The position numbers and the translations under genes were made by a program. From the NCBI GenBank assembly GCA_008923315.1, contig WBSF01000001.1, positions 124,001-188,000 on the forward strand: 64,000 bases of DNA, read 5' to 3'. Source of the DNA: Betaproteobacteria bacterium SCN1. GTDB lineage: Bacteria; Pseudomonadota; Gammaproteobacteria; Burkholderiales; Thiobacillaceae. Within the stretch, counting starts at the first letter, position 1. Every line of letters starts with the position of its first letter. The notes under the pieces are model-generated. The model saw only the letters and a program-made list of their open reading frames with translations, was not told the origin of the DNA and did not search any database. Shown one piece after another: positions 1 to 64,000 of this stretch.

Positions 1-1
1 G

Positions 2-184
2 GTTTACGAGGATGGCATGAGCCGCCAGCAGGCGCGATTGTGGCAATCGTGGGCGGACTACATGCATGAATGGTGCCGGCGCCCGGATTTTCGCGCGGCG
101 TTGCCGGCGCTGTTGCACGGCGAAGACCCCGGGTTCGTTGCCGCCATAAACCGGATCGCGTCCGAAGCAATGGCCGGGCGCTGA
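2..184 (+). CDS. C-terminal end of an unidentified protein (partial)
   Basis: An open frame enters from the left edge and ends at a TGA at 182-184, giving the last 60 residues of a protein (VYEDGMSRQQ... to ...EAMAGR). The tail is Trp- and Arg-rich and reads as helical. I do not recognise the family and it shows no known motif. Coding is supported by high GC at third codon positions, by the frame running in from outside the window, and by the stop lying 3 bases from the stop of the convergent GGDEF/EAL gene, as expected for tightly packed convergent genes. The upstream part is outside the window. Confidence 0.6.
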   Translation, partial: VYEDGMSRQQARLWQSWADYMHEWCRRPDFRAALPALLHGEDPGFVAAINRIASEAMAGR

Positions 185-187
185 GGC

Positions 188-3100
188 TCAGGCAGGTGCC
201 GGCGTGCGCTGGTCGAGCCAGTCGAGCAGCGCGTCGAGCGGCAGCGGCCGGCTGAAATAGTATCCCTGCGCCTGGTCGCATCCCATCACTTGCAGCGCGT
301 CGGCGGTGGCGGCGTTTTCCACGCCTTCGGCGATGACGCCGAGCCCGAGATTGTGCGCGAGCGCGACGGTCGAGCGCACGATGATCGCGTCCTGCGCGCT
401 GTCCGCCAGGCCGGAGACGAAGGAGCGGTCGATTTTCAGTGCGGCAAGCGGCAGGCGGCGCAGATAGGCGAGCGAGGAATAGCCGGTTCCGTAATCGTCG
501 ACCGCCACGGCCGCGCCGAGCCTGGCCAGCTGGCGCAGCATCGCGGTCGAGGTGTCGGGGTCCTGCATGAGCGCGGTTTCGGTGAGTTCGAGCTCGATTT
601 CGCCCGGGCGCGTGCGGCCTTCGTCGAGCGCCCGCCCGAGGTGTGCGGCGAGGCCGTCGTCGAGCAGGTTGCGTGCCGATAAGTTGATGGCGATGGGCTG
701 GCCGTGCCCACGGGCGTTCAGACGCTGCTTGTCGAGTATCGCCAGATCGAGGATGGTCCGGGTAAACGGGTGGATCAGTTCGTTGATTTCCGCCAGATGG
801 ACGAAGTCCGCCGGGTAGAGCAGGCCGTGGCGCGGATTGTTCCAGCGTACCAGTGCCTCGAAGCCGACGACGCGCCGGCTCGCCAGATCGAGTTTCGGCT
901 GGTAATGCAGTACCAGCTCGCCATTGTCGACCGCGTGCGCCAGTTCCACCGCCAGCGTGAGGCGTTCGGGACTGTGGGTATCGCAGGTCCGGTCGTATGC
1001 GGCTACGCCGATTCCGGCCTGTTTGGCCTGGTACATGGCCACGTCGGCGGCGCGCAGCAGATCGTGGCTGGTGTCGCCATGCAGGGGGTGGACGGCGACG
1101 CCGATGCTGGCGCCGATCTGCAGGGCGATGCCCTGGATGACGAAAGGCGCGCGTAACGAGGCCCTGAGATGCCGCGCAAGTGCGACCGCTTCGGTTTCGT
1201 CGCCGATGTCGGGAATCAGCAGGGCGAATTCATCCCCTCCGAGGCGGCAGACAAGGGCGTCGCGCTCATGCAGGGCGGATTCCAGGCGCGGCCCGATCTG
1301 CGTGAGCAGCTGGTCGCCCACGTGGTGGCCCAGCGTATCGTTCACTTCCTTGAAGCGGTCCAGATCGAGCAACATCAGGGCGGCGGCGCCGCTTCCGCGG
1401 TTTGTGACGCGTTCGCCGAATTCGGCGTGGAGTACCGCCCGGTTGGGCAGGTGCGTCAGACTGTCGTGGCGTGCCTGGAAGGCGAGGCTGATGACGTGAC
1501 GCGAATTGGCGATGGCCAGTGCGACGGTATTGCTGAGGGCGCCGAAGGTCTCGATTTCAATGTCGCTGAAAGCATGGCGTTCGCGGTAGACGATGTTGAT
1601 CCCCCCCAGCACCTGATCGTGGTAGACCAGCGGTGCCACCAGCCCGGTCCGCAGCCCGACCGAGGCGAGGCAGCTGCGCAAATTGGGCTGAATGCGGTCG
1701 TCGTGGCCGAAATCGTCGGAGACGATGATGCGCCTGGACGATACGGCCTCGCCGCAGAGGCTGCCCGTGAGGGGAATGCTGCGCGTTAGGTCGAGGAATG
1801 TCGCGTCGAAGCCGCTGCTGGCGGCGAGGTCCAGCCGGTTGCCGTCGTCGCTCAACAGATAGATCGCAATGTGCGGCGCGTGGCTCAGCCCGGCCAGGGC
1901 ATCGATGGCCTCGCGCAGAATGTCGTCGAGTTCGAGCGAGGCGTGGATACGGTTCGAGAGCTGATTGATGGCACGCAGGCTGGCGTTGCGTTCGATCAGT
2001 GTCTGGCGCGATTCGAGCAGTGCCGCTTCGGCGGCCTTGTGTGCGCTGAGATCCGCTGCGATCCCGAGGAAACCCTCGATATGTCCGTCCGGCGCATGCA
2101 GCGCGCTCACCGAGAGACGGACCGGGAAGCGGCTGCCATCGCGCCGCACATAGGTCCAGTCCCGCTCTTCGGTTTCACCGCGGCGCGCGCGTGCGACGAA
2201 CACCTCGAAACCGGGTTCGATTCGCTCGCCCAGCGCCTGGCTCAATTCGATGGCGCGTTGCGCGACCTCGGCGGCGTCGTGAATGCGTTCAGGCGTGGCG
2301 CGACCGATCATTTCGTCGGCACGGTAGCCCAGCATGCGTTCCGCGGTGGCATTGAAGCTGACGATCACGCCTGCAGGGTCGGTGCTGATGATGCTGTACT
2401 GGGCGCTGTCCAGTACCGTTTCCCGCCAGTCCGACAGGCGCGCCACGGCCGCGTCGGCGGCCGTCTGGCGGCGTACGGCACGTCGATAGACCAGGGTTGC
2501 CCCGAGAAGAAACGCGGCGAACAGAAGCGTGGGCGCTATCAGGCGTTGCAGCCATTCGTGCAGCAGTGCGCCGAGCGGAACGAGTGCGCTGGCATTGAGC
2601 CCGTATTCGGGAATGCGCTCGTGGACAACCAGATGCCAGCCGCCCAGATTGGGCATGTTGAGCAGCAGGCTGTCCTTCGACGGATTCTGCGCGCTCAGGC
2701 GTTCAAGGGTCGACGGCGCCGCCTTGCGGGTGAAACAGCCATAGAGGATGCGTTCGCGGCGCCCGGGGGGCAGGGGGTGGAAATACTGCATGTAACCGTC
2801 GTCGCGGAGCAGCATCGTGGCGGTATTGGGCGGCAGCGTGGCGTTGGCCAGCAGGGAGTGTCCGCCTTCGATCGGATAGCCGGCGGTCATGACGGCCGTG
2901 GGCCCGCCTTGCGCGTCGAGCAGTGGAACGCGTACCGGGATCACCCATTCCTTCAGAAGGGTCATGTAATACGGCCGGCCGATTTCCAGCTTGCCCGTTT
3001 GCAGGCTTTTGAGAAAGCTTTCGCGCGTTTCGGACTGCTGGACGAGATTGGGCAGCGGTGCGCCCGGCGGGATGCCGCTGACGAGAATCAGTTGCCCGTC

Positions 3101-3430
3101 GGTACGTGCGAGGCCGAAACCGGCCATGCCGGGATCGATGGACCGGATCCGCTCGAACAGCGCCAGGCCGTTTTCCGGCGTATCGAGCGTGCCCTTTTCG
3201 ACGAGCTCGGTGCCGATGCCGCGCAGGATCAGTCCGTAGTTGCGCAGCGTGGTGCGCGTGTTCTGCACCAGGGTGGTGTTGAGGTAATGAAGGCTGGCTT
3301 CGGCGTCGCGCCGTGTTTCGATCCAGTGGCGGGCGACGGCGCCGCAGTAGGCGATCAGGAGAAAACCCGCCATGAGATAGAACAGGCCGCGCAAAGGTTT
3401 GCTGTGGGTCGAGGAAAGAGACGGAGCCAT
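188..3430 (-). CDS. Membrane-bound PAS-GAF-GGDEF-EAL cyclic-di-GMP signalling protein
   Basis: A 1080-residue inner-membrane protein predicted to make and/or degrade cyclic di-GMP. A first membrane segment lies near residues 14-34 and a periplasmic sensor region follows to about 295. A second membrane segment (about 298-315), a PAS domain (about 335-465) and a GAF-like domain (about 495-645) come next. The GGDEF domain has the intact motif at 731-735. The EAL domain has the signature at 858-860, the loop DDYGTGYSS, the LKIDRSFV lysine and a late EGVE, so a working phosphodiesterase is likely. The usual RxxD inhibitory site before GGDEF is absent (ERDA instead). No clear ribosome binding site precedes the ATG. 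The gene converges on the unknown gene at the left edge. Confidence 0.93.
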   Translation of the reverse strand: MAPSLSSTHSKPLRGLFYLMAGFLLIAYCGAVARHWIETRRDAEASLHYLNTTLVQNTRTTLRNYGLILRGIGTELVEKGTLDTPENGLALFERIRSIDPGMAGFGLARTDGQLILVSGIPPGAPLPNLVQQSETRESFLKSLQTGKLEIGRPYYMTLLKEWVIPVRVPLLDAQGGPTAVMTAGYPIEGGHSLLANATLPPNTATMLLRDDGYMQYFHPLPPGRRERILYGCFTRKAAPSTLERLSAQNPSKDSLLLNMPNLGGWHLVVHERIPEYGLNASALVPLGALLHEWLQRLIAPTLLFAAFLLGATLVYRRAVRRQTAADAAVARLSDWRETVLDSAQYSIISTDPAGVIVSFNATAERMLGYRADEMIGRATPERIHDAAEVAQRAIELSQALGERIEPGFEVFVARARRGETEERDWTYVRRDGSRFPVRLSVSALHAPDGHIEGFLGIAADLSAHKAAEAALLESRQTLIERNASLRAINQLSNRIHASLELDDILREAIDALAGLSHAPHIAIYLLSDDGNRLDLAASSGFDATFLDLTRSIPLTGSLCGEAVSSRRIIVSDDFGHDDRIQPNLRSCLASVGLRTGLVAPLVYHDQVLGGINIVYRERHAFSDIEIETFGALSNTVALAIANSRHVISLAFQARHDSLTHLPNRAVLHAEFGERVTNRGSGAAALMLLDLDRFKEVNDTLGHHVGDQLLTQIGPRLESALHERDALVCRLGGDEFALLIPDIGDETEAVALARHLRASLRAPFVIQGIALQIGASIGVAVHPLHGDTSHDLLRAADVAMYQAKQAGIGVAAYDRTCDTHSPERLTLAVELAHAVDNGELVLHYQPKLDLASRRVVGFEALVRWNNPRHGLLYPADFVHLAEINELIHPFTRTILDLAILDKQRLNARGHGQPIAINLSARNLLDDGLAAHLGRALDEGRTRPGEIELELTETALMQDPDTSTAMLRQLARLGAAVAVDDYGTGYSSLAYLRRLPLAALKIDRSFVSGLADSAQDAIIVRSTVALAHNLGLGVIAEGVENAATADALQVMGCDQAQGYYFSRPLPLDALLDWLDQRTPAPA

Positions 3431-3501
3431 GCGGTCGGAATAAACGTCTTCTGCTTAGACGCTATATACGGGCACGGCCGGTATGGGCTGAAGCCCGGAT
3501 G

Positions 3502-4488
3502 TCAAAACTCGGTACGAATGTCCCGGTTCAGGAGTGTGTCGACCGCCTGGGGGGCGGGGAGGCCGTCGTAGAGGATGCGGCAGACGGTCTGGGTGATGGG
3601 CATGTCGACACCCAGCCGGATGGCCAGAGCATCCACTTCGCGCGCCGTCGGCACGCCTTCGGCCACGTGGCCGAGCTCGGCGAGGATGGCGTCGAGCGGC
3701 TGGCCGTGCGCAAGTCGCAGGCCGACCTGGCGATTGCGCGAGAGGTCGCCGGTAGTGGTGAGAATGAGATCGCCCAGGCCGGAGAGTCCCATGAAGGTTT
3801 CGGCGTGACCGCCGAGACAGATGCCGAGACGGGTCATTTCGGCCAGTCCGCGCGTAACGAGCGCGGCCCGTGCGTTGTGTCCGAGTGCGAGGCCGTCGCA
3901 GATGCCCGCGGCGATCGCCATGACGTTCTTCAGGGCACCGCCGATTTCGACGCCGACGACGTCATCGTGCGCATAGATCCGCATGCGTTGCCCGGAGAGG
4001 GCTTCGGCGAGGGGCTGCGCGAGCGTGGGATCGGTCGAGGCGAGCGTGAGGACGGTCGGGCAGCCGCGCGCGACTTCCAGCGCGAAACTGGGGCCGGACA
4101 ATACGCCGGCCCGGGCGTCTGGCGGGAGGCACTCGGCGACGAGCTGGTGCGGCAGCTTGCCGCTGCCGGGTTCGAACCCCTTGCAGACCCAGATCAGGGG
4201 CGGCAGGGCCGGGCGGCGCGCCAGTGCGGCGAGCGTCGCCCGCAGGGCATGGGTGGGGACGGAAACGACGATCAGTTCGGCGGCATCCGCCGCGACGTCG
4301 AAGTCGGCTTCGAAGGCGAGTGCCGCCGGTAAGGGGCACTCGGGCAGGTAGCGCGCATTGACATGGTGGGTCCGCATCGTGTCGAGCTCGGCGGCGTTGC
4401 GTCCCCACAGGACGACGTCATGCGCGCCGGCCCAGTGTGCGGCCAGTGCGGTACCCCATGCGCCGGCGCCAAGCACCGCGAGTCTCAT
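3502..4488 (-). CDS. gpsA: Glycerol-3-phosphate dehydrogenase [NAD(P)+]
   Basis: The 328-residue protein reduces dihydroxyacetone phosphate to sn-glycerol-3-phosphate, the backbone of membrane phospholipids, in the cytoplasm. The N-terminus carries the dinucleotide-binding GAGAWG (residues 7-12). The middle has the family blocks CKGFEP, LSGPSFA and EIGGALKNV (with the catalytic Lys), followed by the typical GLGDL and a C-terminal lipid-synthesis dehydrogenase domain. Length matches the family. Its ATG overlaps the TGA of the SH3 gene (ATGA), so the two are translationally coupled. It is the last gene of the secB-SH3-gpsA group. plsY elsewhere in the window uses its product. Confidence 0.96.
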   Translation of the reverse strand: MRLAVLGAGAWGTALAAHWAGAHDVVLWGRNAAELDTMRTHHVNARYLPECPLPAALAFEADFDVAADAAELIVVSVPTHALRATLAALARRPALPPLIWVCKGFEPGSGKLPHQLVAECLPPDARAGVLSGPSFALEVARGCPTVLTLASTDPTLAQPLAEALSGQRMRIYAHDDVVGVEIGGALKNVMAIAAGICDGLALGHNARAALVTRGLAEMTRLGICLGGHAETFMGLSGLGDLILTTTGDLSRNRQVGLRLAHGQPLDAILAELGHVAEGVPTAREVDALAIRLGVDMPITQTVCRILYDGLPAPQAVDTLLNRDIRTEF

Positions 4489-4928
4489 TCGCCCCAGACC
4501 TCGTAGACGGGCAGCCAGCCGGCCAGGCCGTCGGTGTGCTTCACGGGCAGCCAGCCGGAAGGATCGGCGTCGCCGGTCACGGCCAGCACTACGCCGCGCG
4601 CAGCGCGGAAGACGAGATCGGCATCGAGACGCGGGGCACGGCGCACGCTGCCCGCGTCAACCTTGACCATGACCGTCCGCGGGCCGCCCAACGCCGCTTT
4701 TTCGACCCAGACCAGACGGCCGCCGGGGTCGCGCACCTTGGCCCACGATTCGGTGTCGACGATGATTTCGAGCGGCAGGCCCGGCCCGGCCACCGCGATT
4801 CGGCTGGCGGCGGTCGAGGGGGCGTCGTACAGCACTGTGGCCCGGCCCGTGCTGCGGTATTCCAGCGCATGCGCCGGAAGCGCCGCCAGAACGAGACACA
4901 GGCCGAGAAAGGGGTGGGTCGCGGTCAA
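4485..4928 (-). CDS. Exported SH3-domain protein
   Basis: About 147 residues. I place the start at a TTG that overlaps the secB stop (TTGA). This gives MTATHPFLGLCL followed by a hydrophobic core ending ALPAHA, a classical signal peptide, with the mature protein starting near LEYRSTG. The rest holds two bacterial SH3-like modules: one around the 'VLYDAPS' start and WAKVRDPGGRLVWVEK, the other around VRRAPRLDADLVF to DGLAGWLP. It is probably a periplasmic wall-associated protein of unknown ligand. The same frame stays open far upstream of secB, but only the part after the TTG has a sensible protein profile. It sits between secB and gpsA with overlaps at both ends. Confidence 0.8.
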   Translation of the reverse strand: MTATHPFLGLCLVLAALPAHALEYRSTGRATVLYDAPSTAASRIAVAGPGLPLEIIVDTESWAKVRDPGGRLVWVEKAALGGPRTVMVKVDAGSVRRAPRLDADLVFRAARGVVLAVTGDADPSGWLPVKHTDGLAGWLPVYEVWGE

Positions 4929-5380
4929 TGCGTTTGCGGCGCAGCCTGCTGCTGCTGGGCCTGTTGCTGCTGCATGAACAGAGCCTCGAAATTGACCGGG
5001 TTGAGCAGCAGCGGGGGGAAACCGGCGCGGACCACGACATCGGACACGGTTTCGCGCAGATAGGGGAACACGATGTTGGGGCAGCCGATGCCGAGCACCA
5101 TGGGCATCTGCTCCTGCGGTACGTTCTGGATGCGGAACAGACCGGCCTGCGCGCATTCGACCAGGAACATCGTCTTGTCGGCGACCTTGGCGGTGATGGT
5201 GACGGTGATGCTGGTCATAAACATGTCGGGCCCGAGCGCCTTGCTCTCGGTGGACATGTTGACGTCCATCTGGGGCGCGTCGCGCTCCAGGAAAATGGCG
5301 GGCGCGTTCGGTACTTCGACCGACAGATCCTGAACGTAGATCTTTTCGATATTGAACACGGGTTGTTGCTCGTCGGACAT
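4925..5380 (-). CDS. secB: Protein-export chaperone SecB
   Basis: The 151-residue tetrameric cytoplasmic chaperone keeps preproteins unfolded and hands them to SecA. The sequence shows the family hallmarks: a FNIEKIYVQDLSVE N-terminus, the PNAP-IFLE block, GLFRIQNVP, and the GCPNIVFPYLRE and GFPPLLLNPVNFEALF blocks near the C-terminus. The tail is Gln-rich, as in other betaproteobacterial SecBs. The ATG is preceded by the strong ribosome binding site AGGGAGA. It follows trxC but is separated from it by a hairpin with a T-rich tail, so it may have its own promoter. Confidence 0.97.
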   Translation of the reverse strand: MSDEQQPVFNIEKIYVQDLSVEVPNAPAIFLERDAPQMDVNMSTESKALGPDMFMTSITVTITAKVADKTMFLVECAQAGLFRIQNVPQEQMPMVLGIGCPNIVFPYLRETVSDVVVRAGFPPLLLNPVNFEALFMQQQQAQQQQAAPQTH

Positions 5381-5391
5381 GGTGTCTCCCT

Positions 5392-5419
5392 GAATAAGAA
5401 ACCGGAGCCTGGGCTCCGG
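5392..5419 (-). terminator. Hairpin with T-rich tail between trxC and secB
   Basis: Positions 5402-5409 and 5412-5419 form a perfect 8-bp GC-rich stem with a 2-base loop. On the minus strand it is followed by TTTCTTATT. It lies 60 bases after the trxC stop and just before the secB ribosome binding site, so it fits an intrinsic terminator or attenuator of trxC transcription. Confidence 0.6.
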
Positions 5420-5478
5420 GATATGCTTGAAATGGTGCCGCCGGCCTGCGGCGGGTTTTTCGCCATTCTACACGCGCT

Positions 5479-5907
5479 TCAGTGAACGCCCTGTGACGCG
5501 AGCCAGCGCTTGAGCGCGTGCGCGTCCACTGCGCCGGACATGCGTGCGGCCTCGGCGCCATTGCGGAACAGGATCAGGCTGGGAATGCCCTTGATATGGT
5601 GGCGCATCGATATCTGCGGCCAGGCCTCGGTATCGACCTTGGCGAACCGGACACGGCTGGTCATTTCGCCGGCGACCTGCTGGAAGACCGGCGCCATCAT
5701 CTTGCACGGGCCGCACCAGCTGGCCCAGAAATCGACCAGCACGGGCAGGCCCGCCTTGGCGATGAAGCGGTCGAAACTGTCGGCGGTCAGATCGAGAGGC
5801 GTGCCGGGCAGCAGCGGGGCACCGCATTTGCCGCATTTGGGGGCGTCGCCCAGGCGGGCGTCGGGGACGCGGTTGACGGCGAGGCAATGCGGGCAGGCGA
5901 GTTCCAT
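5479..5907 (-). CDS. trxC: Thioredoxin 2 (TrxC-type, zinc-binding N-terminus)
   Basis: A 142-residue cytoplasmic disulfide reductase. The N-terminus has two CxxC pairs (C5/C8 and C25/C28) that form the zinc site typical of TrxC and absent from TrxA. The thioredoxin fold follows, with the active site WCGPC at 64-68 and the cis-proline loop KGIPSLILF. TrxC proteins reduce oxidised cysteines under oxidative stress. The gene lies just downstream of grxC on the same strand, but the long hairpin at 5978-6023 separates the two transcripts. Confidence 0.95.
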   Translation of the reverse strand: MELACPHCLAVNRVPDARLGDAPKCGKCGAPLLPGTPLDLTADSFDRFIAKAGLPVLVDFWASWCGPCKMMAPVFQQVAGEMTSRVRFAKVDTEAWPQISMRHHIKGIPSLILFRNGAEAARMSGAVDAHALKRWLASQGVH

Positions 5908-5969
5908 GAGGTTTCCTGGATGGATGGAGATATCCCTTCAGATGGGTGTTCCGGCCGTTGAAATCAAGT

Positions 5970-6023
5970 CGTACAAAGCGACACGGGGGCACGGCGAAAC
6001 CGTTCGCCGTGCCCCCGTGTCGC
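5970..6023 (-). terminator. 21-bp perfect hairpin after grxC (end of the arsR-grxC unit)
   Basis: Positions 5978-5998 and 6003-6023 are exact inverted complements around the 4-base loop ACCG, giving an unusually long, GC-rich 21-bp stem. On the minus strand it starts 9 bases after the grxC stop and is followed by TTTGTAC. It is probably the terminator of the efflux/glutaredoxin operon. The T tract is short, so protection of the mRNA 3' end is an alternative role. Confidence 0.72.
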
Positions 6024-6032
6024 GTCCTGTCC

Positions 6033-6296
6033 TCAGCCGGCGTTCAGCAGCGGCATCAGCTTGCCGGCGGCATCCAGGGCAGAGGTGTCGTCGAAACCGC
6101 CGACGTGCGTGTCGCCAATGAACACCTGGGGCACGGTGCGGCGGCCGCCCGAACGTTCGATCATCTCGTCCATGCGCGTAGGGTCGAGATCGATGCGGAT
6201 CTTTTCGATTTCGCTCACGCCGCGGCTTTTCAGCAGGCGTTCGGCCGCCACGCAATAGGGGCAGACGGCGGTGCAGTACATCACGACCTTTTGCAT
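6033..6296 (-). CDS. grxC: Glutaredoxin 3 (dithiol)
   Basis: An 87-residue glutathione-dependent oxidoreductase. The active site CPYC lies at residues 12-15. The glutathione-binding TVPQVFIGD loop and the GGFDD motif follow in the usual places. The start is the ATG giving MQKVVMYCT, which matches family length; the frame continues upstream, but that part is unlike any glutaredoxin. It follows the rhodanese gene by 10 bases on the same strand. The last position in the operon suggests reduction of mixed disulfides or persulfides formed during the stress that the operon answers. Confidence 0.95.
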   Translation of the reverse strand: MQKVVMYCTAVCPYCVAAERLLKSRGVSEIEKIRIDLDPTRMDEMIERSGGRRTVPQVFIGDTHVGGFDDTSALDAAGKLMPLLNAG

Positions 6297-6306
6297 CGGG
6301 GCTTCC

Positions 6307-6729
6307 TCATTTCTTCTTGCGTTCGATGGGCAGGTTGGCGCGTTCCCAGGCCACGATGCCGCCATCGAGGTTGTAGACGGTCTCGAAACCGGCTTTTTTC
6401 AGCACATTGCAGGCGCGTGCCGAACGGTGGCCGCTTCGACAGTTCACAAGCACGGGTTTGCTCTTGAATTTTTCCAGCTCGCCGAGGCGGGTGGAAAGCT
6501 GGCCGAGGGGGATGTGCTTCGATTTGGGGATGTGCCCGGATTCGAATTCGCTCGGTTCGCGCACATCGAGAATCAGGGCGTCGTCGTTGTAGAGGCGGGT
6601 GGCCTTGAGCGTGTCGGCGGATTCGAATCCAGCCATCCGTTTGCCGACGAAGGTCCACAGCAGCATGGCGCCGGACACGGCGGCGACCGCCACCAGCATC
6701 CAGTTGGCCTGGAGAAATTGCGTGTCCAT
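6307..6729 (-). CDS. Membrane-anchored rhodanese-like sulfurtransferase
   Basis: 140 residues: an N-terminal membrane helix (about 10-29) and a single rhodanese domain. The active-site loop is CRSGHRS at 97-103, with the persulfide-carrying Cys97. LDVREPSEFESGHIP and LDGGIVAW are standard rhodanese blocks. Single-domain membrane rhodaneses of this type occur in E. coli YgaP and near GlpE. Here the rhodanese half and the DUF2892 half of a YgaP-like protein are encoded as adjacent genes, this one and the gene at 6746-6964. It is followed by grxC. Confidence 0.92.
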   Translation of the reverse strand: MDTQFLQANWMLVAVAAVSGAMLLWTFVGKRMAGFESADTLKATRLYNDDALILDVREPSEFESGHIPKSKHIPLGQLSTRLGELEKFKSKPVLVNCRSGHRSARACNVLKKAGFETVYNLDGGIVAWERANLPIERKKK

Positions 6730-6745
6730 GCGTGTCGATACCGGT

Positions 6746-6964
6746 TCAGAGGCCGCAGCCCTGTTTTACGCCGGCTTTCTTCAGCATGATGTCCATGGGG
6801 CAGAAACGGGTGAGGCCGGACTGGAACAGGTTGAAGCCGACGAAGGCGGTAAACCAGAGCCAGGACAGCTGGGTCATGTCCACGGTGCCGGCGAAATGGG
6901 CCAGCGCCAGCGACAGCATGATGAAAAAACCGGCGATGATGCGGACAAGGCGTTCAACGGTCAT
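6746..6964 (-). CDS. DUF2892 (YgaP-like) small membrane protein
   Basis: A 72-residue protein starting MTVERLVRIIAG, with two membrane helices (about 6-24 and 35-55) and the DUF2892 ending GLTRFCPMDIMLKKAGVKQGCG. The ATG at 6964 has AAGGAAG seven bases upstream; an upstream TTG would consume that ribosome binding site, so I reject it. DUF2892 domains form the membrane half of YgaP, a rhodanese of sulfur stress. Cys residues near the C-terminus are shared with the paralogue at 44532-44723. It lies between the RND pump and the rhodanese on the same strand. Confidence 0.88.
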   Translation of the reverse strand: MTVERLVRIIAGFFIMLSLALAHFAGTVDMTQLSWLWFTAFVGFNLFQSGLTRFCPMDIMLKKAGVKQGCGL

Positions 6965-7018
6965 GATCACTTCCTTCAAAAACGAACACGCGATGATAAA
7001 GACCAGCAGGCTCCGATA

Positions 7019-10000
7019 TCAAGTGGCTGTCGATTCGGGCGCTGCGCGCTTCTGCCAGATGTAGTAGAGCAGCGGGATCACGATCAGCGTCAGCGCGGTG
7101 GACGCGAAGGTGCCGAAGATCAGGGATACCGCCAGGCCGCCGAACACCGGGTCGGTGATCATGATGGCGGAGCCGAGGATGATCGCCAGCGCCGTCAGCA
7201 GGATGGGGCGCAGGCGTACCGCGCCGGCTTCGATCACCGCCTCCTTGAGGCCGTAGCCCTGGGCGCGGTAGTCGACGATGAAGTCGATCAGCAGCAGCGA
7301 ATTGCGGACCACGATGCCGGCCAGCGCGATCACGCCGATCATCGAGGTGGCGGTGAAGGCCTGACTGGTCGCCCAGTGGCCGGGGAAGACGCCGACCAGG
7401 GTCAGCGGGATCGCGCCCATCACGATCATCGGCATGACAAAGGATTTGTAGTAGCCCACCAGCAGCAAGTAGATGAACACCAGCGCGATGATGAAGGCCG
7501 AGCCGAGGTCGCGGAAGACGTCGAGCGTCAGGCGCATTTCACCGCCCCACAGAAGGTGATAGTTCGTGACGTCGTCGGCCGCGGCCTGCGTGAAACCGAG
7601 ATTGCCGGTCTTGAAGACAATGCCGTTCGACAGCATTTTGCCGTCCAGCATCTTGTCGAGCGCGAGCACGGCGTAGACGGGGCTGGAGGTGATCATCTCG
7701 CCGCCGACCATGACCATCGGATGCTGGTCTCGACCGTAGATGGGTTTGCCGTGGGGCGCGCGTTCCACCGTGGCGACCGCGCCGAGCGGCACCTGCCTGC
7801 CCATCGCGTTGGTGATCCGCAGCGCCATCAGGGATTCGGGCGACTGGCGTTCGGCGCGTGGCAGGCGCACTACGATATTGACCGGATCGCGCGCCGAGTC
7901 GACGTGGATCGCGCCGATCGACAGGCCGGAGACGTAGTCGTGCAGCAGCTTGCCGACCTGGCCGGCGACCACGCCCGACAGCGCGGCCTTTTCGTGGTCC
8001 ACGCGCACCTCGAAAGACTGCATCGTGGCGGTCACCGAGTCGTCGGTGTTGATCATGCCGTACACCGATTCGAAAGCGTGGCGAATATCGGGGGCGGCGC
8101 TTCGCAGCTTCTCGTAGTCCGGGCCGTAGAGTTCGGCCAGGACCTGTGCCTGCACCGGCGGACCGGGTGGCGTCTCGTAAAGCTTGATGCGGGCCTCGGG
8201 GAAGCGGGCATGCACGGGCTGCAGCGTCTCATTGAGCGTCTGCACGATCTCGTGCGAGGAAATCGAACGCTGGTGCTTGTCCACGAGATTCACGCGGATC
8301 TGCGCCAGATTGTCTCCGCGTTTGATCAGGTCGCCGCGCACCAGGGCGGCAAAATCGATCGGTGCGGTAATGCCGAGGAAGGTCTGGTAGTCGGTGACGT
8401 AGCGGTTCTGTGCCAGCACTTCGCCGACCGCACGCGCGGCGCGGTCGGTTTCCTCGAGCGGCGTGCCGGCCGGCGTGCCGATTTCCACCAGGAAGGTGTT
8501 GGTGTTGTCGTTGGGCAGCATCTTCAGTTCCACGCCCAGCGCCGACAGCGGGCCGTTCATGCCCGACGGGCGGATGAACTGCCAGGCCGGCATCAGCATG
8601 GCGACGATGAGCAGGCCGATCACCGCGAGGAACATGATGTTGCGGCGGCCGCGGTTCTCGATGAAAGGCGTGATCGCTTTGACGTAGCCGCGATGCAGCG
8701 GATCGGTCTGGTGCGCGCCGGCATCTTCGAGGCTTTCCTTGCGCGCCAGTTCGCTCTGCGCGGCCTTCTTGCGCAGCCACAGGTTGGTCGCCCAGGGCAC
8801 GACGATGTAGGCGATCAGCAGCGAGGCGATCATGGCGACCGGCACGTTGAACGGGATCGGCAGCATGAATGGTCCCATCATCCCGGACACGAAGGCCATC
8901 GGGATGAAGGCCAGAATGACGGCGATGGTGGCGATGTTGGTCGGGTTGCCGATCTCGTTGGTGGCCTGGATCACCACGTCCTTGAAGTCGCGGTCGCCGA
9001 TGCCGTGATGCAAGTGGCGGTGGATGTTTTCCACCACCACGATGGCGGCATCGACCAGCAGGCCCAGCGACAGAATCAGTGCGAACAGCGTGATGCGGTT
9101 GATCGTCTGGCCGGCGAACAGGCCGATGGTCAGCACCACGAACAGGATCAGCGGCACGGTCAGGGTGACGATGCCGGCCTCGCGCCAGCCGAGGAAGAAC
9201 ACCAGGATGATGACCACCGAGCCGATGGCGATGCCGAGGTGTTCGACCAGCGTGTTCACCGCATCGTTGGCGCGCGCGCCGTCGTCGCGGGTCACCGCCA
9301 CCGCGATGTCGGCCGGGATGGCCTGGCGCTTCAGCTGGTCGAGCTTCTGCAGCACGGCGTCGGCCACGACCACCGCGTTGGTGCCGGCTTTCTTGGCGAT
9401 GGCGATCGTTACAGCCGGAGCCTCGCCGCGCGGCATGTCCTTGCCGGCGGCGGGGCCGAAGGCGAAGCGGGTGCTGGCATCGATTTCCTCGGGACCGTCG
9501 ACGATGGTCGCTACGTCCTTCAGGAATACAGGGCGTCCGTTGGGCGCGCCGATGACGATGTCGCCGACTTCGCGTGCGCTGCCGAGAAAGCCTTGCACGC
9601 GCAGCGGTGCGACACGGTTGTTGTCGACCAGTTTGCCGGCAGGCACGGAGACGTTCTGCCCCTGCAGCATCTTGTCGACCTGGTCGAGCGCGATACCGGT
9701 CGCGGCCAGTTTGGCGGGTGATATCCAGACATTCACAGCACGTTGCGCACCGCCGATGATCTGGGTAAAGGAGACGCCGGGCACGTTGCGCAGTTGTTCG
9801 AGGATGCGGTAAGCGACCTGGCGCGTCTGCAGATCGTCGAGCGTTTTCGACGACAGGGTCAGCGTCATGATCGGCACGTCGTCGACGTTGATCGGCTTGA
9901 CCACGGGCTGCATGGCGCCGGGCGGCATACGGTCCATGTTCTGCATCAGCTGGTTGTAGAGCTTGACGAGACTACGTTCCTGGTCCTGTCCGACCTTGAA

Positions 10001-10318
10001 CTGCACGGTCACCAGACCGAAATCGGGGGCGGCGTAGCCGTAGGTGTGGTCCACTCCCGACTGCGCGTTCATGATCGCTTCGAGTGGCTTGACGACGAGA
10101 TTGTGGATTTCCTCGGACGAGGCGCCGGGCTTGGCAACGATGATGTTGGCTGCCGGCACGACGATCTGCGGGTTGTATTCGCGTGGCGTGACGAACAGCG
10201 CCATCATGCCGGCCAGCGCCACCGCCAGCATGATCATGGCGGTGATCTTGGATTCGATGAAAACGCGGGCCAGCTTGCCGGCGATGTTGAGCGGCGCGCT
10301 ACGCTCAGTCATGGGCAC
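7019..10318 (-). CDS. RND-family efflux pump, inner-membrane subunit
   Basis: A 1099-residue proton-driven transporter with the usual duplicated layout: one membrane helix, a large periplasmic loop, six helices, a second loop and a last helix bundle. Family blocks include VKPLEAIMNAQSGV, GDIVIG, LGLLVDAAIVVVEN in the fourth helix and the late ALAGIVVRNSLLLIDF. The proton-relay region has one Asp followed by Ala-Ala, as in metal-type (CusA/CzcA) pumps, rather than the Asp pair of AcrB. The substrate cannot be read from the sequence. Two start codons (10318 or 10312) are possible, and both overlap the end of the adaptor gene. It works with the adaptor and TolC-type channel encoded just upstream. 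Confidence 0.93.
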   Translation of the reverse strand: MPMTERSAPLNIAGKLARVFIESKITAMIMLAVALAGMMALFVTPREYNPQIVVPAANIIVAKPGASSEEIHNLVVKPLEAIMNAQSGVDHTYGYAAPDFGLVTVQFKVGQDQERSLVKLYNQLMQNMDRMPPGAMQPVVKPINVDDVPIMTLTLSSKTLDDLQTRQVAYRILEQLRNVPGVSFTQIIGGAQRAVNVWISPAKLAATGIALDQVDKMLQGQNVSVPAGKLVDNNRVAPLRVQGFLGSAREVGDIVIGAPNGRPVFLKDVATIVDGPEEIDASTRFAFGPAAGKDMPRGEAPAVTIAIAKKAGTNAVVVADAVLQKLDQLKRQAIPADIAVAVTRDDGARANDAVNTLVEHLGIAIGSVVIILVFFLGWREAGIVTLTVPLILFVVLTIGLFAGQTINRITLFALILSLGLLVDAAIVVVENIHRHLHHGIGDRDFKDVVIQATNEIGNPTNIATIAVILAFIPMAFVSGMMGPFMLPIPFNVPVAMIASLLIAYIVVPWATNLWLRKKAAQSELARKESLEDAGAHQTDPLHRGYVKAITPFIENRGRRNIMFLAVIGLLIVAMLMPAWQFIRPSGMNGPLSALGVELKMLPNDNTNTFLVEIGTPAGTPLEETDRAARAVGEVLAQNRYVTDYQTFLGITAPIDFAALVRGDLIKRGDNLAQIRVNLVDKHQRSISSHEIVQTLNETLQPVHARFPEARIKLYETPPGPPVQAQVLAELYGPDYEKLRSAAPDIRHAFESVYGMINTDDSVTATMQSFEVRVDHEKAALSGVVAGQVGKLLHDYVSGLSIGAIHVDSARDPVNIVVRLPRAERQSPESLMALRITNAMGRQVPLGAVATVERAPHGKPIYGRDQHPMVMVGGEMITSSPVYAVLALDKMLDGKMLSNGIVFKTGNLGFTQAAADDVTNYHLLWGGEMRLTLDVFRDLGSAFIIALVFIYLLLVGYYKSFVMPMIVMGAIPLTLVGVFPGHWATSQAFTATSMIGVIALAGIVVRNSLLLIDFIVDYRAQGYGLKEAVIEAGAVRLRPILLTALAIILGSAIMITDPVFGGLAVSLIFGTFASTALTLIVIPLLYYIWQKRAAPESTAT

Positions 10319-11417
10319 CCCCGCTTACCTTGTCGCCGTTTTCCAGCCCGGCCACGTTGGATATCACCACCTTTTCGCCGGCAGCCAGCCCGGACTGGAT
10401 ATCCACCTGGCCGTCCGCGGTGGCGCCGGTACGAACCATGCGGTAGCGCGCAATGCCTTGCGCATCGACGACAAACACGCCGAGGATCCCGGCACGTTCG
10501 GCCAGTGCGGCGGCGGGCACGCGTAGGCCTTCGCGGTCGCCGAGCGAGAACGCGACGCGTACGAAATTTCCGCTTGCCAGCCCGCTGCCGGCGGGCAGGT
10601 CGATCTTTACCAGGTGGGTATGGCTGACCGGGTCCGCAGCCGGCACGACCTGCGCGACGGTGCCGGAAACCGGTGTGGCTTCGCGCCCATCGCGGACGAC
10701 GTCGACCGTGTCGCCGGCCTTGATGCGTGCGAAGACCTCGCTGCTCACCTCGGTGCGTACCTGGAGCTTTTTCAGGCTTTCGATCGCCAGCACGGGGCGA
10801 CCGGGTGCGGCCAGATCGCCGGCGTTCGCCATTTTCATCGTGACCACGCCGGAAATGGGGGCGACCACCGAGGCGTAGCGCATCTGCCCGGATGCCAGTC
10901 CCAGGCCGGCGCGCGCGGCGGCAACCTGTTGCTGTGCAACTTCGTATTGCAGACGGATTTTGTCCCACTGCAGCTTGGGAATGGCCTGTTCCTGGTAAAG
11001 CGCGCCAAAGCGTTCGTAATCGATCTTGGCATCTGCGAGTGCGGCCTCGGCCTGAGCCAGGCCGGCACGTGCCTGACCGACCTGCCCCTGAATGTCGGTG
11101 GGGTCGACCACGAACAGCAGCTGGCCTGCTTTGACGCTCTGGCCTTCTTTGACCTTGATTTCCCGGATGTAGCCCATCAGCCGCGATGCGACCTGCACCT
11201 GATCTTCCGAAACCACCGTGCCCGGCGATTCGACCCGGATGCCGACGGCAGACGGCTGCACCGTCAGTGTGTCGGCGGTGACCGTCCGGCCGCCCGTTGT
11301 CGCCGCGGCAGGTTCCTCATGGCTGCCGCAGCCGTAGATCAGGCTCATGGCCAGCCCCAGCAGGCCGGCACGCAGGAAGGGGGTGAGAGATTCTGTTTTC
11401 ATCGCAAGCGGGCTCAC
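10305..11417 (-). CDS. RND efflux periplasmic adaptor lipoprotein (membrane fusion protein)
   Basis: About 370 residues linking the RND pump to the outer-membrane channel. The N-terminus has a signal with the lipobox LIYGC (Cys about residue 30). A lipoyl-like half motif with a coiled hairpin (rich in Gln and Ala, about 95-190), the second lipoyl half APISGVVTMKMANAGDL and a beta-barrel domain follow. A GTG at 11417 overlaps the channel gene stop (GTGA), giving MSPLAMKTES; the ATG at 11402 is the alternative start. No good ribosome binding site precedes either, consistent with translational coupling to the gene before it. Confidence 0.92.
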   Translation of the reverse strand: MSPLAMKTESLTPFLRAGLLGLAMSLIYGCGSHEEPAAATTGGRTVTADTLTVQPSAVGIRVESPGTVVSEDQVQVASRLMGYIREIKVKEGQSVKAGQLLFVVDPTDIQGQVGQARAGLAQAEAALADAKIDYERFGALYQEQAIPKLQWDKIRLQYEVAQQQVAAARAGLGLASGQMRYASVVAPISGVVTMKMANAGDLAAPGRPVLAIESLKKLQVRTEVSSEVFARIKAGDTVDVVRDGREATPVSGTVAQVVPAADPVSHTHLVKIDLPAGSGLASGNFVRVAFSLGDREGLRVPAAALAERAGILGVFVVDAQGIARYRMVRTGATADGQVDIQSGLAAGEKVVISNVAGLENGDKVSGGAHD

Positions 11418-12805
11418 AGTTGGTCGGGTTGCAGACGGCCGGCAGCCAGGCGCACGTTGGCACGCTGGATCTTGAGGTCGTAACGCGCGGCGACGAGATC
11501 CGCGCGTGCCTTGTCGAGCTGGGCCTGCGCCCCCAGCAGTTCGGTGATGGTGGCGATGCCGCTGGAGTAGCGCTTCTCGACAAGACGCTGGGCCTCTTCG
11601 GCGTGGGCCACGGCGAGTGCGCGCGCATCGACGCGCTGTTGCGCCTCGGCGGCACGGCGCCAGGCATCCGCCACCTGATAGGCGATGCCCATTTCCGCCT
11701 GGTTGAGCTTGGCGGCCAGCTCGCTGCGGCTGGCCTGCGCACGGGCGATCGCACCGTCGGTCACGCCGCCGTCGTAGAGCTGCCAGGTCAGTTGGCCTCC
11801 CACCGTGTAGGAATGTGCATCAAAGCCGAGGTTGTTGTCGTTGGTGTCGAAGCGCGCAAGCAGACCCGCCTGCGGGTACTTTGCGGCGCGTGCCACCTGG
11901 ATCGCGGCCTGCGCCGCGTCCATCTGGTTGCGCAGGGCGGCGAGGCCGGGATTGGATTTGAGCGCCTCGTCCTGGTAGTCGGGGAGTGAGCTATCGAGTG
12001 CTTTCACGTTGACGCTGGCGCCGACATCGAGCGGCGCGGATAGAGGCATGCCCAGCAACAGGTGCAACTGGTCGAGCGCCTGGCTGGCTGTGTTTTCCGC
12101 CTGGGTCTGTTGAATCTTGATGTCTTCGAGGTGGACCTGCGCGGACAGCAGGTCGCTTTTCACCACCACGCCGCCTTTCAACAGGTTGTTGATGGTCTTG
12201 ACGTAGGATTCAGCGGCGGTGCGGCCCTGCCTGGCCACGTCGACATAGGCGCGTGCGGTGTGTACGCCTTCGTAGGCGCGCAATACGTCGAAGATCACGC
12301 GCTGACGTGCCATGACGTCGCCGTGCTGCGCTGCGCTCAGATAGGCGCTGGCCTGCGCGGCGTAGCCTTCAATCAGGCCGCCCGTGTAAATCGGCAACTG
12401 CGCTTCGATGCGCGCATTGAAATTGTTGATGGCATCCGGATGGTTCAGGTTGGCTGGGGCGACGCCAAGGGCGCCTGGACCGGTGAACTCGTTGGCGCCG
12501 AAGTCGTTGAAGGTCGCGTTGCGCTGCGACAGTTTGAGGCCGAAGGCGTTGAGCGCGTCGTCCGTGCGCGTGGCATTGAGCGAGGCCGTCAGCTTGGGCA
12601 GGCGGGCGCCCTGACTCTGGTCGACGGCAGCACGGGCCTGGTCGATCTGGGCGCCGGCGGCGAGGATGTCCGGATTCTGTGTCAGTGCACGTTCTACGGC
12701 TTGCCTGAAATCAAGCGTTTCGGCAAAGGCCGTGGGCGAAAGCAGCAGACAGGACAGCAGCGCTAGGGTTTTGAGTCGAACCGGTTTGGATGTCGTGTGA
12801 CGCAT
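11414..12805 (-). CDS. TolC-family outer-membrane efflux channel
   Basis: 463 residues from the ATG giving MRHTTSKPVR, with a signal peptide ending SPTAFA. Two repeats of the outer-membrane efflux family follow, with long helical stretches (ALTQNPDI, AGAQIDQARAAVDQSQG, and LAKARADLVAARYDLKIQRANVRLAAG-like blocks near the end). AGGGGG lies upstream of this ATG. A possible upstream ATG at 12847 lies within the AT-rich promoter region and before the signal peptide, so I reject it. The gene follows arsR and begins the efflux genes proper. A perfect TATAAT and a palindrome lie immediately upstream. Confidence 0.93.
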   Translation of the reverse strand: MRHTTSKPVRLKTLALLSCLLLSPTAFAETLDFRQAVERALTQNPDILAAGAQIDQARAAVDQSQGARLPKLTASLNATRTDDALNAFGLKLSQRNATFNDFGANEFTGPGALGVAPANLNHPDAINNFNARIEAQLPIYTGGLIEGYAAQASAYLSAAQHGDVMARQRVIFDVLRAYEGVHTARAYVDVARQGRTAAESYVKTINNLLKGGVVVKSDLLSAQVHLEDIKIQQTQAENTASQALDQLHLLLGMPLSAPLDVGASVNVKALDSSLPDYQDEALKSNPGLAALRNQMDAAQAAIQVARAAKYPQAGLLARFDTNDNNLGFDAHSYTVGGQLTWQLYDGGVTDGAIARAQASRSELAAKLNQAEMGIAYQVADAWRRAAEAQQRVDARALAVAHAEEAQRLVEKRYSSGIATITELLGAQAQLDKARADLVAARYDLKIQRANVRLAAGRLQPDQL

Positions 12806-12851
12806 CGATCCCCCTGGGTTGGGCCAGCGCCGGATAGCGGGCCACAAACGG

Positions 12852-12869
12852 TTAAATATTAGTATTTAA
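12852..12869. promoter_or_regulatory. AT-rich palindrome, candidate ArsR operator before the TolC gene
   Basis: On the minus strand the sequence is TTAAATA CTAA TATTTAA, a perfect 7-bp inverted repeat in an otherwise GC-rich region. It begins at the last base of the -10 element and covers the expected transcription start, the position where an ArsR repressor such as BigR would block transcription. That the ArsR protein encoded at 13021 binds here is inference. Confidence 0.5.
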
Positions 12870-12896
12870 TTATATATGAATAATTTATCTGGCCAA
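12869..12896 (-). promoter_or_regulatory. Sigma-70 promoter for the TolC-adaptor-RND genes
   Basis: On the minus strand, TTGGCC (12896-12891) is followed by a 16-base spacer and a perfect TATAAT (12874-12869). Transcription would start near 12862, leaving a leader of about 57 bases before the ATG at 12805. The -10 abuts the palindrome at 12852-12869. Confidence 0.6.
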
Positions 12897-12970
12897 TAGC
12901 CTGGCTAATGTTAACGGCTAAACGTGCGGCGTGCAGGCGTGATCGCGCCAAGTGGCCGAAGGGGAAGGGG

Positions 12971-12998
12971 AAAACGGAAGACCCGTCGCGAAGACGGG
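12971..12998 (-). terminator. Weak hairpin after the arsR gene
   Basis: Positions 12982-12987 and 12993-12998 form a 6-bp GC stem with loop GCGAA. On the minus strand it is followed by TCTTCCGTTTT. It lies 23 bases past the arsR stop and could partly separate arsR transcription from the TolC promoter downstream. Confidence 0.4.
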
Positions 12999-13020
12999 GC
13001 AGGTAGCCGGCGTGGTGGGC

Positions 13021-13374
13021 TTAACTGCCTTTGGCGAAACCGCAGAAGACGTCGCGCATCATGCCCAGCAGTTTGAGTGTGCGCGTGTCGCCGACCCGGT
13101 AATAGACACGGTTGGCGTCCTTGCGGGTACGCAAAACGCCTTTGTCGCGCAGGATGGCAAGGTGTTGTGAAATGTTGCTTTGCGATGTGCCGACATTGTC
13201 GACGATGTCCTGGACGCTGACTTCCTTGTCGCCCAGTACGCAGAGAATTTTCAGGCGGAGCGGATGTGACATCGCTTTCATTGCGCGCGAAGCCTGTTCG
13301 ATGTGCTCGTCCTTGTCCAAGAGATCCACGGTGTCCAAGTCAGCCGACATGTTCATTACCTCGATCCTGTTCAT
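13021..13374 (-). CDS. ArsR-family repressor with SqrR/BigR-like cysteine pair
   Basis: A 117-residue winged-helix dimer. SHPLRLKILCVLGDKEVSVQDIV and TSQSNISQHLAILRDKGVL are the recognition region, and DANRVYYRV is the wing. The ELCVC metal site of classical ArsR is absent. It has two cysteines, C45 (in KILCVL) and C111 (VFCGF). The spacing of 66 equals that of the persulfide-sensing pairs known in SqrR (C41/C107) and BigR (C42/C108). That makes sensing of sulfide or reactive sulfur the best guess. Start choice among ATGs at 13374, 13356 and 13350 is uncertain. It lies first in the efflux-DUF2892-rhodanese-grxC unit, like YgaV before YgaP in E. coli. Confidence 0.87.
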   Translation of the reverse strand: MNRIEVMNMSADLDTVDLLDKDEHIEQASRAMKAMSHPLRLKILCVLGDKEVSVQDIVDNVGTSQSNISQHLAILRDKGVLRTRKDANRVYYRVGDTRTLKLLGMMRDVFCGFAKGS

Positions 13375-13436
13375 GTAGTACCCTGCGGGCTTTGCCGAAA
13401 CCGTATGTGCGCGGCACGGCCACCGGCCGGATAGGT

Positions 13437-13490
13437 AAATAAATCAAATATGTAGATTAGCAATCACGCATATATTAAAATATTCCCACA
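13437..13490. promoter_or_regulatory. AT-rich divergent control region between arsR and gpmI
   Basis: This stretch is very AT-rich compared with its surroundings and separates the divergent arsR (-) and gpmI (+) genes. It includes the short inverted repeat ATATT AA AATAT and further TATTT/AAATA runs resembling those before the TolC gene. It probably holds the arsR promoter and autoregulatory operator and the gpmI promoter. I cannot place -10/-35 pairs with confidence. Confidence 0.45.
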
Positions 13491-13520
13491 AAAACGACCC
13501 AGGATATACAGAATTTTTTC

Positions 13521-15062
13521 ATGAAGAGTACGCCGGTCCTCCTTATCATCCTCGACGGCTTCGGATGCCGCGCCGAGCGTGAAGACAACGCCATCGCGCA
13601 GGCCAGCAAACCGAATTTCGATCGACTGTGGCAGGAGAACCCCCACACGCTGATCCACGCTTCGGAAATGGAAGTAGGGCTGCCCAAGGGGCAGATGGGA
13701 AATTCCGAGGTCGGTCATCTCAATATCGGCGCTGGGCGCGTCGTGTATCAGGAATTTACCCGTATCGACCGAGCAATCGAGTCCGGTTACTTCTACAGCA
13801 ATCCCGCATTGCTCAATGCGGTGCATCAGGCACGCGACCATCAGAAGACGTTACACCTGTTCGGCCTTCTGTCGGATGGTGGCGTGCATAGCCACGAATC
13901 GCATTTTCATGCGTTACTCGAAATGGCGGCCCGCGAAGGGCTGCGCAAAGTCTGCCTGCACGTGTTCCTGGATGGCCGGGACACGCCGCCGAAGAGCGCG
14001 GAAATCTATCTGCGGCGCCTGACAGACAAAATTCAACAGACGGGCGTCGGCCACATCGCCTCGATGATCGGCCGCTATTACGCGATGGATCGCGACCGGC
14101 GCTGGCAACGCGTGAAGGCCGCCTACGATCTCCTGACCCAGGGGCGCACCGAATACTGGGCCGAGAATCCGCTCGCCGGCCTCGAAGCCGCCTATGCGCG
14201 TGGCGAGACTGACGAATTCGTCAAGGCGACAGCCATTCTGCCACCGGATGGCAAGCCGGTGACGATGGAAGACGGCGACGCGGTCGTGTTCCTCAATTTC
14301 CGTTCGGATCGGGCGCGCCAGCTGTCAAGGCCGTTCATCGAGCCGGATTTCAGCGAGTTCGAGCGTGAGGTCACGCCCAGGCTGTCCACGTATTGCACCC
14401 TCACGGGCTACAGCGACGATTTCGACGTGGCGGTGGCCTTTCCGCCGGAGCGCATCCGGAACGGGCTCGGCGAATACGTCGCCAATCTGGGCCTGCGCCA
14501 GTTGCGTATCGCCGAGACGGAAAAGTATCCGCACGTGACCTTCTTCTTCAACGGCGGCGAGGAGGTCTCCTTCCCTGGCGAGGATCGGGTGCTGGTGCCT
14601 TCGCCCGATGTCGCGACCTACGACCTCAAGCCTGAGATGAGCGCGTCCGAAGTGACCGACAAGCTGCTGGCAGCCATCGACGGCAAGCAGTACGACCTGA
14701 TCATCTGCAACTACGCCAATCCGGATATGGTCGGCCACACCGGCGATCTGAAAGCGGCCATCAAGGCCATCGAGACCGTGGATATCTGCCTCGGCCGGGT
14801 CGTTCAGGCGCAGCAGGCGCGCGGTGGCGAGGTCTTGATCACGGCCGATCACGGCAATGCCGAGCTGATGCGCGATGCCGTCACCCATCAGGCGTATACC
14901 GCGCACACGATGAATCTGGTGCCGTTGATCTATGTCGGGCGCCACCGCGCCACACTGGCAGATACCGGCGCACTGGAAGACATCAGCCCGACGTTGTTGA
15001 AAATGATGGGGTTGGCGCAGCCGCCGGAAATGACCGGCGAGTCGCTGCTGCATTTCGAGTAG
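13521..15062 (+). CDS. gpmI: 2,3-bisphosphoglycerate-independent phosphoglycerate mutase
   Basis: The 513-residue monomeric Mn-dependent enzyme interconverts 3- and 2-phosphoglycerate in glycolysis. It shows LIILDGFG with the metal-binding Asp12, the catalytic Ser62 in GNSEVGHLNIGAGR, the block HVFLDGRDTPP, the RYYAMDRD motif, and ITADHGNAE near the C-terminus. Length matches the family (about 510). The ribosome binding site is weak, but MKSTPVLLIILDGFG aligns with family N-termini. It is transcribed away from arsR and followed one base after its stop by envC, an arrangement common in proteobacteria (gpmI-envC-ctpA). Confidence 0.97.
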   Translation: MKSTPVLLIILDGFGCRAEREDNAIAQASKPNFDRLWQENPHTLIHASEMEVGLPKGQMGNSEVGHLNIGAGRVVYQEFTRIDRAIESGYFYSNPALLNAVHQARDHQKTLHLFGLLSDGGVHSHESHFHALLEMAAREGLRKVCLHVFLDGRDTPPKSAEIYLRRLTDKIQQTGVGHIASMIGRYYAMDRDRRWQRVKAAYDLLTQGRTEYWAENPLAGLEAAYARGETDEFVKATAILPPDGKPVTMEDGDAVVFLNFRSDRARQLSRPFIEPDFSEFEREVTPRLSTYCTLTGYSDDFDVAVAFPPERIRNGLGEYVANLGLRQLRIAETEKYPHVTFFFNGGEEVSFPGEDRVLVPSPDVATYDLKPEMSASEVTDKLLAAIDGKQYDLIICNYANPDMVGHTGDLKAAIKAIETVDICLGRVVQAQQARGGEVLITADHGNAELMRDAVTHQAYTAHTMNLVPLIYVGRHRATLADTGALEDISPTLLKMMGLAQPPEMTGESLLHFE

Positions 15063-15063
15063 G

Positions 15064-16299
15064 GTGAATCCGCGGAGTCTGCTGCTCGCGTTGTTGCTGA
15101 CTTGCCCGCTCGTCGCGGGTGCCAATCAGGCCGAGCGCAAGCAATCCGAGCTCGATGCGCTCAAGCTGCGTCTGCAAACGCTGCAACAGGAATTCCGGCA
15201 AACGCAGGTGCAGCGTCGCGACGCTGCGGACGAATTGCGTGAATCCGAGCTGGCCGTCAGCAATGGTCTGCGTGCGTTGCGCCAGATCGACGGCGAGCGG
15301 CGCCAAACCGAAATCACGCTCGATGCGTTGTCGCGCCAGATCGATGAGGTATCGGTACGTATCCGGACACAGCAGGCGCATTTGGCCCAGGCGCTCCGGG
15401 GTGTCTACCGGCGCGGCGAAGGCGATGCGCTGAAACTGCTGCTCAACGGCGCGGACCCCAATCAATCCGCCCGCGACCTGCGTTATCTGGCCTACTTGTC
15501 GCGCGCGCAGCAGGCGCAAGTCGCAGCCTTGCGCGCCGACCAGGCCCAGCTGGCCGCGCTGCAGCAGGCGGCGCGCGACAAGACCGACCAGCTTGCGGCG
15601 TTGCGCAGCGTACGCGTCAGCGAACAGGAAAAACTGTTGGCCGACAAGCGGGCGCGGGAACAGGTTTTGCAAAAGCTGGCGACACAGATTCAGCAGCAGC
15701 GGCGTGAGATATCCACCCTGCAGCGCGACGAACGCAATCTCACCCGGCTGGTCGAGCGTCTCAACCGGTTGATGGCCGAACAGGCCGCCCGGGCAGCGCG
15801 CGAGGCCAAGCGCAAACAGCAGGCGGTGACCCCGTCGGGCAAGACGTCAGCAGGCAAGGGGATCGGTACCAATACCGAAACCCCGACTGCGTTCAAGACC
15901 GACAAGCCGTTTTCCCGCTTGAGAGGCCTGTTGCGCCTGCCCGTGGCGGGGGAACTCATGAACCGTTTCGGCGCTCCGAGAGAAGGCGGCGGTACGAGCT
16001 GGAAGGGACTCTTCATCCGGGCTTCGCAAGGCGTGGCCGTGAAGGCGATTGCCGCGGGGCAGGTGGTTTTCTCGGATTGGTTGCGAGGCTTCGGCAACCT
16101 CATCATCGTCGACCACGGCGAGGGCTATATGAGCCTATACAGTAATAATGAAAGTCTGTATAAGCAGGTGGGCGACCGGGTCGAGCCCGGCGATGCATTG
16201 GCATCGGTGGGCAATAGCGGCGGGCAGCCGGACACGGGACTCTATTTCGAAATGCGGCATCAGAGCCGCCCGATCAATCCCATGCAATGGGTAAAGTGA
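15064..16299 (+). CDS. envC: Murein hydrolase activator EnvC
   Basis: 411 residues from a GTG start. A signal peptide (ending near LVAGA) precedes a long coiled-coil region rich in Gln, Arg and Leu (about 20-240), a variable linker and a C-terminal LytM/M23 domain. The zinc ligands of active M23 peptidases are missing: WKGLFI replaces the H-x-G-x-D block and LYFEMRH the HLHF block. So, as in EnvC, it should activate septal amidases rather than cut peptidoglycan itself. It lies between gpmI and ctpA with 1-base gaps, in the classical gpmI-envC-ctpA order. Confidence 0.92.
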   Translation: MNPRSLLLALLLTCPLVAGANQAERKQSELDALKLRLQTLQQEFRQTQVQRRDAADELRESELAVSNGLRALRQIDGERRQTEITLDALSRQIDEVSVRIRTQQAHLAQALRGVYRRGEGDALKLLLNGADPNQSARDLRYLAYLSRAQQAQVAALRADQAQLAALQQAARDKTDQLAALRSVRVSEQEKLLADKRAREQVLQKLATQIQQQRREISTLQRDERNLTRLVERLNRLMAEQAARAAREAKRKQQAVTPSGKTSAGKGIGTNTETPTAFKTDKPFSRLRGLLRLPVAGELMNRFGAPREGGGTSWKGLFIRASQGVAVKAIAAGQVVFSDWLRGFGNLIIVDHGEGYMSLYSNNESLYKQVGDRVEPGDALASVGNSGGQPDTGLYFEMRHQSRPINPMQWVK

Positions 16300-16300
16300 G

Positions 16301-17761
16301 ATGACAGGCCAGGACAGCGCAATGACACGCCGGGACAGGATGACGCAAAAGGCAAAATTCGTATTGGTGGGTTTGGCGGGCGTGTTGGCGGGGGCGGCCC
16401 TGACGGTGAATCTGTCGGCCGTGGCCGATCGGGATGCGGAAACGGCACTGCCGGTCGAGGAGCTGCGCGCGTTCACCGACGTGTTCGCCCGCATCAAGAG
16501 CGATTACGTCGAACCCGTAGACGACAAGAAGCTTATTTCCGAAGCGATCAATGGCATGCTGTCGGGGCTGGACCCGCATTCGGCCTACCTCGACGCCGAG
16601 GGTTTCAAGGACCTCCAGGTCGGCACCCAGGGCGAATTCGGGGGGCTCGGGATCGAGGTCGGCATGGAAGACGGCTTCGTGAAGGTTGTGTCGCCCATCG
16701 AGGACACCCCTGCTTTCAAGGCGGGCATCAAATCGGGCGATCTCATCGTCAAGCTCGACGAGACACCGGTCAAGGGCATGACGCTCAACGACGCGGTCAA
16801 GCGCATGCGCGGCAAGCCGGGCTCGGCGATCAAGCTCACCATCATGCGCAAGGGCGTCGATAAGCCCGTCATCGTTACGCTGACGCGCGCAGTGATCAAG
16901 ATCCGCAGCGTGAAATCCAAACTGCTGGAAAGCGGTTACGGCTACCTGCGCGTCACCCAATTCCAGGAGCATACCGGCGAGTTGCTCGTCGATACGCTCA
17001 ACGCGCTGTACAAGGAAAACAAGGGGCCGCTCAAGGGCTTGGTTCTCGATCTTCGCAACGACCCGGGCGGTTTGCTCAACGGCGCGGTTGCCGTTACGGC
17101 GGCCTTCGTCAAACCGGACAGTCTGGTGGTCTATACGGAAGGGCGTACCGAGGACGCCAAGATGCGGTTGACGGCGAACCGCGAGTACTACCTGCGTCCG
17201 ATGCAGGCGGATTATCTGAAGAACCTGCCGGCGGGTGTGAAGGATGTCCCGATGGTGGTGCTGGTCAACGGCGGTTCGGCTTCCGCGTCCGAAATCGTGG
17301 CGGGCGCCCTGCAGGATCACAAGCGTGCGGTCATCATGGGCACGCGTACGTTTGGCAAGGGCTCGGTGCAAACCATCCTGCCGTTGGGCAATGGTACGGC
17401 GATCAAGCTGACCACCGCCCGTTATTTCACCCCAAGCGGCCGTTCAATCCAGGCCAAGGGCATCGAGCCCGACATCGTGATTGCGGATCCGGCCAGTGGC
17501 GACGACGATCTCAGCATACGCGAGGCCGATCTCGACAAGCATCTGTCAAATCCGAATGGCGACGAAGCGCAGCCGGCGCCTGTTGCGGGCAAGCCGGCTG
17601 ACAATGTCAAACCTGCAGCCAAGCCTGGCACGGAAGGCCAGGATGGCAAGGATAAAAAGCCGGTCGCGCTTGAGCCGGGCGAAGTGGTTTCGAAGAACGA
17701 CGTTCAGGTCAATCAGGCACTGAACCTGCTGAAAGGATTGCAGATCTTCCAGAACCGGTGA
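16301..17761 (+). CDS. ctpA: Carboxy-terminal processing peptidase (S41 family, CtpA)
   Basis: A 486-residue periplasmic protease. An N-terminal membrane/signal helix lies at about 18-38, a PDZ domain at about 110-190 (GGLGIEV...AGIKSGDLIVKL) and the S41 catalytic core follows. Catalytic residues are Ser328 in NGGSASASE and Lys353 in FGKGSVQ, 25 apart as expected. The tail after about 400 is a Pro/Lys/Asp-rich linker and a short helix (VNQALNLLKGLQIF). It starts 1 base after the envC stop. Family members process periplasmic and cell-wall enzymes, which fits the neighbouring envC. Confidence 0.95.
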   Translation: MTGQDSAMTRRDRMTQKAKFVLVGLAGVLAGAALTVNLSAVADRDAETALPVEELRAFTDVFARIKSDYVEPVDDKKLISEAINGMLSGLDPHSAYLDAEGFKDLQVGTQGEFGGLGIEVGMEDGFVKVVSPIEDTPAFKAGIKSGDLIVKLDETPVKGMTLNDAVKRMRGKPGSAIKLTIMRKGVDKPVIVTLTRAVIKIRSVKSKLLESGYGYLRVTQFQEHTGELLVDTLNALYKENKGPLKGLVLDLRNDPGGLLNGAVAVTAAFVKPDSLVVYTEGRTEDAKMRLTANREYYLRPMQADYLKNLPAGVKDVPMVVLVNGGSASASEIVAGALQDHKRAVIMGTRTFGKGSVQTILPLGNGTAIKLTTARYFTPSGRSIQAKGIEPDIVIADPASGDDDLSIREADLDKHLSNPNGDEAQPAPVAGKPADNVKPAAKPGTEGQDGKDKKPVALEPGEVVSKNDVQVNQALNLLKGLQIFQNR

Positions 17762-17828
17762 AGGGTGGGCTTGATGCCCCCTTCCTGGAGCGAGGTATAC
17801 TCGACCCAAGTATCCGGGGGGAGGTGCC

Positions 17829-18224
17829 ATGCAGCCGTGTGACCTCGAGAAAAACCGTGAAATCGTCTTTCACCCGCTGCCGCCGGGCCAGGCCGGGCGC
17901 GCCATGGCACTGCTTGAAGGCCTGGAAGGCCTGAGTGTGCGGCCCGGGCCGGTCGACTACGTGCTGATCGTGCGTTACCACGTTTGTGAATACACCCTGC
18001 AGGGGCTTGAAACTGCGTTGACCAGCCAGGGCTTTCACTTGGACAACAGTCTTCTCAGCAAGCTCAGACGTGCCCTGGCTCATTTCTGCGAACAGGTTCA
18101 GCGGTGCAACGTCGCGGCCAACGAGCCGGACATCAAATCGCAGCAGGCTTTCATGAAGGCCTACGATCACCATCTGCACGGTGACCGTGACGAGACGCCG
18201 GAAGAATGGCGCGGCTACAAATAG
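17829..18224 (+). CDS. Conserved protein of unknown function
   Basis: 131 residues, soluble, no signal peptide. I do not recognise a named family. The middle (YVLIVRYHVCEYTLQGLET...GFHLD) alternates strand-helix-strand and could be a ferredoxin-like half fold. Four cysteines (4, 53, 87, 93) and a His-rich end (AYDHHLHGD) allow metal binding but do not prove it. A strong GGGGGGAGG ribosome binding site precedes the ATG. A TATACT box at 17796-17801 with a TTGATG 19 bases upstream is a weak promoter candidate. It lies between ctpA and the ThiF/MoeB gene. Confidence 0.8.
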   Translation: MQPCDLEKNREIVFHPLPPGQAGRAMALLEGLEGLSVRPGPVDYVLIVRYHVCEYTLQGLETALTSQGFHLDNSLLSKLRRALAHFCEQVQRCNVAANEPDIKSQQAFMKAYDHHLHGDRDETPEEWRGYK

Positions 18225-18237
18225 CCGCAGTCTGTCC

Positions 18238-19002
18238 ATGAGTTTCGACGACGAGGCCTTGCTGCGCTATAGCCGGCACGTGCTATTGCCGGAAATCGGT
18301 ATTGCGGGGCAGACGCGGTTCGCCGGGTCCACTGTACTGATCGTTGGCGCGGGAGGACTGGGCTGCCCTGTTGCGCTCTATCTCGGCGCGTCGGGGGTGG
18401 GGCGCCTGATCGTGGCCGACGGCGACGTTGTCGATCTGACCAATCTGCAGAGACAGATCGGCCACGCCACAGCCGCCGTCGGCGTGAACAAGGCCCGGTC
18501 GCTGGCCGCCAGCATCGGTGCAATCAACCCGACGGTCGCGGTTACCCTGCTGGAAAACCGCCTCGAGGACGAAAGTCTGCGGGCTGCGGTTGCGTCATGC
18601 GATCTGGTCGTCGATGCTTCGGACAACTTTGCCACCCGGCATGCGATCAATCGTGCCTGCACGGCTGCCGGAAAACCGCTGGTGTCGGGTGCGGCAATCG
18701 GCTTCTCGGGGCAGGTGGCAGTGTTCGATACGCGTCTCGAAACCTCGCCCTGCTACCACTGCCTGTTTCCGGAGCTGGCGGGCGAGCCCGAGATGCGGTG
18801 TGCCGAATCGGGGGTATTCTCACCGCTGGTCGGTCTGGTTGGCGCCATGCAGGCGGCCGAGGCGCTGAAGGTGCTGGCAGGGGTGGGCGAACCGCTTACA
18901 GGCCGGCTGCTGCTATGGGATGGATTGCGCGCCGATGCGCGCGTGCTGCGGGTACCGCGCGATCCTGACTGCCTCGTATGCGCGCAGCGTCAGGCGGGGT
19001 GA
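18238..19002 (+). CDS. ThiF/MoeB/HesA-family sulfur-carrier adenylyltransferase
   Basis: A 254-residue E1-like enzyme that adenylates the C-terminal Gly of ThiS/MoaD-type sulfur carriers. It has the ATP-binding GAGGLGCP (37-44), the DGDVVDLTNLQRQ block, zinc cysteines C172/C175 and C245/C248, and a candidate catalytic Cys188 in RCAESGVFSP. Length matches MoeB (about 250) and no rhodanese extension is present. MoeB versus ThiF cannot be decided because no carrier gene lies beside it. Its 3' end overlaps the convergent slmA by 13 bases. Confidence 0.92.
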   Translation: MSFDDEALLRYSRHVLLPEIGIAGQTRFAGSTVLIVGAGGLGCPVALYLGASGVGRLIVADGDVVDLTNLQRQIGHATAAVGVNKARSLAASIGAINPTVAVTLLENRLEDESLRAAVASCDLVVDASDNFATRHAINRACTAAGKPLVSGAAIGFSGQVAVFDTRLETSPCYHCLFPELAGEPEMRCAESGVFSPLVGLVGAMQAAEALKVLAGVGEPLTGRLLLWDGLRADARVLRVPRDPDCLVCAQRQAG

Positions 19003-19577
19003 GCGGCGAGCAGACGCGCAAGCAGTAGATCGAGATCGCCGCCCGGCGCGCGAACGAATCCGCTTTTGGCGAACTGATGCCAGCGTCCCACTACGACGCA
19101 TTGCAGCAGATTGGCGAGTGGAGCGCTGAATTCCGCATGCGCCGGGTCGTTGCTTAAGCGCAGGCATTGCCGCAACTGCGCTTCGATGCGGTCATGCAGC
19201 TGGTTGATGCGTTTTTGCAGTCTTTCGTTTTCGTGTACCAGTGCATCTCCGATCAGCACCCGGGTCATTCCCGGATTCTTGGCGGCGAAGTTCAGCAGCA
19301 TGGCGAGGATGGCCTCGACCTGGGCTGCGGGCGTGTCCGTATCAGCGGTGATGCGCGCGATCAGACCGAACAGGGTCTGCTCGATGAATTCGATCAGCCC
19401 TTCGTACATTTGCGCCTTGCTGGAGAAATGCCGGTATAGCGCGGCTTCTGACACACCCACGCGTGCGGCGAGCGCGGCGGTCGTGATCTTTTCCGGCTGC
19501 GGTTCCTGCAACATCGCGGCCAGCGTTTGCAGGATTTGCAAACGTCGTTCTCCGGGTTTCCTGGCTTCCCCTTCCAT
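18990..19577 (-). CDS. slmA: Nucleoid occlusion factor SlmA
   Basis: A 195-residue TetR-fold protein that binds chromosomal sites and blocks FtsZ ring formation over the nucleoid. The helix-turn-helix reads ITTAALAARVGVSEAALYRHFSSKAQMYEGLIEFIE, nearly that of E. coli SlmA. The middle NPGMTRVLIGDALVHENERLQKRINQLHDRIEAQLRQ is the diagnostic SlmA block. It lies downstream of rpoD and the tRNA on the same strand. I saw no SlmA-type GTGAGTACTCAC site in the window. Confidence 0.95.
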   Translation of the reverse strand: MEGEARKPGERRLQILQTLAAMLQEPQPEKITTAALAARVGVSEAALYRHFSSKAQMYEGLIEFIEQTLFGLIARITADTDTPAAQVEAILAMLLNFAAKNPGMTRVLIGDALVHENERLQKRINQLHDRIEAQLRQCLRLSNDPAHAEFSAPLANLLQCVVVGRWHQFAKSGFVRAPGGDLDLLLARLLAAHPA

Positions 19578-19630
19578 CGGTCATCCTTGTCATTGTTTGT
19601 GTGCGGATTATCGACGAAAACGCAGCATTG

Positions 19631-19707
<77 letters not shown>

Positions 19708-19724
19708 GAAAGGGGGACGGGGAT

Positions 19725-21641
<1,917 letters not shown>

Positions 21642-21710
21642 AGCCTTCTCCGCGCAATATATCCGGCCGCCCGAGGGAAATGGGCGATCGAAAATGTTTG
21701 AAAACTCGAC

Positions 21711-21740
21711 ATTTTACCGCAAATGCCGCGCTTGTCTCGA
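21711..21740 (-). promoter_or_regulatory. Candidate promoter in the dnaG-rpoD gap
   Basis: On the minus strand, TCGAGA (21740-21735) and TAAAAT (21716-21711) are separated by 18 bases, 70 bases before the rpoD ATG. It matches 4 of 6 at -35 and 5 of 6 at -10 of the sigma-70 consensus. It would allow rpoD expression independent of rpsU and dnaG. Confidence 0.45.
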
Positions 21741-21754
21741 CGTTTTCGAGAAAG

Positions 21755-23458
21755 CTAGGAGCGTGCCAGTTCGGCAAGTTCGGTCCGCTCGTCGGCATTC
21801 AGGCTGCTCAACGGACGGGCGGCCAGCTCAACTGCCCGGCGTCTGCGCCAATCGTCGCGCAGGTGTCTGACCATGCCGTCGAACTCCGCGTTCCAGTCCC
21901 AGTCCGCCGCCTTGTCGAGCAATTCGGCGGCCAGTTCGTCGATCAGCGAGGCCACGGCAGTGCCGCGCGCGGCTTCCGTCAGGGCGGGCAGGCTGGCCGG
22001 GCCGGCGCCCACCAGCCAGTCCAGCAGTGCGTACAGCGGCTGGCTCAGGGGATCGTTTTCGTCGATCCAGCGCCGTTCGAGTTCGACGGCGCGCTGCGGG
22101 TTCATCAGCAGGACGCGGGCCAGTCCGCGCAGTTTCGAGGGGGGTGCCCGACGGACCGGGCGGGGCGGGATGCGGGCGGGCCGTCCGGGCTGGAAGCTCT
22201 TGCCGAAGCGCCCCAGTTCGTCCGGTGCCATGCCCAGACGTTCGGCGAGCTGGCGCTGGATCAGCCCCGCCAGCATCGGCGCGGCGATTTTTTCAAGCAG
22301 AGGTTTTGCGTCCTTCAACAGTGCGGCCTGGTCTTCCTGGGTGTCGAGCCGGCGATTGCGCGCGAGCTCGCGGATCAGGAAGGCCGATAACGGCAGTGTG
22401 TCGTGGTCGAGCAGATGCAGGAAAGCCGCCTGGCCGTGGGCGCGGATGTAGCTGTCAGGGTCTTCGCCTTCGGGCAGGAAAAGAAAACTGACCGCCTTGC
22501 CGTCCTGCAGCGCTTCGAGCGTGTTTTCCAGCGCGCGCCAGGCGGCCTTGCGGCCTGCGTTATCGCCGTCGAAGGCGTAGATCAGCCGGTCGGTGTGGCG
22601 CAGCAGGGTACGCGCGTGGACAGGTGTCGTGGCGGTGCCGAGCGTGGCGACGGCGAATTCGACGCCGTGCTGGGCGAGTGCGACCACGTCCATGTAGCCT
22701 TCGACGACGATGGCCCGGCCGGCTGCCTTGATCGCCGTGCGCGCTTCGTAGAGGCCGTAGATCTCCGAGCCCTTGTGAAAAAGCGGCGTTTCCGGCGAGT
22801 TCAGGTATTTCGGTTCGCCCTGGTCGAGAATGCGTCCGCCGAAGCCGACGATCTGGCCCTTGACGTTGCGGATCGGAAACATGATGCGGTCGCGAAACCG
22901 GTCATAACGGCCGCGTTCGCCGTCGATCGCCAGCCCGGACGTGGCGAGGGCGTCGGCCGAGTAGTCGGGAAAGACCTGCTTCAGCGGCGAGCCGTCGGGT
23001 GCGTAGCCGATACCGTAGCGGGCTGCGATTGCGCCGGTGAGGCCGCGCCGTTTCAAATAGTCGATGGCGCGCGGCGTGTCCTTGAGCGCGCGTTTGTAGA
23101 ATCGCGCCGCCTGTTCGAGCGCGTCCCACAGGGCGGGCGGCGGTTTCGGCCGCTCGGGTTCGTGCGCGGATTCGGGGACGGTCAGGCCGGCATCCTGCGC
23201 CAGTGCGGCGACAGCCTCGGGAAAACTCATGTGCTCGTATTCCATGAGAAAGCCGAGCGCGGTGCCGTGGGCGCCGCAACCGAAGCAATGGTAGAACTGC
23301 TTGGTCGGGCTGACCGTGAACGAGGGCGTTTTTTCGCTGTGGAAGGGGCAGCATGCCTGGTAGTTCTGGCCGGCTTTCTTCAACGGCACGCGGCGGTCGA
23401 TGACGTCGACGATGTCGACGCGCGCGAGCAGGGTGTCGATGAAATCACGCGGGATCAT
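21755..23458 (-). CDS. dnaG: DNA primase
   Basis: A 567-residue primase that lays RNA primers for replication. The N-terminal CHC2 zinc finger has C37, H40, C58 and C61. The TOPRIM core follows with VVEGYMDVVAL and FDGDNAGRKAAWRAL, and a C-terminal helicase-binding region ends the protein. Length is normal for betaproteobacteria. It sits between the YqeY-like gene and rpoD in the macromolecular synthesis operon. Confidence 0.97.
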   Translation of the reverse strand: MIPRDFIDTLLARVDIVDVIDRRVPLKKAGQNYQACCPFHSEKTPSFTVSPTKQFYHCFGCGAHGTALGFLMEYEHMSFPEAVAALAQDAGLTVPESAHEPERPKPPPALWDALEQAARFYKRALKDTPRAIDYLKRRGLTGAIAARYGIGYAPDGSPLKQVFPDYSADALATSGLAIDGERGRYDRFRDRIMFPIRNVKGQIVGFGGRILDQGEPKYLNSPETPLFHKGSEIYGLYEARTAIKAAGRAIVVEGYMDVVALAQHGVEFAVATLGTATTPVHARTLLRHTDRLIYAFDGDNAGRKAAWRALENTLEALQDGKAVSFLFLPEGEDPDSYIRAHGQAAFLHLLDHDTLPLSAFLIRELARNRRLDTQEDQAALLKDAKPLLEKIAAPMLAGLIQRQLAERLGMAPDELGRFGKSFQPGRPARIPPRPVRRAPPSKLRGLARVLLMNPQRAVELERRWIDENDPLSQPLYALLDWLVGAGPASLPALTEAARGTAVASLIDELAAELLDKAADWDWNAEFDGMVRHLRDDWRRRRAVELAARPLSSLNADERTELAELARS

Positions 23459-23507
23459 GATGTCCGCATGATAAACCCGCAGCGGTTGCGGGTCAGTTCG
23501 GTGCGGC

Positions 23508-23951
23508 TCAGCTCAGCCGGGCCTTGATCAGGGCGGAGACCTGGCCCATGTCGGCGCGGCCGGCCAGCCGGGCCTTCAGCAGACCCATGACCTTGCCCAT
23601 GTCCTTCGGGCTGGCGGCGCCGGATTCGGTGATGGCGGCGGCCACGGCGGCCTCGACTTCGGCGGCCGAGAGCTGCTCGGGGAGGTAGGCCTGCAATACG
23701 GCCAGTTCCGCCTGCTCGGCGGCGACGAGGTCGTCGCGGCCGGCGGCCTGAAACTGGCTGATCGAGTCCTTGCGCTGCTTGATGAGTTTTTCGACGATGC
23801 TGCCGGCCGTGGCGTCGTCAAGCTCGATCCGTTCGTCGACTTCTTTCTGCTTGATCGCTGCGAGCAGCAGGCGAATGGTGCCGAGCCGTGCGCTGTCCTT
23901 TGCGCGCATGGCGGCCTTCATGTCGTCGGAGATGCGGGCCTTGAGCGACAA
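23508..23951 (-). CDS. GatB/YqeY-domain protein
   Basis: About 147 residues of the YqeY family, which resembles the tRNA-binding tail of the GatB amidotransferase subunit; its role is not established. Blocks MSLKARISDDMKAAMRAKD, LGTIRLLLAAIKQKEVDERIEL, and LPEQLS...GKVMGLLKAR are typical. I chose the TTG at 23951 because it aligns with the MSLK-type start of the family; another TTG nine bases upstream is possible. It lies between rpsU and dnaG, a common insertion in this operon. Confidence 0.9.
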   Translation of the reverse strand: MSLKARISDDMKAAMRAKDSARLGTIRLLLAAIKQKEVDERIELDDATAGSIVEKLIKQRKDSISQFQAAGRDDLVAAEQAELAVLQAYLPEQLSAAEVEAAVAAAITESGAASPKDMGKVMGLLKARLAGRADMGQVSALIKARLS

Positions 23952-23974
23952 GGGCGGCAATTCCCGCGTGGGGG

Positions 23975-24187
23975 TCAGTAAAGCTTGGGCGGGAGTTGCT
24001 GGCCACGCAGGCGCTTGTTCTGGCGCTTGACGGCGGCAGCGAGCTTGCGCTTGCGTTCGGCGGTCGGCTTTTCGTAGAACTCGCGGGCGCGCAGTTCGGT
24101 CAGCAGGCCGACTTTTTCGATGGAGCGTTTGAAGCGGCGCAGCGCGACGTCGAACGGCTCATTTTCCTTGACTTTGATGTGCGGCAT
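23975..24187 (-). CDS. rpsU: 30S ribosomal protein S21
   Basis: A 70-residue, strongly basic small-subunit protein that helps mRNA and 16S rRNA pair at initiation. It reads [22 protein letters not shown]... with the typical [19 protein letters not shown] block. First gene of the rpsU-yqeY-dnaG-rpoD operon, divergent from tsaD, as in many proteobacteria. Confidence 0.97.
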
Positions 24188-24224
24188 ATGCGGAAACGAC
24201 TTCCTGGGGCGGAGAAAAAAAAGA

Positions 24225-24253
24225 ATAATAACAAGCTCTCAGACAATTATCCA
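24225..24253 (-). promoter_or_regulatory. Promoter of the rpsU-dnaG-rpoD operon
   Basis: On the minus strand, TGGATA (24253-24248) is followed by 17 bases and TATTAT (24230-24225), 38 bases before the rpsU ATG. It gives 4/6 and 5/6 matches to the sigma-70 consensus at ideal spacing. It overlaps the divergent tsaD leader. Confidence 0.55.
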
Positions 24254-24263
24254 GTCCCGGCCC

Positions 24264-25268
24264 ATGCTCGTTCTCGGCGTCGAATCTTCCTGTGACGAAA
24301 CCGGCGTCGCGCTCTATGACAGTGTGCACGGCTTGCTCGCCCACGCACTGCACTCTCAGGTCGCCATGCACAACCACTACGGCGGCGTGGTGCCCGAACT
24401 GGCGTCGCGCGACCATATTCGCCGCGTACTGCCCCTGACGCGTCAAGTTTTGAGTGAAAGTGGGCGCACGCTTTCGGATATCGGCGGGGTGGCCTATACG
24501 CAGGGGCCCGGTTTGGCGGGAGCCCTGCTGGTCGGGGCTGGCATGGCCCGGGCGCTGGCCTATGCGCTCGGCGTGCCGGCAGTTGGCGTGCACCATCTTG
24601 AGGGGCATTTACTGTCGCCGCTGATTTCCGTCGATCCACCTGCGTTTCCGTTCGTGGCTCTGCTGGTGTCCGGCGGCCATACCCAACTGATGCACGTGGC
24701 CGGAGTGGGGCGCTATGCGCTGCTGGGCGAGACGCTGGACGATGCGGCGGGCGAAGCTTTCGACAAGACTGCACAGCTTCTCGGCTTGGGCTATCCCGGG
24801 GGGCCGGCCCTGTCGCGGCTGGCGGAAACCGGCGATGCGTCGCGTTTCAGCCTGCCGCGCCCCATGCTCCAGTCCGGTGATTTCGATTTCAGCTTTTCCG
24901 GCCTGAAAACCGCCGTGCTGACGCTGGTGCGCAAGGCGGGCCTGGAAGCGGCGGCCGACATCGCGGCGGCTTTTCAGGCTGCGGCAGTCGACGTGCTGGT
25001 CGGCAAGAGTCTTGCCGCGTGCGCCCACACGGACGCGCGTCGTCTGGTGGTTGCGGGCGGCGTCGGCGCGAATCGCCGCCTGCGTGCACAGCTGACGGAA
25101 GCGGCGGCGCAACGGGGTATCGAGGTGTTCTATCCGGAGCTGGCTTTCTGTACCGACAATGGAGCGATGATCGCCTACGCTGGCGCGCAGCGGTTGAAGC
25201 ATGCGCAGCCCGACCTGACGTTTGCGGTGCGTCCGCGCTGGGACCTGGCGACGCTCGAAGCCGTCTAG
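24264..25268 (+). CDS. tsaD: tRNA N6-adenosine threonylcarbamoyltransferase TsaD
   Basis: The 334-residue enzyme transfers threonylcarbamoyl to A37 of ANN-decoding tRNAs. The start [19 protein letters not shown] is the family signature. Metal ligands are in HHLEGH, and the ATP-binding region includes LVSGGHTQL and GVGANRRLR. The frame extends upstream without homology, so I use the ATG at 24264. It diverges from rpsU. Its stop shares a CTAG with the stop of the convergent gene at 25265. Confidence 0.97.
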
Positions 25269-26065
25269 CGGTGCAGAAACGGAAAAGCCTGGCGTAGGGT
25301 GTTCAGCAGCGCCTCACCGCCGGTCAGGCGTGCGATCTGTTCGGGGAAGAGCAGAAAACCCACGAGCGCTGCCATCAGGCAGACCAGGATCAGCGTGCCG
25401 AATACGCTTTCGGGCCGCAGTACGCCCCAGTAGCGGCTGACCAGGAAGAGCGTGTCCTTCCTGTGTTCCGACATCGACAGCCAGCGCCGCAGCAGCTTGA
25501 CGGCAAGATAGGCACCGTAGCCGGCCGCGAGCGAGGCGAAGACGATGCGGAAGATCGAGAACACGTCCAGGTCGCCGCCGACGATCTGATGATAGAACCA
25601 CGAGACAAAGCCGAGCGACAGGGACGCCAGGACGGCGATGGCGACGTTGACGAACAGGCGGCGGCGTTCCCGTGCCAGATCGCGCTGGCGCTCGATGAAG
25701 AAGCTGTCCACCTCGTGCTTGAGGTATTCGACCTTGTCCTGCACCAGCGTGGAGAACTCGGCCTTGGCGCGCACGATGCGCTCGTCCATCAGCGCGCCGA
25801 GCTGTTCGCCGGCGTAGTCGACGAGCTCGCGCACATCCCCCTTGGTGAACTGGCGCTGCTGGTGGATTTCGTTCGAGATCTTGTCGAGCTTGGCGTCGAT
25901 TTCCTGGCTGGCCTGCCAGATCACGTCTTTCAATTCGTCGCCGGCCTGGGTGACGCCGTCCCTGACCACGCCCGAGAGCCGTTCGCCGGCACGATCGATC
26001 GCCTCGCGCGACACCTCGGCGAGGCTGTCGCGTGCATGATCGATGGTTTTTTCGAAAAGTGCCAT
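25265..26065 (-). CDS. Coiled membrane protein of unknown function
   Basis: 266 residues. The N-terminal half (about 1-135) is charged, helical and probably coiled-coil, with repeats such as [22 protein letters not shown]. Two central membrane helices (about 137-160 and 170-193) and another near 220-245 follow. I do not recognise a family; the profile loosely resembles phage-holin-like or apolipoprotein-like bacterial proteins. It starts 3 bases after the plsY stop on the same strand, so it is probably cotranscribed with plsY. Its TAG shares a CTAG with the tsaD stop. Confidence 0.85.
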
Positions 26066-26068
26066 GAA

Positions 26069-26659
26069 TCAGGGTGTTCGGCCGATGCGGGCTTCCTCGC
26101 CGCGGACGAGCTTGATCAGATTGCTCTTGTGACGGTAGACCAACAGCAGCGCGAGCGCCAGTACGGCGAGCACGGTATCGTCCCAGCCCATCAGCAGGCC
26201 GGCGTATGCCGGCGCCAGGCCGGCGGTGATCAGTGCCGCCAGTGACGAGATGCGGGATGCCGCCGCCATCGCGATCCAGGTCGCAAGACAGGCCAGTCCA
26301 AGCCAGGGGTCGAGGCCCAGCAGCACGCCCAGCGCCGTGGCGACACCCTTGCCGCCCTTGAAACGGAAAAAGACCGGAAACAGGTGGCCGATGAATACGG
26401 CCAGCGCGACGAGCAGCACCGTGTGCGTCTCGGCGCCGAGTGCCTGGGCGCCCGCGACGGCCGCCCATCCCTTGAGCGCATCGCCCAGCAGGGTCAGCAC
26501 GGCGGCGGATTTGCGTCCGGTGCGCAGCATGTTGGTGGCGCCGGGGTTGCCCGAGCCGAAGCTGCGCGGATCGGGCAGCCGCATGAGTTTGCTGACAATG
26601 ACCGCGAAGGAAAGCGAGCCGATCAGATAGGCGGCGAGAACGAGGATAGACGGGGTCAT
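26069..26659 (-). CDS. plsY: Acyl-phosphate:glycerol-3-phosphate acyltransferase PlsY
   Basis: A 196-residue inner-membrane enzyme that makes lysophosphatidate, the first step of phospholipid synthesis. It has about five membrane helices and the three family motifs: GSGNPGATN, FFRFKGGKGVAT and the later RHKSNLIKL region. It uses the product of gpsA in this window. It is divergent from folB with a 51-base gap, the usual neighbour. Confidence 0.96.
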   Translation of the reverse strand: MTPSILVLAAYLIGSLSFAVIVSKLMRLPDPRSFGSGNPGATNMLRTGRKSAAVLTLLGDALKGWAAVAGAQALGAETHTVLLVALAVFIGHLFPVFFRFKGGKGVATALGVLLGLDPWLGLACLATWIAMAAASRISSLAALITAGLAPAYAGLLMGWDDTVLAVLALALLLVYRHKSNLIKLVRGEEARIGRTP

Positions 26660-26710
26660 AAGTCAGTAGAATGGCGGGTTTTGGTGTGTCCGACAGGACG
26701 CTGGGACGAT

Positions 26711-27073
26711 ATGGACATCTTGTTCTTGCGGGACTTCCGTCTCGAACTGATTATCGGCATATACGAATGGGAACGCAAAGTGCCGCAGCCGGTGCGGCTC
26801 GATCTGGAGATCGGGTTGCCGCACAGCAAGGCGGGGGGCACGGACGATGTGGGCGACACCATCGACTACGGTGCGGTCGCCAAGCGCGTGAAGGATTATC
26901 TGCACAACACGCCGCAGCCGATCACGCTGGTCGAATCGGTGGCCGAGCATGTGGCTGCCCTGGTGCGCGGCGAATTCGGCGCGCCATGGGTGAAGGTGTC
27001 GGTCACCAAGTTCGCCATCGTGCCGGGGATCAAGGAACTGGGCATCACCATCGAGCGCGGCACCCGCACGTGA
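26711..27073 (+). CDS. folB: Dihydroneopterin aldolase
   Basis: The 120-residue folate-pathway enzyme cleaves dihydroneopterin to hydroxymethyl-dihydropterin and glycolaldehyde. The start MDILFLRDFRLELIIGIYEWER, the DTIDYGAVAKRVKDYL block and the WVKVSVTKFAIVPGIKELGITIERG end are typical. An open frame runs further upstream, but the family begins at this ATG. Its stop overlaps the GTG start of the TauE/SafE gene (GTGA). Confidence 0.95.
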   Translation: MDILFLRDFRLELIIGIYEWERKVPQPVRLDLEIGLPHSKAGGTDDVGDTIDYGAVAKRVKDYLHNTPQPITLVESVAEHVAALVRGEFGAPWVKVSVTKFAIVPGIKELGITIERGTRT

Positions 27074-27807
27074 CGCCCGAAGCGGTCGTCACCTCGGCGA
27101 CCATCCTGCTCGCGGCCTACGTCATTCGCGGCATCACCGGCTTTGGGTCCGGGCTGATCGCAGTGCCGCTGCTTGCCCTGTTTCTGCCACTGACCTTCGT
27201 GGTGCCATTGATGCTGTTGCTCGATTTCACGGCTTCGCTGGTGATTGGTGGCTTCAACTTCGGACGCGTGAAATGGGATGAGGTCGGGGCGCTGGTCCCG
27301 TTCAGTCTCATCGGCGTGGCGGTCGGGACCAGTCTGCTGGTCGAACTGCCGACACAACCCATGCTGATCGCGCTGGGGGCGTTCGTGTTGATTTTTGCGG
27401 TACGCAGCGTTCTCGGCCTTCACGGCGACAAACCCGTGTCGCGCGGCTGGGCGCCACCGGCCGCACTCACCGGCGGTACGGTCGGCGCACTGTTCGGCAC
27501 CGGTGGCCCGCCTTATGTGATCTATCTCACGCATCGCATCCGCGACAAGAGCGATCTGCGCGCGACGCTGTCCGCGCTGTTCTTTCTGGAAGGCCTCATG
27601 CGCATCGTCAGTTTTTTGTTCGCCGGGCTCCTGATGACGCGCGAAGTGTGGTTCGCCTATGCCGCCGCCTTGCCTCTGACCCTGGGCGGCCTGTATCTTG
27701 GCGGGCGGGTGCACGTCGGATTGGGGCAGGCGCAGATGATGCGGCTGATCGGCGTGCTGTTGCTGGTGTCGGGCGTGTCGCTGCTCATCAAGGCGGCGCA
27801 CGTGTAA
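27070..27807 (+). CDS. TauE/SafE-family membrane protein (putative sulfite or organosulfur exporter)
   Basis: 245 residues from a GTG that overlaps the folB stop. About eight membrane helices with the family motifs RGITGFGSGLIAVPLL near the N-terminus and TGGTVGALFGTGGPPYVIYL in the middle. Members move sulfite, sulfonates or related anions; the substrate here is unknown. It lies between folB and an aspartoacylase-like gene, which gives no further clue. Confidence 0.9.
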   Translation: MTPEAVVTSATILLAAYVIRGITGFGSGLIAVPLLALFLPLTFVVPLMLLLDFTASLVIGGFNFGRVKWDEVGALVPFSLIGVAVGTSLLVELPTQPMLIALGAFVLIFAVRSVLGLHGDKPVSRGWAPPAALTGGTVGALFGTGGPPYVIYLTHRIRDKSDLRATLSALFFLEGLMRIVSFLFAGLLMTREVWFAYAAALPLTLGGLYLGGRVHVGLGQAQMMRLIGVLLLVSGVSLLIKAAHV

Positions 27808-27821
27808 ACGGAGCCGGAGCC

Positions 27822-28745
27822 TTGCATTTCCAGTCCATCGCCTTTTCCGGGCTTGTGCCGGGGGCGCGCCTGATCGTGCTGGGCGCGGTACACGGCAATG
27901 AAACCTGCGGTACGCAGGCGATCCGCCGGATCGTGTCCGAAATCGAAGCGGGTGCGCTGAATATCGTCGCCGGTCTGGTGAGCTTCGTGCCGGTGGCGAA
28001 CCCGCTGGCCTATGCGCGCGGGCAGCGCATGGGCGACCGCAATCTCAACCGCAATCTTGCGCCGACCGATGCGCCGACCGAATTCGAGGATCGCATTGCC
28101 AACTGGCTGTGCCCGTTGCTGGCGGCGCACGACGCTCTGCTCGACTTGCATTCGTTTCATACGGCTGGCGAGCCTTTCGCCATGCTTGGTCCTGAGAACA
28201 ATGCGGGCGCGCTGGAGCCGTTTTCCCGTGCAGCGGAAGAAACCGCGCTGGCGCTGCGGCTCGGCGTGCGGCGTTTTGTCGATGGCTGGCTGGATACCTA
28301 TGCGGCCGGCGTGACCCAGCGTAGCGGCAGTGCAGCGGATGTGCGTTACGGTGTGGGCACGACCGAATACATGCGTGCCCGCGGTGGCATCGCGCTCACG
28401 CTCGAATGTGGCCAGCACGATGATCCCGCCGCTCCCGGCGTGGCCTATCGGGCGATTCGCGGCGCGCTCGCCCATCTGGGCATCAGCGATGAAGGAGCAC
28501 CCGCGCCGCCGGCCGCTGCCGAAGCCTTGCGGCTTTACAGCGTCGTCGATCGTGCGCACGCCGATGACGCGCTGGCACGCCCCTGGGCGAGTTTCGATCC
28601 GGTGCGTGCCGGCGAGACAGTCGGCACGCGGTACGACGGCACGCCGGTCGTGGCCGGGCGCGATGGTTACGTCGTATTTCCCAATCCCGGCGCGGCCCCG
28701 GGGCAGGAGTGGTTCTATCTGGCCGGCCGGGTGAGCCGCGTATAG
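27822..28745 (+). CDS. Succinylglutamate desuccinylase/aspartoacylase-family zinc hydrolase
   Basis: 307 residues. I place the start at a TTG (27822) because GGAG lies 8 bases upstream and the protein MHFQSIAFSGLVPGARLIVLGAVHGNE then begins as in the family. Zinc ligands are HGNE and the later DLHS; the substrate-anchoring RNLNRNL is present. The C-terminal part (about 240-307) is the second, lipoyl-like domain of AstE/aspartoacylase-like proteins. No arginine-succinyltransferase genes are nearby, so the substrate is unknown. Confidence 0.88.
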   Translation: MHFQSIAFSGLVPGARLIVLGAVHGNETCGTQAIRRIVSEIEAGALNIVAGLVSFVPVANPLAYARGQRMGDRNLNRNLAPTDAPTEFEDRIANWLCPLLAAHDALLDLHSFHTAGEPFAMLGPENNAGALEPFSRAAEETALALRLGVRRFVDGWLDTYAAGVTQRSGSAADVRYGVGTTEYMRARGGIALTLECGQHDDPAAPGVAYRAIRGALAHLGISDEGAPAPPAAAEALRLYSVVDRAHADDALARPWASFDPVRAGETVGTRYDGTPVVAGRDGYVVFPNPGAAPGQEWFYLAGRVSRV

Positions 28746-28748
28746 GCA

Positions 28749-29651
28749 TCAGCCGCGCGGGTGATGCTGCGCGTGCAGTTGTTTGAGGCGTTCGCGCGCC
28801 ACGTGGGTATAGATCTGCGTGGTCGAGATGTCGCTATGGCCGAGCAGCATCTGTACCACGCGTAGATCGGCGCCGTGGTTGAGCAGATGGGTGGCGAAGG
28901 CGTGACGCAGCGTGTGCGGCGACAGCGGCTTGTCGATCCCGGCCTGCCGTGCGCGGCGCCTGAGCAGGTGCCAGAACGCCTGCCGCGTCATGCCGTTGCC
29001 GCGCGGCGTGACGAATACGGCGTCGCTGCGATGTGTGCCGAGCAGCGCGGAGCGTGCTTCTGCGAGATAGCGCCGCAGCCAGCGCACCGCTTCCTCGCCC
29101 AGCGGCACCAGCCGGTCTTTGTTGCCCTTGCCGGTGACGCGCAGCACGCCGGCCTCGATGTCCAGCGCGAACAGCTTGAGCGTGACCAGCTCGGTGACGC
29201 GCAGGCCGGTGGCGTACAGAGTCTCCAGCATGGCGCGGTCGCGCAGCGCGGCGGGCGTGTCGTCGCTGGTGCGGGCAAGCAGGCATTCCACGTCGTGTTC
29301 GCTCAACGTCTTGGGCAGCGCGCGCGGCAGCCTGGGGCGATCGAGATTGCCGGTCGGATCGTGGGCAATGAGATGCTCGCGCAACAGAAAGCGGTAAAAG
29401 CGTTTGAGTGCGGAGGTGTAGCGGGCGGCGCTGCGCGGTTGCGTGCGTTGCGCGAACCGCCAAGCCAGCCAGGCTTCGACGTCGCCCGATGCCGCCTGAT
29501 CGAGGCGGCATCGGCGCGCATCGGCAAGCCAGGCGGCGAATCCGGCCAGATCACGTCGATAGGCGGACAACGTCGCATCGGCGAGTCCGTCCTCCAGCCA
29601 GAGGTGATCGCAGAATCGGTCGATCAGCGGATCGTTCGATGAGTCGGGCAT
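28749..29651 (-). CDS. xerD: Site-specific tyrosine recombinase XerD
   Basis: The 300-residue recombinase acts at the chromosomal dif site with XerC to resolve dimers. It has the core-binding domain (LADATLSAYRRDLAGFAAWL) and the catalytic domain with LYATGLRVTELVTL, KGNKDRLVPLGEEA, HTLRHAFATHLLNHGADLRVVQMLLGHSDIS and the nucleophilic Tyr in TTQIYTHVA. I chose the ATG at 29651, which matches E. coli XerD length. Its start lies inside the last codons of ogt, so the two are translated as a pair. Confidence 0.95.
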   Translation of the reverse strand: MPDSSNDPLIDRFCDHLWLEDGLADATLSAYRRDLAGFAAWLADARRCRLDQAASGDVEAWLAWRFAQRTQPRSAARYTSALKRFYRFLLREHLIAHDPTGNLDRPRLPRALPKTLSEHDVECLLARTSDDTPAALRDRAMLETLYATGLRVTELVTLKLFALDIEAGVLRVTGKGNKDRLVPLGEEAVRWLRRYLAEARSALLGTHRSDAVFVTPRGNGMTRQAFWHLLRRRARQAGIDKPLSPHTLRHAFATHLLNHGADLRVVQMLLGHSDISTTQIYTHVARERLKQLHAQHHPRG

Positions 29652-30136
29652 GATGGCTTGCATGTGGCGGGCGCCGACCGCTCGTGTTCCAGCAGCCGGG
29701 TCTTGACGTCGAGCGGTGCGCCGGCTGCTGCATGCATGAACCCTCCCAGGCCGTTCGATGCGACGACGCGATGACAGGGGATGAGAATGGGCAGAGGATT
29801 GCTGCCGCACGCCTGGCCCACGGCGCGGGGGGCCGTAGCGAGTCTTTTCGCCAGTGCACCGTAGGTCGTTGGCGTGCCGCAGGGAATCGTCAGCAGAGCC
29901 TGCCAGACGCGCAACTGGAAGGGCGTGCCGCGCAGCATGTAGGGCAGGTCGAATGCATGGCCCGGGTCGTGCCAGTAAGCGGCGAGCTCGGTTTCCAGCT
30001 GCCGGATGCGGGTGTCGGCCCGTGGCGCGAGCGGTGTGTCTGAGGGCAGGAAATCGAGACGGGTCAGCAGGTCACCCGTAAAACAGGCGCCGAGACGGCA
30101 CATGGGCGCGGCGAGAATGGCGTCGTAGGGGATCAT
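29624..30136 (-). CDS. ogt: Methylated-DNA--[protein]-cysteine S-methyltransferase (Ogt-type)
   Basis: A 170-residue suicide DNA-repair protein that takes alkyl groups from O6-alkylguanine. The acceptor cysteine is in IPCHRVV, followed by the ASNGLGGF block. The helix-turn-helix region is GTPTTYGALAKRLATAPRAVGQACGSNPLP. The N-terminal domain (about 1-85) is degenerate. Its last 28 bases overlap the start of xerD. Confidence 0.93.
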   Translation of the reverse strand: MIPYDAILAAPMCRLGACFTGDLLTRLDFLPSDTPLAPRADTRIRQLETELAAYWHDPGHAFDLPYMLRGTPFQLRVWQALLTIPCGTPTTYGALAKRLATAPRAVGQACGSNPLPILIPCHRVVASNGLGGFMHAAAGAPLDVKTRLLEHERSAPATCKPSCPTHRTIR

Positions 30137-30174
30137 GGCGACATTCTAGACTGCCAGGCCCGCCGGCCCGGGAA

Positions 30175-30405
30175 TCAGTCGTCGCGCGGTGTGGCAGCGC
30201 GCCGCGTAGCGTCCAGGTCGACCAGGCTGCAGCTGGTTTTCCGGGTGTCCAGACAGTCCGGCGTGCCGGGCAGATGCTCGAACGCGCAGATGCGCGTCTG
30301 TAGCAATGCCCAGTCCTGCGGCGGATAGGCGTCCGACGGCAGGTTGGGCGGGTGGTAGACGCAGCCGGTGCAATATGTCTCGATGGCGGATTCGGGTGGC
30401 GACAT
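30175..30405 (-). CDS. Small cysteine-rich protein of unknown function
   Basis: 76 residues from the ATG giving MSPPESAIET. Cysteines at 12, 15, 40, 51 and 59, including a CxxC in YCTGCVYHPP, suggest a metal or Fe-S site or disulfides, but no family is recognised. Third-position GC is as high as in neighbouring genes, which supports coding. It begins 18 bases after the TetR gene stop on the same strand, so it may be regulated by the palindrome upstream of that gene. A longer start at 30459 inside the TetR gene is possible. Confidence 0.62.
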   Translation of the reverse strand: MSPPESAIETYCTGCVYHPPNLPSDAYPPQDWALLQTRICAFEHLPGTPDCLDTRKTSCSLVDLDATRRAATPRDD

Positions 30406-30422
30406 GGCGGGTGCGGGCAGGT

Positions 30423-31010
30423 TCAGGACGTGGCCACCGCGCGCCAGGCGCAGGTCCAAGTATCGTCCAGGTAATCCGGCAGGGGGCGGGGCAGCAGTGC
30501 GTCAAGACGCGCTGTGATCATCCGGAGCGGGCCGCCGAAGAGGCAGGTCGAAGCGATCAGCGGATCCATCCGGCGGATTTCGCCGCTTGCCATGCCGCGG
30601 CGCACCATTTCGCGCATCATCGCGAAAGGGCGCGAAGAGCAGACCGGCGGTTCGTCGGGCAGGAATTCACGATGCCGGGCATACAGCATGAAATTCATCA
30701 CGGGCGGAGCGGACTCGGTCAGATCGAACAACTCGGCGACGACCGCGCGCGCCTGATCGTGACAGGAACCGTGCTGACGTTCGAGCGTGCCGATCCGTTG
30801 CGCCATGTGGGCGGTCAGTGCCGAATAGAGCGCGCGCGCCAGACCGGCCTTGTCGCCGAAATGGTGATAGATCGAACCGATGCTGACATGCGCTTTGCGC
30901 CCGATGTCATGCACGGAGGTGTTGAAATATCCCTTTTCGGTGAACAGGGCGAGCGCCGCGTCCAGGACCAGATCCCGGGTGACTTCGCGTTGCGGTGAGA
31001 TCGTTGTCAC
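30423..31010 (-). CDS. TetR/AcrR-family transcriptional regulator
   Basis: 195 residues from a GTG. The helix-turn-helix is ALALFTEKGYFNTSVHDIGRKAHVSIGSIYHHFGDKAGL. The C-terminal ligand domain has no family-specific match that I can name. The GTG is the only reasonable start, and no Shine-Dalgarno precedes it. Immediately upstream, and including the first two bases of the start codon, is a 44-bp perfect palindrome with the core GAACGAACGTTCGTTC, a typical TetR-type operator. This suggests tight autorepression. The next gene downstream is the Cys-rich 76-residue protein. Confidence 0.92.
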   Translation of the reverse strand: MTTISPQREVTRDLVLDAALALFTEKGYFNTSVHDIGRKAHVSIGSIYHHFGDKAGLARALYSALTAHMAQRIGTLERQHGSCHDQARAVVAELFDLTESAPPVMNFMLYARHREFLPDEPPVCSSRPFAMMREMVRRGMASGEIRRMDPLIASTCLFGGPLRMITARLDALLPRPLPDYLDDTWTCAWRAVATS

Positions 31011-31052
31011 GGCATCAGACTAGAACGAACGTTCGTTCTAGTCTGATGCCGT
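31009..31052. promoter_or_regulatory. 44-bp perfect palindrome, candidate TetR operator
   Basis: The 22 bases left of 31030/31031 are the exact reverse complement of the 22 to the right, with no spacer. The inner 16 bases are GAACGAAC/GTTCGTTC, as found in many TetR operators, but symmetry continues 14 bases further on each side. A TTGACT at 31068-31063 (minus strand) could be the -35 of the promoter it covers. The element touches the GTG start codon of the TetR gene. Confidence 0.8.
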
Positions 31053-31085
31053 CTGCCCCGGCAGTCAAGCGCGAACGGGAAAACG

Positions 31086-31118
31086 CCAAAAAGAAAACGC
31101 CCGCGCGGGGCGGGCGTT
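31086..31118 (-). terminator. Intrinsic terminator after rplS
   Basis: Positions 31096-31104 and 31110-31118 form a perfect 9-bp stem (AACGCCCGC/GCGGGCGTT) with a 5-base loop, followed on the minus strand by TTCTTTTT. It ends the rpsP-rimM-trmD-rplS operon 21 bases after the rplS stop and separates it from the TetR gene. Confidence 0.88.
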
Positions 31119-31138
31119 CGGGAGGGCGCCGGTGCGGT

Positions 31139-31522
31139 TTATTCGGCAGCTGCGGCGGCACGTTTGCGTGCAGGCAGTTTTTCCTTGATGCGCGCGGATT
31201 TTCCGGAGCGTTCGCGCAGGTAGTAGAGCTTGGCGCGGCGCACGTCGCCACGGCGCTTCACTTCAATGCTGGCGACCAGCGGCGAGTAAGTCTGGAAAGT
31301 CCGTTCGACGCCTTCGCCGGCAGAGATCTTGCGCACCGTGAAGCCGGAGTTGAGGCCGCGGTTGCGCTTGGCGATGACCACGCCCTCGTAGGCCTGCAGA
31401 CGCTCGCGGTTGCCTTCCTTCACTTTTACCTGGACGACGACGGTGTCGCCGGGGGCGAAATCGGGGATGGTCTTGCCCAGGCGGGCGATTTCTTCCTGTT
31501 CGAGTTGCTCGATGATGTTCAT
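31139..31522 (-). CDS. rplS: 50S ribosomal protein L19
   Basis: 127 residues, basic; sits at the 30S-50S interface. Family blocks [46 protein letters not shown] and [12 protein letters not shown] are complete. The C-terminus carries a short Lys/Ala-rich extension. Last gene of the rpsP-rimM-trmD-rplS operon, with a clear intrinsic terminator behind it. Confidence 0.98.
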
Positions 31523-31622
31523 GGCGATGCTTCCTTGTGCTTGGCGGGAGAGGTGCCTCCGGCCGGAGGGACGTCACGCCGTTTCATATGGCACCGAAAT
31601 GTTTCCATTCGGGCCGCTTCAT

Positions 31623-31648
31623 CCGGTCTGCCCCGTGGGGCAGACCGG
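31623..31648 (-). other. 12-bp hairpin directly after the trmD stop
   Basis: Positions 31623-31634 and 31637-31648 are perfect complements around a 2-base loop, and the stem abuts the trmD TGA at 31649-31651. No T tract follows on either strand, so termination is unlikely. In this operon it could set the lower TrmD-to-L19 ratio by RNA processing or by stabilising the downstream rplS message. That role is inference. Confidence 0.5.
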
Positions 31649-32359
31649 TCAATTCTCGTTTTGCTGCGCCCGGTCCAGCAGGTCGGGGCGCAGGGCGGCG
31701 GTCAGCCGCACGCTCTCTTCATGCCGCCATTTGGCGATCGCCGCATGGTTGCCGCTCTTCAGCACGGCCGGCACATCCATGCCCTGCCATACTTCGGGCC
31801 GGGTGTAGTGCGGACAATCGAGCAGCCCATGGCTGAACGAATCCTGCACGGCGGATTCGGCGTCGTTCAGTGCGCCCGGCAATTGCCGGATCAACGCATC
31901 CATCAGTGCCAGCGCCGGCAGTTCGCCGCCCGACAGCACGAAGTCGCCAAGCGAAATTTCCTCGTCGACGCGTTTTTGCAGCAAACGTTCGTCGATGCCT
32001 TCGTAGCGACCGCACAGCAGCACCAGTGCGGACTTCTGCTTCAATTCCATCACCCGTCGCTGGTTCAGCGGGCGACCGCGCGGTGAAAAATGCACCACCC
32101 ACGGCGTCAAATCCTCATTTGCCAGATCCTGCCGGGCCGCGTTCAGCGCGCGGTCCAGCGGCTCGGCCAGCATCAGCATTCCGGGGCCGCCGCCGTAGGG
32201 CCGGTCGTCCACCGTGCGGTGCGGGTCGTCGGTGAAATCGCGGGGGTTCCACGATTTGAACTTGTACAGCCCGCGATCCAGCGCCCGCCGGGTGATGCCG
32301 TAATCCAGTACGGCATCGAACAGTTCGGGGAAAAGGGTGATGGCGTCGAAACGCATCAC
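31649..32359 (-). CDS. trmD: tRNA (guanine37-N1)-methyltransferase TrmD
   Basis: A 236-residue knotted methyltransferase that makes m1G37 and prevents frameshifting. It has [14 protein letters not shown], the GGGPGMLML loop, [12 protein letters not shown] and the [16 protein letters not shown] block that form the AdoMet knot. Length is normal. Its start overlaps the end of rimM by 4 bases. Third gene in the rpsP operon. Confidence 0.97.
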
Positions 32360-32856
32360 CAGTCCTCGCCCCAGTCGACCTCTAGCCGGCCGCCCGCCAT
32401 ATCCACCGTACCGACAATGGCGGCAACGAAGGGGATCAGGTATTCGCGGCGGCCCCTGACCACCAGCACGTCGTGGGCGCCGGTTTCCATCAGGCTCGCA
32501 ATCCGCCCCAGTTCCACTCCTTCACGGTTGAAAACGGTCAATCCGATCAGGTCCGACCAGTAAAACGCGTTGTCCTCCGGGCTCGGGAGGTCTGCCCGGG
32601 CTACCGAAACCTCCTGTCCGCGCAGGGCATATGCCGCATCGCGGTCGTCGACGCCAGCCAGTTTCGCGACCAGGGCGGCACCATGGTCCTGGATGGACTC
32701 GACCGTGTACTGCCTGTGCAGTTCGCCGCGTCCGACACGCCAGGATTCGAAATCCATCAACGCACCCGGGTCTTCGCTATAGGGCTGAACCTTGACCCAG
32801 CCCTTGATACCGAACGGGGCGGCGACACGCCCCATCACGACCCAGTCGCTGCTCAA
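32356..32856 (-). CDS. rimM: Ribosome maturation factor RimM
   Basis: A 166-residue 30S maturation factor that binds S19. It has the start [23 protein letters not shown], a beta-barrel, and the PRC-barrel end with [10 protein letters not shown]-like [29 protein letters not shown] and VDWGEDW. It lies between rpsP (1-base gap) and trmD (4-base overlap). Confidence 0.95.
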
Positions 32857-32857
32857 A

Positions 32858-33106
32858 TCAGGCAGCGGGCTTGTGTTGCTTGACCAGGCGGGCGACGGTG
32901 TCGGACAACTGGGCGCCGTTCTGCACCCAGTAGCCGATGCGTTCCTGGTTCAGGCGGATCGACTCGGCGCCCTCGGCGGCTACGGGGTTGTAGAAGCCGA
33001 CGCGCTCGATGAAGCGGCCGTCGCGACGGCAGCGCGAATCGGCCACAACCACGTTGTAGAAAGGACGGTTTTTGGCGCCGCCGCGCGCAAGACGAATAAC
33101 GACCAT
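32858..33106 (-). CDS. rpsP: 30S ribosomal protein S16
   Basis: 82 residues, starting [25 protein letters not shown] and with the GFYNPVA and [19 protein letters not shown] blocks of S16. First gene of the operon that continues with rimM, trmD and rplS. A perfect TATAAT lies 33 bases upstream. Confidence 0.98.
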
Positions 33107-33138
33107 GTTCGAAGTCCGGCAAACAGAGAAAACCGCGG

Positions 33139-33167
33139 ATTATACTCGAAAAACCGAGGTGTGCCAG
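33139..33167 (-). promoter_or_regulatory. Sigma-70 promoter of the rpsP-rimM-trmD-rplS operon
   Basis: On the minus strand, CTGGCA (33167-33162), a 17-base spacer and a perfect TATAAT (33144-33139). Transcription would start near 33132, about 26 bases before the rpsP ATG. The spacing is ideal and the -35 matches 4 of 6. Confidence 0.75.
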
Positions 33168-33194
33168 AGGCTTGCAGGCTTCGGGGCAGGCGGG

Positions 33195-34538
33195 TCAGCG
33201 CATGCCGGGCAGCATGCCTTTCATCCCGCGCATCATCTTGCCCAGGCCGCCCTTGCCCATCATTTTCATCATTTTCTGTGCCTGCTCGAACTGGTTGAGC
33301 AGTTTGTTGACGTCCTGGACCTGCACGCCGGCACCGGCCGCGATGCGCCGTTTGCGGCTGGCCTTGATGATCTCGGGTTTGCGGCGTTCCTGCGGGGTCA
33401 TGCTATTGATGATGCCTTCGACACGGTTGATCGCCTTTTCATCGGCGCCGGCGGGCAACGCCATGTTGGCGGCTCCCGGCAGCTTGTCCATCAGGGCCGA
33501 GAGCCCGCCCATTTTCCGCATCTGCTGAATCTGTGCCTTGAAGTCTTCGAGGTCGAAATCCTTGCCTTTCTTGACCTTGTCAGCCAGTTTCTTGGCTTCG
33601 GCGATGTCGACTGCCCCCTGGGCCTGCTCGATCAGCGAGAGCACATCGCCCATGCCGAGAATGCGCTGGGCCATGCGTTCCGGATGGAACGGCTCCAGGC
33701 CGTTCGGCTTTTCGCCGACGCCGATGAACTTGAGCGGTTTGCCGGTGATTTCGCGTACCGACAGGGCCGCGCCGCCGCGTGCGTCGCCGTCGAGCTTGGT
33801 CAGTACGACGCCGGTCAGCGGCAGTGCCTCGTTGAAGGCGCGCGCGACGTTGACTGCGTCCTGTCCCTGCATGGCATCGACGACGAACAAGGTTTCGACC
33901 GGCGCGATCGCGGCGTGCAGGGCCTTGATCTCGTTCATCATCGCTTCGTCGATGGCCAGCCGGCCCGCGGTATCGACGATCAACACATCGAAGAACTGGC
34001 GGCGCGCATAATCCTGTGCGGCCCGGGCGATCTTCAGCGGATCGCGTTCGTCGCCGGCTTCGAAGAAAGCCACGTCGAGCTGCCTGCCGAGCTGGCGGAG
34101 CTGGTCGATGGCCGCCGGACGGTAGACGTCGGCCGAGGCGAGCAATACTTTTTTCTTGCGGTTCTTCAGCAGCAGCGCGAGCTTGCCCGAGGTTGTCGTC
34201 TTGCCCGAGCCCTGGAGGCCGGCCATGAGGATCACGGCCGGCGGCGTGGCGGCGAGATCGAGATCGGCGTTGTCGCCGCCCATGAGGCGGGTGAGTTCTT
34301 CGTGAACGATACCGATCAGGGCCTGCCCGGGCGTGAGGCTGGCCAGCACTTCCTGCCCCAGAGCGCGTACCTTCACCGATTCGATGAAGCGTTTGACCAC
34401 CGGCAGGGCGACATCGGCCTCCAGCAGGGCCAGCCGCACCTGGCGAAGCGTGTCCTGGACGTTGGCTTCGGTGATGCGGGCCTGCCCGCGAAGGGTTTTG
34501 ACGACACCGGCGAGGCGTCCGCTGAGGTTTTCTAGCAT
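33195..34538 (-). CDS. ffh: Signal recognition particle protein Ffh
   Basis: The 447-residue GTPase binds 4.5S RNA and signal sequences of nascent membrane proteins. It has the N domain, the G domain with GLQGSGKTTTSGKLA, DTAGRLAID and TKLDGDARGGAALS, and the Met-rich M domain at the C-terminus (MRKMGGLSALMDKLPG, then several MxxM repeats). It lies upstream of rpsP on the same strand with an 88-base gap, the same neighbourhood as in E. coli. Confidence 0.98.
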   Translation of the reverse strand: MLENLSGRLAGVVKTLRGQARITEANVQDTLRQVRLALLEADVALPVVKRFIESVKVRALGQEVLASLTPGQALIGIVHEELTRLMGGDNADLDLAATPPAVILMAGLQGSGKTTTSGKLALLLKNRKKKVLLASADVYRPAAIDQLRQLGRQLDVAFFEAGDERDPLKIARAAQDYARRQFFDVLIVDTAGRLAIDEAMMNEIKALHAAIAPVETLFVVDAMQGQDAVNVARAFNEALPLTGVVLTKLDGDARGGAALSVREITGKPLKFIGVGEKPNGLEPFHPERMAQRILGMGDVLSLIEQAQGAVDIAEAKKLADKVKKGKDFDLEDFKAQIQQMRKMGGLSALMDKLPGAANMALPAGADEKAINRVEGIINSMTPQERRKPEIIKASRKRRIAAGAGVQVQDVNKLLNQFEQAQKMMKMMGKGGLGKMMRGMKGMLPGMR

Positions 34539-34545
34539 GGCTTCC

Positions 34546-34574
34546 TTGTTGCAGCTGGGGGCGGCATGGATAAT
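34546..34574 (+). promoter_or_regulatory. Candidate promoter for the ypjD-like gene
   Basis: TTGTTG (34546-34551), 17-base spacer and GATAAT (34569-34574), 34 bases before the ATG at 34609. The -10 matches 5 of 6. It lies in the divergent gap next to ffh. Confidence 0.45.
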
Positions 34575-34608
34575 GGGGCTGGCTGGCCCGATTTCCCGAT
34601 TCTAACGA

Positions 34609-35397
34609 ATGTCCCCGCTATTGCTGCTGATTACCCTGTGCGTAAGCGCGCTCTACGGCTGGTCGGCCTGGCGGCTGCGGCACGCCCCCGGCGCGCCGTC
34701 GACCTGCGTGGTCCTGCCGCTGGCGCTGCTGGCGCATGGCGTGCTGCTCTATCACTCGCTGATGGGGCAGGGCGATATCCGGCTCGGGTTCGGCAATTCC
34801 CTGTCGACGATAGCGTGGCTGACGGCCCTGATCTACTGGATGGCAAGCCGCCGGGCGCCGCTGGGCCGCCTGCAGGCCTGGGTCAGCGGCGCGGCGGCGC
34901 TGTCGGTGCTGGCGATGCTGGTGTTCGGCGAGACCCATACGATCCCGAGCTCGCAGGCGCTGGCCCTGCGCATGCATCTGGTGGTCTCTTTTCTCGCATA
35001 CGGCCTGCTGGCCGTGGCGGCGCTGCACGCGGTCCTGATGACCATGCTCGAAAAGCAGCTGCATCGCGGTAGTTACGTCCGGGCGGGCGCGCCGCCGCTG
35101 CTGACGCTGGAGTCGATGCTGTTTCGAACCATTGGCGCGGGATTCGCGCTGCTGACGCTGGCGGTGTTCAGCGGCGTCTTCTTCTCCGAGGAGCTGTTCG
35201 GCGTTCCCCTGCAATTCACCCACAAGGTGGTGTTTGCCGTGCTTTCATGGCTGGTGTTCGGCGGCTTGCTGCTGGGGCGGTATTTCCGCGGCTGGCGCGG
35301 CCGCACGGCGCTGTACTGGACGATCACGGGGTTCACGTTTCTGCTGCTGGCCTACCTGGGCACGCAATTCGTGCTCGAGGTGATTCTCAAGCGCTGA
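34609..35397 (+). CDS. YpjD-like cytochrome c assembly (CcsA/CcmC-type) membrane protein
   Basis: 262 residues with about eight membrane helices. It belongs to the CcsA/HemX-like cytochrome assembly superfamily (Leu- and Ala-rich helices, HLVVSFLAYGLLAVAALHAVLM, HKVVFAVLSWLVFGGLLLGR). The tryptophan-rich heme motif WGxxW of true CcsA is not visible, which fits the YpjD branch whose function is unproven. E. coli has the same order ffh-ypjD-yfjD. Ten bases separate it from the CNNM/CorC gene downstream. Confidence 0.87.
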   Translation: MSPLLLLITLCVSALYGWSAWRLRHAPGAPSTCVVLPLALLAHGVLLYHSLMGQGDIRLGFGNSLSTIAWLTALIYWMASRRAPLGRLQAWVSGAAALSVLAMLVFGETHTIPSSQALALRMHLVVSFLAYGLLAVAALHAVLMTMLEKQLHRGSYVRAGAPPLLTLESMLFRTIGAGFALLTLAVFSGVFFSEELFGVPLQFTHKVVFAVLSWLVFGGLLLGRYFRGWRGRTALYWTITGFTFLLLAYLGTQFVLEVILKR

Positions 35398-35406
35398 GGC
35401 CCGGGG

Positions 35407-36702
35407 TTGGACAGTTTCTCGACCCAATCGCTGTTCATCGTGCTGGCAGTTCTGCTGCTGACGTCGGCTTTCTTCTCCGCATCCGAAACCGCGATGATGG
35501 CGATCAATCGCTATCGCTTGCGGCACGCCGCGGAGTCGGGGGTGCGCGGCGCGATGCGCGCCCAGGCCCTGCTGGACCGCACCGACAAGCTGCTCGGCGT
35601 CATCCTGCTGGGCAACAATCTGGTCAACGCCGCATCCGGAACGCTGTCGGCCGTGCTGGCCATCCGTCTGTTCGGCGACGGCGAGGTCGTCCTGTTCACC
35701 GCTACGCTGTTGCTGACTTTCGCCATTCTGGTGTTCAGCGAAGTGACCCCCAAAGTGATGGGCGCCTCGTATCCGGAACGCATTGCCTATCCGGCGGCCT
35801 TCGTACTGACGCCCTTGCTGAAGCTGGCCTATCCGGTCGTCTGGTTCGTCAACCTGTTCGTGCAGGGCATTCTGCGCACGCTGCGGATTCGCCAGCCTGA
35901 ACCGGGGCAGGGCAACAGCCTCGGATTGCAGGAACTGCGCACCATCGTGCTCGAATCCTCGGGGCGATTGCCGCGCGAACACCACCGAATCCTGGTCAAT
36001 CTGCTGGAACTGGAGGGCATTACGGTGGACGACGTGATGACCCCCCGCAGCCAGATCGAGGCGATCGATGCCGAGGATGCTCCCGAACGCCTGCGCCAGC
36101 AGATCGCGACCAGCCATCACACCCGGCTGGTGGTGCAACAGGGGTCGCCCGACCATGTGCTGGGCGTGCTCCACGTGCGGCGGGTGCTGCATGCTCTCGC
36201 CGGCGCGACACTCGATGCCGAAACCCTGAAGGCGAATCTCGAGGAGCCCTACTTCGTTCCGGCGGGTACGCCGCTTTTCACGCAGTTGCGCAATTTCCAG
36301 AGCGCCCGGCGCCGGCTGGCCCTGGTGGTCGACGAGTATGGCGAGCTGCAGGGATTGGTGACGCTGGAGGACCTGCTCGAGGAAATGGTCGGGGAATTCA
36401 CGACCCAGGCGCCATCCGACAAAGGCTACCTGCGGCGCGACACGGACGGCAGCTGGCTGGTGGAAGGCGGTGTCCTGCTCCGGCACCTGAACCGGAAGCT
36501 GGGACTGGAGTTGCCACTGGACGGTCCCAAGACGCTGAATGGCCTGCTGCTCGAACAATTCGAGGATATTCCGGAGGCGGGTGTGAGCATCAAGCTGGGT
36601 ACCGTGCCGGTCGAGATCGTGCAAACCCAGGGCCGGGCCGTGAAAATCGCACGCATCCATGTGCCGAAACAGGACGAGGCGTCGAGAAACGCCTCAATTT
36701 AG
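35407..36702 (+). CDS. CNNM/HlyC-CorC-family protein (YfjD-like)
   Basis: 431 residues from a TTG. An N-terminal DUF21 membrane domain (about 1-185, three to four helices) contains AFFSASETAMMAINRYRLRHAA and LLGNNLVNAASGTLSAVLA. Two CBS domains (about 205-330, DDVMTPRSQIEAI and RLALVVDEYGELQGLVTLEDLLEEMVGEF) and the CorC/HlyC domain (about 345-425) follow. Family members act in Mg2+/Co2+ handling. E. coli YfjD occupies the same place next to ypjD and ffh. The TTG start is chosen for position and family length. Confidence 0.92.
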   Translation: MDSFSTQSLFIVLAVLLLTSAFFSASETAMMAINRYRLRHAAESGVRGAMRAQALLDRTDKLLGVILLGNNLVNAASGTLSAVLAIRLFGDGEVVLFTATLLLTFAILVFSEVTPKVMGASYPERIAYPAAFVLTPLLKLAYPVVWFVNLFVQGILRTLRIRQPEPGQGNSLGLQELRTIVLESSGRLPREHHRILVNLLELEGITVDDVMTPRSQIEAIDAEDAPERLRQQIATSHHTRLVVQQGSPDHVLGVLHVRRVLHALAGATLDAETLKANLEEPYFVPAGTPLFTQLRNFQSARRRLALVVDEYGELQGLVTLEDLLEEMVGEFTTQAPSDKGYLRRDTDGSWLVEGGVLLRHLNRKLGLELPLDGPKTLNGLLLEQFEDIPEAGVSIKLGTVPVEIVQTQGRAVKIARIHVPKQDEASRNASI

Positions 36703-36800
36703 ACGGGAAATCGCCGTAATGGCCTGTGATGTCCTGCCGGGTCCTTGTGACGGCCCGGCCCGGGCGCTAATCTGCTACAGGACTTGTCTGGAACCGAGTT

Positions 36801-38513
36801 ATGGCCGCTGTGACAAATAGCATCAATCTAACCGGGCTGGCGCGCGCCATGGTCAACCATGGCTGGCTGTCCGAAAACGATGCCGAAGGCGTCTGGAAAC
36901 GCGCCGCCCAGGCGGGCGACTCTTTCGTCACCGAACTGATCCGGGGCAAGCGTTTCAAGGCCGAGCAGATCGCTGAGTTTGCGGCCGTCTCCTTCGGTTA
37001 TCCCTTCATGGATCTGGCCGCGATGGATCCCGAGAGCCTGCCGCAGGGGCTGCTCGACCCCAGGCTGATGCAGAAACGCCGCGTGGTGGCGCTCTATCAG
37101 CGGGGCAACAAACTGTATGTCGGCACGTCCGACCCGACCCAGCTGCAGGCGCTGGATGAAGTCAAATTCCAGACCGGACAGACTGTCGAGCCGGTCGTGG
37201 TCGAAGACGACAAACTCGGCAAGCTTATCGAGAAAGTGGGCGAGGCGGCGGACAACACGCTGGCCGTGCTCAACGCCGAGGACCTCAACCTCGATTTCGC
37301 CGACGAGGAAACGAGCAGCCAGCCGGACGCCGGCGGTATCGAGATCGACGATGCACCGGTGGTGCGCTACCTGCAGAAGATCATGCTCGACGCGATCAAC
37401 GCCGGCGCGTCCGACATCCACTTCGAACCCTACGAGAAGTTCTACCGCATCCGCTACCGCCGCGACGGCATCCTGTACGAAGTGGCGCAGCCGCCGATGG
37501 CGATCAAGGACAAGGTCGCATCGCGCATCAAGGTGCTGTCGCGCCTGGATATCGCAGAAAAACGCGTGCCGCAGGACGGCCGGATGAAGATGGTGCTGTC
37601 GAAGACGCGTGCGATCGACTTCCGGGTCAGCACGCTGCCCACGCTCTACGGCGAAAAGATCGTCATGCGGATTCTCGATCCGTCGAGTGCGCAGCTCGGG
37701 ATCGAGGCGCTGGGCTACGAGCCCTGGCAGAAAGAGGCGCTGCTGGCTGCCGTGCAGCGCCCCTACGGCATGGTACTGGTCACCGGCCCCACCGGTTCCG
37801 GTAAAACCGTGTCGCTCTACACCTGCCTCAATATCCTCAACAAGCCCGACGTCAACATTTCCACTGCGGAAGATCCGGCGGAAATCCAGCTGCCGGGCAT
37901 CAACCAGGTCAACGTCAACGACAAGGCCGGCCTCACATTCTCGGCCGCGCTCAAATCCTTCCTGCGCCAGGATCCGGACGTGATCATGGTCGGCGAAATC
38001 CGCGACCTGGAAACGGCGGACATCGCCATCAAGGCTGCGCAGACCGGCCACATGGTGATGTCGACCCTGCACACCAACGATGCGCCGGGCACGCTGACCC
38101 GCCTGCTCAATATGGGTGTCGCGCCGTTCAACGTGGCTTCGTCGGTGATCCTCATCACCGCGCAGCGCCTTGGACGCCGGCTGTGCGGCTGCAAGCAGCC
38201 GGTGGACATGCCGCGCGAAACCCTGCTGGCAGCCGGATTCAACGATGACCAGCTCGACGGCACCTGGAAGCCCTACAAGCCGGTCGGATGCGAAATCTGC
38301 GGCGGCACCGGCTACAAGGGGCGGGTCGGTATCTATCAGGTCATGCCGATCACCGACGCCATGACGCGCATCATCCTCAAGGGCGGCAACGAAGCCGATA
38401 TCGCCGACCAGGCCCGCCGCGAAGGCGTGCTCGACCTGCGGCAGGCCGGCCTGCTCAAGGTCAAGGCCGGTCTGACCTCGCTGGAAGAGGTCGAGGCCGT
38501 CACCAACATCTAA
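36801..38513 (+). CDS. pilB: Type IV pilus extension ATPase PilB
   Basis: The 570-residue hexameric ATPase polymerises pilin. It has an N-terminal GspE-type domain (about 1-170), the Walker A motif GPTGSGKT at 329-336, the Asp box, the Walker B region RQDPDVIMVGEIRDLETADIA, the His box MSTLHTNDAPGTLTRL and the zinc tetracysteine (CGC...CEIC). First of pilB-pilC-pilD. No sigma-54 site of correct spacing is visible upstream. Confidence 0.97.
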   Translation: MAAVTNSINLTGLARAMVNHGWLSENDAEGVWKRAAQAGDSFVTELIRGKRFKAEQIAEFAAVSFGYPFMDLAAMDPESLPQGLLDPRLMQKRRVVALYQRGNKLYVGTSDPTQLQALDEVKFQTGQTVEPVVVEDDKLGKLIEKVGEAADNTLAVLNAEDLNLDFADEETSSQPDAGGIEIDDAPVVRYLQKIMLDAINAGASDIHFEPYEKFYRIRYRRDGILYEVAQPPMAIKDKVASRIKVLSRLDIAEKRVPQDGRMKMVLSKTRAIDFRVSTLPTLYGEKIVMRILDPSSAQLGIEALGYEPWQKEALLAAVQRPYGMVLVTGPTGSGKTVSLYTCLNILNKPDVNISTAEDPAEIQLPGINQVNVNDKAGLTFSAALKSFLRQDPDVIMVGEIRDLETADIAIKAAQTGHMVMSTLHTNDAPGTLTRLLNMGVAPFNVASSVILITAQRLGRRLCGCKQPVDMPRETLLAAGFNDDQLDGTWKPYKPVGCEICGGTGYKGRVGIYQVMPITDAMTRIILKGGNEADIADQARREGVLDLRQAGLLKVKAGLTSLEEVEAVTNI

Positions 38514-38527
38514 AGGACTTCAACGGA

Positions 38528-39748
38528 ATGGCTACAGCGGCGAAGGCAATCAAGGATTCCACCTTTCTCTGGGAAGGGATGGACAAGCGCGGCAAGAAGG
38601 TCAAGGGGCAGATGCTTGCGGGCGGCGAGGCCGTGGTCAATTCGCTGCTGCGCAAGCAGGGCATCACCGTTACCAAGGTGAAGAAACAGAGCGCACTGTT
38701 CGGCGGCACCAAGCGCATCACCGACAAGGACGTCACCCTGTTCACCCGCCAGCTGGCGACGATGATGAAAGCCGGCGTGCCGCTGCTGCAGGCCTTCGAT
38801 ATCGTCGCGCGCGGCCATTCCAACCCCTCCATGCAGCGTCTGCTCGCCGAGATCAAGGCGGACATCGAGAAGGGCAGCAGCCTGACCCAGGCCTTCGGCC
38901 GTCATCCGCGCTATTTCGACGCGCTGTTCTGCAACCTCGTCGGGGCGGGCGAAGCGGCGGGCATCCTGGACGCGGTGCTGGAGCGGCTGGCGGTCTACAA
39001 GGAAAAAATCCTGGCCATCAAGGGCAAGATCAAATCGGCCCTGTTCTATCCGCTGTCCATCATCGTCGTGGCCTTTGTCATTACGGCCATCATCATGATT
39101 TTCGTGATTCCCGCGTTCAAGGAACTGTTCTCCAGCTTCGGCGCCGACCTGCCTGCGCCGACGCTGGTCGTGATGGCGATATCCGATTTCTTCGTCGAAT
39201 GGTGGTGGGCGATCTTCGGTGCCATTGGCGGCGCTATCTATGGCTTTTTCCAGGCCTGGAGGCGTTCGAAGAAGATGCAGATGATCATGGACAAGCTGAT
39301 GCTGCGTCTGCCGATTTTCGGGCCGGTCATCGAGAAGGCCACTATCGCGCGCTGGACCCGCACCCTGTCTACGATGTTCGCGGCCGGCGTGCCGCTGGTG
39401 GAGGCACTCGACTCCGTCGGCGGCGCCTCGGGCAACCAGGTTTTCGTCGAGGCGACGAGCAAGATACGCAGCGAGGTTTCGACCGGTACGGCGCTGACCG
39501 TGGCGATGCAGAATTCGGGGCGCTTCCCGAACATGGTGCTGCAAATGGCCGCCATCGGCGAGGAATCGGGCTCGCTCGACTCCATGCTCGGCAAGGTGGC
39601 CGATTTCTACGAGGCCGAAGTGGACGATGCCGTCGATGCCCTGTCCAGCCTGATGGAACCGATGATCATGGTGGTGCTCGGCACCCTGATCGGCGGCATG
39701 GTCATCGCCATGTACCTGCCGATCTTCAAGATGGGTCAGGTCGTCTGA
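38528..39748 (+). CDS. pilC: Type IV pilus inner-membrane platform protein PilC
   Basis: The 406-residue assembly platform is formed of two GspF repeats. The first membrane segment lies near LFYPLSIIVVAFVITAIIMIFVIPAFKELF and later segments near 215-235 and 375-400. Family blocks TRQLATMMKAGVPLLQAFDIV and the repeated TRTLSTMFAAGVPLVEALDSV are typical. A frame open upstream inside pilB lacks homology, so I use this ATG. Its stop overlaps the pilD start (TGATG). Confidence 0.97.
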   Translation: MATAAKAIKDSTFLWEGMDKRGKKVKGQMLAGGEAVVNSLLRKQGITVTKVKKQSALFGGTKRITDKDVTLFTRQLATMMKAGVPLLQAFDIVARGHSNPSMQRLLAEIKADIEKGSSLTQAFGRHPRYFDALFCNLVGAGEAAGILDAVLERLAVYKEKILAIKGKIKSALFYPLSIIVVAFVITAIIMIFVIPAFKELFSSFGADLPAPTLVVMAISDFFVEWWWAIFGAIGGAIYGFFQAWRRSKKMQMIMDKLMLRLPIFGPVIEKATIARWTRTLSTMFAAGVPLVEALDSVGGASGNQVFVEATSKIRSEVSTGTALTVAMQNSGRFPNMVLQMAAIGEESGSLDSMLGKVADFYEAEVDDAVDALSSLMEPMIMVVLGTLIGGMVIAMYLPIFKMGQVV

Positions 39749-40599
39749 TGCCGGCGCCCTTCGCGGAACCAGCCCTCCTCGCGGGGCTGGTTTTTTTATT
39801 GGGCCTGTTGGTCGGCAGTTTTCTCAATGTCGTCGTGCACCGGCTGCCCCGCATGATGGAGGCCGAATGGCGCGCGCAGTGCGCGGAGTTGCGCGGCGAG
39901 CCCGTGGATGCCGGCGAACCCTATAACCTCGCTGTGCCGCGTTCCGCCTGTCCTGCCTGCGGCCACGGGATCACGGCCCTGGAAAACGTGCCCGTCCTGT
40001 CATGGATGTGGCTGCGCGGCCGGTGTTCGGCCTGCGGCGTATCGATCAGTGCACGCTATCCGGCGATCGAACTGCTGACCGCCCTGCTGTCGGCGGCGGT
40101 CGCCTGGAAATGGGGCTGGAGTGTCCAGACCCTGGGCGCATTGCTGCTGATCTGGGGGCTGATCGCACTCGCCTTCATCGATCTCGATACGACGCTGCTG
40201 CCGGACAGCCTGACCCTGCCGCTGGTCTGGCTGGGTTTGCTGTTCAATCTCGATGGCCAGTTCGCCCGTCTGGACGATGCCGTCGTCGGCGCGATCGCGG
40301 GCTATCTCGTCCTGTGGTCGGTCTACTGGCTTTTCAAGCTTGCCACCGGCAAGGACGGAATGGGTTACGGCGATTTCAAGCTGCTCGCGGCGATCGGGGC
40401 CTGGCTGGGCTGGCAACTGCTGCCGGTGACACTGTTGCTGGCGTCGGTCGTGGGCGCGGCCGTCGGCATTGCGATGATCGTCTTCGTCAAGCACGACCGG
40501 CGGGTGCCGATTCCGTTCGGCCCCTATCTTGCGGGTGGCGGGCTGGTCGCCCTGTTTTTCGGTGCCGATCTGACCGGCGCCTATCTCGCGCAGTTCTGA
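39748..40599 (+). CDS. pilD: Prepilin peptidase/N-methyltransferase PilD
   Basis: A 283-residue membrane aspartyl protease that cleaves and N-methylates type IV prepilins. It has a cytoplasmic zinc site with CPACGHG and CSACGVS pairs, GSFLNVVVHRLPRMME near the N-terminus, and the catalytic Asp residues in DLDTTLLPD and GMGYGDFKLL. About seven membrane helices. It overlaps pilC at its start and coaE at its end. Confidence 0.96.
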   Translation: MPAPFAEPALLAGLVFLLGLLVGSFLNVVVHRLPRMMEAEWRAQCAELRGEPVDAGEPYNLAVPRSACPACGHGITALENVPVLSWMWLRGRCSACGVSISARYPAIELLTALLSAAVAWKWGWSVQTLGALLLIWGLIALAFIDLDTTLLPDSLTLPLVWLGLLFNLDGQFARLDDAVVGAIAGYLVLWSVYWLFKLATGKDGMGYGDFKLLAAIGAWLGWQLLPVTLLLASVVGAAVGIAMIVFVKHDRRVPIPFGPYLAGGGLVALFFGADLTGAYLAQF

Positions 40600-41219
40600 T
40601 GTTCGTCGTGGGCCTGACCGGCGGCATCGGTTCGGGCAAGTCGACCGTTGCCGAGCGGTTTGCGGCGCGAGGCGTACCGGTCGTCGACACCGACGCCATC
40701 GCGCGCGACCTGATGGCGCCGGATGCCGCCGCACTGGCAGCCGTGACGGCCCGCTTCGGTCCGGCCATCCTGCGGGCCGACGGTACGCTCGATCGCGCCG
40801 CCCTGCGCCGCATCGTATTCGACGATCCTGCCGCGCGCGCGGTGCTGGAAGGCATCCTGCACCCCTTGATTCGCCGGGAGGCCGAACGCCGGCTGCAGAC
40901 GCTCTCGGCATCTTATGCCCTGCTCGCGGTACCGCTGCTCGTGGAAACTGGCGTTTGTCGTGAATATGTGCAGCGTGTGCTGACGATCGAATGCCCGGAA
41001 CCGGTCCGGATCGAGCGTGTCATGGCGCGCAGTGGCCTGACCCGGGGCGAGGTAGCGGCCATTGTGGCGGCCCAGGCAAGCGATGCCGAGCGGCGGGCGG
41101 TGGCCGACGACGTGCTGGACAATGCAGGCGCGCCGGCGACACTGGACGCTGCGGTGGCTCGATTGCATGCCCGTTATCTGGCGCTGGCACAGGCGGGGCT
41201 TGCCGGGTTTTCGACCTGA
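40599..41219 (+). CDS. coaE: Dephospho-CoA kinase
   Basis: The 206-residue enzyme performs the last step of coenzyme A synthesis. The start MFVVGLTGGIGSGKSTVAERF carries the P loop; DTDAIARDL and the PLLVETG block are typical. The ATG overlaps the pilD stop (TGATG). The pilD-coaE-zapD-yacG order is conserved in many beta- and gammaproteobacteria. Confidence 0.96.
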   Translation: MFVVGLTGGIGSGKSTVAERFAARGVPVVDTDAIARDLMAPDAAALAAVTARFGPAILRADGTLDRAALRRIVFDDPAARAVLEGILHPLIRREAERRLQTLSASYALLAVPLLVETGVCREYVQRVLTIECPEPVRIERVMARSGLTRGEVAAIVAAQASDAERRAVADDVLDNAGAPATLDAAVARLHARYLALAQAGLAGFST

Positions 41220-41235
41220 ATCCGGCGGGCCCGGT

Positions 41236-41263
41236 TTGAATTTCGGCCGTAAACGGCGACAAT
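41236..41263 (+). promoter_or_regulatory. Candidate promoter for zapD-yacG
   Basis: TTGAAT (41236-41241), 16-base spacer with a small GGCCGT/ACGGC hairpin, and GACAAT (41258-41263), 27 bases before the zapD start. It matches 4/6 and 4/6, so it is only a candidate. Confidence 0.35.
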
Positions 41264-41290
41264 CGGGCGATAACTCCCGGCAACCGTGGC

Positions 41291-42046
41291 GTGATCGATT
41301 ACGAATACCCTCTCTCCGAGCGCATCCGCACCCTGCTGCGGCTGGAAGACCTGTTCGAGCGTTTCGACGTCTATGCGGCGTCGCCGTTGCGGCACGCCCA
41401 TCATGCCGCGCTCCTGACGCTGTTCGAGCTGGCCGAGGTGGCGGCACGCGCCGACCTCAAGACCGATCTGCTGCAAGAACTCGACCGTCAGAAGACCGTG
41501 CTCGCTGCACTGCGCGGCAACCCGCACGTCGAGGGGCGCACGCTGGAAACGGTGATTGCCGGTATCGAGTCGGCGCATCTGGGCATCCATCAGCTGTCGG
41601 GCAAGGTGGGGCAGCATCTGCGGGACGACGACTGGCTGATGGCAATCAAGCAGCGTGCGGGCATTCCGGGCGGCATGTGCGAATTCGACCTGCCGTCCTA
41701 CCATCACTGGTTGCACCGGCCGGTCGAGGCGCGCGGCCGTGAACTGCGCGCCTGGCTTGCGCCGTTCGCGCCGATCCGCTCCGCAGTCGACATCGTGCTG
41801 GGCCTGCTGCGCGACAGCGGCCAGCCGGAGCGGCAGCACACCGACAACGGCTATTACCAGCGCATGCTCGAGTCGCGCAATCCGCATCTGATCCGGGTGA
41901 CGCTGGACGAGGCGGTCCCCTGCGTCCCGGAGATTTCGGCGAACAAGTACGTGCTCAACATCCGTTTCGTCCATACCGGTGGCGGTCAGCTGCGGGCCTG
42001 CGCCGACCAGCCCATCGATTTCGATCTGACTTTCTGTACGCTGTGA
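41291..42046 (+). CDS. zapD: Cell-division protein ZapD
   Basis: 251 residues from a GTG. The protein cross-links FtsZ filaments. It has the [21 protein letters not shown] start, the [22 protein letters not shown] block, [10 protein letters not shown] and a C-terminal [25 protein letters not shown], all typical of ZapD. It overlaps yacG by GTGA. Confidence 0.95.
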
Positions 42047-42243
42047 AGCTACCCGCCGTCACGTGTCCGACCTGCGGCGCAGGGGTTGCCTGGACAGCCG
42101 GGAATCGCTGGAAGCCATTTTGCAGCGAACGCTGCAAACTCATCGATCTGGGGCACTGGGCAAGCGAGCAGTATCGCGTGCCCGCGGAGTCGCCGCCGGA
42201 TGACGAGGGTGCGCCGCCCGGCGAGACCGGGCGGCCGCAATAG
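42043..42243 (+). CDS. yacG: DNA gyrase inhibitor YacG
   Basis: 66 residues from a GTG overlapping the zapD stop. A small zinc protein with [10 protein letters not shown] and [22 protein letters not shown], the four cysteines of the YacG finger. Known members bind GyrB and inhibit gyrase. It converges on rpiA. Confidence 0.93.
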
Positions 42244-42247
42244 GGAT

Positions 42248-42904
42248 TTACTTCTTGTAGGTCTTGACGCCGCTTGTCGTGCCGAGCAGCAGCACGTCAG
42301 CGCCGCGGCGGGCGAACAGGCCGTTCGTCACCACGCCGACGATCTGGTTGATCGCGGTTTCCAGCGACCCCGGATCGACGATGTCGAGGCCGTGCACGTC
42401 GAGAATCAGGTTGCCGTTGTCCGTGGTGAAACCCTCGCGCAACCGGGGCTGGCCGCCCAGCTTCACCAGCTCGCGCGCCACGTAGGAGCGCGCCATCGGC
42501 ACCACTTCCACCGGCAGGGGAAACCTGCCGAGCACGCCGACCCGCTTGGATTCGTCGCAGATGCAGATGAACTGCTTGCTGCATGCGGCAACGATCTTTT
42601 CGCGCGTGAGCGCGCCGCCGCCGCCTTTCACCATGGCGAAATGCTCGGTGATTTCATCGGCACCGTCGACATAGATTTCGAGTTCGCCCACGCTGTTGAG
42701 ATCCAGCACCTGGATGCCATGGCCTTTCAGGCGCGCGGCGGTTGCCTCGGAACTGGCTACTGCGCCGTCGATGCGGCCCTTGACCTCGGCCAGCGCGTCG
42801 ATGAAGTAATTGGCGGTGGAACCGGTGCCTACGCCGATGATGCCGCCTTTGGCATATTCCACCGCGGCACGCGCCACGGCCTGCTTCATTTCGTCCTGCG
42901 TCAT
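42248..42904 (-). CDS. rpiA: Ribose-5-phosphate isomerase A
   Basis: The 218-residue pentose-phosphate enzyme interconverts ribose-5-P and ribulose-5-P. It has [16 protein letters not shown], the phosphate loop SSEAT, VDGADEI with the catalytic region, and [13 protein letters not shown] chose the ATG giving [11 protein letters not shown]; upstream in-frame codons have no homology. It is divergent from ilvA and converges on yacG. Confidence 0.96.
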
Positions 42905-42971
42905 GGTGTCTTCGTCCGTTTCGAGTAGCCGGCTAAGATAGCGACATCGCCCGCATTTATCAAACTTCGCC

Positions 42972-44489
<1,518 letters not shown>

Positions 44490-44497
44490 GCGTATTC

Positions 44498-44525
44498 GCC
44501 CGGCGAGCGGTCGCGCCCGCCGGGC
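44498..44525. terminator. Hairpin between convergent ilvA and DUF2892 genes
   Basis: GCCCGGCG (44498-44505) and CGCCGGGC (44518-44525) form a perfect 8-bp stem with a 12-base loop. It lies in the 42-base gap between two convergent stops. No T tract follows on either strand, so terminator function is only likely from position. Confidence 0.4.
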
Positions 44526-44531
44526 CGGTGC

Positions 44532-44723
44532 TTACTTCTTCGTGCCGCAGGTATTCATGCCCAGCAGCGTGTAGGCCGGGCAGAATTTGAACAGACCGGT
44601 AGCCAGTGGCAGCACGCCGATCCAGGCCCAGACCGGACCGCCGGCGAATGCTGCCCAGCCGATCAGGACCAGGCCGACGATGATGCGCAGCGCGCGATCG
44701 ATGCTTCCAACGTTGCAGCTCAT
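44532..44723 (-). CDS. DUF2892 small membrane protein (second copy)
   Basis: A 63-residue protein starting MSCNVGSIDRALRIIVGL, with two membrane helices and the C-terminal FCPAYTLLGMNTCGTKK typical of DUF2892. It is a paralogue of the protein at 6746-6964 but shares only the fold and the C-terminal FCP. Family members are often found near sulfur or redox genes, but this copy stands alone between ilvA and slt. An upstream in-frame extension lacks homology. Confidence 0.88.
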   Translation of the reverse strand: MSCNVGSIDRALRIIVGLVLIGWAAFAGGPVWAWIGVLPLATGLFKFCPAYTLLGMNTCGTKK

Positions 44724-44872
44724 GATGCACTCCCGTAAATGGTTGAACGGCCTCGACGAGGCGCAGGCAGCATAGCGCGTATCTCGGCTCCCGTCAGGCG
44801 GGCGCGCGACTGACGGGCCACGCAGGCGTTTTTCCATATTGGCCTGCGATACGGCGTGTTACGCTCGCGGCC

Positions 44873-46834
44873 ATGCTGGGGAGATTCTGTATCGCCATTT
44901 TCTGCGCCGTGGTGGCCGGGTGGGCCGCCGCCGCGCCGGGCGACGACGGGGTGCTGCGTGCCCGTGCCGCCTATCTGGAGCGGCAGCCCGCGCAATTCGA
45001 GCGTGCAGCCCGTACCGTGCCTGCCGACCATGTTCTGGCCCCTTACGTCGAATACTGGCGGTTGATGCTGAAAGGCCGCGACAACGACGCCGACATCGCC
45101 ACCTTCCTGGTCCGTTATCCCGGCACGCGTCTGGCCGAGTCGGTGCGCGCCGACTGGTTGCGCAGCCTGGGCACGCGTGCCGACTGGACGCGCTATCTGG
45201 CCGAATATCCGAAGCTTGAGAAATCCGACACCGCCCTGCAGTGCTATGCCTACCGCGCCGAATGGACGCGCGGCGACCGCAGCCATGCCCGTGAGGCGGT
45301 TGCCTTGTGGTTCACCGGCCGCGATATGCCGGGCGCCTGCACACCGCTGTTCGCACTGTTGATCGATGCCCGTTTCCTCCAGGAAGAAGACGTGTGGCGC
45401 CGCATGCGGCTGGCGTTGGATGCGGGCAATGCCGGCGTTGCCCGTGCGGTGTCGAGCGCCCTGCCGGAAGCGCGCCGTCCGGCGGCGGCCCTGTTCGACC
45501 GGGCGGCGCGCGATCCGGCACGTTTTCTCGCATCCGACGATCGCGATCCCGCCCATCGCGGCAACCGCGAGCTTGTGCTGTTCGCGCTCGATCAGCTCGC
45601 GCGCAACGATTCGGCCGCTGCCGCCCGCGCGCTGGCGCCCTGGTCGGACAGGCTCACGGTCGAGGAACGGCAGGCGGCCTGGGCGCGGCTGGCGACCCGC
45701 GCCGCCCGCAGGCACGAACCGGTTGCGCTGGACTGGTTTGCGCAGGCGGGTGTTCTCGGCGTGACCGACGTACAGCGCGAATGGTGGGTGCGCGCCGCCT
45801 TGCGTGAAGGTGTCTGGGGGGATGCGTTGCGCGTGATCGACAGCATGGGCGATGCGCAGCGCGGCCAGCCTGCCTGGCGTTACTGGCGGGCCCGCGCGCT
45901 GCTGGCGCAGGGGCAGCGTGCGGCGGCCAGCCCATTGCTGCTGGCCTTGTCGCGCGAGCCGCATTACTACGGCCAACTGGCGCTGGAGGAGCTGGGGCCG
46001 GTAATGGCCGCGCCTGTCATCAACATCAAGCCCGGCGGCGAAGAGCAGGCCGCGGTGGCGCGCGATCCCGGTGTCGTGCGTGCGCTGGCCCTCTATGCGC
46101 TGGGCCTGCGCAGCGAGGCGACCCAGGAGTGGGTCTGGGCGACGCGCGCCTACACCGACGCGCGCCTGCTCGCCGCAGCCGAACTGGCACGACAGGCCGA
46201 GTGGTACGACCGTGCGATCAACACCGCCGAACGCACCCGCGACCTGCACGATTTCGAATTGCGTTTTCTCGCGCCCTATCGCGAGCTGGCGCAGACTGCC
46301 GCACGCGACAACGGTCTGGACGAAGCCTGGGTCTTCGGCCTGATGCGGCAGGAAAGCCGTTTCGCCAACGTCGCGCGATCCAGCGCCGGCGCGTCGGGCC
46401 TGATGCAGATCATGCCGGCGACGGCACGCTGGATCGCCAAGCGCCTCGGCGTCGAACGGTTCAAGGCGCAGGACATCCAGGACCCGGCCACCAACATCCG
46501 TTTCGGGGCCTATTACCTGCGTCATGTGCAGGACCGGCTGGACGGTTCGCCGGTGCTGGCCACCGCCGGCTACAACGCCGGGCCCGGCCGTGCGGAGCGC
46601 TGGCGCGACACCCGGCCGATGGAAGCGGCGGTCTACATCGAAACCATCCCTTTCGCCGAAACGCGGGATTACGTGAAGAAGGTGATGAGCAACGCGATGT
46701 ACTACGCCATGCGGTTCGGCCAGCCCTCGGTGCTGCTGAAGGACCGGTTGGGTACGGTGCCGCCGCGCACCGAAGCCGTGCCGCCAGAGCTCGACAGCGC
46801 CGCTGCGGCGGATGCAGAATCCGCGGAGCCCTAG
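44873..46834 (+). CDS. slt: Soluble lytic murein transglycosylase (Slt-type)
   Basis: A 653-residue periplasmic enzyme that cleaves the MurNAc-GlcNAc bond to anhydromuropeptides. It has a signal peptide (ending VAGWAAAAPG), a long superhelical U/L region of TPR-like helices (about 30-450), and a C-terminal SLT domain with the catalytic Glu494 in QESRF, followed by SSAGASGLMQIMPATARWIA and ATAGYNAGPGRAERWRD. The start ATG gives a clean signal peptide. Confidence 0.94.
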   Translation: MLGRFCIAIFCAVVAGWAAAAPGDDGVLRARAAYLERQPAQFERAARTVPADHVLAPYVEYWRLMLKGRDNDADIATFLVRYPGTRLAESVRADWLRSLGTRADWTRYLAEYPKLEKSDTALQCYAYRAEWTRGDRSHAREAVALWFTGRDMPGACTPLFALLIDARFLQEEDVWRRMRLALDAGNAGVARAVSSALPEARRPAAALFDRAARDPARFLASDDRDPAHRGNRELVLFALDQLARNDSAAAARALAPWSDRLTVEERQAAWARLATRAARRHEPVALDWFAQAGVLGVTDVQREWWVRAALREGVWGDALRVIDSMGDAQRGQPAWRYWRARALLAQGQRAAASPLLLALSREPHYYGQLALEELGPVMAAPVINIKPGGEEQAAVARDPGVVRALALYALGLRSEATQEWVWATRAYTDARLLAAAELARQAEWYDRAINTAERTRDLHDFELRFLAPYRELAQTAARDNGLDEAWVFGLMRQESRFANVARSSAGASGLMQIMPATARWIAKRLGVERFKAQDIQDPATNIRFGAYYLRHVQDRLDGSPVLATAGYNAGPGRAERWRDTRPMEAAVYIETIPFAETRDYVKKVMSNAMYYAMRFGQPSVLLKDRLGTVPPRTEAVPPELDSAAAADAESAEP

Positions 46835-46865
46835 GGCGCCCGAATGCCGTTCGCCCGGGCGCCCT
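46833..46865 (+). terminator. Hairpin after slt
   Basis: AGGGCGCCCG (46833-46842) pairs exactly with CGGGCGCCCT (46856-46865). It begins at the slt stop codon. The tail is TAGAAT-like rather than a T run, so it could terminate slt weakly or precede a promoter (TAGAAT) for the next gene. Confidence 0.4.
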
Positions 46866-46906
46866 GCTAGAATTCGGGCGCTCCGTCCGTTGCGCGAATC
46901 GCATCC

Positions 46907-47944
46907 ATGAAAACCGAACGCATCTGCATCCTCGGCGGGTCCGGCTTCGTCGGCACCCATCTCGTCAGTCTGCTGGCTGCCCGCGGCATCCGGGTTCGCG
47001 TGCTGTCTCATCGCCGCGAACTGACCAAAGCGCTGATTCTGCTGCCCACGGTCGAGGTCATCGAGACCGACGTGCACGATCAGCACGAGCTGGTGCGGCA
47101 CTTCCGCGGCATGGACGCGGTGATCAATCTGGTCGGCATCCTGCACGAGAGCAACGTCGGCCGCGTCGATCTGCCCAGCGCACGGCGCGGTGACTTCCAG
47201 AAGGTGCACATCGAACTTGCGCGCAAGGTCGTCCATGCCTGCGGCGAAACCGGCGTCCACCGCCTGCTGCACATGAGCGCACTGGGCGCGGACCCCAATT
47301 CACGCTCCGCCTACCAGCGTTCCAAGGGCGTTGCCGAAGCGCTGGTGCGCGAGGCCGGCATGCGCCATCGCGAGCACGAGAACTGGTATCTCAACGGCCC
47401 CAAGTTCGTCCATGGCTACGGGCTCAATGTCACGCTCTTCCGGCCGTCGGTCATTTTCGGCCGGGGCGATTCTTTCCTGTCGATGTTTGCACGCCTGTTG
47501 AGGCTGTTTCCCGTCCTGCCACTCGCGTCGGCGGACACCCGTTTCGCGCCGGTGCACGTGGACGATGTTGCACGTGCCTTTGCCGACAGCCTCGACAACC
47601 CGGCCACCTTCGGCCAGACCTACGATCTGTGCGGGCCCCGGGCCTACACCCTGCGCGAACTGATCGAATACGTGGGGGCGCTCATTGGCAGGCCCCGCAG
47701 CGTTCTGGCACTGGGCAAATGGCCGTCGTACTTCCAGGCCTGGGCCATGGAGTTCAAACCGGGCAGGAAACTGATGACGCGCGACAACTACTTCGCGATG
47801 TGCACCGACAATGTCTGTTCCGGCCCGTGGCCGGCCGTGTTCGCGTTTCAGCCGGCTGCGCTCGAGGCCGTCGCGCCCGAATATCTGCGCGACGATACGC
47901 CGCGCGCGCGTTACGAGGATTACCGCGAACAGGCGGGCCGCTAG
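46907..47944 (+). CDS. NAD-dependent epimerase/dehydratase, NDUFA9-like
   Basis: A 345-residue short-chain-type Rossmann protein with GGSGFVGTHL near residues 9-18. MDAVINLVGIL, MSALGADPNSRSAYQRSKGVAEALVR (with the YxxxK-like region) and FRPSVIFGRGD place it among the bacterial homologues of the complex I subunit NDUFA9. The substrate and role are not known. It lies directly upstream of cca, as in many betaproteobacteria. Confidence 0.88.
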   Translation: MKTERICILGGSGFVGTHLVSLLAARGIRVRVLSHRRELTKALILLPTVEVIETDVHDQHELVRHFRGMDAVINLVGILHESNVGRVDLPSARRGDFQKVHIELARKVVHACGETGVHRLLHMSALGADPNSRSAYQRSKGVAEALVREAGMRHREHENWYLNGPKFVHGYGLNVTLFRPSVIFGRGDSFLSMFARLLRLFPVLPLASADTRFAPVHVDDVARAFADSLDNPATFGQTYDLCGPRAYTLRELIEYVGALIGRPRSVLALGKWPSYFQAWAMEFKPGRKLMTRDNYFAMCTDNVCSGPWPAVFAFQPAALEAVAPEYLRDDTPRARYEDYREQAGR

Positions 47945-47953
47945 ACGCGTGTC

Positions 47954-49165
47954 ATGAAGACCTACATCGTCGGCGGCGCGGTGCGCGACCGGCTGCTCGG
48001 CCTGCCGGTCGCCGACCGCGACCACGTCGTGGTCGGCGCTACGCCCGACGAGATGATCGCGCTGGGTTATCAGCCGGTCGGCCGCGATTTTCCGGTTTTC
48101 CTGCATCCCGCCACCCACGAGGAATACGCGCTGGCGCGTACCGAGCGCAAATCGGGCCGCGGCTATACGGGCTTCGTCGTCCATGCCGCGCCCGAAGTCA
48201 CGCTGGAAGAAGATCTGCTGCGCCGCGACCTCACCATCAACGCCATGGCCGAGGATGCGGACGGCCATCTGATCGACCCCTACGGTGGACGGCACGATCT
48301 CGATGCACGCTTGTTTCGCCATGTCAGTGCCGCCTTCGCCGAGGATCCGGTGCGCATTCTGCGCGTGGCGCGTTTTGCCGCGCGTTACGCCGGTTTCGGG
48401 GTGGCGCCGGAAACCCTCGCGTTGATGCGGCAGATGGTCGAGGCCGGCGAAGTCGATGCGCTGGTGCCCGAACGGGTATGGCAGGAAGTGTCGCGCGGCC
48501 TGATGGAAAACCAGCCGTCGCGCCTGTTCGGGGTGCTGCGCGCGTGCGGCGCGCTGGCGCGGCTTTTTCCGGAAATCGACCGGCTGTTCGGCGTGCCGCA
48601 GCCGCCCGAGCATCATCCGGAAATCGATACCGGCGTACACGTCATGCAGGTCGTCGATTGGGCTGCGCAGCAGGGCTATGCGCTGCCGGTGCGCTTCGCC
48701 GCGCTCACCCACGATCTGGGCAAGGGCGTCACGCCGCCGCAGTTCTGGCCCCGGCACCACGGCCACGAGGCGAAAAGCGTCGAACTCGTCCGTGCACTGT
48801 GCGAACGCCTGCGCGTGCCCGCCGAGTGCCGCGATCTTGCGCTGATCGTGGCGCGCGATCACGGCAATATCCACCGCGCGCCCGAGCTGCGGCCGTCCAC
48901 GCTGGTCGAGCTGTTCGAACGGGCCGATGCCTTTCGTCGCCCCGAGCGCTTCGAGCAGGTGTTGCAGGCCTGCGAATGCGATTTCCGGGGCCGGCCGGGC
49001 TACGAAGAAAAATCCTATCCCGCACCGGACTATCTGCGGGCTGCGCTGGCCGTCGCCCGCGCAGTCGACGCCGGGGCGGCGGCGCGCCAGGCCGGTCCAG
49101 CCCGCGCGCGATCGGCGGTATTCGAGGCGCGCGCCCGGGCTCTGGCGGCCTGGCGGATGCATTGA
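47954..49165 (+). CDS. cca: CCA-adding tRNA nucleotidyltransferase with HD domain
   Basis: The 403-residue enzyme adds or repairs the tRNA 3' CCA. The class II nucleotidyltransferase head begins [16 protein letters not shown] with catalytic Asp21/Asp23, then [14 protein letters not shown] and [12 protein letters not shown]. The C-terminal HD phosphohydrolase domain has LTHDLGKG. It starts 9 bases after the epimerase stop. Confidence 0.96.
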
Positions 49166-49180
49166 CCCTATCCATCGGCC

Positions 49181-49202
49181 CTGTCAGTTCATACAATGAC
49201 AG
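49181..49202. promoter_or_regulatory. Inverted repeat upstream of fpr
   Basis: CTGTCA and TGACAG are exact inverted complements separated by 10 bases and overlap a TACAAT. It lies 35 bases before the fpr ATG. This could be a dyad operator for a redox or iron regulator. No regulator gene is adjacent, so function is a guess. Confidence 0.35.
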
Positions 49203-49236
49203 TATCTTTGAATAAGCTTATCCGGGAACGCGCATC

Positions 49237-49983
49237 ATGCCGTACAGCGAACAAGCCGTATTGTCGGTTCGGCCCTGGTCGGACAAAACCTTCAGTTTCA
49301 CGCTCAGCCGCCCGCAGGATTTCGCTTTCGCCAGCGGTGAATTCGTCACCATCGGCCTCAAGCGCGAAGGCAAGCTGATCGCGCGGGCCTATTCCATCGT
49401 ATCGCCGGGCGATGCGTCTGAGCTCGAGTTCCTGAGCATTCACGTGCCGGACGGTCCGCTGACCAGCCAGCTTGCCCAGGTGCGGCCGGGCGATTCCGTC
49501 TGGGTCAACAGCAAACCCACCGGCTCGCTGACGCTTGAACATGTCAGACCGGGCAGGGTGCTCTACATGATCGCCACCGGTACCGGTCTGGCGCCTTTCA
49601 TGAGCCTGGTGCGCGATCCGGCCACTTTTGCGCGTTTCGAACATGCCGTGCTGGTTCATTCGGTGCGGACCGAAGCGGAGCTGGCCTATCGCGAGGAGCT
49701 CGAATCCCGCATGAACGGCCGCTTCCATTACGTGCCGACGGTGACCCGCGAACCTTTCCCCACGCCCGAGCGCGGCAGTGTGCTGTTCCAGTCCGGCGTG
49801 CTGGCCGAGCGGTTCGGGCTGCCGGCGGTCGACCCTGAAAACGACAGGGTCATGATCTGCGGCAACCCCGAGATGACGCGCGAAATGACCGACCATCTCA
49901 AGGCAGCGGGCTGGACGATCACCAATCACCGCGGGATCGGCAATTTCACCACCGAGCTCGCGTTTGTCACCCATCATGCCTGA
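49237..49983 (+). CDS. fpr: Ferredoxin-NADP+ reductase
   Basis: A 248-residue FAD enzyme moving electrons between NADPH and ferredoxin or flavodoxin. It has the FAD block RAYSIVSPG, the NADP-binding GTGLAPFMSLVRD, HSVRTEAELAYREEL, MICGNPEM and an FVTHHA end typical of the bacterial subclass. It is followed by kup after a 190-base gap in which I see no gene and no convincing promoter. Confidence 0.94.
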   Translation: MPYSEQAVLSVRPWSDKTFSFTLSRPQDFAFASGEFVTIGLKREGKLIARAYSIVSPGDASELEFLSIHVPDGPLTSQLAQVRPGDSVWVNSKPTGSLTLEHVRPGRVLYMIATGTGLAPFMSLVRDPATFARFEHAVLVHSVRTEAELAYREELESRMNGRFHYVPTVTREPFPTPERGSVLFQSGVLAERFGLPAVDPENDRVMICGNPEMTREMTDHLKAAGWTITNHRGIGNFTTELAFVTHHA

Positions 49984-50173
49984 ACGCCGGGTCTGCCACG
50001 CGTCGTCGGCGTAGGCCGGGGCGTCGTACACTATTCGGGGGCTGCGTTGCCAGGAGAAAGTGCGGGTTGCAAGACATGCCGTGCCGTCGGGGGCCGGCTT
50101 GTGTCCGGTTTCGCGAACAGTATCCCGAGTCGACCCCTGCAGTGCCGGAACGGCGTGAACCGGTCCTGAACGC

Positions 50174-52054
50174 ATGGACGCGCAGACACACAACCGCCGC
50201 ACGCTGACGCTCGCCGCGCTGGGCGTGGTGTATGGCGACATCGGCACCAGTCCGCTGTATGCCCTGAGAGAAACCCTGAATCCGGCCCATGGCATTCCGC
50301 CCGGGCCGGAATCGGTTCTGGGGGCGGCATCGGCGATCTTCTGGGCGCTGGTGCTGGTGGTGTCGCTGAAATACGTGTTGCTGGTGCTGCGGGCGGACAA
50401 CCACGGCGAGGGCGGCATCATGGCCCTGCTCGCGCTGGCGAAACAGGCCGTTGCGCAGCGGCCGCGCGCGCTGCGCGTCGTGGCGCTGGCCGGCATGGCG
50501 GGGGGCGCGCTGTTCTACGGCGATGCGGTACTCACCCCCGCGATCTCGGTGCTGTCGGCCGTCGAAGGCCTGTCGGTCGGCACCCACGTGTTCGAACCCT
50601 ACGTCGTGCCGATCGCGCTGGGCGTGCTGACCGGGCTTTTCCTGATGCAGCGGCGCGGCACGGCCAGCGTGGGCGCCTGGTTCGGGCCGGTGGCCCTGAT
50701 CTGGTTCGCGGCGCTGGCCGTGGGCGGCGTGTATCAGATCGTTCAGCACCCGCAGGTCATGGCAGCGCTGCATCCGGCGCATGCCTGGTATTTCCTCACC
50801 GAGCACGGGTTCGCTTCTTTCGTGGTGCTGGGTGCGGTGCTGCTGGCGTTCACCGGTGCCGAAGCCCTGTACGCCGACATGGGGCATTTCGGCCGGACGC
50901 CGATCCGGCTGGCCTGGTATGGCGTGGTATTTCCCGCGCTGGTGCTGAACTATCTGGGGCAGGGGGCACTGCTGTCGCGCGATCCCGGTGCGGTGGACAA
51001 CCCCTTCTTCCTGCTCTTTCCGGGCTGGGCGCTGTATCCCATGGTGCTGCTCGCCACTGCCGCCACCATCATCGCCTCGCAGGCCACGCTGACCGGGGCG
51101 TTTTCGTTGACCCGCCAGGCCATCCAGCTCGGTTTTCTGCCGCGCATGCAGGTGATCCAGACCTCTTCACGCGCCTATGGGCAGATTTACATTCCGGTCG
51201 TGAACTGGATGCTGTTCGTCCTGATCGTTGCGGTCGTCATCGGATTCGGCGAATCGGCCGATCTGGCGGCGGCCTATGGTCTTGCGGTCACCGGCACCAT
51301 GCTGGTGACCACGCTTCTGACTTTCTTCGTGATCCATTACGGCTGGGGCTACGGTTTCGGCCTCAGTCTCGCGGCCACCGGCGCATTCGTGCTGATCGAT
51401 GCCGCTTTCCTGTCGTCCAGTCTGCTCAAGATCGTCCAGGGCGGCTGGTTCCCGCTGATGCTGGGCACAGCGGTATTTGTCGTCATGCTGACCTGGGTAC
51501 AGGGCCGGCGTGCCGTCCTGGCCCGCGTCGGCACCTCTGACATGCCGCTGATGGATTTCCTGGACACGCTGATGGCGCATCCGCCGACCCGCGTGCCGGG
51601 CACGGCCGTATTCCTCAACGCCAGCGCGCGTACGGTGCCGCACGCACTGTTGCACAATCTCAATCACAACCGGGTGCTGCACGAACGGCTGATCTTCCTT
51701 ACCGTGCGTATCCGCACCGAACCCTGGGTGCCGTTCGAATCGCGCATGCAGGTCGAACCGCTGGGCCATGACGCCTATGCCGTGACGCTCACTTTCGGTT
51801 TCAAGAACCGCCCCGACGTGCCTGCGACGCTCGAGGGGCTCGGCGCGCAACTGGGTGTTGCCATCGAACCGATGGAAACTTCATATTTCCTGAGCCGCGA
51901 AACCATCATCTCCGACGCGGTATCGGACAGCGGCATGGCGCGCTGGCGCGAGCATCTGTTCCGCTGGCTGTCGCGCAACGCCGGCAGCGCGGTGGAATAT
52001 TTCAATCTCCCGGCCAACCGGGTGATCGAGCTCGGCTCGCGCGTGGCGATCTGA
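50174..52054 (+). CDS. kup: Low-affinity potassium uptake protein Kup
   Basis: A 626-residue K+/H+ symporter. It has LGVVYGDIGTSPLYALRETL near the N-terminus, about twelve membrane helices to about 430, and a hydrophilic C-terminal domain. NHGEGGIMALLALA and GDAVLTPAISVLSAVEGLS are Kup signatures. The DFLDTLMAHPPTRVPGTAVFL block of the soluble domain is intact. It is monocistronic in this window. Confidence 0.96.
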   Translation: MDAQTHNRRTLTLAALGVVYGDIGTSPLYALRETLNPAHGIPPGPESVLGAASAIFWALVLVVSLKYVLLVLRADNHGEGGIMALLALAKQAVAQRPRALRVVALAGMAGGALFYGDAVLTPAISVLSAVEGLSVGTHVFEPYVVPIALGVLTGLFLMQRRGTASVGAWFGPVALIWFAALAVGGVYQIVQHPQVMAALHPAHAWYFLTEHGFASFVVLGAVLLAFTGAEALYADMGHFGRTPIRLAWYGVVFPALVLNYLGQGALLSRDPGAVDNPFFLLFPGWALYPMVLLATAATIIASQATLTGAFSLTRQAIQLGFLPRMQVIQTSSRAYGQIYIPVVNWMLFVLIVAVVIGFGESADLAAAYGLAVTGTMLVTTLLTFFVIHYGWGYGFGLSLAATGAFVLIDAAFLSSSLLKIVQGGWFPLMLGTAVFVVMLTWVQGRRAVLARVGTSDMPLMDFLDTLMAHPPTRVPGTAVFLNASARTVPHALLHNLNHNRVLHERLIFLTVRIRTEPWVPFESRMQVEPLGHDAYAVTLTFGFKNRPDVPATLEGLGAQLGVAIEPMETSYFLSRETIISDAVSDSGMARWREHLFRWLSRNAGSAVEYFNLPANRVIELGSRVAI

Positions 52055-52215
52055 GCCGCGTGGCCAGCCGGTGCCGAACGGCGTTCCAAAACGGCAGCGC
52101 CCTTGTCACAATGCGCCTGAAACACCCGATCAAAACGGCGCCATGGCGCGCATGACCGCTGCGCTGCAGAAGCGGAGCCGTGCGATGCGGACGGGTTCAA
52201 AAGGGAGAGGCGACG

Positions 52216-55200
52216 ATGCGGACATGGCTGACGGGGATCTTGCTGGGCTGGGCGTTTGCAGCGGGTGCGGCCAGTGTGACGGCGTTCAGTCCGGAAGGCA
52301 CGGCCAAGGGCGTACGCCAGGCATCGGCCCGCTTCGACGCACCGATGACCGCGCTGGGCGATCCGCGTCAGGCCGATCCCTTCGTCGTCGACTGTTCCGT
52401 CCCCGGCAGCGGAAAGTGGCTCGACGAGCGTACCTGGGTCTACGATTTCGAGCGCGACCTGCCCGGTGCGACCCGCTGCGTTTTCGTTCTGCGCGAAGGC
52501 CTGAAGGATGCGGCGGGCCAGGCGCTTGCGCCGCGCACCTTCCACTTCGATACCGGCGGCCCGCAGGTGTTGGCGGTACGGCCGTGGGAAGGCGGTGCCG
52601 TCGACGAACGCCAGATCTTTCTGCTCGCTTTCGATGCGCGCGTGAAGCCGGGCACACTGGCCGAACGTGCCGCCTGCCGCGTGCGCGGGCTGGCCGACCG
52701 GATCGAGGTCGAAGTGTTGCAGGGCACGCAGCGCGAGGCCGCGCTGGCACCGTTCAAGGACAGGCACGATCCGCTGTTCCGCCGCCGTTTCGCACCCAGC
52801 GCCGAAACGACCGAGGCGCTGCGCTGCAAACGGCCGCTGCCGAACGATGCCGAAGTGAGCCTCCTCATCGAACCGGGCGTCGAAGCGGGCAACGGGCTCG
52901 CCAGCACTGAAGCCCACACCTTCGATTTCCGCGTGCGCCCGGCCTTCCGCCTGCGCGCGGTGTGCGACAAGGTGAACGCGCGGGCCGACTGCAATCCGCT
53001 CAGCGACATCCGTGTGGCGCTGGGCGGTTCGATCCGCCGTGACGCGGCGGCGACTGTCCGCCTGAGCGGCGCGGGCCGCAGCTGGCAGCCCGTATTCGAC
53101 GGCGACGGCCCGTGGGTCGACGGCTGGCGCTTCAAAGGGCCGTTTCCGGAGAAGGCAGCGCTTACGCTGACGGTTCCGGCCGGTCTTGCCGACGCGGATG
53201 GCCGTGCGCTCGTCAATGCCAGCCAGCTTCCGCTCGCATTGCGCACCGATGCCTACCCGCCGCTCGCCAAATTCGCCGGCCACTTCGGCGTGATCGAGGC
53301 GGCAAATCCCGTGCTGCCGGTCACCCTGCGCAATCTCGAAACCGATGCCGCCGATCGCGCGCTCGCGCTGCCGGCCCGCATGGCATCCGTGCGCGAAGGC
53401 GGCGATGCGATGGTGATCGGCTGGCTGAGACATCTTCAAAGCGTGCGCTACGGCCGCACCGTGCCGAATCCCGATCCGAAGAAAGCGCCGCAGCGGCAGC
53501 CGGCCAATACCTTCCCGGTACTGGAGAACGTCAAACCGCTGGCCGAATTCGCCGTGCCCAAACCCGGCGGCGGCAAGGCCTTCGAAGTGGTCGGCATCCC
53601 CCTGCCGGGCCCCGGTTTTTACGTGGTCGAAGCGGGCAGTCCGCGTCTGGGGGCGGCCTATCTCGACGGCAAGGGCGCGTTCTACGTGCATACGGCTGCG
53701 CTGGTCACCAATCTCGTCGCGCACACCAAGATCGGCCGCGAATCCTCACTGGTGTGGGTGACTGCGCTCGATAGCGGCCTGCCGGTGGCGAAGGCGGGCG
53801 TGTCGGTCAGCGACTGCACCGGCAAGCCGGTCTGGCAGGGCGCCACCGATGCCCAGGGCCGTGCCGCGATCGGCCGGGCGCTGGGCGAGGCGCCGCATTG
53901 CCGCAACTGGCCGGGCGGCTGGTTCGTCTCGGCGCGCGTCGGAGCGGACCGGACCTTCACGCTGAGTTCGTGGAACGACGGCATCGAACCCTGGCGGTTC
54001 AATCTGCCGCCGGCGGACGTCTGGACGCCCGATATCGCGCACAGCGTGCTCGACCGCAGCCTGCTGCGCGCCGGCGATACGCTCGCGATGAAGCATTTCC
54101 TGCGTACGCGCACCGGCAGCGGTTTCGCCGTGCCGTCTTCGAGCGCGTTGCCGACGGCCGTGACGTTCATCCATGCCGGCAGCGGACAGCGCACAAGCCT
54201 GCCGGTGAAATTCGACGCGCGCGGTACCGCCGAAACGCAGTGGGCAATCCCGCGCGAGGCGCGCCTCGGCGCCTACGACATCGTGCTTGAACGCGGCAAG
54301 CGCAGCTGGAATGCCGGGCATTTCAATGTGTCCGCTTTCCGCCTGCCCACGATGCGCGCGCAGATCGGTCTGCCCGATACGCAACTGGTGCGCGCGCGCA
54401 GTGCCGCAGTCGATGTCGGCGTCCAGTATCTCGCCGGTGGCGGCGCGAGCGGTCTGCCGGTCAAGCTGCGCAGTCTGGTCGAGCCGCTGTACTACACGCA
54501 CCCCGATTTTCCCGGTGCGGCCTTCGGCAACGGCGGCGTGAAGACCGGTATCGTGCGCGACGAGACCGTCTACGGGAATTTCGACGCATTCGAGGAGGGT
54601 GCCGATCCGCTGCCGGAGGCCGTCGCCGAGCCGGCGCGCACCTGGAAGGCGACGCTCGACCGGGCCGGCGCGGCGCGCATCGTCGTCGATGGCCTCGCGC
54701 CGCGCGATACGCTCGCGGCCCTGCGGCTCGAACTCGACTACGCGGACGCCAGCGGCGCGACCCAGACGGCTTCGCAGCGCATCACGCTGTGGCCCGGCGC
54801 GCGCGTGCCCGGCATCGCCATTCCCGACTGGAACGCGAGCGGCCCGCTGCGCTACGACATGGCCGTGATCGACGCCGGCGGCCGCGCCGTACCCGGCGCG
54901 CGCGTCGAGTCGGACATCTTCCTCGAACGCACCTACAGCCACCGCAAGCGGCTGGTCGGCGGTTTCTACGCCTACGAGAACGTGCGCGAGCTGACCCGTG
55001 TGGCGGCCGGCTGCGCCGGCGCAACCGATGCGCGGGGACGGTTCGCCTGCAGCCTTGTGCCGCCCGCGCGCGGCAGTCTCGTGGTGCGGGTGAAGACGGT
55101 CGATCCCGCCGGCAACGCGGTGTACGCGCATCGCGACGTCTGGGTGCCGGGCAGCGATGAAGCCTGGTTTGCCGGCAGCGATTCCGACCGCATGGATGTG

Positions 55201-57825
55201 CTACCCGAACGGCCCGCCTACGAGCCTGGCCAGACCGCGGAGCTGCAGGTGAAACTGCCGTACCGCGAGGCCACCGCGCTGGTCACGGTGGAACGCGAAG
55301 GTGTGCTCGACAGTTTCGTCGTGCCGCTGTCGGCCGCCCGTGCCACCGTGAAATTGCCGGTCAAGGCGCACTATGCGCCCAATGTCACGGTGTCGGTGCT
55401 GGCGGTGCGCGGCCGCGTCGGCGAGCCTGCGCCGACCGCGCTGGTCGATCTGGGCAAACCGGCCTACAAGCTGGGGGCGGCGAACCTGCGCGTGGGCACG
55501 CGGGCACATGCGCTGACCGTCGAGGTGAAGACGCCCGGGGCCGTCTACAAAGTGCGCGATACGGTGCCGGTTTCGATCCGGGTCGCGCGGGCGGACGGCG
55601 GCAAACTGCCGGCCGGCGCCGAGGTTGCCGTCGCGGCGGTGGACGAGGCGCTGCTCGAACTCGCGCCCAACCCGAGCTGGAAACTGCTGGACGCGATGAT
55701 GGCGTCCCGCCCGTGGGAGGTCGACACCGCCACTGCGCAGATGCAGGTCGTGGGCAAACGGCATTTCGGCCGCAAGAGCCTGCCGCCCGGCGGCGGCGGC
55801 GGCAAGTTGCCGACGCGCGAGCTGTTCGATACGCGCGTGCTGTGGCAGGCGCGCGTCAAGCTCGACGGCAACGGCCGCGCGCAGCTCAAGGTGCCGCTGA
55901 ACGACAGCCTCACAAGCTTCCGCATCGTCGCGGTCGCCAATGCGGGCGTCGGCTACTTCGGCGACGGTGCGGTGACGGTGCGGACGCATCAGGACCTGAT
56001 GCTGCTATCCGGACTGCCGCCGGTGGTGCGTGCGGACGATGCCTTCCCGGCCGAATTCACGGTGCGCAACGGCAGCGACAAGGCGCTGACGGCCACGCTT
56101 GCACCGACCCTGAAAGCGCAGGGCACCACGCTGGCGACTGCGCCGCAGACCGTCACGCTCGCGCCCGGCGAAGCCCGCGCGCTCGTCTGGCCGGTCGCCG
56201 TGCCGGCGCAGGCGGGCGAGCTCGTCTGGCACGTCGAGGCGGCGGCCGGCACCGCGCGCGACGCGCTCGAGGTCAGGCAGACCGTACTGCCGGCCGTACC
56301 TGTGCGCGCGGTGCAGGCGACGCTGTTCCAGCTCGACGGCAACCACACGCTGCCGGTTGTGCGGCCGGCCGGGGCATTACCCGGCCTGGGCGGCATCACC
56401 GTCGCCGCTTCGTCGCGGCTGGCCGGCGATCTTTCGGCCATGCGCGACTACATGCGCACCTATCCCTACACCTGTACGGAACAGCGCATCTCGCGCGCGC
56501 TCGCGCTCGGCGACGCGGCGCTGTGGGCCGAGGCGACCGGCCGGCTGTCCGCCTCCCTCGACGGCAACGGCCTCGCGCGCTACTTCCCGAACGAGGGCCT
56601 GCCCGGCGACAGCGCGCTGACGGCCTATATCCTGAGCAGCGCACACGCCGCACGCCGGGCATTGCCGGACGACGCGCGCAGCGCCATGCTCGAAGGCCTG
56701 AAGGCCTACGTCGCCGGTCGCGTGCGCGACCAGGGCATAGGCTTCGCCGACCGCACCGTGCGGCGGCTGGGCGCCATCGCGGCGCTCGCGCGCTACGGCG
56801 AGGCCACGCCGGACATGCTCGACGCCGTCGTCGCCGCGCCCGGCCAGTGGCCGAGCTCCGCGCTGCTCGACTACATCGGGATCCTGCAGCGGCTGGCCAG
56901 CGTGCCCGACCGCGAGGCAAAGCTGAAAACCGCTCTCGACAGCCTGCGCGTGCGCATGGACCTGCGCGGCACCACGCTCAACTGGACGACGGATGCGCGC
57001 GACCGTCTGTGGTGGCTGATGGTTTCGCCCGATCTGAATGCCGCGCGCGCGCTGGAAACGCTGATCGACGAGCCCGCGCTGCAGGCCGAACTGCCGCGTC
57101 TGGCGCGCGGTCTGATGGCGCGCCAGAAACAGGGCCGCTGGGACCTCACCACGGCCAATGCGTGGGCGCGCATCGCGCTCGACCGCTTCGGCGAGCGCTT
57201 CGAGCCCGGCGCCGTGAGCGGCCAGACCCGGGTGGCGCTCGAAAGCGAAACGCGCACGATCGCGTGGCCGCAGCCCGCGCCGGTTGTGTTGCCGTGGCCT
57301 GCCGCGCCGGCCGGCCTGCATGTGAGCCAGCAGGGCACAGGCAAACCCTGGATCACCGTGACCAGTCGCGCCGCATTGCCGCTCAAGGCGCCGCTGGCTT
57401 CGGGCTATACCGTGCGGCAGACCGTCGCGCCGGTGGCGCAGGCGGTACCGGGCAGATGGTCGCGCGGCGATATCGCGCGCGTCACCGTCACGGTCGACGC
57501 ACAGGCCGACATGAGCTGGGTCGTCGTCGACGCGCCGGTCCCGGCCGGCGCGACGCTGCTGGGCAGCGGGCTCGGCGGAGAATCGGCGCTGGCCGCACGC
57601 GAAGCCGGCGGTGCAGGGCGCGCGTGGCTGGCCTACGAGGAGCGGCCGTTCGATCGCTACCGCGCCTACTACGCCTGGGTGCCCAAGGGGCGCTTCACGG
57701 TCGACTACGTGGTGCGGCTCAACACGCCGGGCACGTTCCGCCTGCCGCCGACGCGCGTCGAGGCGATGTACCAGCCCGAGCAGTTTGGCGAGCTGCCGAA
57801 TGCTGACTGGGTCGTGATGCCGTGA
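52216..57825 (+). CDS. Bacterial alpha-2-macroglobulin (YfhM-like)
   Basis: A 1869-residue periplasmic protease trap. The start is the ATG giving MRTWLTGILLG, with AGGGAGAGG upstream; the N-terminus is a plain signal peptide (ending AAGAAS) with no lipobox cysteine, unlike E. coli YfhM. MG domains fill the first two thirds. A bait region with GGGGG lies near residues 1190-1200. The thioester motif CTEQ is present at Cys1420-Gln1423, so it should be able to trap proteases covalently. It overlaps pbpC by GTGA, the usual partner. Confidence 0.93.
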   Translation: MRTWLTGILLGWAFAAGAASVTAFSPEGTAKGVRQASARFDAPMTALGDPRQADPFVVDCSVPGSGKWLDERTWVYDFERDLPGATRCVFVLREGLKDAAGQALAPRTFHFDTGGPQVLAVRPWEGGAVDERQIFLLAFDARVKPGTLAERAACRVRGLADRIEVEVLQGTQREAALAPFKDRHDPLFRRRFAPSAETTEALRCKRPLPNDAEVSLLIEPGVEAGNGLASTEAHTFDFRVRPAFRLRAVCDKVNARADCNPLSDIRVALGGSIRRDAAATVRLSGAGRSWQPVFDGDGPWVDGWRFKGPFPEKAALTLTVPAGLADADGRALVNASQLPLALRTDAYPPLAKFAGHFGVIEAANPVLPVTLRNLETDAADRALALPARMASVREGGDAMVIGWLRHLQSVRYGRTVPNPDPKKAPQRQPANTFPVLENVKPLAEFAVPKPGGGKAFEVVGIPLPGPGFYVVEAGSPRLGAAYLDGKGAFYVHTAALVTNLVAHTKIGRESSLVWVTALDSGLPVAKAGVSVSDCTGKPVWQGATDAQGRAAIGRALGEAPHCRNWPGGWFVSARVGADRTFTLSSWNDGIEPWRFNLPPADVWTPDIAHSVLDRSLLRAGDTLAMKHFLRTRTGSGFAVPSSSALPTAVTFIHAGSGQRTSLPVKFDARGTAETQWAIPREARLGAYDIVLERGKRSWNAGHFNVSAFRLPTMRAQIGLPDTQLVRARSAAVDVGVQYLAGGGASGLPVKLRSLVEPLYYTHPDFPGAAFGNGGVKTGIVRDETVYGNFDAFEEGADPLPEAVAEPARTWKATLDRAGAARIVVDGLAPRDTLAALRLELDYADASGATQTASQRITLWPGARVPGIAIPDWNASGPLRYDMAVIDAGGRAVPGARVESDIFLERTYSHRKRLVGGFYAYENVRELTRVAAGCAGATDARGRFACSLVPPARGSLVVRVKTVDPAGNAVYAHRDVWVPGSDEAWFAGSDSDRMDVLPERPAYEPGQTAELQVKLPYREATALVTVEREGVLDSFVVPLSAARATVKLPVKAHYAPNVTVSVLAVRGRVGEPAPTALVDLGKPAYKLGAANLRVGTRAHALTVEVKTPGAVYKVRDTVPVSIRVARADGGKLPAGAEVAVAAVDEALLELAPNPSWKLLDAMMASRPWEVDTATAQMQVVGKRHFGRKSLPPGGGGGKLPTRELFDTRVLWQARVKLDGNGRAQLKVPLNDSLTSFRIVAVANAGVGYFGDGAVTVRTHQDLMLLSGLPPVVRADDAFPAEFTVRNGSDKALTATLAPTLKAQGTTLATAPQTVTLAPGEARALVWPVAVPAQAGELVWHVEAAAGTARDALEVRQTVLPAVPVRAVQATLFQLDGNHTLPVVRPAGALPGLGGITVAASSRLAGDLSAMRDYMRTYPYTCTEQRISRALALGDAALWAEATGRLSASLDGNGLARYFPNEGLPGDSALTAYILSSAHAARRALPDDARSAMLEGLKAYVAGRVRDQGIGFADRTVRRLGAIAALARYGEATPDMLDAVVAAPGQWPSSALLDYIGILQRLASVPDREAKLKTALDSLRVRMDLRGTTLNWTTDARDRLWWLMVSPDLNAARALETLIDEPALQAELPRLARGLMARQKQGRWDLTTANAWARIALDRFGERFEPGAVSGQTRVALESETRTIAWPQPAPVVLPWPAAPAGLHVSQQGTGKPWITVTSRAALPLKAPLASGYTVRQTVAPVAQAVPGRWSRGDIARVTVTVDAQADMSWVVVDAPVPAGATLLGSGLGGESALAAREAGGAGRAWLAYEERPFDRYRAYYAWVPKGRFTVDYVVRLNTPGTFRLPPTRVEAMYQPEQFGELPNADWVVMP

Positions 57826-59888
57826 AGCCGCTCGTCTGGGCCGCCGTCGCCAGCCTGGCGCTGACGGCCTGTGGCGACGCGCCGGATTTCGAAGCGATCC
57901 AGCGCGCGCATCCGCCGTCGTCCGCCTGGCTGCTGGACCGGACCGGCCTACCGCTGCAGGAAGTGCGCGTCGAATTCCGCTACCGGCAGGCAGCCTGGCA
58001 GCCGCTGGACGCGATTGCCCCCGCGCTGCGTGCCGAAGTGGTGAAACACGAGGACCGGCGTTTCGAGACGCACGGCGGCGTCGACCTGCGCGCGCTGCTG
58101 CACGCCGCGTGGCAGAACCTCCGGGGCGAACGGCGGCGCGGCGCGAGCACGCTGACGATGCAGCTCGCGGGTTTTCTCGATCCCGCCCTCGCCTCGGGCG
58201 CGCACAAGACGGTGTGGGACAAGTTCCGCCAGATGCGGGCCGCCCGGGATCTGGAGCGGCGCCTGAGCAAGGCGCAGATCCTGGAGGCCTACCTCAATCT
58301 CGCGCCGTTTCGCGGCGAGCTGCGCGGCGTGCCGGCCGCGGCCCCTGCGCTTTTCGGCAAGCGCGCGGATGCGCTGTCGAATGACGAGGCCGTGCTGCTG
58401 GCGGCGCTGCTGCCCGCGCCGCAGGCGGATGCGGCGCGGGTCGCCGCGCGCGCCTGCCGCTATGCGGCGGCCGACGCCACGCGCTGCACGCGACTGCGGC
58501 GTCTGGCGGAAGCCGCCTTCGCCGGCACTCATGCACAGACCGGCGTGGCCGACGACGCGCCGCATCTGGCCGCACAGTTCGGGCTGAAACCGGGTGCGGT
58601 CGTGCGCACCACGCTCGACGCGGCCCTGCAGCGTGACGTGCAGCGGGTGCTGGATGCGCAGCTCGCGCACCTGCAGGACGGGGATGTGGAAGACGGTGCC
58701 GTCCTGGTGCTCGACAACGCCAGCGGTGCGGTGCGGGCCTATGTCGGCAGCCGGCGCGCGTCGCGGCAGCGTTTCGTCGACGGCGTACGCGCGCCGCGTC
58801 AGGCCGGCTCCACGCTCAAGCCCTTTCTGTACGCGCTCGCACTGGAACAGCGCATCCTGACCGCCGCTTCGATACTGGACGACAGTCCGGTCGCATTGGC
58901 TACGCCCTCGGGACAATATGTGCCGCAGAACTACGACCGGCATTTCCGGGGGCGGGTGAACGTGCGCACGGCACTGGCCGGCAGCCTCAACGTGCCGGCG
59001 GTGCGCACGCTGCTGCTGGCGGGCCTGGAACCGTTCCACGCGCGTCTGGTGCGGCTCGGCCTGCCGCTCGCGCACGAAGCCGATTACTACGGGTTTGCGC
59101 TTGCGCTCGGTTCGCCTGAAGTCGATCTCTGGTCGTTGACGAATGCCTACCGTACGCTGGCCAACGGCGGGGTGGCCGGTGCGGCGCATCTCGCGCCGGC
59201 GCCTGCGGGGCCGGGCACGCAAGTGATCGACCCGGCCGCCGTTTTCGTCGTGGCCGACATCCTGGCCGACCGCGCCGCGCGCAGCATCACTTTCGGTCTG
59301 GAGAACCCGCTGGCCACGCCGTTCTGGAGCGCCGTGAAAACGGGAACCAGCAAGGACATGCGCGATAACTGGTGCGTCGGGTTTTCGCGGCACTACACCG
59401 TCGGCGTGTGGGTGGGCAATTTCGACGGCCGGCCGATGCGCGGTGTGTCGGGCGTGACCGGCGCCGCGCCGGTGTGGCTGGAGACGATGCAGTTGCTGGG
59501 GCGGAACGAGCGGGCCGGCACCCCCGCCCCGCCTTCCGGGCTCGAACGCCGGGCGGGCGAGTGGTTCCTCGCGGGCAGTGCGCCTGCGCGCGGCGGTACG
59601 GTTGTGCCGCCGCCGCGCATTACCTATCCGGGCGACGGCGCGATCCTGGCGCTCGATCCGGACATTCCGCCGGCGATGCAGCGGGTGTTCCTGGCTGCGG
59701 CCGGCGGCGCGGATGCGGTGTTTGTGCTGAATGGCGTGCGTCTGGGATCGGCGCGGGGGGAGCAGGTCTGGACGCCTACGCCGGGACGTCACGAACTGCA
59801 GCTGGTGAATCCCCGCGACGGCCGGGTGCTCGACCGTGCGGCGTTCCAGGTTCGGGGGGCGCTGCTGCCACCCCGCACGGACGGCTAA
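57822..59888 (+). CDS. pbpC: Penicillin-binding protein 1C (bifunctional transglycosylase/transpeptidase)
   Basis: 688 residues from a GTG overlapping the A2M stop. The GT51 domain has EDRRFETHGGVD and RGASTLTMQLAG (about 75-115). The transpeptidase domain has Ser330 in STLK, the SLN motif and the KTGTSKD motif. A C-terminal domain (about 600-680) is that of PBP1C. The N-terminus reads ...SLALTAC with the lipobox LTAC (Cys17), which would make this a lipoprotein instead of the usual membrane-anchored form. It probably repairs peptidoglycan after A2M-trapped attack. Confidence 0.94.
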   Translation: MKPLVWAAVASLALTACGDAPDFEAIQRAHPPSSAWLLDRTGLPLQEVRVEFRYRQAAWQPLDAIAPALRAEVVKHEDRRFETHGGVDLRALLHAAWQNLRGERRRGASTLTMQLAGFLDPALASGAHKTVWDKFRQMRAARDLERRLSKAQILEAYLNLAPFRGELRGVPAAAPALFGKRADALSNDEAVLLAALLPAPQADAARVAARACRYAAADATRCTRLRRLAEAAFAGTHAQTGVADDAPHLAAQFGLKPGAVVRTTLDAALQRDVQRVLDAQLAHLQDGDVEDGAVLVLDNASGAVRAYVGSRRASRQRFVDGVRAPRQAGSTLKPFLYALALEQRILTAASILDDSPVALATPSGQYVPQNYDRHFRGRVNVRTALAGSLNVPAVRTLLLAGLEPFHARLVRLGLPLAHEADYYGFALALGSPEVDLWSLTNAYRTLANGGVAGAAHLAPAPAGPGTQVIDPAAVFVVADILADRAARSITFGLENPLATPFWSAVKTGTSKDMRDNWCVGFSRHYTVGVWVGNFDGRPMRGVSGVTGAAPVWLETMQLLGRNERAGTPAPPSGLERRAGEWFLAGSAPARGGTVVPPPRITYPGDGAILALDPDIPPAMQRVFLAAAGGADAVFVLNGVRLGSARGEQVWTPTPGRHELQLVNPRDGRVLDRAAFQVRGALLPPRTDG

Positions 59889-59904
59889 ATGCCTTGCCCG
59901 GCGT

Positions 59905-60264
59905 TCAGTCGCGCCCGCGGCGGTTGCGCCGGTCGTCGCGCCGGTCATCCCGGCGATCATAGCGGCGGTCGTGGCGGTGATCCCAGCCGTGATGCCGGTC
60001 GTAGCGCGGGTAGGGGGCGTAATAGACCGGCCGCGGCGGCAGCACGATCACCGGGCCGGGCCGATAGGGCGTATAGGTCCAGTAGCGCGACCCGCCCGAT
60101 TCGTACAGCACCCGGAAACCGTCGGCGTGGCGGGTGCCGAAGGAGATGACGAAATTCGGTTCGACCGTGATGACGCGGCCGTGCCGGTAACCGTAGCCGT
60201 CGTGTGCGGCGGCGAGGCCGGAGGCGGCCAGCAGTGTGGCGCCGATCAGGATGTGCTTCAACAT
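59905..60264 (-). CDS. Small exported protein with Arg/Asp/His-rich tail
   Basis: 119 residues: a signal peptide (MLKHILIGATLLAASGLAAA), a central strand-rich part (GRVITVEPNFVISFG...SRYWTYTPYRPG) and a low-complexity tail of DRR, RHD and DRRDDRR repeats from about residue 90. I do not recognise a family. Third of three adjacent exported genes on this strand, likely cotranscribed with the gene at 60287 (22-base gap with a GGAGAT ribosome binding site). Confidence 0.8.
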   Translation of the reverse strand: MLKHILIGATLLAASGLAAAHDGYGYRHGRVITVEPNFVISFGTRHADGFRVLYESGGSRYWTYTPYRPGPVIVLPPRPVYYAPYPRYDRHHGWDHRHDRRYDRRDDRRDDRRNRRGRD

Positions 60265-60286
60265 GGCAATCTCCTTTCGAGTCCGT

Positions 60287-60862
60287 TCAGTCGTTCCAGT
60301 CGTTGCGGCTGCTGTTCCAGCCACCGCGCGGGCCATCGACGACGTTGAAGTTCACGTTGAGCGTGACGAATTTGCCCGGATCGTAGGGCAGGCGCGTGGT
60401 GTACTCGCGGCCCTCGAAGCGGTAGCGAACGTCGTAGCCGCTGAGCACCTGACGGTAGTTGTCGCGGACCTGGCAGCGTTCGACCTGCCGCGGACGCGAT
60501 ACGTAGCCGGCGTCGCGGTCGTTCCAGCGGTCGCCGACCACGGCGCCGGTGGCGGCGCCGACCGCCGCGGCTGCAACCCTGCCGTCGCCCTTGCCCACGG
60601 TGGCGCCGAGCAGGCCGCCGGCGATGGCGCCGATGATCGAGCCGCCTGTGTTGTTGCCGCTGCGGACGGCGGTGCGGTCGTAGCCGACGGTCTCGGTCCA
60701 GCATTCACGGCTGGGTTCGTTGACAGTGTCGTATACCGGCGTACTGGACAGCACACGGGCCTGCGTGGTGAAACCATCGGCGTCTCCGCGGCCTGCGTGG
60801 GCCACACCGCTGGCGGCCAGCAGGGCGGCGATCAGGGTGGTGTTCAGAATGCGTGCTTTCAT
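60287..60862 (-). CDS. Exported glycine-zipper 2TM protein
   Basis: 191 residues. The signal peptide ends at SGVAHA. The middle holds a glycine zipper (GGSIIGAIAGGLLGATVGKGDGRVAAAAVGAATGAVVG, about 75-110) typical of the 2TM/Rick_17kDa outer-membrane family, followed by a globular part with RCQVRDNYRQVLSGYDVRYRFEGREYTTRLPYDPG. Family members are outer-membrane-associated and often stress-induced. It is flanked by two other exported genes on the same strand. Confidence 0.88.
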   Translation of the reverse strand: MKARILNTTLIAALLAASGVAHAGRGDADGFTTQARVLSSTPVYDTVNEPSRECWTETVGYDRTAVRSGNNTGGSIIGAIAGGLLGATVGKGDGRVAAAAVGAATGAVVGDRWNDRDAGYVSRPRQVERCQVRDNYRQVLSGYDVRYRFEGREYTTRLPYDPGKFVTLNVNFNVVDGPRGGWNSSRNDWND

Positions 60863-60890
60863 GGCGACTCTCCTCGTTGCGATGACCGGA

Positions 60891-61172
60891 TCAGCGGCGA
60901 CCGCGGTTGCGATCGTGTTCTGCGGGACGTTGCTCCTGGCGGCGTTCGTAGCCGTAGCCGTAGCCCTGGGCATCGTCGCGTTCGGCGTCCCGGCGCGGCG
61001 CGCGGCGTTCGTCCCGGGGGACGTCGCGCCGCGCATCGCGCGGTTCTTCACGGTCGCGTTTCGCCACGACGATCCAGCCTTCGGGAAGGTTCGGCTGGGC
61101 GTGAACCGGGGTGGCGAGCGCCAGTCCCAGAGCAGCAGCCAGTCCGATAAGCCCGAAATGCCGTGTGTTCAT
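60891..61172 (-). CDS. Small exported Arg/Asp-rich protein
   Basis: 93 residues: a signal peptide (MNTRHFGLIGLAAALGLALATPVHA) and a mature part that is almost entirely Arg/Asp/Glu low complexity with a Gly-Tyr run (GYGYGYERRQEQ). No family recognised. First of the three exported genes and closest to the OmpR-type box at 61266-61280, 94 bases upstream. Coding is supported by a clean signal peptide and position, but the low-complexity tail weakens the inference. Confidence 0.65.
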   Translation of the reverse strand: MNTRHFGLIGLAAALGLALATPVHAQPNLPEGWIVVAKRDREEPRDARRDVPRDERRAPRRDAERDDAQGYGYGYERRQEQRPAEHDRNRGRR

Positions 61173-61265
61173 CGTGTCTCCGTTTCCGTGGGCGCCGATT
61201 GCGCTTCCACGCTTCGCAGTGTGGTCGAGGAAAGTAAGCGGCGTGTTTCATGCCGCAGCCGTTTT

Positions 61266-61280
61266 GTAACCGTGTGTAAC
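61266..61280. promoter_or_regulatory. OmpR/CpxR-type direct repeat GTAAC-N5-GTAAC
   Basis: GTAAC at 61266-61270 and 61276-61280, separated by exactly 5 bases, so the half sites repeat every 10 bp. This is the geometry of boxes bound by OmpR/PhoB-type regulators (compare the CpxR box GTAAA-N5-GTAAA). It lies in the 216-base gap between the exported protein gene (-) and the response regulator gene (+). Confidence 0.5.
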
Positions 61281-61388
61281 AGTCCGGCAGCCGGTCGATC
61301 GGCGCACCGGGAGCCGCATTGCGGCTCCATGGAGTTTATCAGCGGCCCGCCGGGGACGCCCCGCGGTTCGCGCTGTTATATTTGCCGC

Positions 61389-62105
61389 ATGGACAAGGCA
61401 CTGATCTACGTCGTCGACGACGACGCCGGCATCCGCGAACTGGTCGCCGAATACCTGCAGGGACAGGGCTATGCGGTGGAAACGGCGGCAGACGGCAAGG
61501 CGCTCGATGCGCTTCTGGCGCGCGGCATGCCGGCGCTGCTCGTGCTCGACTGGATGATGCCCGGCGAGGACGGCCTGTCCATTGCCCGCCGGTTGCGCGC
61601 GCAACCGGGATTTCCGCCCATCGTGATGCTGTCGGCCAAAGGCGAGGACATCGACCGCATCATCGGCCTTGAAGTCGGTGCCGACGATTACCTCCCCAAG
61701 CCTTTCAATCCCCGCGAGCTGCTGGCGCGCATTCGTGCCGTGATGCGGCGGCAGGCGCCGGCCGAGGCTGCCGAAACTGCCGCACCGCCCGCCCGTCAGG
61801 CCCGGTTCGGCCCCTATGTACTGAATCTGGATGCACGCACGCTGGCCCGCGACAGCGAAGAAATCGCACTGACCGGCGGCGAATACGAACTGCTGGAAAT
61901 TTTCGTCACGCACGCCAACCGGGCCTTGTCGCGCGACTGGCTGATGGACCAGCTGCGCGGTTTCGAGCGCGACCCGTTCGATCGCAGCATCGATGTCCGC
62001 GTCAATCGCCTGCGCAAGAAAATCGAGGACGATCCGGCCAACCCGGCCTATATCCGCACCCAGCGCGGGCAGGGCTATCTGTTCGTGCCGCAGGGCAAGG
62101 GGTGA
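61389..62105 (+). CDS. OmpR-like response regulator
   Basis: 238 residues: a receiver domain with the acidic pocket D10-D12 and phospho-acceptor Asp54 (LVLDWMMPGEDGLS), then the OmpR/PhoB winged helix. The linker region AKGEDIDRIIGLEVGADDYLPKPFNPRELLARIRAVMRRQ is very close to OmpR itself. The ATG at 61389 has no ribosome binding site, and TATATT lies 7 bases upstream; an in-frame ATG at 61329 preceded by an 8-bp hairpin (61310-61328) is the alternative. It overlaps the kinase gene by GTGA. Confidence 0.93.
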   Translation: MDKALIYVVDDDAGIRELVAEYLQGQGYAVETAADGKALDALLARGMPALLVLDWMMPGEDGLSIARRLRAQPGFPPIVMLSAKGEDIDRIIGLEVGADDYLPKPFNPRELLARIRAVMRRQAPAEAAETAAPPARQARFGPYVLNLDARTLARDSEEIALTGGEYELLEIFVTHANRALSRDWLMDQLRGFERDPFDRSIDVRVNRLRKKIEDDPANPAYIRTQRGQGYLFVPQGKG

Positions 62106-63388
62106 GGCCGTTCGCGGGGTCGCTGTTCGCGCGTACCGCGCTGACGCTCGCGGCGGCATTCGTCGTCTTCCAGGCGGCGGCGACCTGGGTGGTGTATCGC
62201 ACCGTGGTGATGCCGGTGGCGGCGCGTTCGGCCGACGACCTCGCCGGGCTCATCGTCCTGTCCGCACAGACCTGGGTCGAGCTGCCGCCGCAGACCCGCC
62301 CGGCTTTCGAGAGCGAGCTGGCCCGCCGGCACGGCCTGCGGCTGACGTCTGCGGATGTGGGTGCAGACATCGACGCGCCCGCATTCGCATTCCGCACGGA
62401 GATCGAGGCCGCGCTGTCGCGCCGTGCCGGCGAGCCGGTGTCGTTGCGTGGCGTTCCCGGTACTGCCGCCGCCTGGCTGACGGTACCGGTGGGCGGACGC
62501 GAATTATGGGTGGGCTTTTTCCCCGACCGGTACGCCGTCAAACGCCCGCTCGCCGCCATTGCCGTTGTCGCGCTGGGCGCGCTGCTCACGCTGTTGACCG
62601 CGCTGCTTCTGGTGCGCCGCATCACCGTGCCGCTGGCGCGCGCCGCGCGCGCGGCCACCCAGGTCGGCGCCGGCCTGCTGCCCGAGCCGCTGCCGGAAAC
62701 CGGCCCGGCGGAACTGGCCGAACTGGCGCGCCGTTTCAACCGGATGGCTGCCGAGGTGCGCGATCTGCTCGACAACCGGACTACCCTGCTGGCCGGCATT
62801 TCGCACGATTTGCGTACGCCGATGACGCGCATGCAGCTCCATCTGGAAATGCTGCGCGACACGCCGGATCCGAAGCGCATCGACCGGGCCGTGACCGATC
62901 TGGAAGACATGAACCGGCTGATCGCGGGCTATCTCGAACTGGCCCGCACCACGCAGCCCGAGACGCGCGTTGCGGTCGATCTCGATGCGTTGCTGGGCGA
63001 GCTGGCCGCCGAGGCGGGCGTATCCCTGGTGGCGTCCGGGCCGTGCAGGGTGGAGGTGGGCCCGCTGGCGCTTCGGCAGATCGTCGCGAATCTGCTCCAG
63101 AACGCGCAGCGCTATGGTGGCGGTACGCCGGTCGAGCTGGCGTTCGAATGTGCGCCGGCCGAGGTCGGCATCCATGTGCGCGACGGCGGTCCGGGGATTC
63201 CGGATGCGCAGCTCGACAAGGTATTCAGGCCGTTTTACCGCCTGGAGGATTCGCGTTCGCAGACGACGGGCGGGACCGGGCTGGGATTGGCGATCGTGCG
63301 CCAATTGGCGGAGGCGAACGGCTGGAAGGTGACGTTGCGCAATCGCCCGCAGGGCGGGCTCGAAGCGGTGCTGAAGATTCGCCGCTAG
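62102..63388 (+). CDS. EnvZ-like sensor histidine kinase
   Basis: 428 residues from a GTG. Membrane helices lie at about 12-35 and 148-171 around a periplasmic domain of about 115 residues. A HAMP domain, the phospho-acceptor His235 in AGISHDLRTPMTRM (the EnvZ-type H box), the N box NLLQNAQRYGGG, and the G boxes DGGPGIPD and GGTGLGLAIV follow. The stop codon lies within a CTAG shared with the convergent microprotein gene. The periplasmic signal is unknown. Confidence 0.93.
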   Translation: MRPFAGSLFARTALTLAAAFVVFQAAATWVVYRTVVMPVAARSADDLAGLIVLSAQTWVELPPQTRPAFESELARRHGLRLTSADVGADIDAPAFAFRTEIEAALSRRAGEPVSLRGVPGTAAAWLTVPVGGRELWVGFFPDRYAVKRPLAAIAVVALGALLTLLTALLLVRRITVPLARAARAATQVGAGLLPEPLPETGPAELAELARRFNRMAAEVRDLLDNRTTLLAGISHDLRTPMTRMQLHLEMLRDTPDPKRIDRAVTDLEDMNRLIAGYLELARTTQPETRVAVDLDALLGELAAEAGVSLVASGPCRVEVGPLALRQIVANLLQNAQRYGGGTPVELAFECAPAEVGIHVRDGGPGIPDAQLDKVFRPFYRLEDSRSQTTGGTGLGLAIVRQLAEANGWKVTLRNRPQGGLEAVLKIRR

Positions 63389-63540
63389 GCGGCTGACGGC
63401 GCGTAGCGGCGCAATACCCGGATTTCGACGAACAGCAGCGTGAGGCTGATCATGGCCATCCGGCTGGTGCTGCCGCTGAAAAATCCGAGGGGCGAGCCGG
63501 ACAGACCGAGACTCACGCGCGTGTTGTGGTTCAACTGCAT
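63385..63540 (-). CDS. Microprotein B of a tandem paralogous pair (unknown function)
   Basis: 51 residues, MQLNHNTRVS...YAPSAA. Its ATG overlaps the stop of microprotein A as TGATG, so it is translated by coupling. It shares with A the pattern L-x-LS-x-SP followed by F-x-G-x-T-x-RM, then SLxxLFV and a late Arg, over about 40 aligned positions. A hydrophobic stretch (about 28-40) may insert in a membrane or pair as a strand. No family is recognised. Its TAG shares a CTAG with the kinase stop. Third-position GC is high, supporting coding. Confidence 0.75.
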   Translation of the reverse strand: MQLNHNTRVSLGLSGSPLGFFSGSTSRMAMISLTLLFVEIRVLRRYAPSAA

Positions 63541-63692
63541 CAGAAGGCCGATTGACGGGCGAACAGCGAGAATTGCACGAACAGCACCGACAGGCTGGTG
63601 AGGCTCATGCGTTCGGTCTGGCCATGGAACCACGCGAAGGGCGAGGCGGAGAGTTCGAGAACCAGCTGTTTTTTGCCGAATTGCAGTTTCAT
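63540..63692 (-). CDS. Microprotein A of a tandem paralogous pair (unknown function)
   Basis: 50 residues starting MKLQFGKKQLVLELSAS. A near-ideal AAGGAGA ribosome binding site lies 5 bases before the ATG. It is aligned without gaps to microprotein B over most of its length and shares the L-x-LS-x-SP, WF/FF, G-x-T-x-RM and SLxxLFV positions. The second half is hydrophobic with an aromatic cluster (FVQFSLF). I do not know the family. An exact sigma-54 promoter match lies about 40 bases upstream of the ATG, which suggests expression under nitrogen or another enhancer-dependent signal. Confidence 0.8.
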   Translation of the reverse strand: MKLQFGKKQLVLELSASPFAWFHGQTERMSLTSLSVLFVQFSLFARQSAF

Positions 63693-63730
63693 GATGTTCT
63701 CCTTGCAACGAGGGGGTTTGCCTGAGTACT

Positions 63731-63746
63731 TGCAACGCGTGTGCCA
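63731..63746 (-). promoter_or_regulatory. Sigma-54 promoter of the microprotein pair
   Basis: On the minus strand the 16 bases match the sigma-54 consensus TGGCACRNNNNTTGCW at every defined position (TGGCAC A CGCG TTGC A). The -24 GG and -12 GC are separated by 10 bases as required. Transcription would start near 63720, giving a 28-base leader that holds the ribosome binding site of microprotein A. Confidence 0.75.
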
Positions 63747-63766
63747 CGGCGATCCCGGCCGCCTGG

Positions 63767-63792
63767 ATTGTTTTTAATCTTTTAAAAACAAT
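63767..63792. repeat. AT-rich perfect inverted repeat
   Basis: ATTGTTTTTAA (63767-63777) and TTAAAAACAAT (63782-63792) are exact complements around TCTT. It is the most AT-rich segment in this part of the window. It lies 20-45 bases upstream of the sigma-54 -24 element and could be an activator or bending site, or an operator for the divergent ABC gene. Confidence 0.6.
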
Positions 63793-63801
63793 TGGTTGAT
63801 G
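63789..63801 (-). promoter_or_regulatory. IHF-like site upstream of the sigma-54 promoter
   Basis: On the minus strand CATCAACCAATTG matches the IHF consensus WATCAANNNNTTR at all positions but the first. It lies about 45-55 bases upstream of the -24 element, where IHF often bends DNA to bring an enhancer-bound activator to sigma-54 RNA polymerase. The fit is suggestive only. Confidence 0.35.
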
Positions 63802-63947
63802 TTGATTGTGTTGGGTGCTGCCTGACGTGCGGCGTCAGCGTCTGACGGAAATCCGACAAACGCCGTCAGCCGCCGGACACTTTCGTCGCACAGGTAGAAT
63901 CCCGGCTTTCCGGTTCGGGCGGGCGCACGGTGCGCCGCCACCCTTGC

Positions 63948-64000
63948 ATGATCCTTCTCAAGAACCTCAGTTTGCGGCGCGGTGCCAAGCTGGTGCTCGA
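63948..64000 (+). CDS. N-terminus of an ABC-F-type ATPase (partial)
   Basis: The first 17 codons before the window ends: MILLKNLSLRRGAKLVL. This matches the opening of ABC-F proteins of the Uup/YheS kind, in which the first nucleotide-binding domain starts at residue 1. The call rests on very little sequence, and the rest lies outside the window. The 256-base gap before it holds the sigma-54 promoter (opposite strand), the AT-rich inverted repeat and no other gene I can see. Confidence 0.5.
   Translation, partial: MILLKNLSLRRGAKLVL

Follow-up and report, generated by a model that had tools for sequence, protein, structure and literature searches.

The 64,000-nucleotide stretch analysed here (the window) carries, on its minus strand, a TetR-family gene whose start codon is joined to a long inverted repeat. 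The gene is preceded by what we take, from the translations, to be rpsP-rimM-trmD-rplS, and it is followed by a gene for a small Cys-rich protein and then by an O6-alkylguanine methyltransferase-like gene. The features of the region are:

31139–31522, minus strand: rplS (ribosomal protein L19), upstream neighbour, recognised from its translation
31095–31119, minus strand: terminator-like hairpin after rplS, between rplS and tetR
31063–31068, minus strand: predicted -35 element, TTGACT; TTGACN at the same place in relatives
31041–31052, minus strand: left outer arm of the palindrome, ACGGCATCAGAC; contains most of the predicted -10 along with some of the promoter spacer; unconserved
31040–31045, minus strand: predicted -10 element, CAGACT, a weak match; TAAATT, TAGATT, TAGACT or GAGACT in relatives
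31021–31040, unstranded: core operator, 20 bp, TAGAACGAACGTTCGTTCTA; conserved upstream of TetR orthologues
31031–31035, minus strand: predicted transcription start region (~31033), ~7 nt past the -10 and within the operator
31009–31020, minus strand: right outer arm, GTCTGATGCCGT; covers the leader and the first two GTG bases; unconserved
30423–31010, minus strand: TetR-family repressor, 195 aa, GTG start; assigned by Pfam, AlphaFold2 and alignments
30175–30459, minus strand: small Cys-rich protein gene, a likely member of the same operon, with an uncertain start codon

The protein encoded by tetR is a TetR-family regulator, as it combines a Pfam TetR_N domain (E = 1.9e-16, 60 bits, cut-off 24) with an essentially helical AlphaFold2 model (pLDDT 91.7), whose top PDB hits are transcriptional regulators, either of the TetR family or unnamed. 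The nearest orthologues, from Thiobacillus, are 73% identical, and no closer relative was found among the genome contigs, the genus, the order or the class. The GTG start of the window gene aligns with an ATG in these nearest relatives.

Direct comparison of the two arms confirmed the palindrome described in the initial annotation: positions 31009–31030 and 31031–31052 form arms of 22 nt each that are 100% complementary with a spacer of 0, giving 44 bp in total. The reported reach of the symmetry into the TetR gene was likewise borne out, the repeat taking in 31010–31009, the leading two bases of the gene's GTG codon (31010–31008, minus strand). Palindrome statistics were computed on the 64-kb window, where arm lengths of 10, 9 and 8 nt come next among the perfect palindromes with zero spacer and where arms seldom exceed 9 nt after composition shuffling. 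With an arm of 22 nt against a next longest of 10 nt, the palindrome is real and cannot be due to chance. A two-codon frame (ATG CCG TGA, 31015–31007, minus strand) begins at an ATG within the right arm, and its TGA overlaps the GTG start; this may be a case of translational coupling to the TetR GTG or a chance occurrence.

The core of the palindrome (31021–31040) is made up of the half-sites GAAC GAAC GTTC GTTC. Orthologues of the window TetR were collected from the genome contigs and then from the genus, order and class, and 54 non-redundant loci carry an operator upstream of the gene, either in the 20-bp form found in the window or in a 16-bp form, TAGAAC-N4-GTTCTA, both with minor variants. 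The site lies directly upstream in most orthologues, from sulfur-oxidising and other proteobacteria, and more distant TetR relatives mostly have no recognisable operator site upstream. In the 56 genomes searched as the same genus, sites with 0–1 mismatch to the core occur once per genome and every one is at the TetR gene, indicating that the core behaves like a local self-operator. The genome of the strain itself has a single site at up to two mismatches, at tetR, on which ground a regulon of dispersed operators was rejected; a looser 16-bp pattern gave partial matches only in this genome, fewer than the backward control. A literature search with the operator letters returned nothing relevant. 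The self-operator proposed within the palindrome is thus supported by conservation upstream of the 54 orthologues, and the window TetR probably binds this palindromic site and acts there as a repressor. The proposed extent needs correction, as the inner 16 bp (31023–31038) are part of the 20-bp conserved core. The three flank pairs next to the core are also enriched, matching in 59% of comparisons within a locus versus 39% across loci, so the operator may slightly exceed 20 bp; the functional site is perhaps 20 bp and at most ~26 bp, that is, the core with possibly about 3 bp on each side.

Two further arrangements were seen during these searches. A related 20-bp site, TAGATTGAACGTTCATTCTA, is present at G002:C1:1509674-1509693 and in about 10 further same-genus genomes, in several of them near another TetR-like match, which suggests that another repressor uses an operator built in the same way. 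At one orthologue locus (L039), two overlapping tandem 16-bp operators, TAGAACTGATGTTCTAGAATTCACATTCTA, lie upstream of the TetR gene.

In the GAAC-GAAC-GTTC-GTTC arrangement, two N4-spaced sites overlap with a shift of 4 bp, and with its half-sites doubled in this way the core could accommodate either one dimer or two. TetR-family proteins whose structures were solved as single dimers use 15–17 bp, and those binding as pairs of dimers use 22–32 bp, a pair of CprB dimers occupying 22 bp (PMC4150764). By comparison with these lengths, operators of the 16-bp class may hold one dimer and those of the 20-bp class two; at least six changes between the classes are needed on the tree. Two dimers would then fit on the core and its near flank, with no need for the outer arms.

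To describe the symmetry outside the core, the left flank of each locus was set against the right flank of the same locus and, as a control, against those of every other locus. Own-flank symmetry past the core is 0–3 bp in 50 of the 54 loci, and four loci carry long extensions of 12, 8, 8 and 7 bp (the window, L090, L136 and L139, respectively). Across loci, all 2,862 flank pairs stay at 5 bp or below, so that extensions of at least 7 bp occur in 4/54 self pairs versus 0/2,862 cross pairs, and four long extensions were obtained in 0 of 20,000 permutations. When the four extended loci are set aside, outer pairs 4–12 match in 20–28% of cases compared with 26% in the cross-locus controls, which is about chance. 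The letters of the four extensions are unrelated and share no common sequence, and on the tree the window and L090 each carry theirs on a terminal branch whose sisters lack an extension. The initial annotation had asked whether compensatory changes keep the outer arms paired in relatives, and had named free drift of the arms around a conserved core as the outcome that would refute its reading. Such drift is what the loci show, and four of the 54 in addition have perfect extensions that are independent of one another. A sequence-specific site would retain its letters and RNA pairing would persist in sisters, and as neither is seen both are disfavoured. A pattern that is bimodal and independent of the letters is instead better accounted for by template-switch (quasipalindrome) copying than by a second site for protein. 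In E. coli, template switching improves the symmetry of imperfect inverted repeats (PMC7202029), and such events have been inferred to create stems in a single step (PMC8794818). The marks of a quasipalindrome product, namely a long perfect extension, letters that differ between events and sisters that lack it, are found in the window and L090. In L090 the -35/-10 spacing is 18 nt compared with 17 nt in its sisters, which suggests that its left flank was rewritten by copying, and in the window there is the possibility that the copying event also changed the ATG start to GTG. The outer symmetry is strain-specific and most likely a product of template switching, rather than something kept for a function.

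The proposal that the outer arms form part of the operator, with the whole 44 bp acting as one long site for two TetR dimers side by side, draws on the perfect symmetry over the full length and on the tandem operators of L039, which place neighbouring sites within this family. The outer arms are, however, unconserved and contain no GAAC/GTTC half-site letters in the window, the other long extensions carry different letters, and a CprB dimer pair needs just 22 bp (PMC4150764); the arms consequently fail as room for a second dimer, and we regard the 44-bp operator as improbable. Selection that maintains the long perfect palindrome at the promoter for its DNA structure (a cruciform) would accommodate letter-independent perfect extensions in 4/54 loci as well as a mutational cause does, and an excess of long extensions could likewise result if symmetry were selected for in a few lineages. 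This structural explanation is nevertheless quite improbable given that 50/54 loci, close sisters of L090 among them, have no long palindrome.

The promoter of tetR is predicted to overlap the operator, with transcription starting within it at ~31033. A TTGACN element followed after 17–18 nt by a -10 touching the core is seen in 17 class-A rows among those listed, window included, and this layout is found in Thiobacillus and other class-A loci. As the -10 of the window is weak and a strict consensus promoter scan of the window reported no promoter at tetR, the case for this promoter rests on conservation. The absence of a ribosome-binding site noted in the initial annotation was confirmed, with no Shine-Dalgarno-like motif in the 20 nt after the core; this absence is common in the orthologue family, and the window tetR would have a leader of ~23 nt that is devoid of a Shine-Dalgarno sequence. 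In 17 class-B relatives (L019, L025, L127, L129 and 13 further loci) the operator occupies the -35/-10 spacer and the start codon lies 5–7 nt past the -10, predicting a leaderless mRNA, and in the two 16-bp class-B loci four extra bases preserve the 17-nt spacing.

These transcript predictions bear on the suggestion that translation is controlled by pairing of the arms in the mRNA, with the GTG masked by the resulting hairpin. As RNA, the complete palindrome reaches -42.4 kcal/mol (z -8.2) and the missing ribosome-binding site also speaks for such control, but the transcript predicted to start at 31033 shows nothing unusual in its folding (z +1.2), and since it would hold only ~3 nt of the left arm the proposed hairpin could not form in it. 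The terminator-like hairpin opposes read-through from rplS as a source of longer transcripts, and the pairing is not kept in relatives. With outer pairs at chance in 50/54 loci and the left arm upstream of the predicted start, the RNA hairpin was rejected, its probability being very low. Of the dual action at the DNA and RNA levels that had been envisaged, the DNA part is supported as a probable TetR operator and the RNA part is not supported, transcription from the conserved promoter being predicted to start inside this operator. That the palindrome is a misassembly is the least probable explanation, since although palindromes can misassemble and the analysis covered one assembly of the strain, the repeat lies inside a 384-kb contig with gene order as in relatives and a comparable 36-bp palindrome occurs in another genome (L014/L090).

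The genes downstream of tetR point to sulfur metabolism. At least one sulfur-linked gene is present downstream in at least 46 of the 54 operator-bearing loci, including DsrE-like genes in at least 27, TusA genes in at least 27 and another DsrE-like protein, whose start resembles a signal peptide, in at least 18, all of these counts being lower bounds because loci with short fetched flanks may conceal further sulfur-linked genes. The small Cys-rich protein of the window (CxGCVYxPPNLPxxAY...TRKTSCSLVDL) has no Pfam or NCBIfam match, and tblastn placed relatives of it, which are counted among the sulfur-linked genes, downstream in at least 34 of the 54 loci. This protein recurs beside operator-bearing TetR and DsrE/TusA genes. 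Within the repressors themselves, Cys124 is present in 54/54 and Cys187 in 44/54. A conserved cysteine and a sulfur-gene neighbourhood, the two traits looked for in a sulfane-sulfur-sensing repressor, are thus both found, which suggests that TetR is a sulfur-responsive repressor; a persulfide-type inducer is a reasonable hypothesis.

Taken together, we consider it likely, on the comparative sequence evidence, that tetR is autoregulated through a core operator over its promoter, with outer arms that arose by template switching. The core operator would lie just downstream of the -10 and across the transcription start, where bound repressor, as one or two dimers on the doubled half-sites, would block RNA polymerase at the tetR promoter and probably shut off the downstream sulfur-linked gene as well. 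Stalling of replication at the core palindrome, with one flank copied into the other, would have added the outer 9–12 bp per side. Release of the repressor by reactive sulfur acting at Cys124 is a plausible last step. The object is then probably an autoregulatory TetR operator of a known kind with strain-specific outer symmetry of mutational origin, and it illustrates how mutation can turn an ordinary self-operator into a conspicuous palindrome of seemingly 'dual DNA/RNA' action. The series of 54 loci provides a natural test of whether perfect-core operators attract template-switch mutations and, within a single orthologous family, of one-dimer versus two-dimer binding at 16-bp and 20-bp sites. 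More tentatively, the loci may represent a new TetR repressor family that senses reactive sulfur through Cys124 and Cys187, controls operons of DsrE, TusA and Cys-rich sulfur-trafficking proteins from interchangeable 16-bp and 20-bp self-operators, and has cores that are recurrent template-switch hot spots rewriting promoter and start codon; we hold this to be a possibility with the odds against it.

The outer arms resemble known quasipalindrome template-switch mutations, in which one flank is copied into the other and the repeat is perfected whatever its letters (PMC7202029, PMC8794818), with the difference that here the copying is proposed from a comparison of loci. For the core, the closest parallels are QacR-IR1 and CprB, which are likewise inverted-repeat systems, that of QacR overlapping its promoter, and are bound by dimer pairs (PMC3022030, PMC4150764); the 20-bp core of the window can be read similarly as two overlapping sites. 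The family of the window TetR differs from QacR and CprB in also having 16-bp operators that resemble single-dimer sites. The sulfur-responsive repressors found in the literature are of the ArsR type (PMC12423496) and the MarR type (PMC11211675), the ArsR-type SoxR/sHdrR governing sulfur-oxidation and sulfur-transfer genes (PMC12423496). Like the window TetR, these repressors have conserved cysteines (PMC12423496, PMC11211675). The window TetR belongs to another protein family and, as a sulfur sensor of the TetR type, would be a candidate for sulfur-oxidising bacteria. AcuR of Rhodobacter sphaeroides has been demonstrated to repress its own leaderless acuR-acuI-dddL operon from an operator over the promoter (PMC3017554). 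The two systems have in common a TetR-family first gene, the lack of a Shine-Dalgarno sequence and repression of the own operon, as we infer for the window (PMC3017554). The window protein scored 32.4 bits against the NCBIfam AcuR equivalog model (cut-off 247), and orthology with AcuR was rejected on this basis. The AcuR operator is an inverted repeat, TAATAGAC-N6-GTCTATTA, that overlaps the promoter (PMC3017554), and the window operator has different letters. In contrast to the leaderless acuR with its acuI and dddL genes, the window tetR probably has a short leader and stands next to sulfur-linked genes.
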